DNA from: Mrakia gelida
Taxonomy: Eukaryota > Basidiomycota > Tremellomycetes > Cystofilobasidiales > Mrakiaceae
Length of the DNA stretch: 64,000 bases
Direction of reading: 5' to 3'
NCBI GenBank assembly: GCA_024345305.1
Contig: BRON01000016.1
Location: 1,178,001 to 1,242,000 of the forward strand
Position numbers and translations under genes: made by a program. Shown in pieces: positions 1 through 64,000 of the stretch; the first letter of the stretch is position 1, and each line of letters starts with the position of its first letter. The notes under the pieces are model-generated. The model saw nothing but the letters and a program-made list of their open reading frames with translations, was not told the DNA's origin and made no database searches.

Positions 1-2058
1 TCGCAATCTTTCCGATCTCGATGAACGTCCACCCGATCTTGGATCCAGAAGGAGCCGACTGAGCTCTCGACTTCCAGACGTCCGCAGGGGTGTTGAGGGC
101 AGTTCCTGCAGGAGAGGGAAAGAACGAGAAACGAGAAGGGTCAGCTCGCTCGAAACGGAACGTGAGCTCGTCGTCGTTCTCCCATCGTTCATTTTGACTC
201 ACCAACGAATCCTCCGATAGCTCCGGCGATGAAATTATTACGGAGTTCCTCTCCCTTGGTCTAACGGATGGAACCGTCGAGTAAGAAGGGAGCAGTCGAA
301 GAGAGAGCGAGACAGACCAGAAAAGAGAGGCAAGGAGGCAAGGTCAGCGAACTGTGCGAAGTCGCGTTGGGACAATCAGAGAGAAGTGTAGAAATGTACC
401 TCGGCCTTGGGAAGGTATCCTCGAACCTGGAAGATGCATCCGAAGTATCCACCTGCAAAAGAGAAGATCAAGCGAGTTGGGTCGAAATCAGGTCGTCGTT
501 TCGACTTCGACTAGATCTCCTGAGGAAGCCACGAGTACGAACCGTTCCACAGCACGTGCCTGGAGGGTGGGAGCAAGTTAAAGACAGTCAGCTCGCGCTT
601 CAAAAGAGGCAGGGTCGTCCAGTTCGAACGACTTCGAGCGAAGGGGAGGACGGTCGAAACTCACCTCCAGAAAGTCGCCTCCATTCCCTTGTAGAGAGCC
701 ATAGGTCCAGCCTCGGCGCTGACCTTCTTGATCACATCCAAAGCTCCAGTGTAGGTCGAGTTCTTGTCTTGCAGCTGGATTTGAACGAAGGCGAGGGTAA
801 AAAGGAAAAGTCAGCTCGCGATCTTCGTTCGAGCTCACTCGCTCCCTCCTTCCTTCGTGTCGTCGGTTTCGTCCCTCTGCTCCTTCCTCCTGCCCTCCGC
901 ACCTTCAAGCTCGTAGCGTAGAGACATGAGTAGAGATTAAGAAACAAGACTCACCCTGATCTTGACACCCTCGAACGGTGTGACGATGATGGATTCGGTC
1001 GCTCCAGCGGACATTCCAGTGAGGATGGAGAGGATGGGAGTCATGGGCGTGGCTCCGTTGGAAGTGTAGAGCTTTCCCCATCCGTCGTTGGCGGCGACTA
1101 TAGAGATGGGAATAGAAGACAGAAGAGAGATGTCAGCAAGGTCGGACGTCAAAGGAAGGAGAGCTCGAAGCAGGGAGGGAGGGCTGAAGGAAAGGCTCTG
1201 TTGAGCTCGAAGGTAAGGAAGAGTCGGGAGACGAAGACTCACACTTGAGAGCACGCTTGGGAGCCTCAAGCATGAGAGGGGGAACGAGACCTCGGTAGAG
1301 ACGTCCAGCTCTGTACGAAAGAAAGCACAGAAAGGAAGAGAAGAAGACATCAGCGAACTTGATACGTTGACCGAGCTCGTCTTTCGTTTCGACCAATCTG
1401 TCTCGAGAGATCTCTCTGCCCGACCTCTCCTCCTCCAAGGTCCCAAGGCTTGACAACCTTCCTCCCTTTCACAAGCACATCTACGAGGAACGACTGAACT
1501 CACCCCTCTGCTCGAATGATATCCTTGAAGGTCTGGATCATCCCAATCGGCTTTCCCGTCGAGAGCTGCTGCCTCGTCTTAACGACATCCAAAGGGTACA
1601 AGCACAGGATCTCGGTGATACCAGCGATTGCTCCAGCTGAAGAAGGAGATCAAGAATAAGACGAAGAGGTAGGGAAGGGAGACGGTCAGCTTTTGACCGA
1701 AGCGGTTTTGGGCGAAGAGGGACGAGGGAGGGAGGGAAGGAAAGGGTGCGGGGAAACAAGAGAAAGCTCGAAAGACTGACCGGCAAACTGGTACTGGAAG
1801 GGAAGCGAGATGGCTGAGAGGTAGACATTCAAAGGCAGCAAGGTCAGAGCAGTCGAGGGAGTAGGGTGTGAGCGAAGGAGAAAGTACGAGGGGAAGGTTG
1901 TAGAGGGAGAGAGGGGAAGGAAGCAAAGAGGTCAGCTCTTCGTTTCGGGCGCTCCTCCCGACTCAAGAACGAGCTTCCTCGACACCATCAGCCTCTGTAA
2001 AGAGATCCAAAGACGTACGCTTGTGAGGAGTCACCGGAGAAGCAGCAGAAGAAGCCAT
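1..2058 (-). CDS. ODC1: Mitochondrial 2-oxodicarboxylate carrier (3' end beyond window)
   Basis: Mitochondrial carrier family protein of the inner membrane, exchanging 2-oxoglutarate and 2-oxoadipate-type dicarboxylates. The spliced reading starts at ATG 2058 (MASSAASPVTPHK), then ISLPFQYQFA, AGAIAGITEILCLYPLDVVK (the first PxDxxKxR-type carrier signature, about 1560-1640), RLYRGLVPPLMLEAPKRALK and a second repeat with ESIIVTPFEGVKIR (about 950-1020). LQDKNSTYTGALDVIKK and GGYFGCIFQVRGYLPKAE follow, and TALNTPADVWKSR leads off the left edge. The ISLPFQYQFA and second-repeat sequences are those of the oxodicarboxylate subgroup rather than ADP/ATP or citrate carriers. At least six introns with CTGAC branch sites interrupt it. 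The third repeat's end and the stop codon are not in the window. The substrate is inferred from the family; another keto-acid or dicarboxylate carrier is possible. Confidence 0.85.
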
Positions 2059-2866
2059 CGTGAGCGAGAAAGGAGAAGGAGGGAAGGGAGGGAAGGGGTC
2101 GTGGTCGAGAGAATGAAGATGTCAACCAAGTCGGATCTCCTCTTTGCAAAAGTCGAGGCGAGGACTCCTCCTTCACGACGACGAACGAGTCACGTCGGAC
2201 GCATTCGAGTAGGGTTCCTAGATCGCCTCCGATTGATGGTGGCGAGAAGGAGCGGGGCTGAACGTCTCGAGCATCTTTTCTCGTACTTCTGGGTCGAACA
2301 GAGCCGTCGAAGGGAGAGCTCTGTTTGGGACTAGGCGAGTCGATCAAGAACGCTGTGAACTTGGAAGCGAGTACATCGTTCAGCAAGGCTCGCTTGAAGG
2401 TATCTGCTGACCCCCCTTGGTCCGAAAGAGACCTTGTTTCAAGCGAGAGATAACGAAACGAAGAGCAAGACGCGTCGCGACGGATTCACTCGTCTCCCCC
2501 TTCGCTCCCCTTCTCGTTCGCGCTAGCTTCTGCTTATCACCGAGATTAGAATCGCTAAATGAAACCAGAGACAACCTTCCCGGGTCTCTTCGAGAGTATC
2601 TGCCAAAGGAATGAGAGAAGACACGTCGCGACGCCGACGCGTCGCCTTTGCTAGCAAAAGCCCTCGCAAAACGACATCGATCGAACTTTCAGACCTCGGG
2701 ATCGCTTCGCTGCTCTACGAAGTCATCAACTGCTGCTACATCCCTGAGGAAAGGAGCCTCTCGGACGCAGAAAGTAAGGTAGCTCCCTACGGCTGCGGAA
2801 GACTTCGACGTTGCGACCTCCTCAAGTCGCCAACAAACAGTCGCCCCAAACCACCACCCTCTCCGG
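2059..2866. promoter_or_regulatory. Divergent promoter region between carrier and UBP6 genes
   Basis: About 800 bp between two divergent start codons, with no credible coding exon on either strand. It holds two ACGCGT (MluI-box-like) palindromes with flanking GACGCGTC at 2469-2476 and 2636-2643. Such boxes bind cell-cycle factors in other fungi, but here the same octamer is common in introns too, so regulation is only a guess. No TATA box stands out. Confidence 0.4.
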
Positions 2867-5800
2867 ATGCCTGCTTCTCCTTCTGCCATGTCTACTATCC
2901 CTAGTGAGCTCCTTCTCATCTCCTGTGCATATGACGACTCGCTGACCCTCTTCTCGTTTGTTCAGTCACGATCAAGCACGCTGGAAAGTCGTACCCTTTG
3001 GAGGTCAACCTCTCCGCCCCAGCTCTCGAGTTCAAGGAGCAGATTTACGCTGTTACTGGGGTGCCTGTAGACAGGTGAGTATCTACCTTCACTCGTGAAT
3101 GCGCAAGGTATGGAGGCGGTGTAGAGAGGGTTGCGGGAGCCGTCGAGATGGCGAAGGGAGTCGAGGTGGAAGCTGACGAGGTGTCCTTCCTTCCGTTTCT
3201 TTCGCTCGATTTCGTTCGTTCTTGCAGGATGAAAGGTAGCTCTCCCATCTCCATCGTACAAGTATACATAAACGAGCTTGCTGACATCTTTCCCCCTTCT
3301 TTCTCGCTGCAGTGATGGTGAAGGGAGGCATGCTGAAGGTGAGCTCGACACCTCCTTCCCTTCCGTCGTAGGGACCTCTCAGGAGGGCTGACTTTCGTTC
3401 TTTCCCGTCTTTCCCCCTCTCCACCACGATACTAGGACGACGCCGATCTCACCAAGCTCTCCATCAAGCCCGCGCGTTCTCTACAGCTCTCGTCCTTGAG
3501 CTCGCTGGCGGTTGAGCTCCCATCGCTGACCTCCACCTCCTCCTCCTTCGCCCTTTTTCGTTCCTTGCCGTCTACCAGAAAGCTACCATCATGCTCATCG
3601 GTACCTCTGGACCTCTCCCTACGGCTCCTTCGAAACCCATCACTTTCCTAGAGGATATGGACGACTCAGAGCTCGCTCTCGCTGTGAGTCCAACCTCGAG
3701 CTCACCAGCTCCTTCTCCTTCCTTCCATCCCATCACCCACCTCCCTCTCCTTTCGTCTCTCCCGACTACTCACTCACGCCCTTCTCCCTTCCTATGTCTT
3801 CTCTGCAGACCAAATCGCCTACAGGCCTCATCAACCTCGGAAACACCTGCTACGCTAACGCTTCCATCCAAGCTCTTCGATCCGTCCCCGAGCTTCGAAC
3901 TGCTCTCGCTTCTTACTCGGGAGGACAGGCCTCGAACGGAGACGCTGGTCTCACGAAGGCTATGAAGGGTCTTTGGGATGGGATGGGAAGGACTACCGAG
4001 GGATTCCCGCCGATGAGCTTCTTGCAGGTGAGTTGAGTCGAAACGCGTCGAGAGCGCTGTTGTTTGGTTGGGTGAAGAAGCAGGAGAATAGCTGGGATGA
4101 TGCAGCAGGTCCTGCGAGAGATGGGAGGACTGCTCGAACGGCACGACCTCGAGGAGAGCGGTAGAGCTTCGTCGTTCGTCGCAACAGAGCTGACCTTTCA
4201 TCGCCTCCTTCCGCTCTCTTGCTTCGCGTGTCGCTCTTCAGACCCTTAGGACCGTCGCTCCTCAGTTTGGAGAGCAGTCTCGACAGGGTGGATACGCTCA
4301 GCAGGGTCAGTATCGTGTCCTCCCTTTTCAGCGCGTCTCGAATCGTCGCCTGACTCAATCCTATTTCGTTCTCGTTCCCCAGACGCCGACGAGTGCTGGA
4401 CAACCATGACCAACGCTCTTCAGGCCCTTCCTGGAGTCGGATCTTCGAACGGAAACTTCGTTAGCCAGTTCATGATGGGAGAGATGGTTAAGGAGTGAGT
4501 TTTCCGTCCCTTATCGCCGGAGTCGACGCGTCGAGGTAGATCGAGGAACGACGCGTCTTCCTTCCCTCTGATTCGCGTTTGTCTCGACGTTTGTCACAAG
4601 TTGACTCTCTTCGTCTCTTCTTTGTCGCCGTTCGCCTCGTTTCCTTCCCTTCGCTCAGGTTGAAGTGCGACGAAGCTCCCGAGGAGGCGACGACCGTCTT
4701 AACCGAGAAGATCTCCAAGCTCGACTGCAACATCTCCGTCACCACCAACTACCTGTATACTGGAATCATGGACGTAAGTTTCACGCTCCTTCGTGCTCCC
4801 CTTGCATGTACCTTCGCATCTTCGTCGCGACGTACTCAAGAGCTGACCTTTCTCGTCTTCTTCTTCTCTTTCCTCCCTTCCCTCTCTCATCCCGCCCTCC
4901 CTGGGTTTCATCAACGACACCTCCCCCTCGGCTCAACCAGTCTCTTGACCAGAAGATCGAGAAGAACTCGCCTACCCTTGGCCGATCTGCCGTCTACACC
5001 GAACGAAGTCGACTGTCGAGACTTCCTTCCGTTCTCACCGTTCATCTCGTGCGGTTCTACTGGAGGAGGGATACCAACTCGAAGGCTAAGATTATGTGAG
5101 TTTCTTGGCTCGCTTGGATCTTCCGGTGGTGTTGGGGAGATGGAGAAAAGACTGGTCGGTTTGCAGGAGGACAGACGAGCAAACCACACGCGACTGACTC
5201 CGCGCTCATTTCGCTTTCTCGACGCGTCTTTTCTAGGAGGAAGGTCAAGTTCCCCTTCGGTACGTACCTCTCCTGACTTTTTTGGTTCTCAACCATCATC
5301 TCTCTCCTCATCGAATTTCCGTTACGAGCCTGAACGTGCAGCTCGACGTGACCTTCGTTATCTTTCGCTGACTCCTTCTCGTCTCTTCGCTTCAACAGAG
5401 TTCGACGCTCTGGACCTCTGCACCGACTCCCTCAGAGCCAAACTCCTCCCCGTCAACACCGCCCTCAAAAACATCTCCAAGGATCGAGACGAGCGAGCCA
5501 AGATCCGTAAGAGAATCAGAGGAGGACAATCCGCCGCTGCTGCGTCGACCGCCGTCGCGTCTTCCTCGGCTTCAACCTCGACCGCCATGGCCGTTGACGG
5601 AGAGGCTACCCCCGCTGCTGCTACGGAGAAGATCGTTGAGGTGTACGGTGGGACCGAGGAGGAGGAGAGGAAGAAGAGGGCTGAGGAGGGAGTCACGCTG
5701 AGGGGTTTGGTGGATGAGAGTGTGAGGGCTGATACGGGAGCGAATGCTAGTGGGTTGTACGAGCTGTGTGGTGAGTCTACTCCCAGAGCTAGAAGGTGCT

Positions 5801-6563
5801 GAGGTGGAAGGAGGAGAGAGAAGACGTGCGCTGATTGTCGTCGCGTCTTGATTTTGTTCGACAGCCATCGTCACTCACAAGGGAGCTTCTGCTGATTCAG
5901 GTCACTACGTTCGTTCTTTCTCCTCATCTTCTCTCTATATATCGACCTCCGCTGACTCCCTTCTCTTCGTTTCGTCGCTCAGATCGGATGGGGTTCGTTT
6001 CTCATTCTCCTCGCCCGACGCGTTTCGCTCGTTTGCTCAACTGACCCCCTTCTCTTTCTCTTTCGTTCCGCTCTCTCAGTCAAGAAGGAGACCGTCCCTC
6101 CACCCACCACCGGAGCTTTCGCTTCTTCCCAGTCGTCTACACCGCTCACCGGTCCTGCCGCCGACGAGGAATGGTACAAGTACGGTCGCATCTCCTTTCC
6201 CTCTCCTCCTCCCTTTCGCCTCTCCCTCCTATCTCATACCCTTTCCCCGTCGACCCCTTTTTAATACGAACGGAGGTCACATTTCGAGCTTTCAACTGAC
6301 GCCCTCCTTTCTTTCGTCTTCGCGTTGTTCTTCCCAGGTTCGACGACGAAAAAGTCTCCATCGTTTCTCGAGACAAGATCGCCAGTCTGGACGGAGGAGG
6401 AGAAGATTCGGCTGCCTACATCTTGCTCTACAGGTCAGTCCCGCCACCTTTTGTCTTTCCTCTTTCTTCTCACCTCTCCACCAAAGTCCCTCCTTGTCTC
6501 TCTTGTCGGAACGCTGACCCTTTCGCTTCGTTGTTGGCGTTCAGGTCGGCTCCTCTCGAGTAG
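2867..6563 (+). CDS. UBP6: Proteasome-associated deubiquitinase Ubp6/USP14
   Basis: Ubiquitin C-terminal hydrolase that docks on the 26S proteasome and removes ubiquitin from substrates before degradation. The N-terminal ubiquitin-like domain reads ITIKHAGKSYPLEVNLSAPA, then KEQIYAVTGVPVDR, then MKVMVKGGMLK and DDADLTKLSIKP. The USP domain follows: the Cys box TGLINLGNTCYANASIQALR (catalytic Cys codon 3848-3850), a long middle, and the His box THKGASADSGHY (His codon 5903-5905), ending YILLYRSAPLE with stop TAG 6561-6563. The start at 2867 gives MPASPSAMSTIP; the in-frame ATG at 2888 (MSTIP) is equally possible. It has more than ten short introns, including an 8-nt microexon at 3228-3235. A disordered Ala/Ser insert (about 5530-5600) precedes the His box. 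The intron after SIKP lacks an obvious GT donor and could be misplaced. Confidence 0.94.
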
Positions 6564-7177
6564 GACCTCGGACGGACGGCACGCTGGGTGGTTGACGGGC
6601 TTACATAGAAGTCGATTCGATTCAGATATGATGAGACGGGTGTACAGATGGACGCGCGAGTCGAGCGCGATTCAAACGCGTTCCCAGAGCGAGATTCCTG
6701 ACCTGCTTTGGGCGTAGTCAAGTTACGAGGGGATGTTGGTATGGTACGAGATGTGGTGAAGAAACCGTACGCTTCGATGGTTCGAGAAGGGGAGGAACCT
6801 CGACGTTGGCCGGGCTGAGAACGATCAGACGAGCCCTCCCTCCCTTCGAACAGCTCGTTTTTGAGCGTTCTTTTTTTCGTATGTCTCTCAACCCCTAGGG
6901 AGCTGCTTATTTAATCTCTGAGAGATCGATATGTAAAAGTCTATATCGACTGCGGTCTGTCCACCTTCCGGGAAAGGACGTTCGAATGCTCCGATGGAAG
7001 CGATCTCGAACCTCAACCACCTCACCTTCCCTTCTCTCACTCCTCCCTCCTTCCTTTCACACATCATCGACCAGGGCCACCTTTCGCTCTCTCCCTCTTC
7101 CACCTCTAGGAGGGTAGACTCAATCGCTCGAGGCGAATCTCTATTAGTTCGAACGGCGGCGACCTCCTCCTCCTTCG
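6564..7177. other. Intergenic: UBP6 3' region and TAY1-like upstream region
   Basis: About 600 bp with no exon I can support. Short open frames on both strands overlap and show neither codon bias nor splice signals. The part after about 6990 is C/T-rich and probably the 5' leader of the Myb gene. Confidence 0.4.
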
Positions 7178-10100
7178 ATGGATCCAACTCCCCCTGAGAC
7201 CACGACCTCGTTCTCGTCGTCGTCGACTTCTTCGAGACGACGAGTCTCTCTCCCAGCTTCAGCTTCCTCCCATCCTCTCTTCTACCAACCCTCGCCACCT
7301 CCATCTTCCACCTCATCCTCCTCGACGGCGACTTCCCTCTCGAACCCCACCTACCATCCTCCTCCTTCAACGGCCTTCCTCCCTTCAACGTCAGCTTCTG
7401 CTACCTCCTCCTCCTCCACCTCTTCCACTCCCTTCCCGCCTCTCCCACCACCAACAACGACGACGACGAGGATGTTCGCAGCTCCACCTCCTTCAGCTCC
7501 CACCAGCCGACTCCATCAACGAGCCAAGTCGAGCGGGTACGGAGGAATCGAGGGAGGACAGGGACCGAGCAGCTCCTTCCTCTCGAGGTCAACCTCCTCC
7601 GGGGGACAAACCAGCAACTCCCTCCTCCCTCCTCTCGCTCCTCCCTTCCCTGCTACGACTCCTCCAGAACCCAGTAGTCAGAAGAGAGTGAGGAAGAAGT
7701 GGTCAGAGGAGGAGACCAAGCAGTTGGTCGAAGGATGCAACAAGGTCGGCTCTCAGCTCAGCTCGCGGCTCGTCAAGTCGGAAAGGTCGAGCTGACTTCT
7801 CCCGTTCATGTTCGTTCGTTTCCAGTGGGGAGTCGGAAGCTGGAGAGCCATTCTAGACGATCCAACTCTCACCTTCGAAGATCGTTCAGCTGTAGACCTC
7901 AAAGATCGGTGAGACTTCGTCCCTCCCTTCCCTCCGCCCTTCCCCTCTCCTCCCTCCTCCAGGATGAGCTTGTTCGTTCGACAGGAGACCTGACTTCTGC
8001 TTCCTCTCTTTCATTTCCCTTTGTTCAGCTTCAGAACCTACTTCCCTGTCGCCTATCATCAAGTCAGTTCTCAACTCTCCTTCCCTCCGTTCGCGCTTGA
8101 GCTCGACTCTCTCCCGAGCTGATCGAGACCTTCCTCCCCTCCGTCTCTTCCCTCCTTCAGCTCTACCCTGGAGCCAAGACCCACATTCCAGCTACAGCAG
8201 CAACAGATCCGAAACGAGAAGAGCTCGGACTCAAGCTCGAGAAGAAGGACGTCAAGAAGAAGAGACCGTTCACGGCTTCGGAGGATTTGGCACTCAAGGC
8301 TGGGTTCGATCAGGTCAGTTCTCTTTCCTTTCTTTCCTCTGGGTCGCGCTCGTCGTTCGTTTTGTTGGGAGAGAGAAAGACGAGTGGAACTGGACTGTGA
8401 ACGGACAGATGCTGCTGGATGTTAACCAGAGAAGCCTGAGAGACCTTGTCAGAGGGAGAGGCTCCGAGCAGGGATCGTAAGGCCGCGAGAATCGAAGCTG
8501 ACTTCCTCCCTTTCGTCCGTTCGCCTTCTTCTCCAGCACGGAGCAGCGTGGGCCAAGCTCTGCAAGGATTCTATATTTCAGGGAAGGAAGAGCATTGAGC
8601 TTCGTGATCGATTCAGAAACGTGAGTACTCCTGCCTGAGCCGTTTGCGGCCAACTCGAAGTCGACCAAGAACGAGAGCTGACCGAGGACGCGTTCTTCGT
8701 CTCCTTCCCAGGTCTTCCCCGAGCTCTACTCGAAAGCTGGCTTCAAACCTCGTCTCACGAGAGCCAAGACCACTCCCGTCCCCAACACGGTTGATGAATC
8801 AGGATCCCTCTCCGATTTCGGTCCAGCTCCCACTCCCTCCTCAGCTTCGTCGTCGTCTGGTCGACGCGCCTCGTCCGCGTTCGGATTCGCCTCGTGTCCT
8901 CCCTCTCGATCTTCAACCACTACCACCTCACCCCTTCCTCTCCTCGGACCATCTTCAAGTCGCTCGATGAAGGGATCGTCGTCGGTGGATCGTCGTCGGT
9001 CGGCCAGCGTCGTCGAGTCGTCGGAACCCTCCTCCAGCAATCGACCTCGTCGTCCAATAACAACCAGACGAGCGTCCTTCTCCAACACCTCCACCGCATC
9101 ACATCCTTATCTCCCAGCTCCCACATCTTCGTCCACTCCATCAGGATCGTCATCGACCTATCTCTACCATCCACCGTCAACTCCATCCTCCTCCTTCTCC
9201 TTCGCCTACCCAAATTCAAGCCATCTCGCCTCAACTTCATCTCCACAACCCATCCACCAACCACCACCAGACCTCTTCCCATCTCAGCATCCAACTCTAC
9301 CCTCTCACCCACAACCCAGCGATCTCCTACCTCATCGATCGTGGTCGAATCCGAATACCTCAAACCCTTCGAACAACGAACGCCAACCGAACGTCTTCGC
9401 GTCTCCCCCGACGAAGAACAACGACGACCACCTCTGGCTCGGAGGAGGAGTAGGATCAGGATCTAACCTCATCTCGGACGAGCAGCACACTCTCGGAGGT
9501 TCGTCTTCAACGTCAAGCTGGCTTCCCTCGCACTACGGTCTCCCAGAGGACTTCGGTTCAGATCTCGGAGGAGGGCCTGGTCTCCCATGGCCCTCAGCCT
9601 CAGATTCGGGAGCTCAAGACGGAGACTACTGCATCTCGGAAACCGGATCTTCAGCCACGACTCCAGCACCGAACACCTCCGTCTTCAAGTTCACCCATCA
9701 TCCCACAGCAGGAGATCTCATCTACTCGTCGAACGCGAGAGGTCCCACGCTCTTCAACCTCGATCATCTCACCCTCCCAGCGATGGGCATGGATCTCGCG
9801 TCTATGATGTTTCCTTCCAACTACGCGGACACGTCGGGGTCGTCGTTCGAAGTGGATTTGGATCTAGATCTTATGTCGGACGGAGGAGAGTCAGCCGCGT
9901 CGATGAGATTGGCAGCGTCGAAGATGCAGATTGGACAACAACAGCAGCACCAACAACAGCAGCACCATCACTCCTACTCGGACTCTCAATCCCTCTCCTC
10001 CTTCCATCCCAACCACCCACCACCCCCTTCCTCCCACCAATCCGAGCCCAACCTCTCCTTCTACAACGGTCCCTCGACCTCCTCGCCCATCCCCTTCTCC

Positions 10101-10496
10101 TCGAGCCAACCTCTCATCCTCGGACCCCCTCCTCCCTCCTCCTCCTCGTCCTCTCGACATCCACAACCCCTCCAACCTCCCTCGCTCACCCACTCCACCT
10201 CTTCGCACAACCTCAGTCCTCCGGACGCCTACCTCCCACCAGACTGGTCCTTCGATCACCTCACTCGCGTCCCACCAGCTTGGTCAACGTCGACGACACC
10301 CGCGTTCGGAACGACGCAGGACGATATCAACCTCGATAGCGGAGGGGAGGGGATGGATAGGAAGCGGAAGAGGGTCGCGAGTAGGGTTGGGCAACTTGGA
10401 GGGGAGGAGAGTGGGTTGCATTGGTTGGATTTGTCGATGTTTGGGGTGGGGGAGGGGGGGGTGGGTGGTGGAGGAGGAGGAGCGGGAGGGGGTTGA
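7178..10496 (+). CDS. TAY1: Tandem-Myb telobox protein, Tay1/Teb1 type
   Basis: Predicted nuclear DNA-binding protein of the fungal Tay1/Teb1 family, whose members bind TTAGGG-type duplex telomeric DNA and related promoter sites. The exon model 7178-7744, 7826-7908, 8029-8062, 8161-8313, 8537-8620 and 8712-10496 sums to an in-frame 901 aa. Myb 1 (about residues 170-230) reads RKKWSEEETKQLVEGCNK, WGVGSWRAILDDP and the telobox-like AVDLKDRFRTYFP. Myb 2 (about 265-320) reads KKRPFTASEDLALKAGFDQ, HGAAWAKLCKDSIFQGRKS and IELRDRFRNVFPELY. The rest is low complexity: a Ser/Pro-rich N-terminus, a Ser/Thr/Pro-rich C-terminal 580 residues, Gln/His runs near 9938-9970 and a Gly run before the stop. A basic MDRKRKR near 10356 could be a nuclear signal. 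The family call is strong from the paired teloboxes; whether it serves telomeres, promoters or both is not visible. Confidence 0.85.
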
Positions 10497-11085
10497 TGAG
10501 TCAGTTATAGTAGCGAGAACGAGGGAAAGAGGGAGGGGAGGAGCGTTTGGGGGGGGGGCTTCGTTTTTGTTTTTGTTTTGTGCTTGGGGTTGAAGGGAAT
10601 ATATCGTTTGATTAAATTGATCATGCATGCATGCTAATTAGGTTAAGACACGCGCGTGCAGGGAGAGAAAGGAAGGAAGTAGACTAGTCGATGGGGCCGT
10701 TTCGAAACCGAAGCAAGACGTCGCGCGCGTCGCTTCTCTTTCTCGATCTCTTCTTCTTGTTTGTGCCCAGATCATCTTTTTGCACTGGCTGTCTGTAACA
10801 TACTAAACTTGAACTTACTTTCTCCGTCTCTGTGCCTGTGTTTTCTTCCCCCCCCCCCCCCCCGCTCTCCTTTTCTCGACTATGAGCGGTATTCGAGCTT
10901 CGAGTGGCCCGACGCTAGTTCGCACCAACCGAAACCGAGCAGTCTCCCGCAGTTTTCTTGGGCGAAGGAAAAAGAGAGAGAGAGAGAGATAAAGTGATGA
11001 ACGATCATTGTCATCTTTTGAAGGTGGGTTGGCTGGGGGTTGTTGTACAAAAAAAAGTTCGCGTCGTCGAAGTTGAGTTGGGTTT
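10497..11085. other. Convergent intergenic region with C-run and GA-run
   Basis: It separates the convergent Myb and DAHP synthase genes. It contains a poly-C tract of about 17 at 10848-10864, a GA dinucleotide run near 10974-10988, a G-run at about 10548-10557 and an AT-rich stretch at about 10597-10640. No coding evidence; it probably holds both 3' UTRs and terminators. Confidence 0.5.
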
Positions 11086-13329
<2,244 letters not shown>

Positions 13330-13828
13330 GTTGAAGGAGGAAGGGAGGTGTTGGAAGTTGGCAGGTTGAGGGCAGGCCCAGCCTGTGAGTTTGACTTTTC
13401 GGGCAGCGAGGGCGAGTCACAAACGATCGAGCGCAAAACGTCAGTAACCTCGGGCAGAGGGCAGATTTCTCTTCGACGTGAGGGACTGCGACTCCAGGAA
13501 AGGTGGATGTGAGAGTGACGAGAAAAAGCTTCCTCCGAAGAAGCAGACGCCCTGAGAAATCGTCTCTGCACGTCGAACCAAACAACTCCAGTTTCCCTGT
13601 CCTTCTCGCCCAAGCTCGCAGACTCTTCAGTACGCATCTCGAACTCCCCACTCAAAAATCCAAGAGCACCCTTTCATCTCTATCCACCAAGCCAAAACAA
13701 CCTCGTTAAAATTAACCATTCAAGAAACGAAGAAAGCAACCAAGAAAAAGCGACGCGTCCGACCCAACCTCACCCCCAACCCCCGTCCTCCCTCCCTCCC
13801 TCGATCCAGGTTCCTCCCCACCTCCCTC

Positions 13829-15328
13829 TCACCCACTCCCCCACGTACTACACCGCACCCTCCCCCATCTCACAACTTCCCCTCCATCCCACTCCCACTC
13901 GCAATCACTCCTCAGCCTCTCTTCGACTCTGCTCTCGCTCTCCCTCCCGTCGACGTCGACGTCGCTCTCGAACGCTTCCCATTCCGATGGGAACGAACGC
14001 GGTCTCTCGTAGCTTGACTGCGCTGAAGAGACTGATAAGGAGAGCGTTCGTGCATCTCCTCCTTCGTGGATGGTTCTCCCTCGCGTCGTCGTCCCCGAGC
14101 TCAGATCTGAGGCGCTGCTGGGTCCGACTCCTGAGAGGTGAGGGGTTTGAGGAGGGTTGGGTGTGGCAGGGAGTGTAGAGGAGTGAGGTTTGGAGTTGGA
14201 GCAGTTTGGTTTGGAGGAGGGAAACGTCGATGAGGGGGACGTGAAGGATCTGGATTGAGCGAGGAAGGGTGGGGAGTCGATTGGTGTTGGAGGTAGGGCT
14301 TTGAGTGACCTGAGAGAAGAGGAGGATGATAATTTGAGAGAGGGAGAAACGGCGGCGGTGGTGGGGATGGCGACGCGAAGTCGATTCGACGCGTCGTTGT
14401 CGTTCGAGACGACGCGATTTCGGTGAGAAGGGTAGGTGGTTCGAGCGAGAGCGTCGAGTTTGGAGGAGGCTGGCGAAGTACTGTTCCGCGTTCGAGGTGG
14501 TCGATAAGAGTCGAAGGGAGGAGTGAGAGGGAGATGGAGGGATGGTGCGACGACGGCGACGGTTGATTCTTCTGCTGGTACACCAACTGAGATCGCCAGA
14601 TTTGTGACGCGTGTTAGCTCGTGGCACCCCCACTTCTCATCCTTTGTTTACCTCCTGAGATCGAGAAGCTCACCAAGCTCAAACCCAACTCCACCCACCT
14701 CGGTTAACCCAACTGTCGGTTCTCCCTCCCACTGCCCCCTTCTTCTTCTTCCTTCCATCACCGAACGACCTCCAAAAAGTCCCACGAAAAACCTCCATTG
14801 CTGGTGATCGAGTCGAGGAGGATGGCGAAGAGCGTGGCGAGGGAGAGGGAGGTCGTTCCTTGCGAATGACGGAATCAAACCAAACGCGACGAGAAGGTCA
14901 GCTTCGCGTTTCTCGTTCGTTCCTTTCCTCGTCTTCCTCCCGCTTCGATGAGTCTAACTTACGTTTCTCACTCCATCACTCGTCGTCGTCACACTCTCAA
15001 GCACAGAATGAGCTTCCTTCTGTAGAAGAAATAATCAGGGCGAGTCAGCCAAACGCAACGACTTGAGCTCGCCTCGACTCACCTCTCCTCCCCCTCCCAT
15101 CCTTCCCCCCTCCCCCCTCACCTTCCCTCCGTCCCTACTCTCCACGCTCTCCCTCCCAACCGCAACCTCACCGTCACTCCCACACTTCCCTCCCTCTTCC
15201 TCCTCCTCCTCCTTCAACACCTTCAAGCCCTCTCGTTCCTCCCCCTCGTTCGCCGTTGCACGCTCAAAAGCTAACCATCCTTCCAAGACTGAATCTCGTT
15301 TCGTTGCTCTTCTAGCACTCGCGAGCAT
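13829..15328 (-). CDS. Hypothetical protein, low complexity, exon structure uncertain
   Basis: I do not recognise this protein. A minus-strand reading begins MLASARRATKRDSVLEGWLA (ATG 15328) and runs through an acidic Glu-rich stretch to a good donor at about 15083. An exon KEAHSVLESVTTTSDGVRN follows, framed by a GCTGAC branch and CAG. Next comes SLSLATLFAILLDSITSNG (about 14800-14855), then a long Ser/Pro-rich frame containing SKLDALARTTYPSHRNRVV and ending in acidic sequence with stop at 13829-13831. The last exon reads in only one frame without stops and has genome-typical codons. The junction between KEAHS and SLSLAT does not keep phase with the obvious GT/AG pair, so one exon border is wrong or a base is missing. 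The final exon includes a GTCGAC repeat near 13951. Confidence 0.45.
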
Positions 15329-15630
15329 GCTGGTGGTTGGGAGGAGAAAGAGGTCAGCGGGTTCGTGTTCGGAGGGACGAAAGAGAGGAGCGAAAGGGGA
15401 GGGTTCGGGACGTGCCTTGTTTCTTCTCGTCGTCGTCAGGGGAGAGGGAGAATGAAAGGGACCGAACCCTCGCGTGAGGACAAAGAGAAATGGGTAGGGG
15501 AAACGTGCATACGTATAAGTGGAGTGTGGAGAAACCCTAAGCGTGTGGTGCGCGTGTCTGTCTACTTGTAAGCGAGTCCTCGAACGAAACGAAGGAAAGG
15601 GAGGAGCGACGGGAGGCAGGGAGGCAAGAA

Positions 15631-18137
15631 TTAAAGCGACTTGTCCTTCCCGTTAGGAGTGTCGTGCGAGTGAGCGTGGTCGTGGTGGTCGTGTTCGGAG
15701 GAGAGGTCGTCGAGGGACTCAACTTCCGAGGTGAGGATCTTGACCTGTGAAAACGCGACGCGACGACGAGGAGGAAGAGGGAGGGCAGAACGCGTCAGTT
15801 TATCGGTTTCATTTGAACGGAGAACGAGGGTTGGGAAGGTAGCGGGTGAATGAGTGGAATGAGTGTGGTTGATGTGGAGGTAGAGTCGAAGTGACGAAGG
15901 GACGAATGAAGGGAGAGCGCGGAACGAGAACGAAGCAGACTCACCTCCCTAACCCCCTCCTCCCCCTCCAACACCTCCTTCACTCCCTTCCCAACCCTCT
16001 CCACCTCCTCCAACCCCACCCCCTGACCCCTCCTCCAAACCAACTCCACCTCCACCCTCGCTCCCCCACCCACACTAATCCCTCTCACGCTCTTCAACGC
16101 CCATTCCTTTCCCTCGCCCAGCACACTCCCATTCACCCCCTCTCCAACCCCACGCCAATCATTCGTCTTCGCCTCCAGTCTCATATCCTCCACCCTGCTT
16201 CGAATCTGAGAGAGGGTCTCCTGCGGGCAAGACGCGTCGAGGAGGGAGAGGGAGGAGGAGTAGGCTAGTTTGGAGGATTGGGTGAGGAGGAGAAGGGAGA
16301 CGAAGATTCCTCCTAGAGGGTCGAGGATAGGGAGACCGAAGTAGGATCCGAGGATGGAGAGAAGGGCGACGAAGGAGGTGAAGGCGTCGGAGCGGTGGTG
16401 GAGCGCCTGAGACGGAACGAGGGACGAAGGGGAGGAGGAGGGAAGGTCAGTTTTGAGTTGAGAGGAAGGGTGGATGGGATCAGTGGGAGGTTTGGGAAGC
16501 AAGAAGGTTTGGGTGGGAGGCGACGAGGTGGTTCAGAGGAAGCCCACGAAAGAGATGGCGAGCAAGGGAGAGAGAGCGAGCGAGCAAGAGTCGAGTCCAA
16601 GACCGAACGCGACGCGAACGAACGAACGACTTACATTCGCAACGAGCACCGAACTGCCCTCCTCATCCCCAACCTTCTTGGTAACCCTATACAACCACTC
16701 CTTCACCACCACACTCAGAAGTGCCGTCCAAGCAGCGTTCGGGTCCAGAATCCCAGCTGCGTCCACGACGGCTTCCGAGTGGGAGTGTCCGGCGTGCGAA
16801 GGGAGGAAGGTCGGGAGGTGAGGGAGGTGGGAGAGGATGTTGGAGTCTGGGAGAGGGAGGATCGATAGGAGCTGTGAACGAGACGAGCAGGAGAAGGGAG
16901 AGAAGGTCAGTTGACAGCGAAACCAAGCGAACATCGAAGGGAAACGAGAGAAGAAGGAGGGAGATGGGAGGTGAGGGATGAAACGAACATGGTACGAATG
17001 CAACCCAATCCCAATCGACCCCATCACGAGAATAGCCGATACAGCCAGCATCCCAGCTGTATCGAACTTGGCTAGGCCGAAAGGGAACAGCTTCGAAGGT
17101 GGTTTGCGAGACATGTTGCTGCACGAGACGAAACGAGAACCAAACGAAACGAGGTCAGCTCTCGTCCCTTTCCCTCCCTCCCCTCTCTCGGCTCGGTTCG
17201 ACGCAAACTCACTAGCAGAACAAGGTGACAAAATCTCCCAACAGATCGGACGCTGAGTGACCTGCTTCAGCGAGAAGGGAGGCACTGTTAAATCGCCTGT
17301 AAGGGGGTTGGATTCAAACAGAAGGGAGGGAGGAGGTGTGAGCTTTTGGGATTCGAAGGGTTTCGTTCGACGAGAGGAGTGAGAGGAGAGCATGATGGGA
17401 GGCGATTATATGCGCTCGGAAAAAGAGAAGAAGAGGGATCGAGAAGAGAAGAGAAGGGAAGAATGTAGATGAATGGAGAGCGGTCGAGCTCAACGAGACG
17501 AACGAATGAGCTCGCACCCGGATCGAGCTCGAGACTCCTAATCCCACCCTCCCATCCTTCGTTACGATGAGCTATGTACGACGCATGTAGTCCCCTCTGT
17601 CTCTCTTTCCTCCTCCCCAGCTCTCTCCCCTGGTAGCTCTCTCCCTCTCTCCAAGCTTCATCCGACCGCCCCGTCCCCTTCCCTCCCTCGTCCCTCCCTC
17701 TCGCTCCCCTTCCCTCCACCTAGCTCTCCTTCTCCTGCACCCTCTCAGACTCAGAACGGACGACGGACTCACCACCCAGCAAAAACCTTCAAGCCCGTCA
17801 AGCCCACGTTACTCGCCAACCCCAAGAGCGTGATCCTACTCCCTCGATCCCCTCCACCCGTGAGAGCTGCCTTGAGAGCATCAGGAGAAGGAACGTCGTG
17901 CGCGTGGGAATGAGTGGAGAAGAGCGAGTGACTGTGTTCGTGGGCGTGGTCGTGGGAGTGCTGCGCTTTGGGTTTGGAGGAGGGAGGCGGAGGAGGAGAG
18001 AAGGAAGAGGCCATGGTTCGTCGGGAGGAGATGGTTCGAGGAAGGTTGAGGTTGAGCGTGAGCGAAGGTGGTTTTGGAGGGGATCGAGAGAGCAGGGGGA
18101 ACGTGGTTTGAAGCAGTCGACGGGTGAGGGTGGTCAT
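15631..18137 (-). CDS. MMT1: CDF-family metal transporter with mitochondrial-type N-terminus
   Basis: Cation diffusion facilitator, a proton-coupled divalent-metal exporter; the closest recognisable group is the mitochondrial Mmt1/2-type (iron). The N-terminus MTTLTRRLLQTTFPLLSR is basic and hydroxylated, like a presequence. A His-rich segment (HSHDHAHEHSHSLFSTHSHA) follows. Metal-site motifs are present: SASLLAEAGHSASDLLGD (HxxxD) and ALHHRSDAFTS (second HxxxD). Other exons give KLFPFGLAKFDTAGMLAVSA, GSIGIGLHSYH and PILDPLGGIFVSLLLLTQSS. A soluble C-terminal domain (KSVRGISVGGGARVEVEL) ends in a second short His cluster, DHHDHAHSHD, and stop 15631. About six exons. Compartment and metal are inferred from the presequence and family. 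Confidence 0.88.
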
Positions 18138-18447
18138 TCAGGGGCGGGAGCGAGCTGGTTTATCTACTGGGGAGGGGAAGGGGGGCAGATCATGGATGGG
18201 AGGCGAATCGAATCTCAGCCTGAGCTTCGACGAAGGGGGTCAGACGAGCTGAGCTGAGCGCGGCACAGTCGCTGCGACGACGACGACGACGACGGGGGAA
18301 GGTTTTTCTCTGCTTTCTCGCATGAAAGGGGGGAAGCTGTACTCAAGAGCTACGAGAACGCTGTGGTGGAGAACTCTGACAAGGCCGAACGAAAAAACAA
18401 ACCGATCCCAATCCAAAACAAACGCGTCCTCATCCTCCCACCTCACC

Positions 18448-19401
18448 TCATCTAGTCTTCCCCTCCTCAAACATCTCCCAAACACTCCTCCTCAGACCCC
18501 GAATCGCACTCTCCCTCTTCCGTTCGTTCTCCTCCCCTCCACTCCCCGTCGCGCTCGAGGGCGACGCTGGAGCCGAGGTGTTGTTCTGCGCTCCGGTGTG
18601 AGCTTGACCCTTCGGAGAGACGACGAGCGCGGAGGGATGAACGCCCAACCGTCTAGGAGGGGTCGAGGATCTTGTGGAAGAGGCCTTTTTGGTGGTATGA
18701 GAAGGGAGGGTGGAGCGGAGGTAGGGCGAGTGGGGTTTGGGGTTGATGCTTTGAAGAAGAGGGAGGAAGAGGAGAGGAGAGGGGGGGTGGTGAGCTCGAA
18801 GTTTCGACGGGTTCGATTTTGGAGAGTTCGCTCTCCTCCCTCCTCCTCCCAACCAGGGAAGGATGAAGGTTGAGCTAAGACTGCTGCGTACCCATCTTTA
18901 CACCCCGTCATACCAAAAAGCAACCTCCCCGCTTGACGATCTAGGAAACTCTGGGACGTTGTTCGTGGTCTTCCTCCATGTGAGTCCGACGACGATGGTT
19001 CGAAAGGGTGCTCGAGATGGGTAGGTTGGGGTTTAGGTTTGGAGAAGGACGTTGGAGTTGGACTCTGCTCCAGTGCGCGGCGAAGATTGAAGGAACGGAA
19101 CGAAAGGAGGGAAGGAAAGAGGTGAGCTCGAGCTTCGCACCCAAGTTCCCAACCCGTTTTCGTCGTCCTCGTTTCTCCTCTCCTCCCCCAAAAAACGTAG
19201 AAGCTGAACGAAACAACTCACCTTAGCCTCCGAGCCACCCGCACCACCCAACCTAACCCAACTCAACCTCTTCCCCAAACTCTCTAACGTGACCACAGCT
19301 GCATCCACCCCTCCTCCTCCCGATTCCCTCTCCGTCTCCGCTCCTTTCCCTGTTGACGACGAGAGGCGCTTGTGCTTGGGTTTGGTGATGTTGGAGAGCA
19401 T
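18448..19401 (-). CDS. Hypothetical basic/Ser-rich protein
   Basis: Unrecognised. The proposed start at ATG 19401 gives MLSNITKPKHKRLSSSTGKG, then VTLESLGKRLSWVRLGG, a donor after GSEAK, and an exon SPTPTSFSKPKPQPTHLEHP running into FLDRQAGRLLFGMTGCKDG. A further intron near 18760-18860 appears needed to reach the terminal frame that ends AIRGLRRSVWEMFEEGKTR with stop 18448. The Trp/Met-containing C-terminus and LLFGMTGCKDGY look conserved, while the rest is Ser/Pro-rich. A long open frame continues upstream of 19401 to about 20136 but is low-complexity and overlaps the IES6 3' end, so it is treated as leader sequence. Exon borders are provisional. Confidence 0.4.
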
Positions 19402-20063
19402 GGTCTTTTTGGCGCTGTTTGGTGATGGAGATGGGTAGGGAGGTGAGAGCGAAGAGGGAAAGGGATGGGGATGGGGATGGCGTGAGAGGAGAGAGAGAGG
19501 GAGGTCGATCAGGAACGAAGCGACGAGAAGGTTTGGGTTACGACCTATGAGGTTGAAAGATGGATCGGATGAGGTGTCCGGGGGGCGTGAGGTGAGGTGG
19601 TGGCGCTGGGGAAGTGGGACTGGGGAGACCCAGGTTAGAGGGAGGGTTTTGAGGGAGGAGGGAAAGGGAGAGGAAGGAGAGAGACGCGTCGAGAAGGGCG
19701 TGTTTCGAGGGAAGGCGTCTCTCAAGGCGAAACGATGTGGAAGAAGGGAAGGGAAGGATGGGTGAGAGAGCATACATACGAATCGAATATAGTTTGGGTA
19801 TATTAGGTCTACAGAGCAGAGCGAGGGAGGCAAAGGAAGCGAGCGAGGAAGACGACGTCGAGGAGGACGGCTCGTCGACTCGCTTCCCTTGCTGTCTCCT
19901 CCAGTTTCCTCCTGTCTCTCGCAGACGGAATCGGGACGTCGAGGTTTTGTTTGATGGTCGTTCGGGTCGCAAAATTCGTTTGGGGGTGGATAGGACGGAG
20001 AGGGTGAAGGGTAGGCGAGGCGAGTCGAGTCGAGGCGACAGAGGGAAGGGAGATGGAGCTCGA

Positions 20064-20880
20064 TTAGTGGATGGCGGTTCCCTTTCCTCGGATGTCGAGG
20101 TAGGCTTGATCTGCTCCTGGAGGCTGATCGAAGCAAAGCATCGAGAAGAGGGCGTCAGCTTTGGTTTGACCGAAGGAGTCGAGGGAAGGAGGACAAAGTC
20201 TCGGACTCACCAGCGTCTTCAACACCTCGTAAACCTCCTTCGAATGGAACTGAAGCGTCGTCTTGGGATCCCTGTAGGGAGCTACGAGTCCAGTGATATC
20301 GCAGTACTTCTTTGGTGGTAGGAGAGATGGAGGAGGGTGAAGGGTGGTGTCTGTAGGAAACGAACGAAGGGGAGGAGGTGAAGGAGAAGTCGAGGTCAGC
20401 TCGAGCTGTCCCTTCCTCTTCGTTCCCTTTCAAGCTCAACAAATCGACCCAAAGAGACGCCCATACTCACATCCAAGTGCTTCTCCCAACTCTCCCGACT
20501 CTAGTATCCTCCTTGGACATCGATCCCTCTCTGCTTGAAGGACCTGCTTGAGGTTTCGAGGTTTCCCTTTGGCGTCCTTCTTCCTCTGCCAGTGAGGATC
20601 CTTGAACGGTCGAGGATGGTGGAAGAACGAAGCTTTTTCGACGAGATCCTGGAGAAGCGTGATTAAGAGGTCAGTCTCTAGGGGTATTGGGAACGAGGGA
20701 GAGGGCGTAGATGATGGAACCCACGATGGGAGCGGGAGATCCAGCGTGAGGGGGAGCAGAGCCGGAGAGGGGAGTTGAGAGTCGAGAGGGTCCCGGTACG
20801 CGTCCTTTCTTGAATTTAGAGGAAGACCTGGGAGGTATAGAGGGGGGTGGGTAAGCGATGAATGAGGTAGAAAGAGACAT
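20064..20880 (-). CDS. IES6: INO80 chromatin-remodelling complex subunit Ies6 (YL1-C domain)
   Basis: Small subunit of the INO80 nucleosome remodeller that works with Arp5 in the nucleus. Four exons give a 177-aa protein: MSLSTSFIAYPPPSIPPRSS, then DLVEKASFFHHPRPFKDPHW and RNLKQVLQAERDR, then the YL1 C-terminal domain LPPKKYCDITGLVAPYRDPK, TTLQFHSKEVYEVLKTL, and PPGADQAYLDIRGKGTAIH with TAA at 20064-20066. The HPRPFKDPHW to LKQVLQAER segment and the YCDITG, PY.DPKT and FH.KEVYE motifs are diagnostic for Ies6/INO80C rather than SWR1 subunit YL1, and the size fits the family. All three introns keep phase with CTGAC-type branch sites. Confidence 0.92.
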
Positions 20881-21401
20881 CAGAGCGATACGTACATCGT
20901 GAAGCGAGAAAATGAGCTCGTGAACGTTTGGAAGGAAGAGGTCGAGCTCGTCGAAAGACAGAGAACAGCTCTTTGGATGCGCAAAACGACGACAACCTCC
21001 CTTTCTGAGATCTATATCTTCGACGTAAGGCTCACTCTCGACCACGCTTCTTTGTCTGCCGTCGAGAACGAACAATCTCCAAGGGCGAGGAGGGACTCGT
21101 TGACTCTTCGTCCATCCTCCTCGAGCTCGCCTCCCTCCTTCCTCCCTCCCTCCCTAAGCTTCCCTTCCACCTTGTCCCAGATCTACAATCGATCTCAAAC
21201 GTTCGAAATTACCCGGGTGGCACTTGGCCACCTATTTCATGGAGATAACACACCGTTCCCTCCATCTAACATCCTCAGCCTTTCAGAGAACGTCGAGATC
21301 TCACGCTGATGATCTCAGCTGACTTCCCTCTTTTTCCTTCGACTCTTTGACCTTTCTCCTCCCTTTCCTCCAACCACCATCATCGAGCCGACTTCTGAGC
21401 C
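20881..21401. promoter_or_regulatory. Divergent intergenic region
   Basis: About 520 bp between IES6 and the next plus-strand gene. It is C/T-rich toward the right, with no exon evidence and no strong motif. Confidence 0.35.
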
Positions 21402-22320
21402 ATGCTAGCAACCACCATGTGTCCACCTCCTCACGCTGAACCTCATCCTATCGACCACAAGAAGGGTTCTCCCCTCTTCTCCCTCCCCTCCCTCTTCCGA
21501 GGACGACCTCGCTCCTCCTCCAACGCTTCCTCCGGCACTCGCTCGCCTTCCACCACCTCTCGAGACGTCTCTCCCGCTCCATCCATCGGAAGCACATCTT
21601 CCAAACAACGCGGAGGAGACGAAGGACGCTCTCCCAGCTCGACTCGACAAGCTCTTCCCAAGATCATCCTTCTCGTCGATGGATGGTGAATACGATGCAT
21701 CCTCATCTTCTCTTCGTTCTCGCCCTAATTTGATCGCCTTTTTCTCTCATTCATCCACTCCCAGCTCCCCACCTCCTCTCTCACCCAAATCCAGAACTCG
21801 AGCTCTCCCCATCGTCGGACCCGGAGGAGCCCATCACTCGCCAGCTCACGCTCACTCTCCTCTCGACCCCGCCCACTCCCACTCCCTCGAATCCTCCCTC
21901 TCCCACTCTCACCTCAGCCAGTCCATCGACTCCTCCTCCTCCGACTCACCCACTCCCCTCAACCTCAGTCCCACTGAAACCCCTCCCTCGTCGCGAGAAA
22001 GATCTCCTCCACCTCACGACGCGCCCGTCAGCTCCTCGCTCCCCAACCCTCTAACCACCATCCTCTCAGCCTCACCAGACGAGACGGACTCGTTCGCCGC
22101 TCCTCCCATCGGCTCGTCCATCACGGATCCACATCGACCCAAAGCAGCGAGGCACGCGACGCCTGCTGTCGTTCATCCTTCGTGCGCGTCGACGAGGACG
22201 GCGAGGGGAGGGAGGACGGCAAGGGTTGGAGCTGGGTTCGAGGAGGAGAAGAGGGAGAAGAGGAGGAGTACGATTGAGATGAAGGTTGGGGGATGGGTTG
22301 AGGTTGAGCAGGATTACTGA
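21402..22320 (+). CDS. Ser/Pro/His-rich hypothetical protein
   Basis: Unrecognised. ATG 21402 opens MLATTMCPPPHAEPHPIDHK, runs through a Ser-rich stretch to LPKIILLVDG, and has a plausible donor (GGATG|gtgaat) near 21685. The second exon starts after CCCAG near 21765 with SPPPLSPKSRTRALPIVGPG. It continues with a His/Ser repeat (HSPAHAHSPLDPAHSHSLES) and ends EKRRSTIEMKVGGWVEVEQD-Y with stop 22318-22320. Read without splicing, the first frame stops at 21687. The C-terminal motif IEMKVGGWVEV resembles the end of the next plus-strand protein (VELKAGGWVGV), suggesting a short tandem family. Confidence 0.5.
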
Positions 22321-23069
22321 GGAGGTGGGAGGGAGGGCGGAGAGACGATAGATGCTGTTTTGACTGCGTCTCGACACGTTCGACAAAGCAAGCAAGAGGA
22401 GCTGTCGGCTGGAAGATCCCCAGCTTTCCTGAGTATAGCATCAACATCTCGAAACTACAGTATTCCCTCGAGTGTGGAAGAGCTCGAGCCTGATGCAGGA
22501 TTTTCTTCCCTCGGCTCAGCCTCACGCGTCATGTTTCCTTCCGACGATCCTTTCGTTCCAAGGCTGCCTCGCATTTTGAACCTGTGCCGAGATTACTGAA
22601 GATCTCGTAATGAATCACAGCCTTTCTTGTCTCCTGTCTTATCTGCCGGCTCGCGAGAGAGAAGAGCTTGGAAGCGAGCGTTAGTCACAGCGTCGCTTGC
22701 GGATTTCAGAAGCGTTGAGCGAGGGAGGTTCATTCTTCTCCCTCGCCCTCGCTCTGTCCTGTCAATTCTTCGTTTCAGTCGCCAACTTAGATAAACAGCC
22801 TCCTCGTAAGTTGCGGTGCGAAAATCTTCAGAACTCAGCCTCTCGAAGAGGAGGAGGAGAGCACGCGGAACGCAAACCGGAAGCGACGCGGCAGCCGAGG
22901 CGACTGGCAGCCATCATCGCCTCCCTTTGCCTGCCTGAAAAACCTGGCAAGCGAGACGATCTTTCCTGTCTTCCTTCCTCCAACCACCACATCCTCTCTC
23001 CCTCTTCCTCTCATCTTCACTCCTACAAGCCCAATCCGACTCCAACCCGAACCCAAACTCCTCCAAGCC
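22321..23069. other. Intergenic region without recognisable feature
   Basis: About 750 bp. Overlapping short open frames occur on both strands, but none shows splice-site support, codon bias or a recognisable motif. The last 100 bp become C-rich and are probably the leader of the gene at 23070. Confidence 0.35.
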
Positions 23070-23456
23070 ATGCTTTCCCTCTTCCCCACCTCCCTCTCCG
23101 TCTTCAAAGACTCCACCACCCTCCTCACGACCGACCTTCTCGACAAAGCCTCCTCCCTCTTCGAACCTCTCTCTCGCTACTCCTCCAACTCCTCCGAAAC
23201 CTCAATCTCATCCATTTCTACCACCTCCACCTCCACTTCCTCGAACGTCCAACCCCCTCTCCCTCTCATCAACCTCCTCGTCCTCTCGCACACCTCTCCT
23301 CTTCGATCTTCCTCGCAGCGGAAGAAGGCTCACAGTCCCAGGCCCACGCCTCAGAGGAAGGACACGCCGATGTATATCAATCCAAGGGAGAAGGGGTTGA
23401 AGAAGGTTGAGCTGAAGGCGGGAGGGTGGGTCGGGGTGAGGGAGGAGGGGGAGTAA
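23070..23456 (+). CDS. Small Ser-rich hypothetical protein, likely relative of upstream neighbour
   Basis: Single-exon frame of 128 aa starting MLSLFPTSLSVFKDSTTLLT, with Ser/Thr tracts in the middle and a basic segment QRKKAHSPRPTPQRKDTP. It ends KGLKKVELKAGGWVGVREEG-E. The codon pattern (TCC, CTC, GAG) matches expressed genes here. The C-terminus parallels that of the protein ending at 22320. No domain recognised. Confidence 0.42.
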   Translation: MLSLFPTSLSVFKDSTTLLTTDLLDKASSLFEPLSRYSSNSSETSISSISTTSTSTSSNVQPPLPLINLLVLSHTSPLRSSSQRKKAHSPRPTPQRKDTPMYINPREKGLKKVELKAGGWVGVREEGE

Positions 23457-24034
23457 AGAGATCGACCAAACGAAGTCTCTCTCGAGAGGTCAGAGAGGAT
23501 ATCAACAACAACCATCTTCACCTCGCCGAGGACTCAGCACCTCGTCGTTTCGGGATCGTCGAGTCAAACGGAGGACGCGTCGCGGATCGAAACGGGACTC
23601 GCTTTCGCTCGGCTGGAGTCCTCGAGATTCTTCTCCTCGAACGGTAGCTAAGCTCTGGGATGTATAGTCACTTATCTTTGCGTTTTTGGGTCGAGTGGCA
23701 AGAGCCGGTGAGCGAGGATGGGCGGGGAAAGGGGGACGGAAGGGTTGCTGGGTCTCGACGCGGTCTCGTTTGGTCCTCGATTTACCTTTCATCTTTATTC
23801 TAGGTACTTTATCATACGCGCTTTTGTGCGATATAACTACTTTACCCGACCTCGAAGATGCGGCGAGAAAAAGCTGAATTATCAGATCACCGCTCGACGC
23901 GTCGCGACGCGATGGAAATCCCACCTCCCAGGAGCGTGAGGCTCGAGGACAAGATCAAAACGAGCGCGAAAATATTTATAGATAAGGTGATTCGGAGGAG
24001 ATGAAGAAAGAAACAGAACCCGCCGAATCTCCTC
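23457..24034. other. Convergent intergenic region
   Basis: Between two convergent genes. It holds an AT-richer patch at about 23755-23835, and ACGCGTCGCGACGCG near 23896-23910. No coding evidence. Confidence 0.4.
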
Positions 24035-26307
24035 TCATCTCGTCCTGACTTCCCCGTCCTCTCTCTTCGTTTCGACATCCTCCTCTTCCTCCAAATCTAC
24101 TTCCATCTGAGGCAAAGAGTACTCATCTACCGAATCCGGATCGTAAGTCCCCGTCGAGATGGAAGTGACGTGTCCTGAAGGCAGAGTCTGCACAAAGTCA
24201 AGCTCGGGAGAACGAAGCAGGAGGCGAGCGGCGAGTTCGCTTGGACGACGAGGACGACGATTCGGTGGTAGAGCTGGCGAGGGAGGTCCTTAGATGACCT
24301 GCGAACAAGATGGAAAAAGTCAGAGACGGGTTCGAAGGAGAACGAAAGACGCAGCAGGACGGAACTCACGACTTCATTCCCGAGTCTCACCAACCCACTC
24401 GACACTCTCTCCTCGACCTCGATGCAGCTCTTCGTCTCGACCGTCACTCCCCAACTTCGAGTGTGATCCGCTGAGGTCGCTCCGCTTGACGACTTCTTCC
24501 GCTTCCCAGAAGAGGAAGAGAAGAACCTTCCACTCGACGCGAAAGGAGATCGCCGACGCGATTTCGGCGAGCCGACCTTCGTTGACGCTTGTGACGTTGG
24601 AGGCGAGGGAAGTTGAGGGGGAGCGGTCGATGATCGGGTGGAGGATGGACGAGGTGATTTGTTTTGGTGAGAGGGGAAAGGGTGAAGTCGAGCGGCGTCC
24701 AGGTTTGCTTGATAGGATCGAGCTGCTTCGCGAGGAGAGGTGATGGAGGAGAGGCAGGTGATGGTGATGAGGCGAGGGAGACAGAGAATGCCGATGTCGG
24801 TCCATCTGAGCAAGATAGAAGAGGGAAGAGGAGCAAAAGGTGGTCAGGAAGCGCAACGAAAGACCTGTTGAGCAACGAGGAAGTGGACGTACGACGCGAC
24901 CGAGAGGAAGTAAAGGAGAAAGGACAGCGTTTGGACGACGAAGAGGATGAAACCGTTCCGCATGGAGTTGAAGATCATGAGTTGAAGAAAGCTGGAGGAA
25001 GAGAAGGGAACGGTTGAGTGAGCGATGGATGACGGGATCGAGCCACTCGTCAAAAACGAACTGACCTGTTTGATCGCTCATTTCCGGTCTGATTCGAAAA
25101 CGAGAACGTTGATCAGCGCCTGCAGAGCGGGTCGGTAGAAGGAAGATCCGAGATAAACAAACCTTAGCTCTGAGGCATCGAGGGAAAGAAGGAACGACGA
25201 CGCGTCAACGGGCGAGCTTCGATCGAAAGCAAAGAACGAGGAGCTGAAGCTCACCTTTGCAGATCGAAGCACAACGAGCAACATATAAGAAGGTCGGCGA
25301 TGATTCCAACGAGGAGCCATATTACCTGACGAGGAAACAACGAGGAGAAGTCAGCGTTCGTCGAGCGACCGATGGAAGAGCGAACTTAACGAGAACGTAC
25401 TTTGAGGAGAGGGTAACGAGCAGATCCGAGCAGACTGAGTTTGTTGACAGCGTTGAACTGGCGACTGTGGGAAGAGATAAAAGGGTCAGACTCTGATCAA
25501 GACGCTCGAGATCGCGCGCGAGGACGACTTACAAGTTCGAAAAGTGATTGAACTCGGCCTGCATCCCAAAACCTGCTGAGAACGCGAGGAGAGCGAAGAA
25601 GGTCTTGACTCCAGCTGAGACGAATCGACGCGTCCGATGGGCCGGTCCGTCGATAGCTCGAGAGAAGAGGAAGCTGCGTCCGATAAGGAAGAGTTGGGCG
25701 ACGATGGAGATAAGGATCGAGCTTTGCAACGACGACGCGACGACAACAGACTGTCAGCCACGACCGAACTTTCTTTATGCAGCGTCAAAAGGAGTTGAGA
25801 CTCACACGGAACCCATCACCAAGTCCTCCTTCCTCTTCTTGTAGTTCCCCAAGTTCTTGAGATCTCCGAAACCAAGCCCGAACGTCTTGATCTTCTTCGA
25901 AAGGTCGAGAACCATGAGGAGCATGTTCAGAACGACGAGCAGGATCACAGGTCCTTTGATCCACCCTGGAGAAGAAAGATAGATATCAGTTTCTGATTCG
26001 AGTCGAGACTGGAGGGAAAGAGGCGGCGAATCGAGCTCACATCCATCGCGAGCGAAATAGCGCCGTCGATACGAAGCTGCCTGTTCGAATCGAGAACCGA
26101 GAGCAGATCAGTGTTACGTAGAGCGACTTCGTGAGTGAGCGAAGGAGGACTGAAACTCACCTGCACCATCACGATCCCACACATGAGCTGAGAGAAGTAC
26201 GTTCCAATCACGACGGGGACGAGGAAGGGCGGAGGTCGTCTGGTGCACTCTTCCGCTCGAGAGAAGAGGTCAATCGACGAAGAGATCGATGGATCGATGG
26301 GTGCCAT
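24035..26307 (-). CDS. Multi-pass membrane protein, DUF6534-like
   Basis: Starts MAPIDPSISSSIDLFSRAEE (ATG 26307) and shows a run of hydrophobic segments over successive exons: PFLVPVVIGTYFSQLMCGIV, GWIKGPVILLVVLNMLLMVL, SSILISIVAQLFLIGRSFLF, TFFALLAFSAGFGMQAEFN, VIWLLVGIIADLLICCSLCF, RNGFILFVVQTLSFLLYFLS and DIGILCLPRLITITCLSSIT. That is about seven transmembrane helices. The long cytosolic-looking tail is rich in Ser/Pro and basic residues and ends VETKREDGEVRTR (stop 24035). Architecture and the Asp-Gly-Trp loop recall the basidiomycete seven-helix DUF6534 group, which is of unknown function. Family assignment is tentative; membrane topology is clear. All introns carry the GCTGAC-type branch. 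Confidence 0.7.
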
Positions 26308-26656
26308 TCCCGAGATGCGAAGGAGAGAGAACAAAGGATAAAGTGGGGATGCTGGTTGATGTAGGAAAACAGAAGGAGGAGCGAGGTGTGAGTGAATGAA
26401 CGGGCATTACGGGAAGGAAGGATGAAACTGAAACTCGCCTGGCAGATCGAAAAACGCGCGTCGGACGCCGAGATGAGGGAGAAGTGTTGTGCCTGAGCTG
26501 GCTGGAAGCGAACTCCGAGTCAGTTCCGTCTCGATCCCTCAGCTTCACTCGTACCGGCGACTGGAAAAGAGAGAGGATCGAGCAGAGACTCGGATCTTTG
26601 AGAGGTCGAGATCGCGAGTTGTCTCCTTCTCTGCCCGCGCCTCTTCCCATCCAACT

Positions 26657-27519
26657 CTACCGCTCCTGAACGTTCCCGACCACTGCGCCTTGCAGATGCT
26701 GGGCGAAACAAGAAAAGAGGGAGGGAAAGGTACCTCGGTAGCAAAATCAGGCACGTCGTCGAGCTGGAGATCGAGTCGGAAACTCGGAAGCGAACGAAAC
26801 TGTACGGGCTGCTGTAAAGCAAGCTGCTGAAAGAGGAGATAGAACGTCGAAATCAGTTCTCCTTCACCAGAACTGGCAGATACGTAACGAACATGGAGAG
26901 TAGGGGACTCACCAACGCGATGGAGTGAGCGACGACGCGATCAAACTCAAAACTCGTCTCGTTCTTCCGACACGCGCTTCGACTCTGAAGAACGAGGGAC
27001 AGAGCAGGGTATGACGGCAGCGAGAACGTGCTAGCCCCTTGAACCTCGTGCTGAATGAAAGGATGGAACACAAAGAGGCATTCATCTGAGAGAGACGAAC
27101 GAGAAGAAGCAGATCCGAGTCAGCTCGACGCTATTCGTACCCAGTGGACGAACGAAAGAGAGCAAGACTCACATAGTCGTACAGATGGAGTCGATGAGGA
27201 GTTGACGATAAGGACCGCCACAGTGAGCGTGTAAATGGGTTGTGAAGCGGATCGCAGGTGAGTCGTAGAACTGATTGAAAGGCGGACGAAGCGGACGTGT
27301 CGATGTCCGTCAGACTTCGCTTCGAAGCGTCCCTCTTGGGAACTTGATAGACTCACAGCGTCTTAGCGAGGTAGATATTGAGCGGAGGTAGGCCTGCAAA
27401 GGAAGTATCGGCCCAGGCGAAGGGTGAAGGGATGAAAGCGACGACGGCAGGCGAGAAGGCAGACGCGTTGTTGCGTTCGGCGGAGAGCTGGATGAAAACG
27501 AGAGCGAAACGGGAGTCAA
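26657..27519 (-). CDS. Spliced coding exons of uncertain gene membership
   Basis: Four minus-strand exons keep phase with good GT/AG borders. They read LSAERNNASAFSPAVVAFIP, AGLPPLNIYLAKTL, STTHLRSASQPIYTLTVAVL, ECLFVFHPFIQHEVQGASTF, RSACRKNETSFEFDRVVAHS, QLALQQPVQFRSLPSFRLDL and HLQGAVVGNVQER, with stop TAG 26657-26659. No ATG lies in a suitable place upstream of the first exon. The exons may be the 3' part of the F-box gene immediately upstream, where the frame is broken, or a separate gene with an unseen first exon. The first exon could also end the F-box protein, since AAGACGCTG is followed in frame by TGA. No domain recognised. Confidence 0.45.
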
Positions 27520-27576
27520 GTTGAAGAAGATCGAAGAGATCGTCACGAGTAAAAATCGTAGTGCTGACAACTCACC

Positions 27577-29322
27577 TCAGTCCTCCAGCTCGACCACGAA
27601 CAGATTCCTCCACCTCTGCTTCATCACCGTTCGCAATCCTTTCTCCGTCTCCCTCCTCTCTTCCTCCGAGCAAACGATGAGGACGATCGACCCCCCCCTG
27701 CATCAGATCGAGCCCGAACGCGGAGTTACGACTCATGAGGACGTTGAGAAGCGAGGAGGGATGGTGCCAGGTGGAAGGGAGGAGGGTCTCGACGTGAAGG
27801 CGAAGGACTCGACGACGGTCGAGGGTGAGGGCAGGCAGAGATCCGAGAGAGTCTGCTCTTCCGACGGCCAAGCTGAAGGGTAAGCAGCCCTTGAGGTCCA
27901 ATACCTGGATCCTCGTCCACGCATTGAGGCGAGAAACGGCGAAATGAACAAAGAATTGAGAGGTGCGATCGCGAGGGAACGTGGCGACGAAGAGTCGAGT
28001 TGGGTTGAGATGAGGGAAGAGGTGGGAGTAGAGAGACGCAAAAATTTGAGGGGCATGGAAGTGGGTGCATGTGGTTTTGATACTGTCGAGAGGGATGGGC
28101 TTCGAGTTGACCATCCGAGAGGAGGAGAGCTTGATCACCAAGCCATCGGCGTCGCGGGTCGTCGAGGGAGGGACCGTGGCTCTGAAGTGGAGGGAGAGGG
28201 TTCGGATTTGGAAGAGGGAGAGGAGCGTGTTGATTCGAGATGGAGTGGAAGTCTGGGAGTAAAAGAGAAACAGGTAAGTGAGCAAAAAAGGCTAGGAGTA
28301 GAAGGCGAGACGAGGACCACAGGCGGATGCAAGCTCACGTTCCTCACCTCTTTCCTCTCACTGAACAACGCTTCCAACTGTCTATTTGAGTACACCTCGA
28401 TGGTTTGGTAGAGCATTGGGGTGGTGGATGCCAAGAAGTCGTACGAGACTCCTCCAAGAGCGGCGAGAGTCGAAGGATCCGCTTCCTTGAAGACGAGGGC
28501 GAGGACATCCCATGGGAGTAGTCTGCGACGAGAAGCGAGCTGGGAGGAGGAAGCAGAAAAGACGGTCAGGACAGGCCGAAAGCATAGCAGTCTTGCTTCT
28601 CTCCGAGAAGCTGTTCCTCACTTCTGGCATCTTGGATGACGTCGAGCTGAAGACGAGACAAGGAAGGGAAACGGAGGGAAGGCGGCATGAGCTCGACCAT
28701 CTCGTCTTCCCGTCTACTTTCCTCGTTCAGAAGGCAGCTGATCGACTCACATAGACGATGATTCAAAACGATATCCTTCCTCGGGTTCTACTCGCAAAAA
28801 TTGCAAGAAAAGTCTGGGAAAGAAGGAGAACGGCGATGTTCAGCTTCGATGTTGAGCTCCCCTTGGTTCGATGCCAACCTTCAAGCCCCGTCTTCTTCTG
28901 CCTCCGCCCGCTGACACTCACTTTACGTTTACGATGTCGAGAAAAAGGTTGTGGCGACGCCCTGTCGAGAACGGCAGCTTCTGAAGCGAAGGCATGAAGA
29001 AGGATGATGGAAGTCAGACGCCTTCGAGGTCGAGCTCACGAAACGGAAGGGAAGAGGAGAGCTCGAGAGATCGGCCGGTCTTGACGACGCTTTCCTGCTA
29101 GACCTTTTTCGAAAAAAAAAAGGCTCTCGATCTTACGGATCCCTCGTAACCTCTACGGAGGATCAACTCTTGAAATTCGCACTTCTCGAAGGGTGACTCT
29201 TCGACTCTGGGAGCCGTCGCTCGTGAGCCGAATCTGGAGCTTTGATGACTCCCTTCCCTCGTCGAGCTCACCTCAAACCACCACCGCTTGACCCACCCTG
29301 CTCTCCCTTTCAACAACGCCAT
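27577..29322 (-). CDS. F-box protein (start and C-terminus uncertain)
   Basis: Probable substrate adaptor of an SCF ubiquitin ligase. The F-box-like region reads LASRRRLLPWDVLALVFKEA, DPSTLAALGGVSYDFLASTT and PMLYQTIEVYSNRQLEALFS (about 28400-28540). A long C-terminal region follows in one frame: SRINTLLSLFQIRTLSLHFR, IKTTCTHFHAPQIFASLYSH and SRLNAWTRIQVLDLKGCLPF. A run of eight G/C at 27691-27698 then separates this frame from the more protein-like continuation SIVLIVCSEEERRETEKGLR that ends VVELED and stop 27577. Two starts are possible. ATG 29322 uses extra exons (MALLKGRAGWVKRWWFE, KLPFSTGRRHNLFLDIVNVK, LFLQFLRVEPEEGYRFESSS). ATG 28630 gives MPE followed by an intron. The first would place the start 17 bp from that of SLH1. 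Function beyond the F-box is unknown. Confidence 0.58.
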
Positions 29323-29339
29323 CTCATAACCATCAGCTC

Positions 29340-32300
29340 ATGGCCTCAGCTCTATCGATCCAGGATCTGTTGGATCTCTTCTTGAGGTCGGAAGGAGGAG
29401 CAGAGGGAGCTGGAGAAGGAGGAGCTCAACGAGAGATTGAAGAGTGAGTCCCTTCGTCTTGGTTCGCGAGGTATCTTGGAGGGAAGGAGGGCCAGTAGGG
29501 GTACTTTATGTCTCGAGGAGGTCGGAACGTGGCAAACAGAGCTGAGAAGGAGGTGAGGATGAGGTTGGAGGGAGGAGGACAAGTCGTCCATGTTGAGCTC
29601 GACGATTTGGCTCCTCCCTCGTTTGACCTGGCTTCGCCTTTCTTCTTAGAGATCTCGACAGCTTCAGCTTACGAGGCTCGATGGCGACATAGTCTTCTAT
29701 CTCATATTACCCGTAATCCTCAACCGCTGACCGTCTCGTCTCTGCCTTTGCTCCTTTTTCCTTCAGCCTCCCTCCCCTTCCCTCAGCTTCGAGTCTCACC
29801 CTCCCAGCCCTCCCTCCTCTTCCATTCCGATCTTCCATCCTCCCCGAATCAGGATCCGTCCTCCTACCCATTTGGTCTTCGCCGCCCTCGCCTCAGCCAG
29901 TCCCTCAAGCCTTCGTCGCTCCTCCTGCGAGCTCGCCCTTCGATTTCGACGAGCCCGTCGCTTCGGGTTCTTCTTCAGCTCAGCAAGCACCAGAGCTCGA
30001 TCTTTTGATGGCCAAGCTCGTCTCGTAAGTCTCTTAAACCTCGACTCGTATCCCTTACGGCCAAGAAGCTCAATTCGCTCCTTTGCTTCGTAATCCAGCG
30101 TCGAGCCTTCGCTTCCCCTCCCTCACATCCTCTCCCTCCTCTCTGGCTCGCAAGGGCCCGACGACGTGGCTTCTGGACTCCTGGATACGATCGGATTTGA
30201 CGATGGAGGCTGGGATCTGGTGCAGGAGATCATCGCTTCCGAGAGGGACTCGCTGGTCAGAGTTTTGAAGGACGTCGTGAGTCGCGAGGTCTCTTTTCGT
30301 TGACCTCTTCTCACCCCCGACCCTGATCGAGACTCACCCTCCCTCTCGTTTTTCAGATCAATCCCAACTCCTCTCAACTGCCACCGCCTCTTCCACCGCT
30401 CAACGACAACGCTCATCTCTACATTCCTCCCTCCAACCACGTCCCTCTTCGGCAACTGCTTCAGCAGGAGAGTTCGTCCTCGGCAGCAACGACGTCAGCA
30501 GCTGGGAGTTATAGACCTGGAGCTCAGATGCAGATCAAGGAGAAGAAGATCAAGAGGGCTGGTCATGGTGCGTGCTCGTCCCTCTCTGTTGTTTGAGCGA
30601 GCGAGAGACGAATTTGACACCGCTGTCGCTTCCGCTCTCCGCATCCAGATCTCTTCAACTTCGCTTCCTCGGACGACCCTTCCCACCCCCTTCGAGTGCC
30701 TCGGAATCAACAAGAAGCCGACGAGATGATGGCTGCTACGCTCAGGATGGCTGCGAATCGACCTCAAAATCTGCTCGAGGTCTGTTTCGCTTTCTCTTCT
30801 CACAATCGAGGAGACGCGTCGACTGAGCTGACCAGCCTGCCTCTTCTTTTCAACCACGTTCGGATCTAGGCTGCTACTCCCGAAATCCAGTACCCTCACG
30901 TTTACCAAGCTGCCAAGTCGGCCCTTTCGGGAATGAGCTACGGAGGACGGTTCGCTTTGCCTGTGGGCACGACGAGGGAGGAGTGGCCGGTGAGTCCTCG
31001 TATCTCTCTTCGCATCGACCACACGTCTTTGGATACTCACTAGGTCACTCGTGCTACCCTTCTCTCCCTCCTCAGCTTCACGAGGAAGGTACGTTCGCTC
31101 TCAGCAGCCGTCTCGCTTTCTCGCGTCTCCAATCACACTGACTCTTGTCTTCTCCTTTCAGTCGTCATCCCACCTTCCAACCCCATCCCCATCAAGACTT
31201 CGGAGCGTCTCATCCCCATCACGGAACTCGACGCTCTCTGTGCTGGATCGTTCCCTGTTCGTGATCTCTCCTCATAACTCATCGTCCGACTCGCCGCTGA
31301 CCCTTCGCTTCTTCCCGTCCGCGTCGTTTATATAGGGATACTCCTCGCTCAACAGGATTCAGAGTATCGTCTTCCCTACGGCTTACGGAACTAACGAGAA
31401 CCTGCTCATTTGTGGTACGTCTTCGCATCGTCTCCTCGCCTCTCCTTATCCTCGCTCAACCTAACCTCGGCGCGTCCTTTCCTTTCCTCCTCCTCAGCAC
31501 CGACTGGAGCCGTTCGTCCCTCCCTTCTTACCCCCCCTCTCTTTTCCCACACACTGACCGACTTCCGTTGCTTCTCGCATTTGCACAGGGTAAAACCGAC
31601 GTCGCGATGATGTCCATCCTCCGAGTCCTCTCCCAGAATCTCCTCCCTGGGGCAGGCAAGATCCCCGTCATCGCTCGAAACGACTTCAAGATTATCTACG
31701 TCGCTCCCATGAAGGCTCTCGCGGCTGAGATTACGAGGAAGGTCGGGAAGAGACTCGCTTGGGTGGCGATCAAGGTTAGGGAGTTGACTGGTTAGTTGTT
31801 TTCGAACCACTGGGAAGAGGGAGGGAGGCAGGAGGAGAGCGATAAAACTGACACGCCTTTGTGTTTGCGTCGCAGGTGACATGCAGCTTTCGAGGCAGGA
31901 GATTGCGGATACTCAGATCATTGTTACGACGCCTGAGAAGTGGGATGTCGTTACCCGGAAACCGACGGGGGAGGGAGAGTTGGCTAGCGTACGCTCTCAA
32001 TTTCTCTTCGTCTCGTCCGTCGAAGGAGACGATGGCTGACCTCGTTTCCCCTTTGGCTGTTGCCGGATTCAACAGAAGGTCAAACTACTCATCATCGACG
32101 AGGTCCATCTGCTGAACGAAGAACGAGGAGCTGTCATCGAGACGATCGTCGCGAGGACGCTGAGGCAGGTGAGTCGTTCGAGCTTTCTTCTTCCTCTGTA
32201 ACCTCGAGCTTCGCGCTGACTTCTCTATCTTCCATTCATCAGGTCGAGTCTTCACAATCTCTCATTCGAATCGTCGGTCTTTCGGCTACGCTGCCTAACT

Positions 32301-35300
32301 ACGTCGATGTCAGCGATTTCTTGAGGTGAGCTTCCCTCGTTCCCTCGAATCCCATCAATCCTAAGCCTTCGCTGACTTTCTCTCTTTCTCCTCCCTTTTT
32401 CCTCCCTTCCCCCAGAGTATCTCGCTACCACGGTCAGTAGTGTTTGGACCGTTTGAAGCGAACGGAGATCTTGGCTGATCGTCCCTCGTCTCGTTTCCCT
32501 CGATCAGGTCTCTTCTTCTTCGACGCGTCTTTCCGACCTGTTCCTCTCGAGCAGCACTTCCTCGGAATCAAGGGGAAACCTCAGTCTGCCATCGCCAAGA
32601 AGAACATGGACGAGGTCGTCTTCGAGAAGGTGAGCTCTTCTTCAGACGCGACTCGCCTTCGATTTTCGTTCCCGTTTCGCTGACCTCCCTCCCCCTTTCT
32701 CCCCAACCACTCTTTCAACTCTCCTAGGTCGCCGAACTCGTCCGAGAAGGTCATCAGGTCATGGTCTTCGTCCACGCTCGAAAGGAAACCGTCAAGACCG
32801 GTCTCACGATCCACGAGATGGCTTCGAAGGAAGGGATCCTCGAGGAGTTCGACTGCTCTGGAAACCCGAGATGGGAGACGTTCAAGAAGGATCTCTCGAT
32901 GAGCAAGAACAAGGAGATGAAGCAGCTGTTCGACTGTGGAATTGGGATCCATCACGCTGGAATGTTGCGGAGCGACAGGAACCTGACGGAGAGGATGTTC
33001 GAGAGTGGGAGTTTGAAAGTGAGTCCGATTTCGTTCAAATTGGTTCGAGTTCCTCTTTCGCCCCTTCGAAGGGACCACTGACTCTTCGTTTCTTTTCGGT
33101 CGTCCAAGGTCCTCTGCTGTACGGCTACACTCGCTTGGGGAGTCAATCTCCCGGCTCACGCAGGGGAGTCAACTTTCGCTCGCTCTCTTTGCCGTTCGAG
33201 AACGACTTGAGCTGACTCCCTCTTTTTCGCCATCTTCAGTCATCATCAAGGGAACTCAAGTCTACGATTCGTCGGTCGGAAAGTTCCAGGACCTCTCAAT
33301 CCTCGACGTGCTTCAGGTTCGTCTTTCCTCTTCGCGATGTCACGACCCCGACTTCGAGCTGACCTTCATTTTCGCTTTCGACGACTTCAGATCTTCGGAC
33401 GAGCTGGTCGACCAGGATACGAGACTAGTGGAGTCGGTTTCATTTGCACGACTCACGATAAGGTCAGCACCTTCTCCACTTCCTCGCGTGCTTCTTGCGA
33501 CGAGCAACTCTGACGACGCGTCTATCTTCCCCTTCTTCAGCTGGATCATTACCTCGATGCGATCCTCTCCCAAGTATGTTCCACCATTTTTTGATCCTCG
33601 ACCTGCCTATAACACTCGTACTGATCTATCCTTCCTCCTCTCAACAGCATCCCATCGAGTCCAAGTTCGTTCGCCCAGTTTCGACTTCCCCTCGGGCACT
33701 CATCTCGCTGACCGTCTTTTTCTTTCTCTCTCAGATTCGTCGCCGGTATGATCGACTCGATGAACGCCGAGATTGCCCTAGGAACCATCACCAACGTCAA
33801 CGAAGCAGTCCAATGGATGGGCTACACGTATCTCTTCGGTGAGCATTCGTTCTCGCCCTCCTCCTCTTCGTTCCGTCGAGCGTCTTCGAATCGCTGACCG
33901 AGCTCGACCTTCCTCCCTTCGTTCCCTTCTCTAGTTCGGATGAAGAAGAACCCTTTCAACTACGGTATGCCTCACGACGTGACGGCCGACGACCCCCAAC
34001 TCGGAAACAAGAGGAATCAACTCGTCACTCTCGCTGCGAAGAAGCTTGTCGAGGCCAAGATGATCGAGTTCGATCAGGTTACTGGGAAGATGCTGGTGAC
34101 GGATTTGGGGAGGATTGCTGCCAAGTACTGTGAGTCGAGTCGAGTCGAGTCGAGTCGAGTCTTGATCCTCCCTCGCGTCCTCGAAACGAAACGACGAGCT
34201 GACCTCCTTGCGTCTCTTCTCCCCGCAGACATCCGAGTCGAATCCATCGAGGTCTTCAACGCCGAGTTCAAGCCCAAGATGACGGAAGCCGACGTTCTCG
34301 CCATGCTCTCGATGTCTACAGAGGTTCGTTCGCTTTTCCTCTTCCCTCCTCGATCGCTCGATGTAGTCGCTCGCTGACACGACGCCCCCTCCCTCCATTC
34401 GATCCACAGTTCGACCAGATCCAAGTTCGAGAGACGGAGCTTCCAGAACTGAAGCATCTCATGGATGACATCATTCCCTGTCAAGTCAAGGTGAGTTCCG
34501 ATCTCGACGCGTTTCGAGCTTTGACCTTCGACGCGTTCGCTGCAAACGCTTCTCGACGTTACTGACGCCCTTTCGTTCCTTAATTTGCTAGGGAGGAACC
34601 GACACCAGTCAAGGAAAGGTCAACATCCTACTCCAAGCCTATATCTCGAAGGCCTACGTCGAGGACTTCGCTCTCGTTTCCGACACTGGTTTCGTTCAAC
34701 AGGTTCGTTCTTCCTCCTCATCTTGGCCCTCAGATCGAATTCTCAACTGACCCCAAACCTCACCTTCTCTTTCACAGAACGCCGGCAGAATCATCCGAGC
34801 CCTGCTTGAGATCGCCATCAGTCGTCGTTGGGCAGGCTCGTCGTCGGTCCTCATGTCGCTCAGCAAAGCCATCGAAAAGAAGATGTGGCCGTTCGACCAC
34901 CCGATGTCGCAGTTCAACCTCTCTCGGGACGTCCTCTACAACCTCCAACGGTTCGCCGACGACCTCCCAGTCTCGGATCTCGCCGCGTCGAACGCAGACG
35001 ATCTCGGGACCCTCATCCATCTCAACAAGTTCCACGGAGCAGCTCTTCTCGCGGCGGCGAAGCAGTTCCCTACGATCGGGATTCGATACGTCCTCCACCC
35101 TCTCGGCCACGACCTCCTCGAGATTGGAATCGAACTCGACAGGGAGTTCGAATGGAGCGAGAAGGCTCATGGATCAGTCGAGCCGTTCTACGTCTGGGTC
35201 GAGGATCACGAGGGAGTCAACATCCTCCAGTGGGCGAACGTCCTCTTCCGTCCCAGCACCTCCTCCATCCACCTCGACTTCATCATTCCAATTCGCTCGG

Positions 35301-37171
35301 AACGTCCTCCTTCGGTCACCATCCGAGTCACGTCGGATCGATGGATGGACGCTGGAGATACCGCCTTCGTCTCCTTCGAGAACCTCGTCATGCCTCATCC
35401 CTCGTCGGCTCACACCCCCCTCCTCGACCTTCCCTACCTCCCAATCTCAACCCTCCGAAACGCTCCGCTCCAAGCCGTCTACGCGTCGGAGTTCGGAGCT
35501 CTCAACGCGATTCAAACTCAGTCGTTCTGGTCGACGTACCAAAGCCAGGCGAACGTCCTCGTTTGCGCTCCTGGAGCTTCTGGGAAGTCTGTGCTAGGAG
35601 AGTTGGCGATCTGGTAAGTGCATCAACTACTCTTCCGTGCCTCCTTTTTCTTCTAGCCCGAGCTCACTCCCTTCTTCTCGCCGTCGCGCTCTCGCAGGAA
35701 CACCTTCCGACACGACGCTCAAGCTCGCGTCCTCTTCGTCACGGCTCAACGGCACTCGGCTCGAGACCTCGCGTCGCGTCTTCAATCGACGTTCGGGGAG
35801 CAACTCGGGATATCCTTCCCTTTCCTCCTCAAACCCACCGACTTCCAGGACCAAGGATCAGCAGCAGGATCGGTCTCCATCACTCATCCCCAAGCCCTCC
35901 TCGCCCGACTCTCCCACTCCCAAATCGACAAGTGGGCTCGAGACCTCTCCCTCATCATCGTCGACGACCTCCATCTTCTCGACGACGGATACGAGCTCGC
36001 CATCTCTCGACTTCTCGCCGCGTCGAAGGTCGCCGACGTTCGAGTCATCGGACTCTCCTCCTCCCTCAACGATCCCGTCGATCTAGGAGGATGGCTCGGA
36101 GTCGATCCCCTCTCCATCATCAGCTTCCGACCCAAGGATCGAGGATCAGCACTCTCAACGACGGTCCAGACGTTCAACATGCCTCACTCGGCGATGCTCT
36201 TCAAATCCATGAGCAAACCGACGTTCGACGCGATCAACGCCTCCCCAGGAGAACCGGCCATCCTCTTCGTCTCATCGAGGAGCCAATGCCTATCAGTCGC
36301 CTCGGATCTCATCACTCAGTCGGGAACGGAGATGGACATCAACGGGTTCCTTGGAACGACAGCGGAACAACTCGAGCCTTACCTCGGACGACTTCGAGAT
36401 CGAACTCTCGTCGACCCTCTCCTCCACGGAATCGGAATCTACCACGACGCCCTCTCCCCTTCGGATGCCTCCCTCGTCCTCGAACTCTTCGCCTCGACGG
36501 TCATCGGAGTCCTCGTCGTTCCTCGCGAGGCATGCTGGACTCTCCCCGTTCAAGCCTCGACCGTCGTCGTCATGTCCACTCAATACGTTCAACTTCGACC
36601 AGGAGAGTCCACTCGAGGAGGAGATCGTCAAATCAGGAACTACTCGATGCAGGAGCTCTTCAAGATGCAGTCGTTCGCCGTCCAACCCATCCCTTCGTCC
36701 CTCTCCGCCTCCCCTCCTCCCACCGGTCGCTTCGTCCTCCTCTGTCAAGCCGAGCACCGAGACTCTTTCGTTCGCTTCCTCGCCGATGGACTACCCCTCG
36801 AATCAACCCTCCACAAGACACCAGCTCTTCGGAACGCCATCCAAGCGGAGATGAGAAGGGGAAACATCATCTCGAGGCAGGACGGGATCGACTTCCTCTC
36901 CCACACCTTCCTCGCGAGGAGGGTGCAGTCGAACCCCACCTACTACGACGTCGAGCCTGGAGGAGATGAAGGATACGAGGAGATGGAGGGATGGGATGGA
37001 GTGAAGGATCGACTGTCTCGGATCGTCGACGAGTGCATGCAGGGAGAGAAGGAGCTGTTCGACTCGAGGAAGAAGGAGGAGAAGAAGGCGTCGAAGGTCT
37101 TGGAGGTGGTGAAGGACAATTCGGTTAGACACGTACCTGGTTCGGCGCCGGTAGTTGAGGTTGGGAAGTGA
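29340..37171 (+). CDS. SLH1: Slh1/ASCC3-type Ski2-like RNA helicase (RQT complex)
   Basis: Large tandem-cassette helicase that, in the ribosome quality-control trigger complex, splits collided ribosomes. N-terminus [20 protein letters not shown]. The first cassette is intact: [20 protein letters not shown], Walker [59 protein letters not shown], Walker [47 protein letters not shown] and a motif VI region. Sec63-like sequence follows, with [20 protein letters not shown] and [20 protein letters not shown]. The second cassette has [34 protein letters not shown] and [15 protein letters not shown], but no recognisable motif VI. The tail is charged and ends [13 protein letters not shown], stop 37169-37171. 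Exons are small up to about 34.8 kb; the last 2.4 kb has a single intron near 35614-35698. MKALAAE, LTGDMQLS and ARKETVKT favour Slh1 over spliceosomal Brr2. Confidence 0.95.
34131..34162 (+). repeat. GAGTC pentanucleotide repeat inside an SLH1 intron
   Basis: Six tandem GAGTC-type units directly after the donor site (GTGAGTCGAGTC...). Being intronic, copy-number changes would be tolerated; a possible length polymorphism. Confidence 0.8.
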
Positions 37172-37493
37172 GGTGTTGGAGTCAGAGGCGAGGACTCGCC
37201 GACGAGAAGGGACGCGACGCGAGTTCCCTTTTTGAGCTTTCTAGACATCTACGACGTTTGATCTTTACGCGTCACCATCTTTGGGTCTCCGACGATGTTC
37301 CTCGATCCCCATTTCTCTTTGCCTGCATAGGACAGCAAGGAGGAAAGGACTCACAGGTCGATCGGCGGTACCTTTGCCCTTGCCTCAACGAAAGCCAACC
37401 CGCTCACTCGGTCTCTTGCTCCCCTCAACGAGATAGAAACTGAACATATTAGATCGAGCAAGTGGATATTACGAAGACAGCGTCAAACTAGAC
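37172..37493. other. Convergent intergenic region
   Basis: About 320 bp between SLH1 and the DUF1295 gene, presumably their 3' UTRs and terminators. No other feature seen. Confidence 0.4.
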
Positions 37494-39316
37494 CTAATTC
37501 CTCCCGCCTCCCTCCTCCTGTCCCCTCTGCTCATCAACAGCCTTCTTCGCGTCCTCTCCCTCGCCGTTGAACTTGTAGAACGGGAAGTCGAAGAGCAGGG
37601 TGGATTTGATGAACTTGGGAATGGGAGCGTAAATGGGTGGGGGGATGGGGATGAGGATCGAGGTTCGGTGGACTGGATGAAGATGAAAAGACCGAACGAA
37701 GACGTGAAAGGGATCAGCGAGGAGCGAAAAGAACGACAAGGAAAGGGAGAGGAAAGAACGCACGGTAGGTAGTGTAGTTCTTCCAAGTTGATCCTCCATC
37801 GGAGTTGCTGTCCTTTCCGTCTGGTGACGAGGAAAGCGAAGGGAACAACGAAGCGAGGTCAGTTCGGATTCTCGTTCGACGCGTCGGTCGTCGTCGAACG
37901 AAAAAAGAAAACTAAAAGACTCACAGCTCATCAACCAGAACTTCTTCCCCGCGCTCTTCTCCGCAAGCGGCATCCCCGACAGGAAGAGCAAGAGCGCCAT
38001 CGTGAGGAGGGGCGAGAAAACCGCTGCGAACTGAGCCTTTCGGTACGAGGCGGAGAGGTCGATTCCCTCGTGCGGGATGGAGGGGGAGAGGCAGAGCATC
38101 CAGAGTCCCCAGTGGAGGAGGATCTCGCCAAAGTAGGGAGGATCTAGAGACGAGAGAATGGAAAGGAGCAGGAGGTCAGAAGCGGCAGGGCGTAGAGAGA
38201 GCGAGAGGGAGAGAGAACGAACGTCTCGACCACTTCCACAGTCCAGCCGTGCAGGGTTTGTTCTTGGGCTTCGGAGGATCGGCTTGCTTGTGTTGGTACT
38301 GCATATATGCACAGGGATGTCAGAACCGACTTCGCGAGGACGCGAAGCTGAGAGAAGAAGGACGAGCGAGACCTCACCTTCTGCCAATCCGAAACCGCTT
38401 CAACGAGGAACCCAATCACGAACAGTACGATCCCACCGACGTCGCGTCCAGTCCCGAAAGCCGGCTTGTTCGGAGCGCGCGATACTGCTGGGGAGTTGAG
38501 GATGACTGGAAGAAGATGAGAAAGAAACGAGAGGGCTGGTGAGCGAGCGAGAAAGAACGCGAGGAGGCGAGTCGAGACGAGCACCAACCCGTTGGGAGCG
38601 AAACGACCCACTGTACGACGACGAGGAAGGAAAGGTCAGCAGAGAGCGAGATAAGGAGGTAGGAGAAGGGTTGGACTCACGACCCAAAGGACCTGGAAGA
38701 CCCAGAACCCAGCAAACTTGAGGAAATGACCTCGCATCTCGTCAAATCGACCGTCGGATTTCGTCTTGAGGACTCGGAAGAAGAGGAAGCCACCGAGTCT
38801 GGGATCGAGCAAACCCCAGTGAAAAGAAAGAGTCAGTTTGGGTTCGAGCCTATAGAACGGCGTTCGTCGGAGAGAAGAGCGAGCTCGGACGAGGGAGGAG
38901 GGGGGGAAGGGGGACGAAACGGACGGAGGGAGGGAGGATCGAAAGCTCGAAAGCTCACCTTATACTCCAGATCATCACGAACACGGAAGCGACGATGTTT
39001 CGAGCAGAGTAGGTTCCTCCGAGGGTGAGAGTGAGGAGAGCTGCATCCCTCAAGACAAACATCGAAGAGCACGGCGTGAGCTTCAACCCAAAACGAAGAA
39101 GGAAAGAAAGAAGGGAGGAGTCTGGGCTGAGGGCGAGCTCATGAGCTCTCTCCACTCGTCTCTCTACGACTCACCAAGGATGAAAAAGTTACTCCCACCC
39201 CACAGATCCGTGAACTTATCGACCTGAAGGGTATAAGCGAGGAAGAAGCCTAGGCACTGCCATGCTAGGGTGACGAGGAAGGTGAGCGCGAGAAAGTAGT
39301 CGTCGAGGTGGCCCAT
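37494..39316 (-). CDS. DUF1295 multi-pass membrane protein (steroid-reductase-like fold)
   Basis: Membrane protein of the DUF1295 family, distantly related to 3-oxo-5-alpha-steroid 4-dehydrogenase and sterol/isoprenylcysteine-modifying enzymes. Starts MGHLDDYFLALTFLVTLAWQ (ATG 39316), then LGFFLAYTLQVDKFTDLWGG, LTLGGTYSARNIVASVFVMI, WSIRLGGFLFFRVLKTKSDG, RFDEMRGHFLKFAGFWVLQV, AFGTGRDVGGIVLFVIGFLV and EAVSDWQK. The signature PPYFGEILLHWGLWMLCLSP, with FSPLLTMALLLFLSGMPLAE, matches the family's PNYFGEI-type motif. The C-terminal exon is polar and ends EQRGQEEGGGRN (stop 37494). About six to seven helices and nine exons. A 5' exon upstream of 39316 cannot be excluded. Physiological substrate unknown. 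Confidence 0.85.
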
Positions 39317-41453
39317 CGTTTGGTGTGGGCTGAAGAAGAGAAGAGAGGGTTAGGCGTTCGTCCTGAGCTCTATCAGGGTGTGATTTGGTGGGACGGGGAG
39401 AGGGGAGATAGGAGCTTACGATAGGATGAATAGAGTGGGTGGGTGTTTGGGAACAAAGGATGGAGCGAGGAAGAGAAGGGAAAGTCGAGCTCGGTGACGT
39501 TCGAGTTCACGGGCAAGGGCGAGGAAGCCGTCGATCGGGAGGGTTCAGATCGAGGAAGGTTTTCACGATGGTGCTGGTTGATAGGGTAAAGGCAAGGTTG
39601 TGATGTTCCTAACGGATTGAAAGCTCTTCTCGAAAGGAACTAGCATAACCTTGATGCAAGCGAAATTAAACAACAACAACAACAACAATAAAGCGAGCAC
39701 TCGACGTGCTTCGTAGTCTCGAGCCTCCCTTTGAAGCCTTCAACTTGCCTGGCCGAAGATCCAACGAGCCCGTGCTGATGGAATTGGCCGCTGGGGGCGA
39801 ACCATCGAGACATACCTCTGTCAGCGTCGACGAGAAAGAAACGACGCGTCTGGCTCACTTCTCTTTCGGACGCGCCTTCCGTCTTCTTTTCATCCTGCTG
39901 CTCCTCAACCCCGTCCTTTCCGCTGAGTGTTGTTCATCGGCTCTAAACCATCTCGTCCAACCTCATCCTCCTACCAAGCGTAACGAAGCTGCGACCGACG
40001 ACCGAACCGAAAAGTACCCAACGTGTCGTCTCTATTACTCCCAACCCCAAGCGACTCTCCGTTCAGCCGTCTCAGCGTCTAGCAGCCTTTGATCTCTCCC
40101 CGAAGGAGGGCAGCTCAAAGACAGCTAGGCCCAAGGGGTGTCCAGGAGGGAAGCGAGGCGAAGAACAAGGAAAGCAGATCGACCGAACGCGCGTCTCGTT
40201 TCGTTTCGCGACGCGTCCATAATTTCCTCCTTCGCCTCTTAACGAGGCGCAGACCACCTCGTATGTTCCAGCAAACAAGTCTCCCCCAAGTACCCGCATC
40301 CTCCAGCTTCCAACGAGGGAACAACGCAGGGAAAGAGCTGCTCGTCGTTGATGGCTGGACGGACGAGAGGGAACAGGGGAGGGGAGGACGTGGAGGGATG
40401 GGAGAGGGGAGGATGGGTGGGAAGAGGGGGCAAGGGAAGAGAAGAGAAGAGCGAGAGAGAGAGCTAGAGATGACGGAAAGAAGAACGCGGTAGAAGCGAG
40501 AGAAGGAAGCGAGAGAGGGGAAGGGGGGAGAGAACGAAAATGAGGCTCCACCGACGCGAGCTCGCCTCGAACGGGCTAAGCTACCGCAAGAACTCAGAGG
40601 AGTTGATTTGGTAAGCCGATGTGAGAGGAAGCTCGAGAGGATGGAGTGACCAAAGAGAGGAAAGAGAGTGAAAGGAAGATGGGGAGATGGAGATGAAATG
40701 GGATGAAGAGAGAGAGAGATGGAGGAAGAACGGATGAGCAGACTCGCCGGACTTCGTTGAAGAGGAAGGAGGGGGGATGGAACGGGAGGGGAAGGAGGAG
40801 TTGGAGTTGGAGCTGACGACTCCGCTCTCTCTCTCCTTCGTCTCCGCCCCTCGAGTGAAGAGACACGGAGGAAAGGATGCTCTTCAACCTCGTCGTCTGC
40901 TCCAGCATACACGAGATGAGCAGGACTCTCAGGGATCGTCGTTGAACATCTGGGTGTGCTAGAGATCGTCGACGAGGAAGAAGGACGAGTGTGCGCTCCA
41001 CTCCACTTCGTCCGTCTTTCCCCTCCTCCCTTCCGCTCTTCAATACACCCATCGCCCAGCTGAGAAGCGAGCCCGTAAGAGAAGGATATGAAGGGAACAA
41101 GAAGAGACGTACTACGAGTGACAACGACAACGACGTCAGCTCATCCGATCTTCAACGAGGGAGGAGGCGGCTTCGTTCGTTCGTCCGAGGAGCTGACGAG
41201 CTGAAGTCTCGAGGTCGCCACTCGTCGCACGCCTAACTCCTTCTGGAGAGAAAACGAGGGCGGAAGAGGAGAACCAGAAAAATGGGAGGCTGACGGTTAG
41301 TGGGAACGAGCCTTCTCTCGGGAGCAACCCACGAAACCCAAAGCTCGAGCTCACGTTTTTCGAGCTCCTTCCCTTTCCCCTTCCCTTCCAACGTCGTCAA
41401 CGCTCTCTACTACCTTCCCCTTCACTCGTTCCCATCCTCGCCACCTCCACTCG
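39317..41453. other. Region of about 2.1 kb without a convincing gene
   Basis: It contains a CAA triplet run (39670-39688). A minus-strand frame at about 40480-41050 reads acidic then Ser/Pro-rich sequence (VYAGADDEVEEHPFLRVSSL) but has no clear start, splice pattern or terminus. The segment 40620-40800 is C/T-rich on the minus strand and yields spurious frames. CGAGCTGACG-type strings suggest intron-like tracts near 41140, so a small gene may be missed here. I do not annotate one. Confidence 0.35.
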
Positions 41454-43194
41454 ATGCTCCCCTCCATCGTCCGACGAGCGAAACTCGCGCCCTTGAAGAT
41501 CCTCTTCCAGGACAAGGTCAGTCTCCTTCGCTCTTCTTCACCTTCCTCGTTCAAGCTCACGAGCTTCCCTCCTTCCCTCGCTGACTCTTCCTTCGCCCTC
41601 CCTCGCCCTCGTTTCTCGCTCATTCCTCAGAGCATGTTCGTAATCGACAAACCAGCAGGTCTAGTCTCCCAAGGAGGGATAGATCACGAGCGAGCTGCGA
41701 AAGGAGTGAGTAGGCGGTCGCACTTCCTCTCTCTCTCTCTCGCCCACCTTCCCTTACTAACCCTTCCCCTCCCCCTCTCCCCTCCCCCCAAACCCCACCC
41801 CCCCTTGGCGCAGGAACCCACGATCGAAGACCACTTCTACAACCTGAAAACCCGTTTAGAACTCACCCCCGACCAGTGGATCCGGAACGTTCATCGACTC
41901 GATAAATCCACCACGGGGCCGTTGATCCTCGCGACGACCGAGACGAAAGCGAGGGATTTGTGTAGGCAGTTTAAGGAGAGGGAGATTGAGAAGAGTGAGT
42001 GCGAGCGACCTGTTGTTGATTTTGGGAGAGGTTTGGGGGAGGGAGGTAACGAGGAAACGAAGGGAGGGAAAGGTGAGCTCGACCTCAAACTGACTTTGTT
42101 TTCCTTCGTTCGATATTGCAGGCTACATCGCCGCCATCTCACGCTACCTTTCACCTGAGGAGCGAGCTCAGGAGGGCGAACACGTCGGGTGGATGGAATC
42201 GGACGATGGACTGGTCTCGTTGAGTGAGAAGGGCAAGGTGGGAGCGAAGGAGGTTACGACGGAATGGGAGTGGTTGGGTGGCGATGTGAGTTCACTTATA
42301 CAGTATCTCCCCTCTCATCTTCGTTCTCCCCTTCGTTTCGTCTCCATGCTCGCTCGAGAAAAGCAGCTCGACGTCCTCAGCGAAGGAGAGCAGATTGAGC
42401 TCGACTCGACTCGGACGAGCCGAATTCTCCTTCGACGCGTCCATCCTAACCCTCTTCCCCCCCTCCCTCCCCAACCTCTCCCTCCCTCTCCCGCCCAGAA
42501 AACCCTAAACATCTCCCTCCTCCGCCTCCGCCCCAAAACAGGCCACAAACATCAACTCCGTCTCTTCTGCTCCAAGTTCCTCCGCGCCCCCATCATCGGC
42601 GACCGTCTCTACCGATTCCCTTCCTTCTCCTCCCCTCATCGTCACCCCATCTCAACAGCCGTGCGACTTAGAGCGGATAGGATCCTCCTGCACTGCGAGG
42701 AAATCACTTTCACCCGTTTCGTCAAGACGAGTAAAGGGGCAGGTTTGGAGGTGGGGGGAAAGGGGGGATTGGGAGGGAAGATGGGTGGGAAGGGAGGGTC
42801 GAAGGGCAAAGCGACAAGAGTGAGGGAGACTGTGCGAGCTTCTTTGGGGAGGGACTGGGGGAGTGTTTTGAGTAGGATGGGGGAGAGGAAGGATTCTGAG
42901 ACTGGGGTGTGGAAGACTGTTGAGGAGGAGGAGTGGGAGAGGGAGATGGTCGACGATGAAGAGTCGTCGTCGCTTGGTGCGGAGGGGGAGCAGGGGGAGG
43001 AGTTCGAGGTGACGATTGGAGAAGGACGACCACGAGGAGGAGGAGGGGAAAGGGGGGTGGTGGATGTTGATGCTGGCCCTAGGTGGGAAGTTGGGACAGG
43101 TGGGGGGAGTGTGAAGCAGGAGGAGAAGGAGGATCGAGGGAGGTTCATGAGAGGGGTGAGGTCGAAGAGGGTGGTGGGGTTTGGTGGGGTGTAG
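41454..43194 (+). CDS. RluA-family pseudouridine synthase, probably mitochondrial
   Basis: Converts uridine to pseudouridine in structured RNA; of the RluA/Pus5-RPUSD type, which in fungi often acts on mitochondrial rRNA. Exon 1 MLPSIVRRAKLAPLKILFQD-K could act as a presequence. The catalytic domain follows: MFVIDKPAGLVSQGGIDHER, EPTIEDHFYNLKTRLELTPD, the active-site motif NVHRLDKSTTGPLILATTET (catalytic Asp after HRL, about 41900), KARDLCRQFKEREIEKS, YIAAISRYLSPEERAQEGEH, then KTGHKHQLRLFCSKFLRAPI and IGDRLYRF. After about 42715 there is a disordered, Gly- and acid-rich tail of about 160 aa ending KRVVGFGGV, stop 43192-43194. Four introns. The RNA target is not deducible. Confidence 0.88.
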
Positions 43195-43596
43195 ATATTT
43201 AGGGAGGGAGGGAGGGAGGGAGGGGGTCATCAAGTGCTGATGACAATTCACTCCTTTCTAATTGCGGTTGGGAAAGAGGTTGCTCGTGTGTATAGCCAGG
43301 GAGAGAAAGAGGAAGGGAGCAAGGACGCGAGCAACGACGCGACGAGAGAGAAACGAACGTAAAGCGTGTCTATAGAGCTTGCGAAGACGAGAAAGGAACA
43401 AGATGGAGGTACGAAGAGATGAAGACGGTGGGTATGCGTTTTCGAAAGGTACGAAACGGAGAAGGAAAGTAAGGAGCGAAACGAAACGAAGACCGATAAC
43501 GAACAACCAAAACGAAAGACACGAAAACGCGAAGAGCATCTCTCTCCCCTTCCTCCCAACCCAAAGGAGTCCTAAGAAGAAGTACTCAACCAACCT

Positions 43597-45204
43597 CTAA
43601 AGAACCACACACCCCTTCTTCTTACTCCCACCCCCACCCCCACTCTTCCTGCTCCCTCCCCCGAACGCGAACTTCCCTCCTTTACTCATGCTCTCCCTCA
43701 ACGCTCCCTCAAACACCTCCTTCACTCCCACGCCCGTCTTGCTCGAGCACTCGTAGTACTTTGCTCCGATATCCCGAGCGGCGGATTCTCCTTCTGGGCG
43801 CGAGATGGGCGTGGTTCCTTGGGCGGACATGAGGGAGAGGGTTTGGGAGTCTTGTCGGAGATCGATCTTGGTTCCGATGAGGAGGATGGGGGTGGATTCG
43901 AGAAAGTGGGTTATTTCGGGATGCCACTGGAGGAGAGACCGATCAGATGGAGGTGTTTGGTCAGGAGGTGAGACGACGTGAGCTTGAGAGAAGGGAAGGA
44001 GTCGAAAGGGAAGGAGTCTGGCGAGCTCGCAGAAGATCAGGCTCGTCAAGCAACGATGATCCCGCGTTCCGCTCTCCTCACCATCGTCTTCAGCTATCGA
44101 GCCTATTATAAGAGAGGGACGATGCACTCACCTTGTCCTTGACGTTATCTAAACTCGGTCGGTGGTTGACGGCGAAAACAATCAACACGACGTCGGTATC
44201 GTTGTAGGAGAGCGGACGAAGCCTGTCGAAGTCCTCCTGTCCAGCGGTATCCCAAAGAGCGAGTTCCACGAGCTTGTTGTCGAACTGGACCTGAGTTACC
44301 AGGTTCTCGAAGACCGTTGGGACGTAGTCCTGTAGGTGGGGAGAAGGGAGGAAGGGAAGGGAAGGAGGGTGGTCAGCTTCAGTTGACAAGGGGTAGGGTT
44401 CGATGCGAGCAGTAGAAACGATGTGATTGCTGAAGGAAGAGGTGGTGTAGGGGAGGGATGCCAAAGCGAGTCTGACCTCGCCGAGGGTACAAGCTGGGAA
44501 GGGAAGCAGAGGAAGGAGGGAGGTGACCCTCGAACTCGACTGAGCAAGCCACGATCTCCCTCCTCCCTTCTCAATCCTCCCTCCCAAGGCCTCTAAGCAG
44601 ACGTCCCAGAGTTATATACAACCCTCAGAGCTCCCTGATCCAAGGAGAAGTCGCCCCCGAAGGTGATTCGCTCTCGAAACGAGCGAGATCGCTCACTCAA
44701 CCATCCACCCCGTCCTCCTCCTTCCCTTCTCCTCCTCGCTCCATGCACCAACACGCCCCATCCTCCCCCAACGCAGCCCTAAGGATACGAAAGCGTAGAC
44801 TCACCACAGGGAACCGATCGTACGCATACCTGAACATCATACAAAAGGGGCAAAAGAGCGCTTCAAGGTCAGCAGCTCGTTCGACCGTTCCTCCTCCCTT
44901 CTCCTTCCTCTCTCCTCTCGCCCTCTTCCTTCTGTTCGTACTCACACCGTCAACAAACAAGTCTTCCCACTCCCTCCATCCCCTACGACGACGAGTTTCC
45001 TATTGATATCTGGTTTTCGACGAGGAGGTTCCTGAGGAGGTTGAGGGTAGTCGTCGTAAGAGCGTCGAGAGGAGGACGTTGGGCGACGAGAAGGAGGAGT
45101 TGAGGTACCGCCGCCGTTGTTGTACTGCTATGGAACGCGAGAGCGAAGAGGAGGTTAGAGAATGCTTGTTCGGATGGAGGAGGAGGAGGGGAGCTCACAC
45201 TCAT
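43597..45204 (-). CDS. RHO4: Rho-family small GTPase, Rho4-like
   Basis: Prenylated membrane GTPase controlling actin or septation and cell-wall synthesis. The spliced reading gives 246 aa: MS, an intron, then [20 protein letters not shown] (a disordered N-terminal extension), the P-loop [18 protein letters not shown], effector region [20 protein letters not shown], switch [54 protein letters not shown] (guanine-specificity TKID in place of the usual TKxD form), [20 protein letters not shown], a Gly/Lys-rich hypervariable tail and the CAAX box CVVL (stop 43597-43599). The terminal Leu predicts geranylgeranylation. N-extension, GDGG P-loop and switch sequences fit Rho4 best; Rho2 or Rho3 are alternatives. 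The first intron follows codon 2. Confidence 0.9.
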
Positions 45205-46017
45205 TGCAGGCGCGAGGGATGGGGGAAGGGAGGAGAAGGTTGAGTGATGACGGTTCGAGGCAGGGCGAGCGAGGCGAGAGGAAGAGAGCCGCGTCTTTCT
45301 TTTCGGGTCGTAGTTTTTAGTTTGAAGTCGTTTGCGCGTTTCTGACTTGAAACGAGGAGAGGAGAGATCAGGCACGGAGGAGGAGAACAGGAAAACGCGT
45401 CGTGGTTGCGAGAAGGGGAAAGAGAGCTGGTTGGGATCTCTCTGACGCCTCGTCTTCTTTATCTCACCCTGTTAGCCTTCAATTCCAGAATTTTTACTCA
45501 AGATTGCTGACAGACTCGGATGGACTACTACCTCCTCTGACTCATCTCCATTATCTCAAGTGACGGACGGGGCGCCGAGGGAATCAAGAAGACGAGACGA
45601 CGCGTTTCGACGAACTGACGAACACACCTTCTTCGATCCTCAGCTCGCGTGCCTCCCACTCGAGCATCGAAGAGCTGTCGAATCCAAGCAGCACGACGGA
45701 CGATCCGTTCCCTTCGAAGAAAGACAGCCGTGTGAGAGCTAGGGAGACGAGAGCACGTCGAACAACCCCTCGTCGGAACCGGACCTCGCCGCAAAGATTT
45801 CTTTCTTCTCGCCGCTATCTTGAGCTCGAAGATGTCCTCACAGGGAGGAAGTGGAGAGAAGACGAAAGAGCGTGATTTCGATGCTGATCGTTGGGAGGGA
45901 AGGAACGAGGCCGAATCCAAGGCCGAGGAGAGGGACGAAAGTCGAATCGGCTCGCTGGCAAAGAGCTGACCTCCCAACGACTTCTTTCTCTCTCCTTCAA
46001 GACTTTCCTTCTTCAAG
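45205..46017. promoter_or_regulatory. Divergent promoter region between RHO4-like gene and SPF1
   Basis: About 810 bp. No coding exon supported; the right part is the presumed SPF1 leader, transcribed across the split start codon. An ACGCGT occurs near 45394 and 45602. Confidence 0.4.
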
Positions 46018-49000
46018 ATGTGAGTACATTTTCCACAGAGTCCTCATCAGGCTCTTACTGACCTCTTGAACCTTCTTTTCTAATCTCTCTTAGGGCCAGC
46101 GTAGGGTGAGTCAAACGAGTCCCGACTTTCCCTTCTGTGAGCTTCCACGTCTGACCTCTCCTTCTCCTCGTTTCGTTCTCCCTCAGTATTTCCTCTACGG
46201 AAATCGACGATCTTCGGTTGTACAATCCTCTATCAGGATGGTTACATCTCTACTCTCTCCCCTTCCTGTCCGGCTACCCTCTCCTCGCGTACGCCTACTA
46301 CATCAAAGTGAGGCCAGCTCCGTTCCCTCCTCCTTCCCTCCCTCTCTCTTCCCTTTGACCGACCTCGGCTTCACCATCCCTTTTCTTCCATCAGTACGAC
46401 ACCTGGATCAAGTCTGAAGAGTGGACTTTTGTGTATATCGTCTTGCTCGGATTAGGACACGCTCTCTCGTTCCTTCTCACTCGATGGAGTCAGAACATGC
46501 GAGCTCTCATCACTTGTCTCCCTGTGAGTCGAGTCTCTCGCTCTCTTTCTCTTCTCCTTGGTCTCTAGACCCCAGCTGAGCTTGATTCTCCTTCACCTTT
46601 GCAGGCCAAATCCCTCGAAACTGCTCAACTCATTCAAGTCGTCCCCAAGAAGCATCGAGGAAAGGGAGAGATCGTCCAGCTCTCGCAACGTTTCGTTCGT
46701 CCTCCTCCCTCCCTCTCTGACCTCCTTTTGTTGCTCGATCTAACCGTTGACCGCCGTTCTCTCTTTGTTCCCAGGCCCCCGGATCTTCCAGCCCAACTTA
46801 CTCCTTCTCCTACCAAAAAGACACCTACCTCTACTCCGCCCTCACCGGTCTCTTCACTCCCATCCCCTACCCTTGCGATGCTCTCCCTCCTCTCTCCCTC
46901 TACCAGTCCTCCAAGGGTCTCGCCACCACCAACCCCGCCGACGAGTCAGCATCCGCGTCTAGGCTCCTCGAGGAGTACGGTCGAAACCTCTGCGACATCC
47001 CCATCCCCAAGTTCACCGACCTCTTCGCCGAGCATGCCGTCGCGCCGTTTTTCGTCTTTCAGATCTTCTGTGTCGCGCTTTGGTGCTTGGACGAGTACTG
47101 GTACTACAGTCTGTTCACGCTGTTCATGCTGATCGTGTTTGAGTGCACCGTCGTCTTCCAGGTGAGTCGCTATCGCAGTCCTCTCTCTTGGCTCGAAGCT
47201 CGCGAGTCGAAGCTCACCCTCGTTCCTCCCTTCCTTCCTTCACTCCTCGTCTTCTTCGTCTTACAGCGAGTCCGAACCATCACCGAGTTCCGAACCATGA
47301 GCGTCGAGCCCTACAACGTCAACGTCTACCGAGATGGAGCTTGGTCCGAGCTTCTCAGCGATCAACTCGTCCCTGGAGATCTCGTCAGCGTCGGTGAGCG
47401 AGCTCAGCTGCTCACCTCCCTCCTCCTTCCTTCCCTCGTCCCAATCCCCCCCGCCTTCTCCTTCACCCAACCTGACGTTTTGCCTTATCCTCCCCTCTCT
47501 TGCTCGCCTTCGTTCGCTCGTGCAGTCCGAACCAAGCCCGACTCCGCCATCCCTTGCGATCTCATCGTCCTCTACGGTTCAGCCATCGTCAACGAGGCCA
47601 TGCTCTCTGGAGAGTCAACTCCCCTCCTCAAGGAGTCCATTCACCTCAGGGACGGAACCGATCGACTGGATATGAACGGAACGGATAGGAACAACGTGGT
47701 TTTCAGTGGAACCAAGGCGTTGCAGGTTACTGTTGGGGAGAGTGGGGATGGAAAGCTGAAGGGTGAGTCGTTCGTTTCGGTTCGCGATCTTGGTTGTATA
47801 GGCGAGGCGAGATGGAGGAGAGAGCTGAGAGTTGTTCAGGTAGCTGAGGGTGGGCTTCGAAGAGCTGGTCGTGAAGTGGTCAGAGCTGGAGAGGGCTCCT
47901 TCAAGGAGCGTCGACGAGAAGTCGAAGGAAGGATGGGGAAGGAGAGGTCGTGAGCTCGAACGAATGGGGATCAGCGAGCTCACACACGCGACACGACGAC
48001 CCAGGTATCTACACAGAACTCCAGCTGACCTTCTCCTCTTCCTCCTCTTACTGTTATCTTCGATCCAGCTCCCGATGGAGGATGCCTCGCTGTCGTCCTT
48101 CGAACCGGTTTCGGTACAACCCAGGGGCAACTCGTCAGGACCATGATCTTCTCCACCGAGGCCGTCACCGCTGGAAACCTCGAGTCCTTCGTCTTCATCG
48201 GGTTCCTGCTCTGCTTCGCCATTGCTGCTAGTGCTTACGTTTGGATTCACGGTCAGTCACATCTCAAGTCATCCCTCCCGTCCTCTCGACGCGTCTCGAG
48301 CTCGAGCTGATTATCGCCCTTCGTTTCTTTCCTTTCTCTCAGGAGTCGAGAAGGGAATGAAGAAGTCCAAGCTCCTCCTTGACTGTGTTCTCATCGTTAC
48401 CTCGGTCGTTCCGCCTGAGCTGCCTATGGAGTTGTCGATGGCCGTCAACGCTTCCCTCGTTGCTCTTTCGAAATACGGTTCGTTCCTTTCGCTCTTCGAC
48501 CTCCCTCTCTCGAGATACGCAGCTGACATCTGCAACTCTTTCGACAGCCATCTTCTGTACCGAGCCCTTTAGGATCTCGTTCGCAGGACGAGTCGACGTC
48601 TGCTGCTTCGACAAGACTGGAACCATCACCGGAGAGGATTTGGTCGTGGAGGGAATCGCTGGAGTCAAGTGAGTCGCATACCTTCGCTTCGTCGCGTCTC
48701 AGCTCATCTTCGCTGACGTGGTTGCCTTCTTCCTGCAGCCCCAACAACCTCAAGGAACTCGTCTCGATCACGTCCAACTCCCGAGCTACCACCTTCACTC
48801 TCGCTTCGTCTCACGCTCTCGTTCTCCTCGAGGACGGTCAGGTCGTCGGAGATCCTATGGAGAAGACCACTCTCGAAGCTCTCGGATGGCAGGTCTCGGC
48901 TGGTTCGTGTCGTTTCCCCTCCTTCCTTGGTCGTTCTTTTTTGACGCGTCGAGCTGACCTTCTCTCCGCGTTCCTCCCCTTTCTTCCTTTCATCGTAGGC

Positions 49001-51853
49001 GACATCATCACCCCCAAGGACGACGTCGAGACTCTTCACAAGGCCCAGATCAACGTCAAGCGTCGCTACCAGTTCTCGTCCGCCCTCAAGAGGATGTCGA
49101 CCGTCTCGATCATCTCGGAAGCTGGAGGAAAGAAGAAGACCACCGTCGTTTCCGTCAAGGGAGCTCCTGAGACCCTCAAGTCCATGTACTCGGTTATCCC
49201 TGAGCAGTACGACGAGACCTACAAGTATTTCACTCGACGAGGAAGTCGAGTTCTGGCTTTGGGAACGAAGGAGATGCGCACGATGACTAGCCATGAGGTG
49301 AGTGGACCTTCTTCTCTTGTAGAGGAAGAAGGACGTGATCGCGGTGACGAAGAAGAGGAACGAAGAGCTGATCTCGGTTCTTTGTCGTTTTCGCCTCTCA
49401 GATCAACAAGCTCGGACGAGATCAAGTCGAGGTCGGACTCACTTTCGCCGGATTCCTCGTCTTCCACTGCCCTCTCAAGCCTGATGCCGTCGAGACTCTC
49501 AAGATGTTGGCCGATTCGTCTCACCGAGTGAGTCTTTTCCGTCTTTCCTGTTCGTCGAGTCCTCGAGAACGGCGCGTTCTGACTTCGAGTTCTTCGCGCT
49601 TCGTTTTCTGTCAGTGCGTCATGATTACCGGAGACAACCCTCTCACCGCCGTCCACGTCGCTCGAGAGGTTGAGATCGTTGATAGGGAGGTTCTCATTCT
49701 GGATCTTCGTGAGGGACACACCTCGGAAACGGGTGAGTTCGCGTTCTTGTCGGTTGAATTCCGTCGCGTCGCGTCTTTCTGACTCGTTCATTCGCTTTTC
49801 TGCGCAGACCTCGTTTGGCGATCCGTCGACGAGTCGATCATCATCCCCGTCGATCCTTCCGCTCCCTTCGACAAGCAAATCTTCGCCGACTACGACATCT
49901 GCATCACCGGAGTCGCTCTCAAGCAGTACGAACACCTCCCTTCTTGGCTCGATCTCGTCCAACACACCTGGGTCTACGCTCGAGTCTCTCCCTCCCAGAA
50001 GGAGTTCATCCTCTCCACTCTGAAGAACCTCGGCTACACCACTCTGATGGCTGGAGATGGAACGAACGACGTCGGAGCGCTCAAGCAAGCTCACATCGGA
50101 GTCGCCCTCCTCGACGGAAGCATGGACGACCTCAAAGCCATCGCCGAGTTCCAGAAGAACGAGAGGATCAAGAAGGTCTACGAGCAGCAGGTCAACATCT
50201 CCTCGAGGTTCAATCAGCCTCCTCCGCCAGTTCCCGCGTCCATCAGGGACATCTACCCCGAGCTCGTCGCTGCTCAGCAGAAGGCCTTGGAGGGACAGAA
50301 GGTCGCTAGGAGGGCCAACCCTATGGAGAGGGTGAGTCTTCCTTCTCTTCTTTCTGACGAGCGGAAGGGAAGTCGGCAGAGAGCCTCGAACTGATCAACT
50401 CTTCGTTCGTTCCTCGATCCAGTTCGATCTTGCGTCCATCACCGACAAGCTCGCCGAAGTCGACGACGGAATGGAGCCTCCCAAGATCAAGCTCGGAGAC
50501 GCTTCGTGTGCTGCTCCTTTCACTTCCAAGCTGTCCAACGTTTCTGCTAGTGAGTTCCCTCCATCCCCTTCTCGGTTCGACGTTCGTCTTCGTCTCGTCG
50601 AAACTGACCGCGTCCTCGTCTCGTCTTCGTTCGTCAGTCACCCACATCATTCGACAAGGTCGATGCACTCTCGTCGCTACCATCCAGATGTACAAGATCC
50701 TCGCTCTCAACTGTCTCATCACTGCCTACTCGCTCTCGGTCCAGTACCTCGACGGAATCAAGTTCGGAGATTACCAGGTTCGTCTCGATCTTCCTCTTTC
50801 TTTCCTTTTGACTCGAGCCGCCAATTGACCTCCTCTCTCCTTCACTTCGCTTTTTCAGGTCACCATCACCGGAATGCTCATGAGCGTCTGCTTCCTCTGC
50901 ATCTCTCGAGCTAAGGTTCGTTCCATCGAGTTGCTCGCTGATGTCCTCGACGCGTCCCGCTGACTTTCGTCTCGTCTTTGTTGGTCTCCTCAGCCCGTCG
51001 AGAAGCTCTCGAGGGAACGACCTCTCCCGAACATCCTCAACCTCTACATCCTCCTCTCGATCCTCCTTCAGTTCGCCATCCACATCGCCGCCCTCCTGTA
51101 CATGACGAACCTGTCGAAGTCGCTTGAGGAGTGAGTTCGAGTCCCGTTCGACTTCGACGCGTCTGCTTTCTTTCGATGACTGACTCTGTCCTCGCCTTCC
51201 TCCTGCTTCCTTTCAGTCGTGGAGAGATCGACCTCGAGGCCAAGTTCGAGCCTACCCTCCTCAACACTGCCATCTACCTCCTCGGACTTTCCCAGCAGGT
51301 CTCGACCTTCGCCATTAACTTCCAGGTTCGTTTTCTCCTCGTCGTTCTCGCGGCTCTCCTCGAAGACGAAGCTGACCAACTTCGTTCTTCCGCTTCTATT
51401 GGATAGGGACGACCTTTCCGAGAGGGTATCTCCGAGAACCCTCCTCTCTACTGGGGACTGATGGGAGTCGCCGCCGTCGCGTACTCTGGATCTACCGACT
51501 TCTTCCCCGAGGCTTCCAAGTGGCTCCAGCTCGTCGAGATGTCCCGAGTGGTTAGTCTCACTCTCTCGCACTCTCCCATCCCTCCTATGCTCGCTTCAAC
51601 GCGCTTCGTCGTCGCTTGCCGATCCTCTCGAAACTGACGCTTTCTTCGCTCTTCTTCAGTTCAAAATCACCCTCACCGCCATCATGCTCGCCGATTTCGC
51701 CGGATGCTTCATCATCGAGAAGACGTGCAAGTACCTCTTCGCGGATCTCGAGCCCAAGGAGCTCGTGACGAGGGGAAGGGAGAGGAGGGAGAAGAGGAGG
51801 GAGTTGGAGGCTGCTGCTGCTGAGCTGGCGATTGAGGAGAAGAAGGACCAGTA
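46018..51853 (+). CDS. SPF1: P5A-type ER ATPase Spf1
   Basis: P-type ATPase of the ER membrane that extracts mistargeted mitochondrial tail-anchored helices and affects Mn and sterol homeostasis. N-terminus [20 protein letters not shown], then early helices [15 protein letters not shown] and [18 protein letters not shown], and [21 protein letters not shown]-domain SGES in [15 protein letters not shown] (about 47605). The P5A signature [15 protein letters not shown] (about 48405-48450) and phosphorylation motif [14 protein letters not shown] (Asp about 48610). Nucleotide-binding [14 protein letters not shown], hinge [20 protein letters not shown] (about 50045-50095), and C-terminal helices. 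The tail KDQ ends at TAG 51851-51853. Around 20 introns. The start codon is split AT|G: A46018-T46019, intron, 12-nt exon 46094-46105, intron, then 46187 onward; the phase supports this model. Confidence 0.94.
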
Positions 51854-52067
51854 GAAGATTAGAAACACAAAAGGATTTCTCTCTCTTTCTTGGGGTTGAG
51901 TTAATGTAGTAGATGTAGGTGAGAAGAAGATGAATATTCGATTTTTTGCACTCTTTCGAGCGCTCGAGACGCGAAACGAAAGGAACGTGAAGACGCTCAG
52001 ACGTTCGCGTCGCCCAGACGTCTTTGCGGACTTCTTCCCAGTCTGAGATGCCAGTTCGGACTGCGGA

Positions 52068-52109
52068 AAAAACATGGATGTGGAAATGAAAAACATGGAT
52101 GTGGAAATG
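52068..52109 (+). repeat. Perfect 21-bp tandem duplication
   Basis: Two exact copies of AAAAACATGGATGTGGAAAT-G lie head to tail at 52068-52088 and 52089-52109, about 215 bp downstream of the SPF1 stop. Perfect identity implies a recent duplication. Confidence 0.9.
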
Positions 52110-53186
52110 AACCAATCCAAAAATGCTAAGGCGTAGAGGTCACTATGTAAAGATGTCTAAAATCCCTAGAGAGGGAACTCCGTCGCGTCCCTCCTCATCG
52201 AGTCCTCGCCTCCGACAGCTCTAGGAATCCGCTTGAACGCTGACCGAACTCGGAATCCAACGGAAGAGAATTTAAAAGAATGGCCTAAAGACACGTCTTA
52301 TATACGTTCGTGTCGTCTCTTCTCCGTTGGTTTCGCCCTCATCGAGTCGATGCTTCGCGTTCGTCTCTCTTCGTCCCTTTTTCTTTGTCGCCCTCGCGAT
52401 ACACATGCAACCCGCAAAGAAGGCAAGAGTGGATTCTCAGCAGTACTTGATGGCCCCACCTTTTTTTATCTCACTCGGGGATCACTTCAACTCAAGGGAG
52501 GGAGGGAGGGGAGAGGACGCGACCGCCGACGAGGACAACGTCTTTCACGTTCGTCGCTGCTCCCTCAGCTTCGAGGCGAACACCTTCTGCTTTTCCTCCG
52601 TCGAACCAGCTTGAAATCCGAGCTCGGTCAGCGTTCAAGCGCAAAAGTAGACCTCCCCGTTCTCGCAGGAGCGAGCTCGTCTCCTCTTTCCCTCACCACT
52701 TTCACACACGTCCCCGCTCCTCCCCTTTCGACTGGATCTCGCTCCAACCCGTGTTCGACGAACCGAGGGGGGTCCAAGAACGAGGTCCAAAGGAGGAACG
52801 AGACTCAAGCAAACAACCAACCAAGAGCGAGCACAGAAACAAGACGGGAGGGGGGGAGGGAGGGGAGGGAGAGGCGGCCGCTCAGAGAGGCCAGATGACT
52901 ATGCATCTTGTTCCAGCTGTCAGGTCAGCGAGCCTGAAGCTCACAGAGTTTACTACAACTCGCTTATACTGGTTACGTAACCGCTGGCGCCTCCAAAAAA
53001 CGAAAGCGAGGAAGTGATTTCGAGTTCAGACCTCAAACGGCCATCATCATCTCCTCCTCCCTCCCTCCTTCTTCGCTCCCCTCGTTCCCCTTCCCTCCCC
53101 ACTTCGCCCAGAACCAGTCTCTCTTCTCCAGGACCCTTGGCCGACTGCGGGTCGTCGATATATACATACAAGGTAATTGGATGGGT

Positions 53187-53211
53187 CGAACGAACGAACG
53201 AACGAACGAAC
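53187..53211 (+). repeat. CGAA microsatellite
   Basis: Six tandem CGAA units, in an otherwise unannotated stretch. Confidence 0.9.
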
Positions 53212-55940
53212 AGACGAGGAAGGCGAAAGGCGTTGAGCTCGAGCTGAAGTCGACCCTTTCTTTCCTTCTTTCTGCATTTTCGTCCTCCCCAGCATCGTCT
53301 TGACGCCACCAGCACGGACTCTTGTACTAACCCTAGAGTCGTCGTCGGCTCGTTCTGCGGTGGAAGCTGTGAGTGGTGACTTGAACGACGAGGGAGGGGA
53401 GGAGGGGGATGGAGGGTTGTGAAGCGAGCTCGAGCCGACTTCTCTCTATTTCATTCCGTCGTTATGTTGACAGTGCATCCTGTCTCTCGGCACACGTCCA
53501 GCACTACAAAACCTCCTTGCTTGCTATGGAACCTCTGCTCTGGCTCGCTCGGACGGGGTCTTTTGCTTTCCTCCCTTTCCTCTCCCTCGTTCGACGTCGA
53601 CCGTCGGTCGCTCCACCGACTTTCCTTCCGTCTCCCTTCGAAACCCAGCGCTTCCGACTCCTTTAGACGGGCCGATAGCTGATGTTTTGAAGACCAGATC
53701 GAAGGATTGCCGAAGGGGCTGGATCGGTTGCTCGCTTGAAGAAGGGAAGACGGTCGAGCTCGCAAGTCAGTTCCTCTCTCCTTTGTTCACTTTCCCCTTC
53801 TCTCTCCCGCTTTCTTCCCAGCTCCCTCTTTCTTCTCCTCTCCCTCCTCGTCTCAGGGTGCATCTGGATGCGCCGGTTGAGAGGATGTCGGACGAGACCG
53901 CTTGGTCCGACGTCGTTCTCACCTCCCATCCATCTCGTCCAGGACGAGCGTTCGTTTGACCCACCTTTCAGGTCCTTTCTCCCTCTTCTTCGTCCCTCGC
54001 AACCTATCCACGTAAGGACTGAGACACTTGTCCGTGGGGAGGTCGATTTGAGACGGAGGAGTTGGGAGATCGGTTTCGAGAGAAGGGTGCGACGAAGGGG
54101 AGCGACGTCGAGCTGTCTCTTCGTTCGCTCCTCCTGCTTTCTTCTTTCTACTTTTACTCTTCTCTCTACATCTCTCCTTACGATCAGGTCTTCTTCGGCC
54201 GCCGTTTCTCTCTCTCTTTTTTTGTCTCAAACCTCTTCCACTTCCTAGCGCTCCGCTGTCCATCCCTCGTCCACCCGTCCTTCCTTCAATCCATCGCTTC
54301 TTAGACACGCTCTTATGAGCGTTCTGAATAGCTCTGGATAGGAAGTACACATCGATCCGGCAGACGTCGGGTCAGAGGCGTCTTTACGCGATCAAAGCAA
54401 CGCTCTCGTCAAGTTTGGGCAAGACGAGCGACGCGTCACTCACTTTCCCTCCTTTGTTCCTTTCCTTCCTTCTCCCCTCTCCCTCTTTTGTGTTTTCCTC
54501 TCTCTCCTTCTCACTTCTCTTACGAGGCGTCTTTTTTATCCAGTGTCCTTTCTCTCCCTCTGTTTCCTCTCTTTTTTCTCCCTTCCTTTCCTCGCGTCGT
54601 CGCGTCCTGGACATCATTCCTCCTTCTTTCGACTCTTTATCTCGCCGTCTCTCCACTCACCATCCGTTCTGACTCGACTAGGTTCTGCAACGGTCCGGAT
54701 GATTCAGGGAGTTGATGTGTGAGGTATCGACCTGGAGAGGAGGATCAGGGAGAAGCAGGGAAGTACACGAGAGGAGACGTGTCGAAGTCGACTGTTCTTT
54801 CGACACTCTATCCCCTTTTGACGCCTTCGCGTTATCCCTCGTCGCTCGCTCGTCTTCCCTTTTGTCTCGCCGTCTTCGCGCGAGAAGGTATGCGACCAGA
54901 GAGTGAGGACATCCCTCTCATGTTGTTTTTCTTGTTCGGGTCCCTTTTCTCTCGCTTATCGACGTCTCTCGACAATGTCTGCTCCAAACTTTTCTCCCTT
55001 CTATTCTTCCCGAGGTTATCCATCGATGTCAGAAGGAGAGTTCGGCAACGCAGTTGATAATTCCTGGGGTCCGAAGAAGCGGGATCGGTCTGGAGTCTCT
55101 TTTTCTCCTCTGTCTAAATCTGCCCCTCCTATCCTCATGCGTTGAAACGCGTCGCATCGTGAATCTATTCTTCCGCTCCTCTTCAACCATTGATCCCATT
55201 TTGTCTTCACTGACCACCATGGACGGCTTGCGCTGAAGCTCGGTATGGTAGATTTTGTGAAGACGAGATGGGATATCGGTTTGCAGCGGACCTCGTATTT
55301 GGCTCTCCCGATCTGACGAGAGAAAAGTGTCGAGTCTCCCTCCCTTGCCTTCCTTTCGGCTTGCCTCTTCCCACCAATTCTTCAAGCTGTGCTTCCTCTT
55401 CGTTGAGTCCAGCTCCTCGCTCTCCCCCATTCATGCACGTGGAGGTTGAACGACGTATCGCGTCTCGCTCCTTTCTTTCACCCTTGGCCGCTCTTTTCCC
55501 GCTTTCACTACCTTGGCGCTTCCTTTGACTCCTCGATCTTGTTCTCCTGTTCGCCTGCATGAAGAAGATAGGGAAGGAGAGCGCTTGAACGGAACCGATC
55601 AAAGGTTGTGTCGCGTCTCGTTCCGAAGTGCTTCCCCCTTTCCCAGCCCTCCCTCCTGCCTCTGAGCCTCTGATCCTAAACGAGGGATCGCCCGTGGCTC
55701 TGATCGTTGTTGTGACCAAGGTCTTGAGAGATCCCCAACCCTAGACGACTGAACTCCTACAAATGACCAGAACCCCAAACAACCGCATCGCCAACCCACC
55801 GCATTCTGGAAAGCAACGAGCAGTCGCCACGGAGATGGGGGATCATACATGGCTGCCCAAGATTGGTTTGAGATGCAGATAACTCTGGTTCTGCCGACTC
55901 GGTTCTATAGGCGCAGATCGATCTTCACCATGCTTGAACA

Positions 55941-56094
55941 CACCAGATCTCCAAACAACCACATCTTTAAACGACCAGATCACTAAACGACCAGATCCTC
56001 CAAACGACCACATCCCGAACGCGCAGATTCCAACTGACCAGATTGCCAAACCACCACATCTCAAAACGACCACATTCCCAAACCACCACATGTC
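55941..56094 (+). repeat. Degenerate 14-18 bp tandem repeat, CAAACGACCASATC type
   Basis: Around ten imperfect units with core AAACGACCAGATC or AAACCACCACATC follow one another, for example at 55968-55980, 55985-55996, 56001-56013, 56060-56071 and 56075-56086. Three or four weaker units (CAAACAACCGCATC) lie upstream at about 55757-55805. The array is A/C-rich on the plus strand; the minus strand is G/T-rich. No coding role seen. Confidence 0.75.
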
Positions 56095-56273
56095 AATCAT
56101 TCCCTTCCTTCACAACAAGGTGGTAGTCCAGTAGAGACTCAGCCTGTTGTTTCCAAACCTACTCTCACCGTCTCCGAGGGTTTGAGCCGAGGGCTTGAGT
56201 CTCGTTGGGAGGCCTCTCATCTGACAGTAGGTAGAGATGGTTTGAGAGCCTGAAAAAGAGCCCATCAAGCCGC

Positions 56274-57445
56274 CTTTCCGAAACTGGCGAGTCGAGAACG
56301 ACGACGCGCGCTCTATTTGATTTTGCTTCAAGTACTTCCTAACCTCTCTTCTCCAATGGCTAGTCTTTACGAGAGCCTGCGAGAGTGGTTGGGATGCTAG
56401 GGAAACGAGCTTTCCAGAAATGGTGAGTCTTTCCAAAAGTGGTAAGTCTTTCCAGAACTGGCGAGTGCAGGAAGAAAACGCGTTCGATGTTGAATCCGCG
56501 CCCACTTTCTTCCACCAGTCTTCTGCCGTATCTAACCTTCTTGGGAGCCCGCAAGAGTACATCGACAAACGGAAAGGGCAAGCTTCTCCAGAAGTGGCGA
56601 GTTGATTGCTGTCGCTTTCCAAAACTGGAGAGCGGACGGTTCAATCTTTCACTCTCTAGAAGCAACCGGATCGCCCCTCTACCTTGCCCGACCCTCTCTA
56701 GAGTCTGAGAGCTTCTTTCAACACATGAAAAAACGAGCAAACGAGGTGTCCACAAACGGAAAGTCAAGGAGAGAGAAGGAGAGCAGGAATGCTCGACCCG
56801 ATCTTTGTTCCAACCGGTCAATTCCGTCCCCAGCAGCACACACACCTGGATTGCCAGCCGGAGCACTAGGAGAACTAGGGAAGACCCCTTTCCAAAAGTG
56901 GTGAACCAATCTCTTCGACTCCCTTTCCCAAAACTGGCGCGTCGACCAGCGAGGGGGGGTTTGACGGGTTTTTCCTCTCACACCTCGCTCTGAATTCCCT
57001 AGACTCCGTACCTGTCAGCTTCCACACACACTGTTCTAGGCCTCAGAGCGCACAATGAGGCCGCTTTCCGAAACTGGTGAATCGCGGGAGCTTTACAAAA
57101 CTGGCGAGTCAAGAGAAACGACCGGCTGAGGGGTTCATCTTTCTCCGAGTCGGTTCGAAACCCCTTCCCAACCACGTTGAGCGTCGTAAAGAGGTGAGAA
57201 GAGTGCTCAGAGAGCGAGAAAATGAGCTTTCCCAAAACTGGCGTCTTCTCCTCACTTTTCCAGAACTGGCGAGTCTCGTCGCGCCTCTCCTCACCCACTT
57301 TCTTTCACCCCCTTCGAGGGTTTGAAGCTCGTTGGGTCACTCGCGTATCGATCGATGGATAACAAGCAGGGCGGGTGTTATGTAGAGACAGTCCAACATA
57401 ACGGAACCCTTTCCAGACGCGGCGAGGGGAACTTTCCCACAGAAC
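56274..57445 (+). repeat. Dispersed array of a 19-20 bp box (CTTTCCRAAACTGGCGAGTC-like)
   Basis: About fourteen same-orientation copies start near 56274, 56410, 56429, 56448, 56583, 56615, 56888, 56923, 57064, 57091, 57227, 57255, 57409 and 57432. Consensus CTTTCCRAAACTGGCGAGTC. The three copies at 56410-56466 are a strict 19-bp tandem. Elsewhere boxes come in pairs 23-35 bp apart, and pairs recur about every 140-180 bp, with one apparent double-length gap. A second string, ACAAACGGAAAG, occurs at about 56565 and 56747, 182 bp apart. This suggests a diverged satellite whose most conserved part is the box. The last two copies are weaker matches. Confidence 0.75.
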
Positions 57446-57894
57446 TTGCGAACTCCTCCCACCTTGGCCGTTCTAACGCTAACCCTCTCCTCTCTCTTCT
57501 CGATCTCTTTGCCCTAATCCTGAGGTGAGGGAAACCGAGCGGAAGAAGCAGGCGGGAAGATCGACGGAGAGAGCGGTGAGAGGGTGAGCGGAGAAAGGAA
57601 CAAAGATGCTGTCATTGCACTGCTATTTTGCGTGGAGAATAAGCAAGCGAAGAGCTCAGCTATCTAGAGCTTTGCAGGGTAAAGAAAGATCAAGGCTGGA
57701 TCGCGAGTGAGGAACGAGACCAAGTCCCCTCGCATTCAGCGTGCGAGCGAGTGAGCGAAACCTCAGTTCGAGCGTTGTGATTTCCGGTTCCTGCACTCCT
57801 CCCTCCACCACAAATCCAGCTTCTTCCTTAGATTTTTTTTTCGCTCGGGCGGACGGAGTATACTGGGATTGAGAGACCGAAGGAAATTTGCGTT

Positions 57895-58106
57895 CTAACG
57901 GTATGCGAGCCGTTCCAACGCGTTGGAACGGTCGTTTCCGTGGAGTCGACTCCACGGATCCGTGGAGTCCAAGCGTTCCAACAGACTCCACGGACTCCAC
58001 GGACTTTGCGTCGCTTCGATCTCCCTCCCCTCCGGACCGAATCGCAAGCGGGAAAGACGACCAGCAGGATCTACCCATGAAGCCCAATGTATCAGAAGCA
58101 CAGCTC
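57895..58106 (+). repeat. Palindrome-core element, copy A
   Basis: First of two elements with the same plan. Head CTAACGGTATGC at 57895-57906. Palindrome P1 at 57910-57931 (22 bp perfect, arm CCGTTCCAACG). Palindrome P2 at 57937-57958 (22 bp perfect, arm TCCGTGGAGTC). Then an 11-bp inverted repeat, CCGTGGAGTCC at 57960-57970 and GGACTCCACGG at 57992-58002, built from the P2 arm. It flanks another P1 arm piece, CGTTCCAAC, at 57974-57982. An additional P2 arm copy GACTCCACGG lies at 57984-57993. The tail (58003-58106) contains AATCGCAAGCGGGAAAGACG, ATGAAGCCCAATGTATCAGA and AGCACAGCTC. It sits about 450 bp upstream of the OrsD-like gene's proposed start. No long ORF of its own. A GTATGC...TATCAG pair (57901-58095) could be intron borders. 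Confidence 0.9.
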
Positions 58107-58557
58107 TTTATGATCCCTAACCCTTGACCCGATCTACTGTCAGAACCCTCTCGAGCTTCCTTCGAAAGCGACCTCAGCCAAACCTCCTTCCCCTTTGGAA
58201 CCGTCGCTGAACGAGCGCTCGAGAGACCTTCTCGTAGGATCCAAGTGAGTCTTTTGCTTTCCGCTATGGAGTTGGAGGTAGGGAGAGGTCGGAAAATGTG
58301 TGGCCTGCCCGGGGAGGGTTAGCGTTAGAGGGAGAGGGAAGGAAGGAAGGAGGAGAAGGAAGGAGGAGTTGCGAGCTCGAGCTGACCATCGTTCTTCCCT
58401 TCACCTCACTCGCTCTCCCTCCTTCCCCCTTCCCTCTCAGGTTCTTTCTTTGATCACGTATGTTCGTCTCGCATACATCAATCTTCTCATACCATCCCCC
58501 CACCACTTGGCTCTGTTCTGACTCTCGATTGGCCTTCTCTCGTTCGTGCTCGAGCAG

Positions 58558-60779
58558 ATGAGCTTCTCCTGCCCGAAGTTGTTGTGCAACACTCTACCAC
58601 CGTTCTCCTCTCGATCTCAGCTCAACCAACACACCAAAGATCGACATCAAGCCGAAGTCCTTCTTGCTGGAGGTTTCCGAGGTGAGCTCTCTCTTTCTCC
58701 ATACGTCTCGCTTCCCACCGAACGAAGCACGAAGCTCATCTCCTTCCCTCCCTCTCTCCTTCCTCCCTCCCTCTCTCCTGACCTTCCCTCTCAGTTCTTC
58801 GTGGAGACGATGGTTCCCTAACCTGCCCTCGACCTCACTCCCACCCCCACCGATGCTCCAAGCCCTTCGCCCTACACAAACACTGGAAGACATGTACAGT
58901 CACCGAACCTCTCCATCCGCTCTTCCCTTCTCCTCTCGTTCACTCTCCCTCTCCCTCTCCCCAACCCGACGCTCTCCCTCCGCCAACCCAGGATCAGCAG
59001 GAGGAGGAGGAGACCGCTCACCTAGGGGACGGGGAAGGGTTTGGTTCTGGGATGGACGAGGGGGAGGAAGAGGGAGACACCGAGGGAGGTGGTGGCGAGG
59101 GAGTTGGAGGGAGTGCGAGTGGGTCGAGCTTGAGTGGGACGAGGAAAAGGAATGAACGCGAGGTTGTTGATGGGAGAGAGGGTGGTGGTTGGGAGGATGG
59201 GAACCTTCCAGAAGGTGGAGGGGTTGGTGCTGCATGCGGGATGGATGGAGTTGAGGGCGAGGTCTCTGCGGACGATGGTGAGTCTCTCTCTCTCGGTCAC
59301 TCTTGTTTGCTCTGCTCTCTCGATCGAGAGTATGGACTTGTGCTGATCCTCCAACCCTTCTTCCCTCCATCAGGCTCAACAGAAACGGTGCCAAGAGACG
59401 ACGAAGCTCGGGTCGGAGGCTTCAGGAGACTCGACGTGGAAGGACTCGTCGCGTTTTGGAAAGGAGAGAGCCTCGCTTGTTCGTCCTTCATCTCCTTTTC
59501 CCCAATTTCGTTTCCCGACCCTGACCTCTCTCTCTCCATTTCTCTCTCTCTCTCTCTCTCAGCCACGACCAGCCTCCACGCTGCTTCTCTAGCCATCAAC
59601 ACAAGGATCGGTCTCGTCGTTTCCACCCACGAGGACCCGTACGGAGGAGGAGTCGCACCATCCGGCCTCACCGCTCACCTACTCAAGTTCTGCCCTTCCC
59701 TCCCCTCCTCCCATCGAAAAACCCTCGTTCAAGAAGCAACCCATCTCCTCAATCTTGCACCTTCCCTCCACCACTCCATCTACGGTCCCCTCTCCGATCG
59801 GACACTCGCAAGTCAGCTGCTCCTCTCCAGACGGCCCACCTCGACCTTCCCTATGGTCGAGGGCATCGCCGTGAGGATGGGAGTAGGGTGTGGGAGCTGT
59901 GGTGTGGTCTGCAAGGATGGCGACTCTCTCCGAAGCCACCGTCACAAGAAGCACGGAGGAACGAACCTCGCTCCCACTCCCGCCTACTCCCAACGACTCT
60001 TCCCTGACACTCACCTCCCCGCTTTCGCCGTTCCTCCTCCCTCCCACGAATCGACCAACCTCGTTCCTCCTCCCCCTCCCAAGGTCCCACGATCGGATCC
60101 CCTCTCGGCATCAGCAGCCTTCCTTCTCAAGCAGCAGAACGAGATACTCTCCTCCCTTCCCATCCCCAGCGACAAGCTCGACAATTCCCTCTACCATCAA
60201 CCAGTCTACCAGAACCCTCTCGGCTACGGCTCCTTCATCCGACCCTACCCTCTCGCCATCCTTCGCTCAGCCATCTCCCCCGCCCACAACTACCGATCCT
60301 CGGACAAGACTCGAATCGAAGACCGCGACCCTCTGCGAAACGTCTGGGTCCACGTTCAGGATCTCGCCTTAGGAGTTCGGAAGTACGGGACGAATCCGAG
60401 CGAGTTTGCTGTGGCGAGGAAGATCGGGATGGGGGACGGGTCGGTGCAGATCTCGGAGGACATGGTCGAGGAAGAGCGAGGAGGGAAGGGACCGACGAGG
60501 ATCTTCAAGCCGCGGCTCGCGGATTCGACCCTCAAACGATACAGCAGGGATTCAAGCTCGCTCATCCTCTTTGCCCTCAGGGTCACGCCAACGGTCTACC
60601 GAAACCCCATCCCCATCCCTCAGGGCGAGCTCGCACCTCCTCCAATCATCTCCCCTCCTCCCTCCTCCTCCTCCTTCACCACCTCCATCGACCTTCCCTC
60701 CTTCCACACCACCGAGCGGATGGTACTCGCAGCCAACACCCTCCGTCAGGTCCTCCAGAGGGACGTCCTCGCCCTAACC
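58558..60779 (+). CDS. C2H2/OrsD-type protein, telomere-linked-gene-like; 3' end interrupted
   Basis: Begins MSFSCPKLLCNTLPPFSSRS with a C2H2-like finger (CPKLLC ... HTKDRH). After an intron comes a second finger-like segment, LTCPRPHSHPHRCSKPFALH, ending KHWKTC. A Glu/Gly-rich acidic linker (about 59005-59278) follows. After the CT-rich intron comes TRIGLVVSTHEDPYGGGVAP, then SGLTAHLLKFCPSLPSSHRK and VGCGSCGVVCKDGDSLRSHR with HKKHGG (about 59890-59960). This spacing matches the OrsD (DUF3505) double zinc-finger module. Further on, PRLADSTLKRYSRDSSSLIL resembles the segment after OrsD in basidiomycete telomere-linked proteins. The frame then meets element B at 60774. Additional exons may precede 58558 (exon-like 58144-58241 and 58441-58515, whose phases do not join cleanly). 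Role unknown; nucleic-acid binding likely. Confidence 0.6.
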
Positions 60780-60986
60780 GTATGCCGTCCGTTCCTGCTA
60801 GCAGGAACGGGCCTCTGCGTACCCTCGAGGGTACGCATGCGTACCCTCCGACCGTTCCTGGCGCCTTTCCGGAGGGTACGCAACCTGCGCGGCTTCGTTC
60901 CTCCCTCCCCTCCCAACCGAATCGCAAACGGGAAAAACGTCCAGCGAGATCTACCTATGAAGCCCAATGTATCAGAAGCACGGCTC
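60774..60986 (+). repeat. Palindrome-core element, copy B (inside the OrsD-type gene)
   Basis: Second copy, aligned to copy A with a single one-base length difference. Head CTAACCGTATGC at 60774-60785. P1 at 60789-60810 (22 bp perfect, arm CCGTTCCTGCT). P2 at 60816-60837 (22 bp perfect, arm TGCGTACCCTC). Inverted repeat GCGTACCCTCC at 60839-60849 and GGAGGGTACGC at 60871-60881. P1-arm piece CCGTTCCTG at 60852-60860. Tail 60882-60986 with AATCGCAAACGGGAAAAACG, ATGAAGCCCAATGTATCAGA and AGCACGGCTC. Every part lies at the same offset from P1 as in copy A (27, 50, 63, 82 bp), though the stem sequences differ. It interrupts coding sequence after LRQVLQRDVLALT. Confidence 0.9.
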
Positions 60987-61213
60987 CGTACGAGAAGATC
61001 TGCATCGCCGATAGCGATTCTCCCGAGAGGTACCTCAAAACGAAGGAGAGGGCGAGCTCGAGCTGACTTCCGCGAGTTCTTTTCGGAGGAGCTCCATCCT
61101 CTCTCTTTTAGCTGCACTGTATATTCAAGGCCGAGTTCCTGCTATGCGAAGAGCTAGGGCCGTTGATTAGTAGCTCTAGTATGTCCGGTATAAAGGGCTT
61201 AGCTCTAGAGTGA
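60987..61213 (+). pseudogene. Coding remnant downstream of element B
   Basis: Right after the element a frame reads PYEKICIADSDSPERYLKTK-ER. An intron-like stretch (GAGCTGAC branch, TTTTAG at 61106-61111, but a GC rather than GT start) leads to LHCIFKAEFLLCEELGPLIS, continuing SSSMSGIKGLALE and TGA 61211-61213. It looks like the original 3' end of the OrsD-type gene. Its phase does not match the upstream frame using the GTATGC/TATCAG pair of element B, so the gene appears disrupted unless another splice is used. Confidence 0.45.
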
Positions 61214-62275
61214 AGATTTGCCGACGTCTCGAGGTTGAAAGGTATGAGCTCAAGCTCACCTCTGAGCTCCTTCTCCTCTCTCCTATGCGAGTGTGAGCTT
61301 CCTAGCAGGAAAATTTGCGCGCTCGAATGGGGAGCGTGTTCTCTATACCTACTCTCCTGACTATTATCTACTCAGATTTGGCTTTACTGCTAGAGTCCCC
61401 TCTCAGCATCTATGAACGTGTCCAAGGGAGGAGCTTCTTGCTTGCTCAAGCTCAACACCCACCTTCTCTCTCCTCTCGCTCTAGACATGGGCCTCCCCCC
61501 GGTCCCTCCTTCTCCATTATGACTCTTTGGTAGTATGGGACCAACCCCAGCTGGTTTTTATCTCTCGTCAAGGCTGGATGCAGGAGAAAATGAGCTCGAT
61601 CGAGGTGAGCTCCACCTCCACCTCCTTCCCTCCCTTCCCTCCATCTTCTCTCGTTTCGTTCTCCCCTCCTCTTGCTCGGATCGCGATGAGACTTGGAGGC
61701 TATAGTAGGGCGGCTATGGAGCCTAGGCTGGTGGTCTCAGATTTTGAGGGATGTATACGGTTGAGGCTCCTCGCTCATGGAGTCTTGTTGAGCTTGACTC
61801 TCCTTCCTCCCATGCATCGCATGCTGCTGAGACTCTCCTACTCACTCTATCTTCTCGTTCTCTCTTTCCTACCACTCTAGTATACTTCCTCCTCCATCGC
61901 AAACCGCTCCCATGGCACGCCTTGGCTCTCCTCTTCCTCCCTCGACCTCGCGATTTGATGCGCTGGCAGCTCGACCTTTCTCCTTCCTTTCCTTTGTCGA
62001 AGCTGTCGAGACGAATTCTTGCTCCCTTTTCTCCCTTCTGGCGAATACATCCGGCTTGTATATAGTGGGCCCATAGGTGGAGAAGTAGAGGGATACTGTA
62101 GGAGTGTTGGAAGGCCTCTCTCGGTCGTCGAGTCGGCTTGCGTTGAGCTCACCTCTCCTCCCCTTCCCTCCATCTCGACCTCGCCTCCCTTCGACGTTCG
62201 TCAGTTCTTCCGTGGCACTGCTAGATGACCTACCTATGATCTCGTATTGCTTCGCTGACTCTCTGGGTATGTTCA
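61214..62275. other. Degenerate exon-like sequence
   Basis: Several plus-strand pieces are bordered by splice-like signals. Examples are LALLLESPLSIYERVQGRSF after CTACTCAG (about 61374) and DSLVVWDQPQLVFISRQGWM (about 61520) before GTGAGCTCC. No continuous protein can be built. It probably consists of remnants of a gene family related to the upstream OrsD-type gene or to the satellite units that follow. Confidence 0.35.
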
Positions 62276-64000
62276 GTGTCGCTCTAGCTGCTTTCTTTGA
62301 GGAGTTGGGAGTGCTTGCGAGTGGGTGTGAGATGGTGGACGCGCTCTTTGACGGCTACTAGAACATGAACGGGCGCACCTATATACTCGCGGGCATACGC
62401 GATCAAAAGGGAATCAAAAGCCTGTTTGATCCATCTATGACCCGAGGTGATCTACATCAGATGGAAGCGATCGATCTAGGACTTCTCCTCCAGTCGCGTC
62501 CTCCCTTCTTCCAGCCAAGTTCGACTTGCTCAAATCTTCTCTGAGCTGATCGAAACCAATTCGGATCATCTCTAGTAGTCTTGACGGTTCTCCCAATTTA
62601 TTCGGTGCCGCTCCAGCTGCTCTGGGTCCGAAGTTAAAAGTGTTCGTAAGTGGGTGCGAGATGGTGGACGCGCTCTTCAACGGCTACTAGAACATGAACG
62701 TGACCACCTGTATACTCGCGGGCATATGCGATCGGAAGGGAATTGAACGTCGGTTTCAACTATATATCACTCGAGGTGATCTATACGAGATGGAAGCGAT
62801 CAATTCGGGACTTCTCCTTCCAGTCACGTCCTCCCTTCTTCCAGCCAAGTTCGACTTGCTCAAATCTTCTCTGAGCTGATCGAAACCGATTCGGATCATC
62901 TCTAGTAGTTTTGACGGTTCTCCCAATTTATTCGGTGCCGCTCCAGCTGCTCTGGGTCCGAAGTTAAAAGTGTTCGTAAGTGGGTGCGAGATGGTGGACG
63001 CGCTCTTCAACGGCTACTAGAACATGAACGGGCGCACCTATATACTCCCGGGCATACGCGATCAAAAGGGAATTCAAATTCGGTTTCAACTATGAATCAC
63101 TCGAGGTGATCTATACGAGATGAAAGGGATCAATTCGGGACTTCTCCTTCCAGTCACGTCCTCCCTTCTTCCAGCCAACTCCGACTCGCTCAAATCTTCT
63201 CTGAGCTGATCGAAACCGATTCGGATCATTTCTAGTAGTCTTGACGGTTCTCCCAATTTATTCGGTGCCGCTCCAGCTGCTCTGGGTCCGAAGTTAAAAG
63301 TGTTCGCAAGCGGATACGAGAGGGTGGACACGCCGTTTGACGGCTACTAAGACATGATTGAGACCACCTCTATACTCGTAGGTATATGCGATCGAAAGGG
63401 AATTGAAAGTCGGTTTCAACTATGAATCACTCGAGGTGATCTATACGAGATGGAAGCGATCAATTCGGGACTTCTCCTTCCAGTCACGTCCTCCCTTCTT
63501 CCAGCCAAGTTCGACTTGCTCAAATCTTCTCTGAGCTGATCGAAACCAATTCGGATCATCTCTAGTAGTCTTGACGGTTCTGTCAATACATTCGGTGTCG
63601 CTCTAGCTGCTTTTGTTGAGGAGTTGGGAGTGCTCGCGAATGGATGTAAGATGGTGGACGCGCTCTTCGACAGCTGAAACCAATTCGGATCATCTCTAGT
63701 AGTCTTGACGGTTCTCCCAATTTATTCGGTGCCGCTCCAGCTGCTCTGGGTCCGAAGTTAAAAGTGTTCGTAAGTGGGTGCGAGATGGTGGACGCGCTCT
63801 TCAACGGCTACTAGAACATGAACGGGCGCACCTATATACTCGCGGGCATACGCGATGAAAAGGGAATTCAAATTCGGTTTCAAGTATGAATCACTCGAGG
63901 TGATCTATACGAGATGGAAGAAGTCGTTTCGTGATCCCTTGTTCATGTTGCGTCCTCTCCCCTCTTGTGCCAGTTCGACTCACTCAAATTTTCTCTCAGC
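62276..64000 (+). repeat. About 330-bp tandem satellite, continuing beyond the window
   Basis: Units beginning at the string GAACATGAAC (or variant) start at 62361, 62690, 63020, 63350 and 63814, giving spacings 329, 330, 330 and 464. A partial unit precedes the first. Each carries TATACTCGCGGGCATA, GATCGAAACC, TCTAGTAGTCTTGACGGTTC and GGCTACTAG. Two alternative right-hand modules exist. One has GAGGAGTTGGGAGTGCT (62299-62315 and about 63621-63637). The other has CTGGGTCCGAAGTTAAAAG (in the other units). The long fourth unit holds both in tandem. Short open frames occur on both strands, but the plus-strand frame has a TAG or TAA at the same place in each unit, so protein coding is doubtful. 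Confidence 0.88.

Follow-up and report, generated by a model that had tools for sequence, protein, structure and literature searches.

A fixed hairpin terminus marks the centromere-side end of a subtelomeric repeat family in Mrakia gelida

Two segments, copies A and B, of the 64-kb window (the whole stretch of Mrakia gelida DNA analysed here) carry nested inverted repeats whose arms differ between the copies and are complementary within each, which raises the question of what they belong to and how their arms come to change together. A preliminary description, correct as to the existence and position of both copies, took them for the two representatives of a self-contained element of about 210 bp. 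A search of the genome with the conserved tail returned 73 copies, against none for a reversed-pattern control, so that at least 73 exist rather than two. The self-contained element was rejected, the common sequence continuing beyond the tail toward the telomere. Copies A and B are the centromere-side ends, or heads, of a subtelomeric repeat family, and form just the inner end of chromosome-end units that follow a junction rule; a unit is everything from the head out to the physical end of the chromosome, 3-12 kb in all.

All but one of the 73 copies begin with CTAA(C/T/A) or TTAAC, followed by two or three bases and then TATGC; the remaining copy (C13:1348012) lacks this terminus and starts at the first hairpin, P1. 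In the 72 complete heads the fixed terminus CTAAC-NN-TATGC is preceded by 64 distinct left flanks. Seventy of these heads are no more than 35 kb from the contig end toward which they point; C23:131293 faces the farther end of its contig, and C15:1069024 is 197 kb from its end. Because the copies share one genome and are related, the number of heads cannot be read as a number of events.

The terminus of copy A, CTAACGGTATGC (57895..57906, forward strand), was read from the sequence, and the flank to its left is chromosome-specific, ending ..TTTGCGTT. Hairpin P1, CCGTTCCAA-CGCG-TTGGAACGG (57910..57931), is a perfect 22-bp palindrome, as had been claimed; P2, CCGTGGAG-TCGA-CTCCACGG (57938..57957), measures 20 bp and reaches the claimed 22 bp only when the flanking T and A are included. 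P3 (57960..58002) has arms at 57960-57970 and 57992-58002, and its loop contains GCGTTCCAAC, part of the P1 arm, together with an extra arm copy at 57984-57993. The tail common to the family follows (58021..58114, forward strand), the family sequence ending after TTTATGAT. At 58115..58123 on the forward strand the telomere-type, C-strand motif CCCTAACCC lies at the junction of an internal deletion in unit A, with the tail on one side and the helicase-gene region on the other; the other copies run on without it. The subtelomeric gene region of unit A occupies 58126..60773 (forward strand), and related regions adjoin many other heads.

Copy B begins with CTAACCGTATGC (60774..60785, forward strand), joined at ..GTCCTCGCC within the gene of unit A, whose downstream helicase part it cuts off; an open frame at 58782-61154 crosses this junction, and the intact target occurs elsewhere as ..GTCCTCGCC^CAGCC. 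On the basis of the sequence and the covariation test, P1 was placed at 60789..60810 (CCGTTCCTG-CTAG-CAGGAACGG) and P2 at 60817..60836 (GCGTACCC-TCGA-GGGTACGC). P3 (60839..60881) has arms of 12 bp, 60839-60850 and 60870-60881, and encloses CCGTTCCTG of P1 in its loop. The tail (60901..60993, forward strand) was delimited by comparison with that of copy A, the repeats at 58021-58113 and 60901-60993 being 87% identical. From its head toward the chromosome end (60774..64000, forward strand) unit B is non-coding; a 330-bp tandem array occupies 62320-63675, and the unit extends 861 bases past the window, the final sequence being (TTAGGG)n. Folded as single-stranded DNA, both strands of A and B yielded z-scores of -5.2 to -6.4, and equally stable shuffles numbered 0/200 for each strand.

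Among the 72 heads P3 is perfectly paired over 10 bp in every case, across seven arm types, and the P1 stem is retained in 69; P2 is intact in 48 and mismatched in 24, of which 21 are mosaics. The claim that every arm change is matched in its partner holds between A and B and fails for the family at P2. Loss of complementarity in other copies, named beforehand as contrary evidence, is likewise seen in P2 and clearly not in P1 and P3. Perfect 22-bp palindromes, described as general, were rejected as a family rule: such a P1 is found in 42 of the 72 heads, with CGCG or CTAG as its loop, and most of the remainder have a 9-bp stem with a free tetraloop. Joint change of the arms over many copies was borne out, 95.0% of cells being paired, compared with 75.8% in shuffles and no more than 45.6% with the partner slid, for a structure derived from the very sequences on which it was scored. 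Two of five covariation measures did not exceed shuffles; pairs changed on both sides numbered 18 (18.3 in shuffles) and pair types 28 (37.7 in shuffles). No strand bias of wobble pairs was seen in this test.

One arm sequence is common to P2 and P3 through all seven types, b1' equals b2 in 67 of 72 heads, and pairing of the second arm with the third instead reaches 99.7%, equal to P2 or better. The P1 loop is present in both orientations, as CCTC in 20 heads and GAGG in four. A pseudoknot between the 3' strand of P1 and the P3 loop was set aside as weak, with pairing at 93.2%, compared with 89.0% in shuffles. A ribozyme or other described structured RNA was rejected, the 210 bases of either head matching no Rfam family; 40 weak Rfam matches all fell under the gathering score, mostly in purine-rich sequence. 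The shared P2/P3 arm, the unbiased wobble pairs and the inverted P1 loop are best fitted by a copying mechanism that rewrites all arms, one of the explanations offered in the preliminary description. Homogenised arms and a spacer in both orientations, both found here, are marks of template switching between inverted-repeat arms in the accessible text of one study (PMC8604942), and quasi-palindrome correction by template switching is also treated in that of another (PMC8794818). Published cases concern single inverted repeats, whereas here at least four copies of an arm vary in concert across about 55 bases of a mobile end. The family is a natural case of concerted change in many hairpin arms, and one that could be mistaken for RNA structure.

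Shared sequence proceeds from the head toward the telomere and the units stand in tandem, each losing its outer part where the next head begins. A larger unit of about 11.5 kb comprises helicase gene, subtelomeric array and telomere; a smaller one of about 4.1 kb comprises array and telomere only. Unit B is identical to the left end of C15 over 1706/1706 bases and 399/399 telomere-proximal bases, to the left end of C7 and the right end of C9 over 1706/1706 bases, and to the right end of C15 over 532/532 bases, with a different flank each time; near the telomere, the left end of C7 matches unit B at 91% only. C12 and C1 carry an identical two-unit block (4926/4926 compared bases) with different flanks, consisting of a 4058-bp unit, an internal telomere tract of 48 bases and the next unit. 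Some heads are joined to stubs of earlier heads, of 13, 21, 21, 42 and 142 bases, both 21-base stubs terminating at CCGTTC(C) within P1. Short stubs are in modest excess: a uniform 4-kb model and a cut of 140 bases give a rough p of 0.014, while the longest stub has 142. A polymerase stop at P1 is a possible source of the stubs, and a cut at TTCC^TG accounts equally well for two of the five.

The sites at which heads are joined follow a rule. Among the sequences compared, an intact, uninterrupted target was available for 43 of the 72 heads; omission of four at telomere tracts and collapsing of repeats gave 34 distinct sites. C was present at the joint in 34/34 (background 31%), YYC in 26/34 (background 14.5%), CWG in 14/34 (background 2.6%) and the complete YYCWG in 9/34 (background 1.0%). 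Over the 64 flanks, the base preceding the terminus is C in 39, T in 18, G in six and A in one. A target-like motif, TTCC^WG, is contained in P1. Heads of two kinds directly adjoin a telomere tract, and these telomere-attached heads violate the rule. The junction rule (C at the joint, often YYC^WG) is the new element of the finding. The product no longer contains the WG bases that follow the joint; pairing with a template therefore cannot account for them, and a cutting step would seem to be favoured.

The fixed terminus is demonstrated on many unrelated flanks, with C joints and a preference for YYC^WG, as are recent multiplication with new flanks and serial addition with outer truncation. 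The reading that we prefer, with a probability of roughly 0.55, is one-ended copying, in which the whole chromosome end, beginning at the hairpin head, would be copied onto 3' ends left by a break or a cut. A chromosomal 3' end in ..YYC would arise from a break, or from a cut at YYC^WG, and be joined to the head; the donor chromosome end would be copied outward from there, in one direction, until run-off at its end, and the recipient would thereby gain a new subtelomere and telomere. The hairpins would mark the start and expose or cut DNA there, the arms being kept identical, we suppose, through template switching between them during copying. Selection would hold P1 and P3, P2 being apparently dispensable. 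More doubtful is the possibility that the units constitute a new class of chromosome-end transposon, in which a three-hairpin DNA terminus directs YYC^WG-preferring, one-ended copying that gives any broken or cut chromosome the entire subtelomere and telomere of the donor in place of its own end. Were it true, subtelomeres would spread like mobile elements and there would be a second route of chromosome healing beside telomerase. The spread of helicase-bearing subtelomeric repeats is a long-standing question, the usual answer to which is homologous recombination. Here the limits of the spreading tract are visible in a fixed hairpin terminus, a short target rule and identical recent copies with new flanks, and visible tract ends make the reaction directly testable.

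In the gene region of unit A, OrsD and C2H2 matches were weak and under the cut-off. A unit on C18 matched DEAD helicase at 27.7 bits (cut-off 26) and ResIII at 23.3 bits, and a PDB search with the helicase gave one weak match, HamB (E 0.0029). Protein relatives in other species were absent at E <= 0.001 among 7989 scored candidates. No enzyme for cutting or copying was found in these searches.

In a different account, which we consider unlikely, telomerase or a reverse transcriptase supplied by a resident retrotransposon would copy antisense subtelomeric RNA ending ..GCAUA-NN-GUUAG(GG)-3' onto the 3' end of a chromosome, as reported for yeast Y' repeats and Ty1; the enzyme would read P1-P3 as a 3' structure, and outer truncation would result from incomplete copying. 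The inner end is indeed constant and the outer variable, stubs end in or near P1, and the terminal C and preceding pyrimidines suit the GGG of a telomere-type 3' end, with T by wobble. Two heads (C15:3906 and C2:3188123) have two telomere-like repeats each, a TERT-like RNA-binding domain lies on C8, and elements bearing reverse transcriptase occur near contig ends (at least 20 PF00078 matches in the genome; 14 of the 20 listed within 50 kb of an end). However, a copied tract can pass an internal telomere into a second unit, for which a very long transcript would be needed; pairing leaves the WG after the joint unexplained, and neither strand shows wobble bias. Unit stretches scanned with Pfam (three frames of one gene region) contained no reverse transcriptase, and no resident Penelope-type or other telomeric retroelement was among the PF00078 matches listed. 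The one weak reverse-transcriptase match on C1 is a non-LTR-like fragment whose frame looks broken, and not TERT.

The preference of targets for YYC^WG could also reflect a hairpin-recognising nuclease or HUH-type transposase that cuts the head and transfers one strand, in a one-ended transposition to the chromosome end; the unit would then be related to Helitron-like or REP/IS200-like elements. A hairpin about 14 bases inside the fixed end accords with this, as does the TTCC^WG motif in the P1 arm, at which two stubs end. Helitrons are recognised by a Rep/HUH and helicase protein and by insertion between A and T, and require T beside the 3' end of the antisense strand; here A precedes the terminus in 1/64 flanks, and the genome has only two short, partial Helitron_like_N matches, which lie on C21 and score 31 bits, with none in the scanned unit parts. 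A Helitron was rejected on target base and protein evidence, and the wider proposal appears improbable. Similarly improbable, in our estimation, is ordinary repair of failed telomeres, as described in Pyricularia: eroded ends would copy subtelomeric arrays through homology or by annealing of telomere motifs, and the fixed head would simply be an ancient interstitial motif of telomeric type. In its favour are the telomere tracts inside tandem, truncated arrays and the resemblance of CTAAC to the telomere motif, and similar-looking arrays appear in the accessible text on Pyricularia (PMC8381367). Most joints, however, are without telomere repeats or left-side homology, and all begin at the same base and follow YYC^WG, which is not expected from homology-driven copying.

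A literature search with subscription journals mostly outside its scope found no published description of a hairpin-headed chromosome-end unit, and lends novelty weak support. Constant centromere-side ends, variable outer truncation and serial end addition characterise HeT-A/TART, MoTeR/FoTeR and endonuclease-lacking Penelope-like elements. M. gelida units likewise have a constant centromere-facing end, a variable outer end and serial addition at chromosome ends; these telomeric retroelements, however, encode a reverse transcriptase of their own or rely on one, and no reverse transcriptase was found in the unit parts read. Telomere-linked helicase (TLH) regions, such as UTASa of Ustilago and those of Agaricus, similarly have full and truncated copies beside telomeres, and the M. 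gelida helicase gene, which points outward, lies next to telomeres in many copies, as a telomere-linked helicase should. In the accessible portions of the sources, the subtelomeric RecQ genes of A. bisporus var. burnettii number 19, some complete and others truncated (PMC7473861), and F. oxysporum TLH regions have full and truncated forms (PMC12857005). TLH helicases are RecQ-like; that of the M. gelida unit matches DEAD (27.7 bits) and, weakly, HamB; the accessible TLH literature yielded no fixed inner terminus with covarying hairpins and no junction rule.

The Y' units of S. cerevisiae, which encode a helicase, are long chromosome-end units that amplify in tandem, like those of M. gelida; we know of no hairpin terminus or YYC^WG rule for Y'. 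Mobilisation of Y' by Ty1 occurs in telomerase-negative cells, the available text ascribing amplification to recombination or Ty1 cDNA, with Y' RNA enriched in Ty1 particles and Y'-Ty1 chimeras in survivors (PMC4700185). In the telomere-attrition-induced replication of Pyricularia, as outlined in the accessible text, 4-kb tandem truncated repeats between interstitial telomeres are copied onto deprotected ends (PMC8381367); the boundaries there are telomere motifs, whereas the boundary in M. gelida is a fixed hairpin terminus, mostly on non-telomeric sequence.

The head, the inner (centromere-side) end of each unit, comprises the terminus CTAAC-NN-TATGC, hairpins P1, P2 and P3 and a tail; a unit is all DNA from a head outward to the chromosome end or the next head. 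Re-reading of the sequence bore out the preliminary description of copies A and B (heads starting at window positions 57895 and 60774) in positions, palindromes and extra inverted repeat: in each, the P1 palindrome is 22 bases long and is accompanied by the P2 palindrome and by P3, a third inverted repeat built from the P2 arm. Single-strand folds of either strand of both copies were much more stable than those of shuffled sequence (z −5.2 to −6.4). The two copies originally recognised became at least 73 when the genome (34.86 Mb, 25 contigs; the window is C16:1178001-1242000) was searched with the tail pattern, which at three or fewer mismatches matched 73 places against none for the reversed-pattern control. 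The P1 pattern matched 74 places (control 0); among the 50 P1 matches listed, 49 were no more than 60 bases from a complete head, the remaining one being an incomplete copy on C13. A further copy on C17 lacks a tail match.

Complete heads number 72, spread over 22 contigs. For 70 of them the contig end toward which they point is no more than 35 kb away, and for 71 it is the nearer of the two ends, the exceptions to this placement being C15:1069024 and C23:131293. Of the contig ends read, C7, C12, C15-left and C16 terminate in TTAGGG or CCCTAA repeats and others stop within subtelomeric sequence. C1:1-384 matches the ccdA region of E. coli F-type plasmids (98.7% identity, 2833 plasmid records) and is probably library or vector contamination, so the left end of C1 is not a true chromosome end.

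At C15:1069024-1074490, 197 kb from the contig end, unique sequence is followed by a head with 5.4 kb of unit and then by CCCTAA repeats in left-telomere orientation, past which only short pieces match subtelomeric sequence. This could be a break that gained a unit on its left side and telomere repeats on its right; alternatively, two chromosome ends may have fused. The sequence CCCTAACCC (window 58115-58123), where unit A has an internal deletion junction, perhaps represents a smaller event akin to this broken-chromosome case. Window 58326-58441 holds a long, low-complexity, purine/pyrimidine-rich inverted repeat whose two strands give weak, microRNA-like Rfam matches, none of which reaches the gathering score.

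The shared sequence of the family starts at CTAAC-NN-TATGC and extends past the tail. Some heads, like B, lead into approximately 4 kb of non-coding DNA, including a 330-bp array, that is followed by the telomere; others lead into a gene region of the kind found between A and B. In a C18 unit an open frame of this region matches DEAD helicase (27.7 bits, cut-off 26), and the N-terminal part of the gene-region frame gave only sub-threshold OrsD and C2H2 matches. One 11.5 kb unit on C1, read at two ends, has the start of the gene region on its inner side and, ahead of the next head, a telomere tract. Successive heads on a contig arm, separated by 362 to 12955 bases and in one case by 196964 (37 intervals), are serial units, each shortened on its outer side by the next head.

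Among the 72 complete heads, 64 distinct 20-base flanks were present, and the base preceding the terminus was C in 39 of these flanks, T in 18, G in six and A in one. Comparison with the available sequences located an uninterrupted copy of the flank for 43 heads; continuations beginning CTAA, TAAC or TTAACGG were discarded because these are heads. Setting aside four of the 43 that sit on telomere tracts and merging repeated sites left 34 distinct target sites; of these, C10:1577173 and C11:26103 differ in position by a single base. The next target base was C, identical to the first base of the terminus, at all 34. With this joint C counted as target, YYC occurred at 26/34 sites versus 14.5% of subtelomeric positions, CWG at 14/34 versus 2.6% and YYCWG at 9/34 versus 1.0%. 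The pyrimidines could be a trace of pairing with telomere-type GGG. The WG is absent from the product and such pairing cannot therefore explain it; we read it as a preferred cut. Three sites each bear two different heads (C16/C5, that is window 60774 and C5:2052371; two on C4; C10/C11), which suggests hot spots or re-cutting.

Units have recently multiplied with new flanks. The B unit equals that of C15-left over 1706/1706 bases and over 399/399 at the telomere side, those of C7-left and C9-right over 1706/1706 each of the compared stretch, and that of C15-right over 532/532 compared bases, each with a different flank; near the telomere C7-left matches B at 91% and is thus not identical there. 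Two adjoining units with a 48-base telomere tract between them form a block that is the same at C12-right and C1-left over all 4926 compared bases, again with different flanks. The transferred tract is therefore everything distal to the head. Heads placed directly on telomere tracts are of two kinds. In five cases a head is preceded by a short stub of an earlier one (13, 21, 21, 42 and 142 bases); both 21-base stubs end inside P1 at CCGTTC(C), which continues with TG in the common P1 arm and is itself a YYC^TG site.

That all arms change together, as first proposed, held for P3, perfect over 10 bp in 72/72 heads, and for the P1 stem, kept in 69/72 (one by G-T wobble), mosaic in two and deleted in one, and broke down for P2, intact in 48/72 and mismatched in 24, of which 21 join an arm of one type with an arm of another. 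Covariation was scored on 39 of the 40 distinct heads with a structure derived from the same sequences: paired cells reached 95.0%, compared with 75.8% in shuffles and no more than 45.6% after sliding (P1 99.4%, P2 93.9%, P3 99.1%, P1 loop 61.5%), and neither pairs changed on both sides nor the number of pair types exceeded shuffles. The P1 loops were CGCG (29), CCTC (20), CTAG (13), GAGG (4), CCTG (2) and GAAG (1). On a tree of downstream sequence from the 57 heads with enough of it, P3 arm type changed 15 times and P1 type eight times, counts made approximate by recombination; modules have therefore often been exchanged and re-made. Of the origins originally offered, structural selection or arm-rewriting copying, the latter appears the better account: since P2 and P3 have retained a common arm and a P1 loop is seen in both orientations, template switching between arms, described for inverted repeats in PMC8604942, is a better explanation of the covariation than gradual compensatory mutation. 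That P1 and P3 stay constant where P2 fails suggests that selection acts on the former two.

The evidence shows a fixed terminus, a target rule, multiplication with new flanks and serial addition. DNA-templated one-ended copying is ranked first, at a probability of roughly 0.55: a chromosome would be cut or broken at the target, the head joined to it at the C and copying would run one way from head to chromosome end, with the hairpins presumably taking part. Addition by reverse transcription, ranked second, seems unlikely. A telomerase RNA-binding domain was matched on C8 in neighbouring frames (73 and 33 bits) and PF00078 at least 20 times in the genome; among the matches listed, 14 are 50 kb or less from a contig end and most occupy frames of about 1450 codons, which by size we take to be LTR-type. 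No cutting enzyme was identified. Separately, C1:2140141-2140578 holds an apparently frame-broken, non-LTR-like reverse transcriptase fragment adjoining a retrotransposon-like frame.

Action of a hairpin nuclease or HUH transposase, ranked third, is improbable. Two partial Helitron_like_N matches of equal score, in opposite orientation 27 kb apart (C21:206570-206731 and 233850-234011), are possibly an inverted duplication. Plain repair after telomere failure is ranked last, as a marginally poorer prospect still. As far as their available descriptions extend, the closest systems are subtelomeric helicase repeats, Y' elements with Ty1, the telomere-failure arrays of Pyricularia and telomeric retroelements. 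The family stands as a variant among known chromosome-end systems because the available parts of these four descriptions mention no terminus that bears hairpins and follows a junction rule, and it may form a class of its own.
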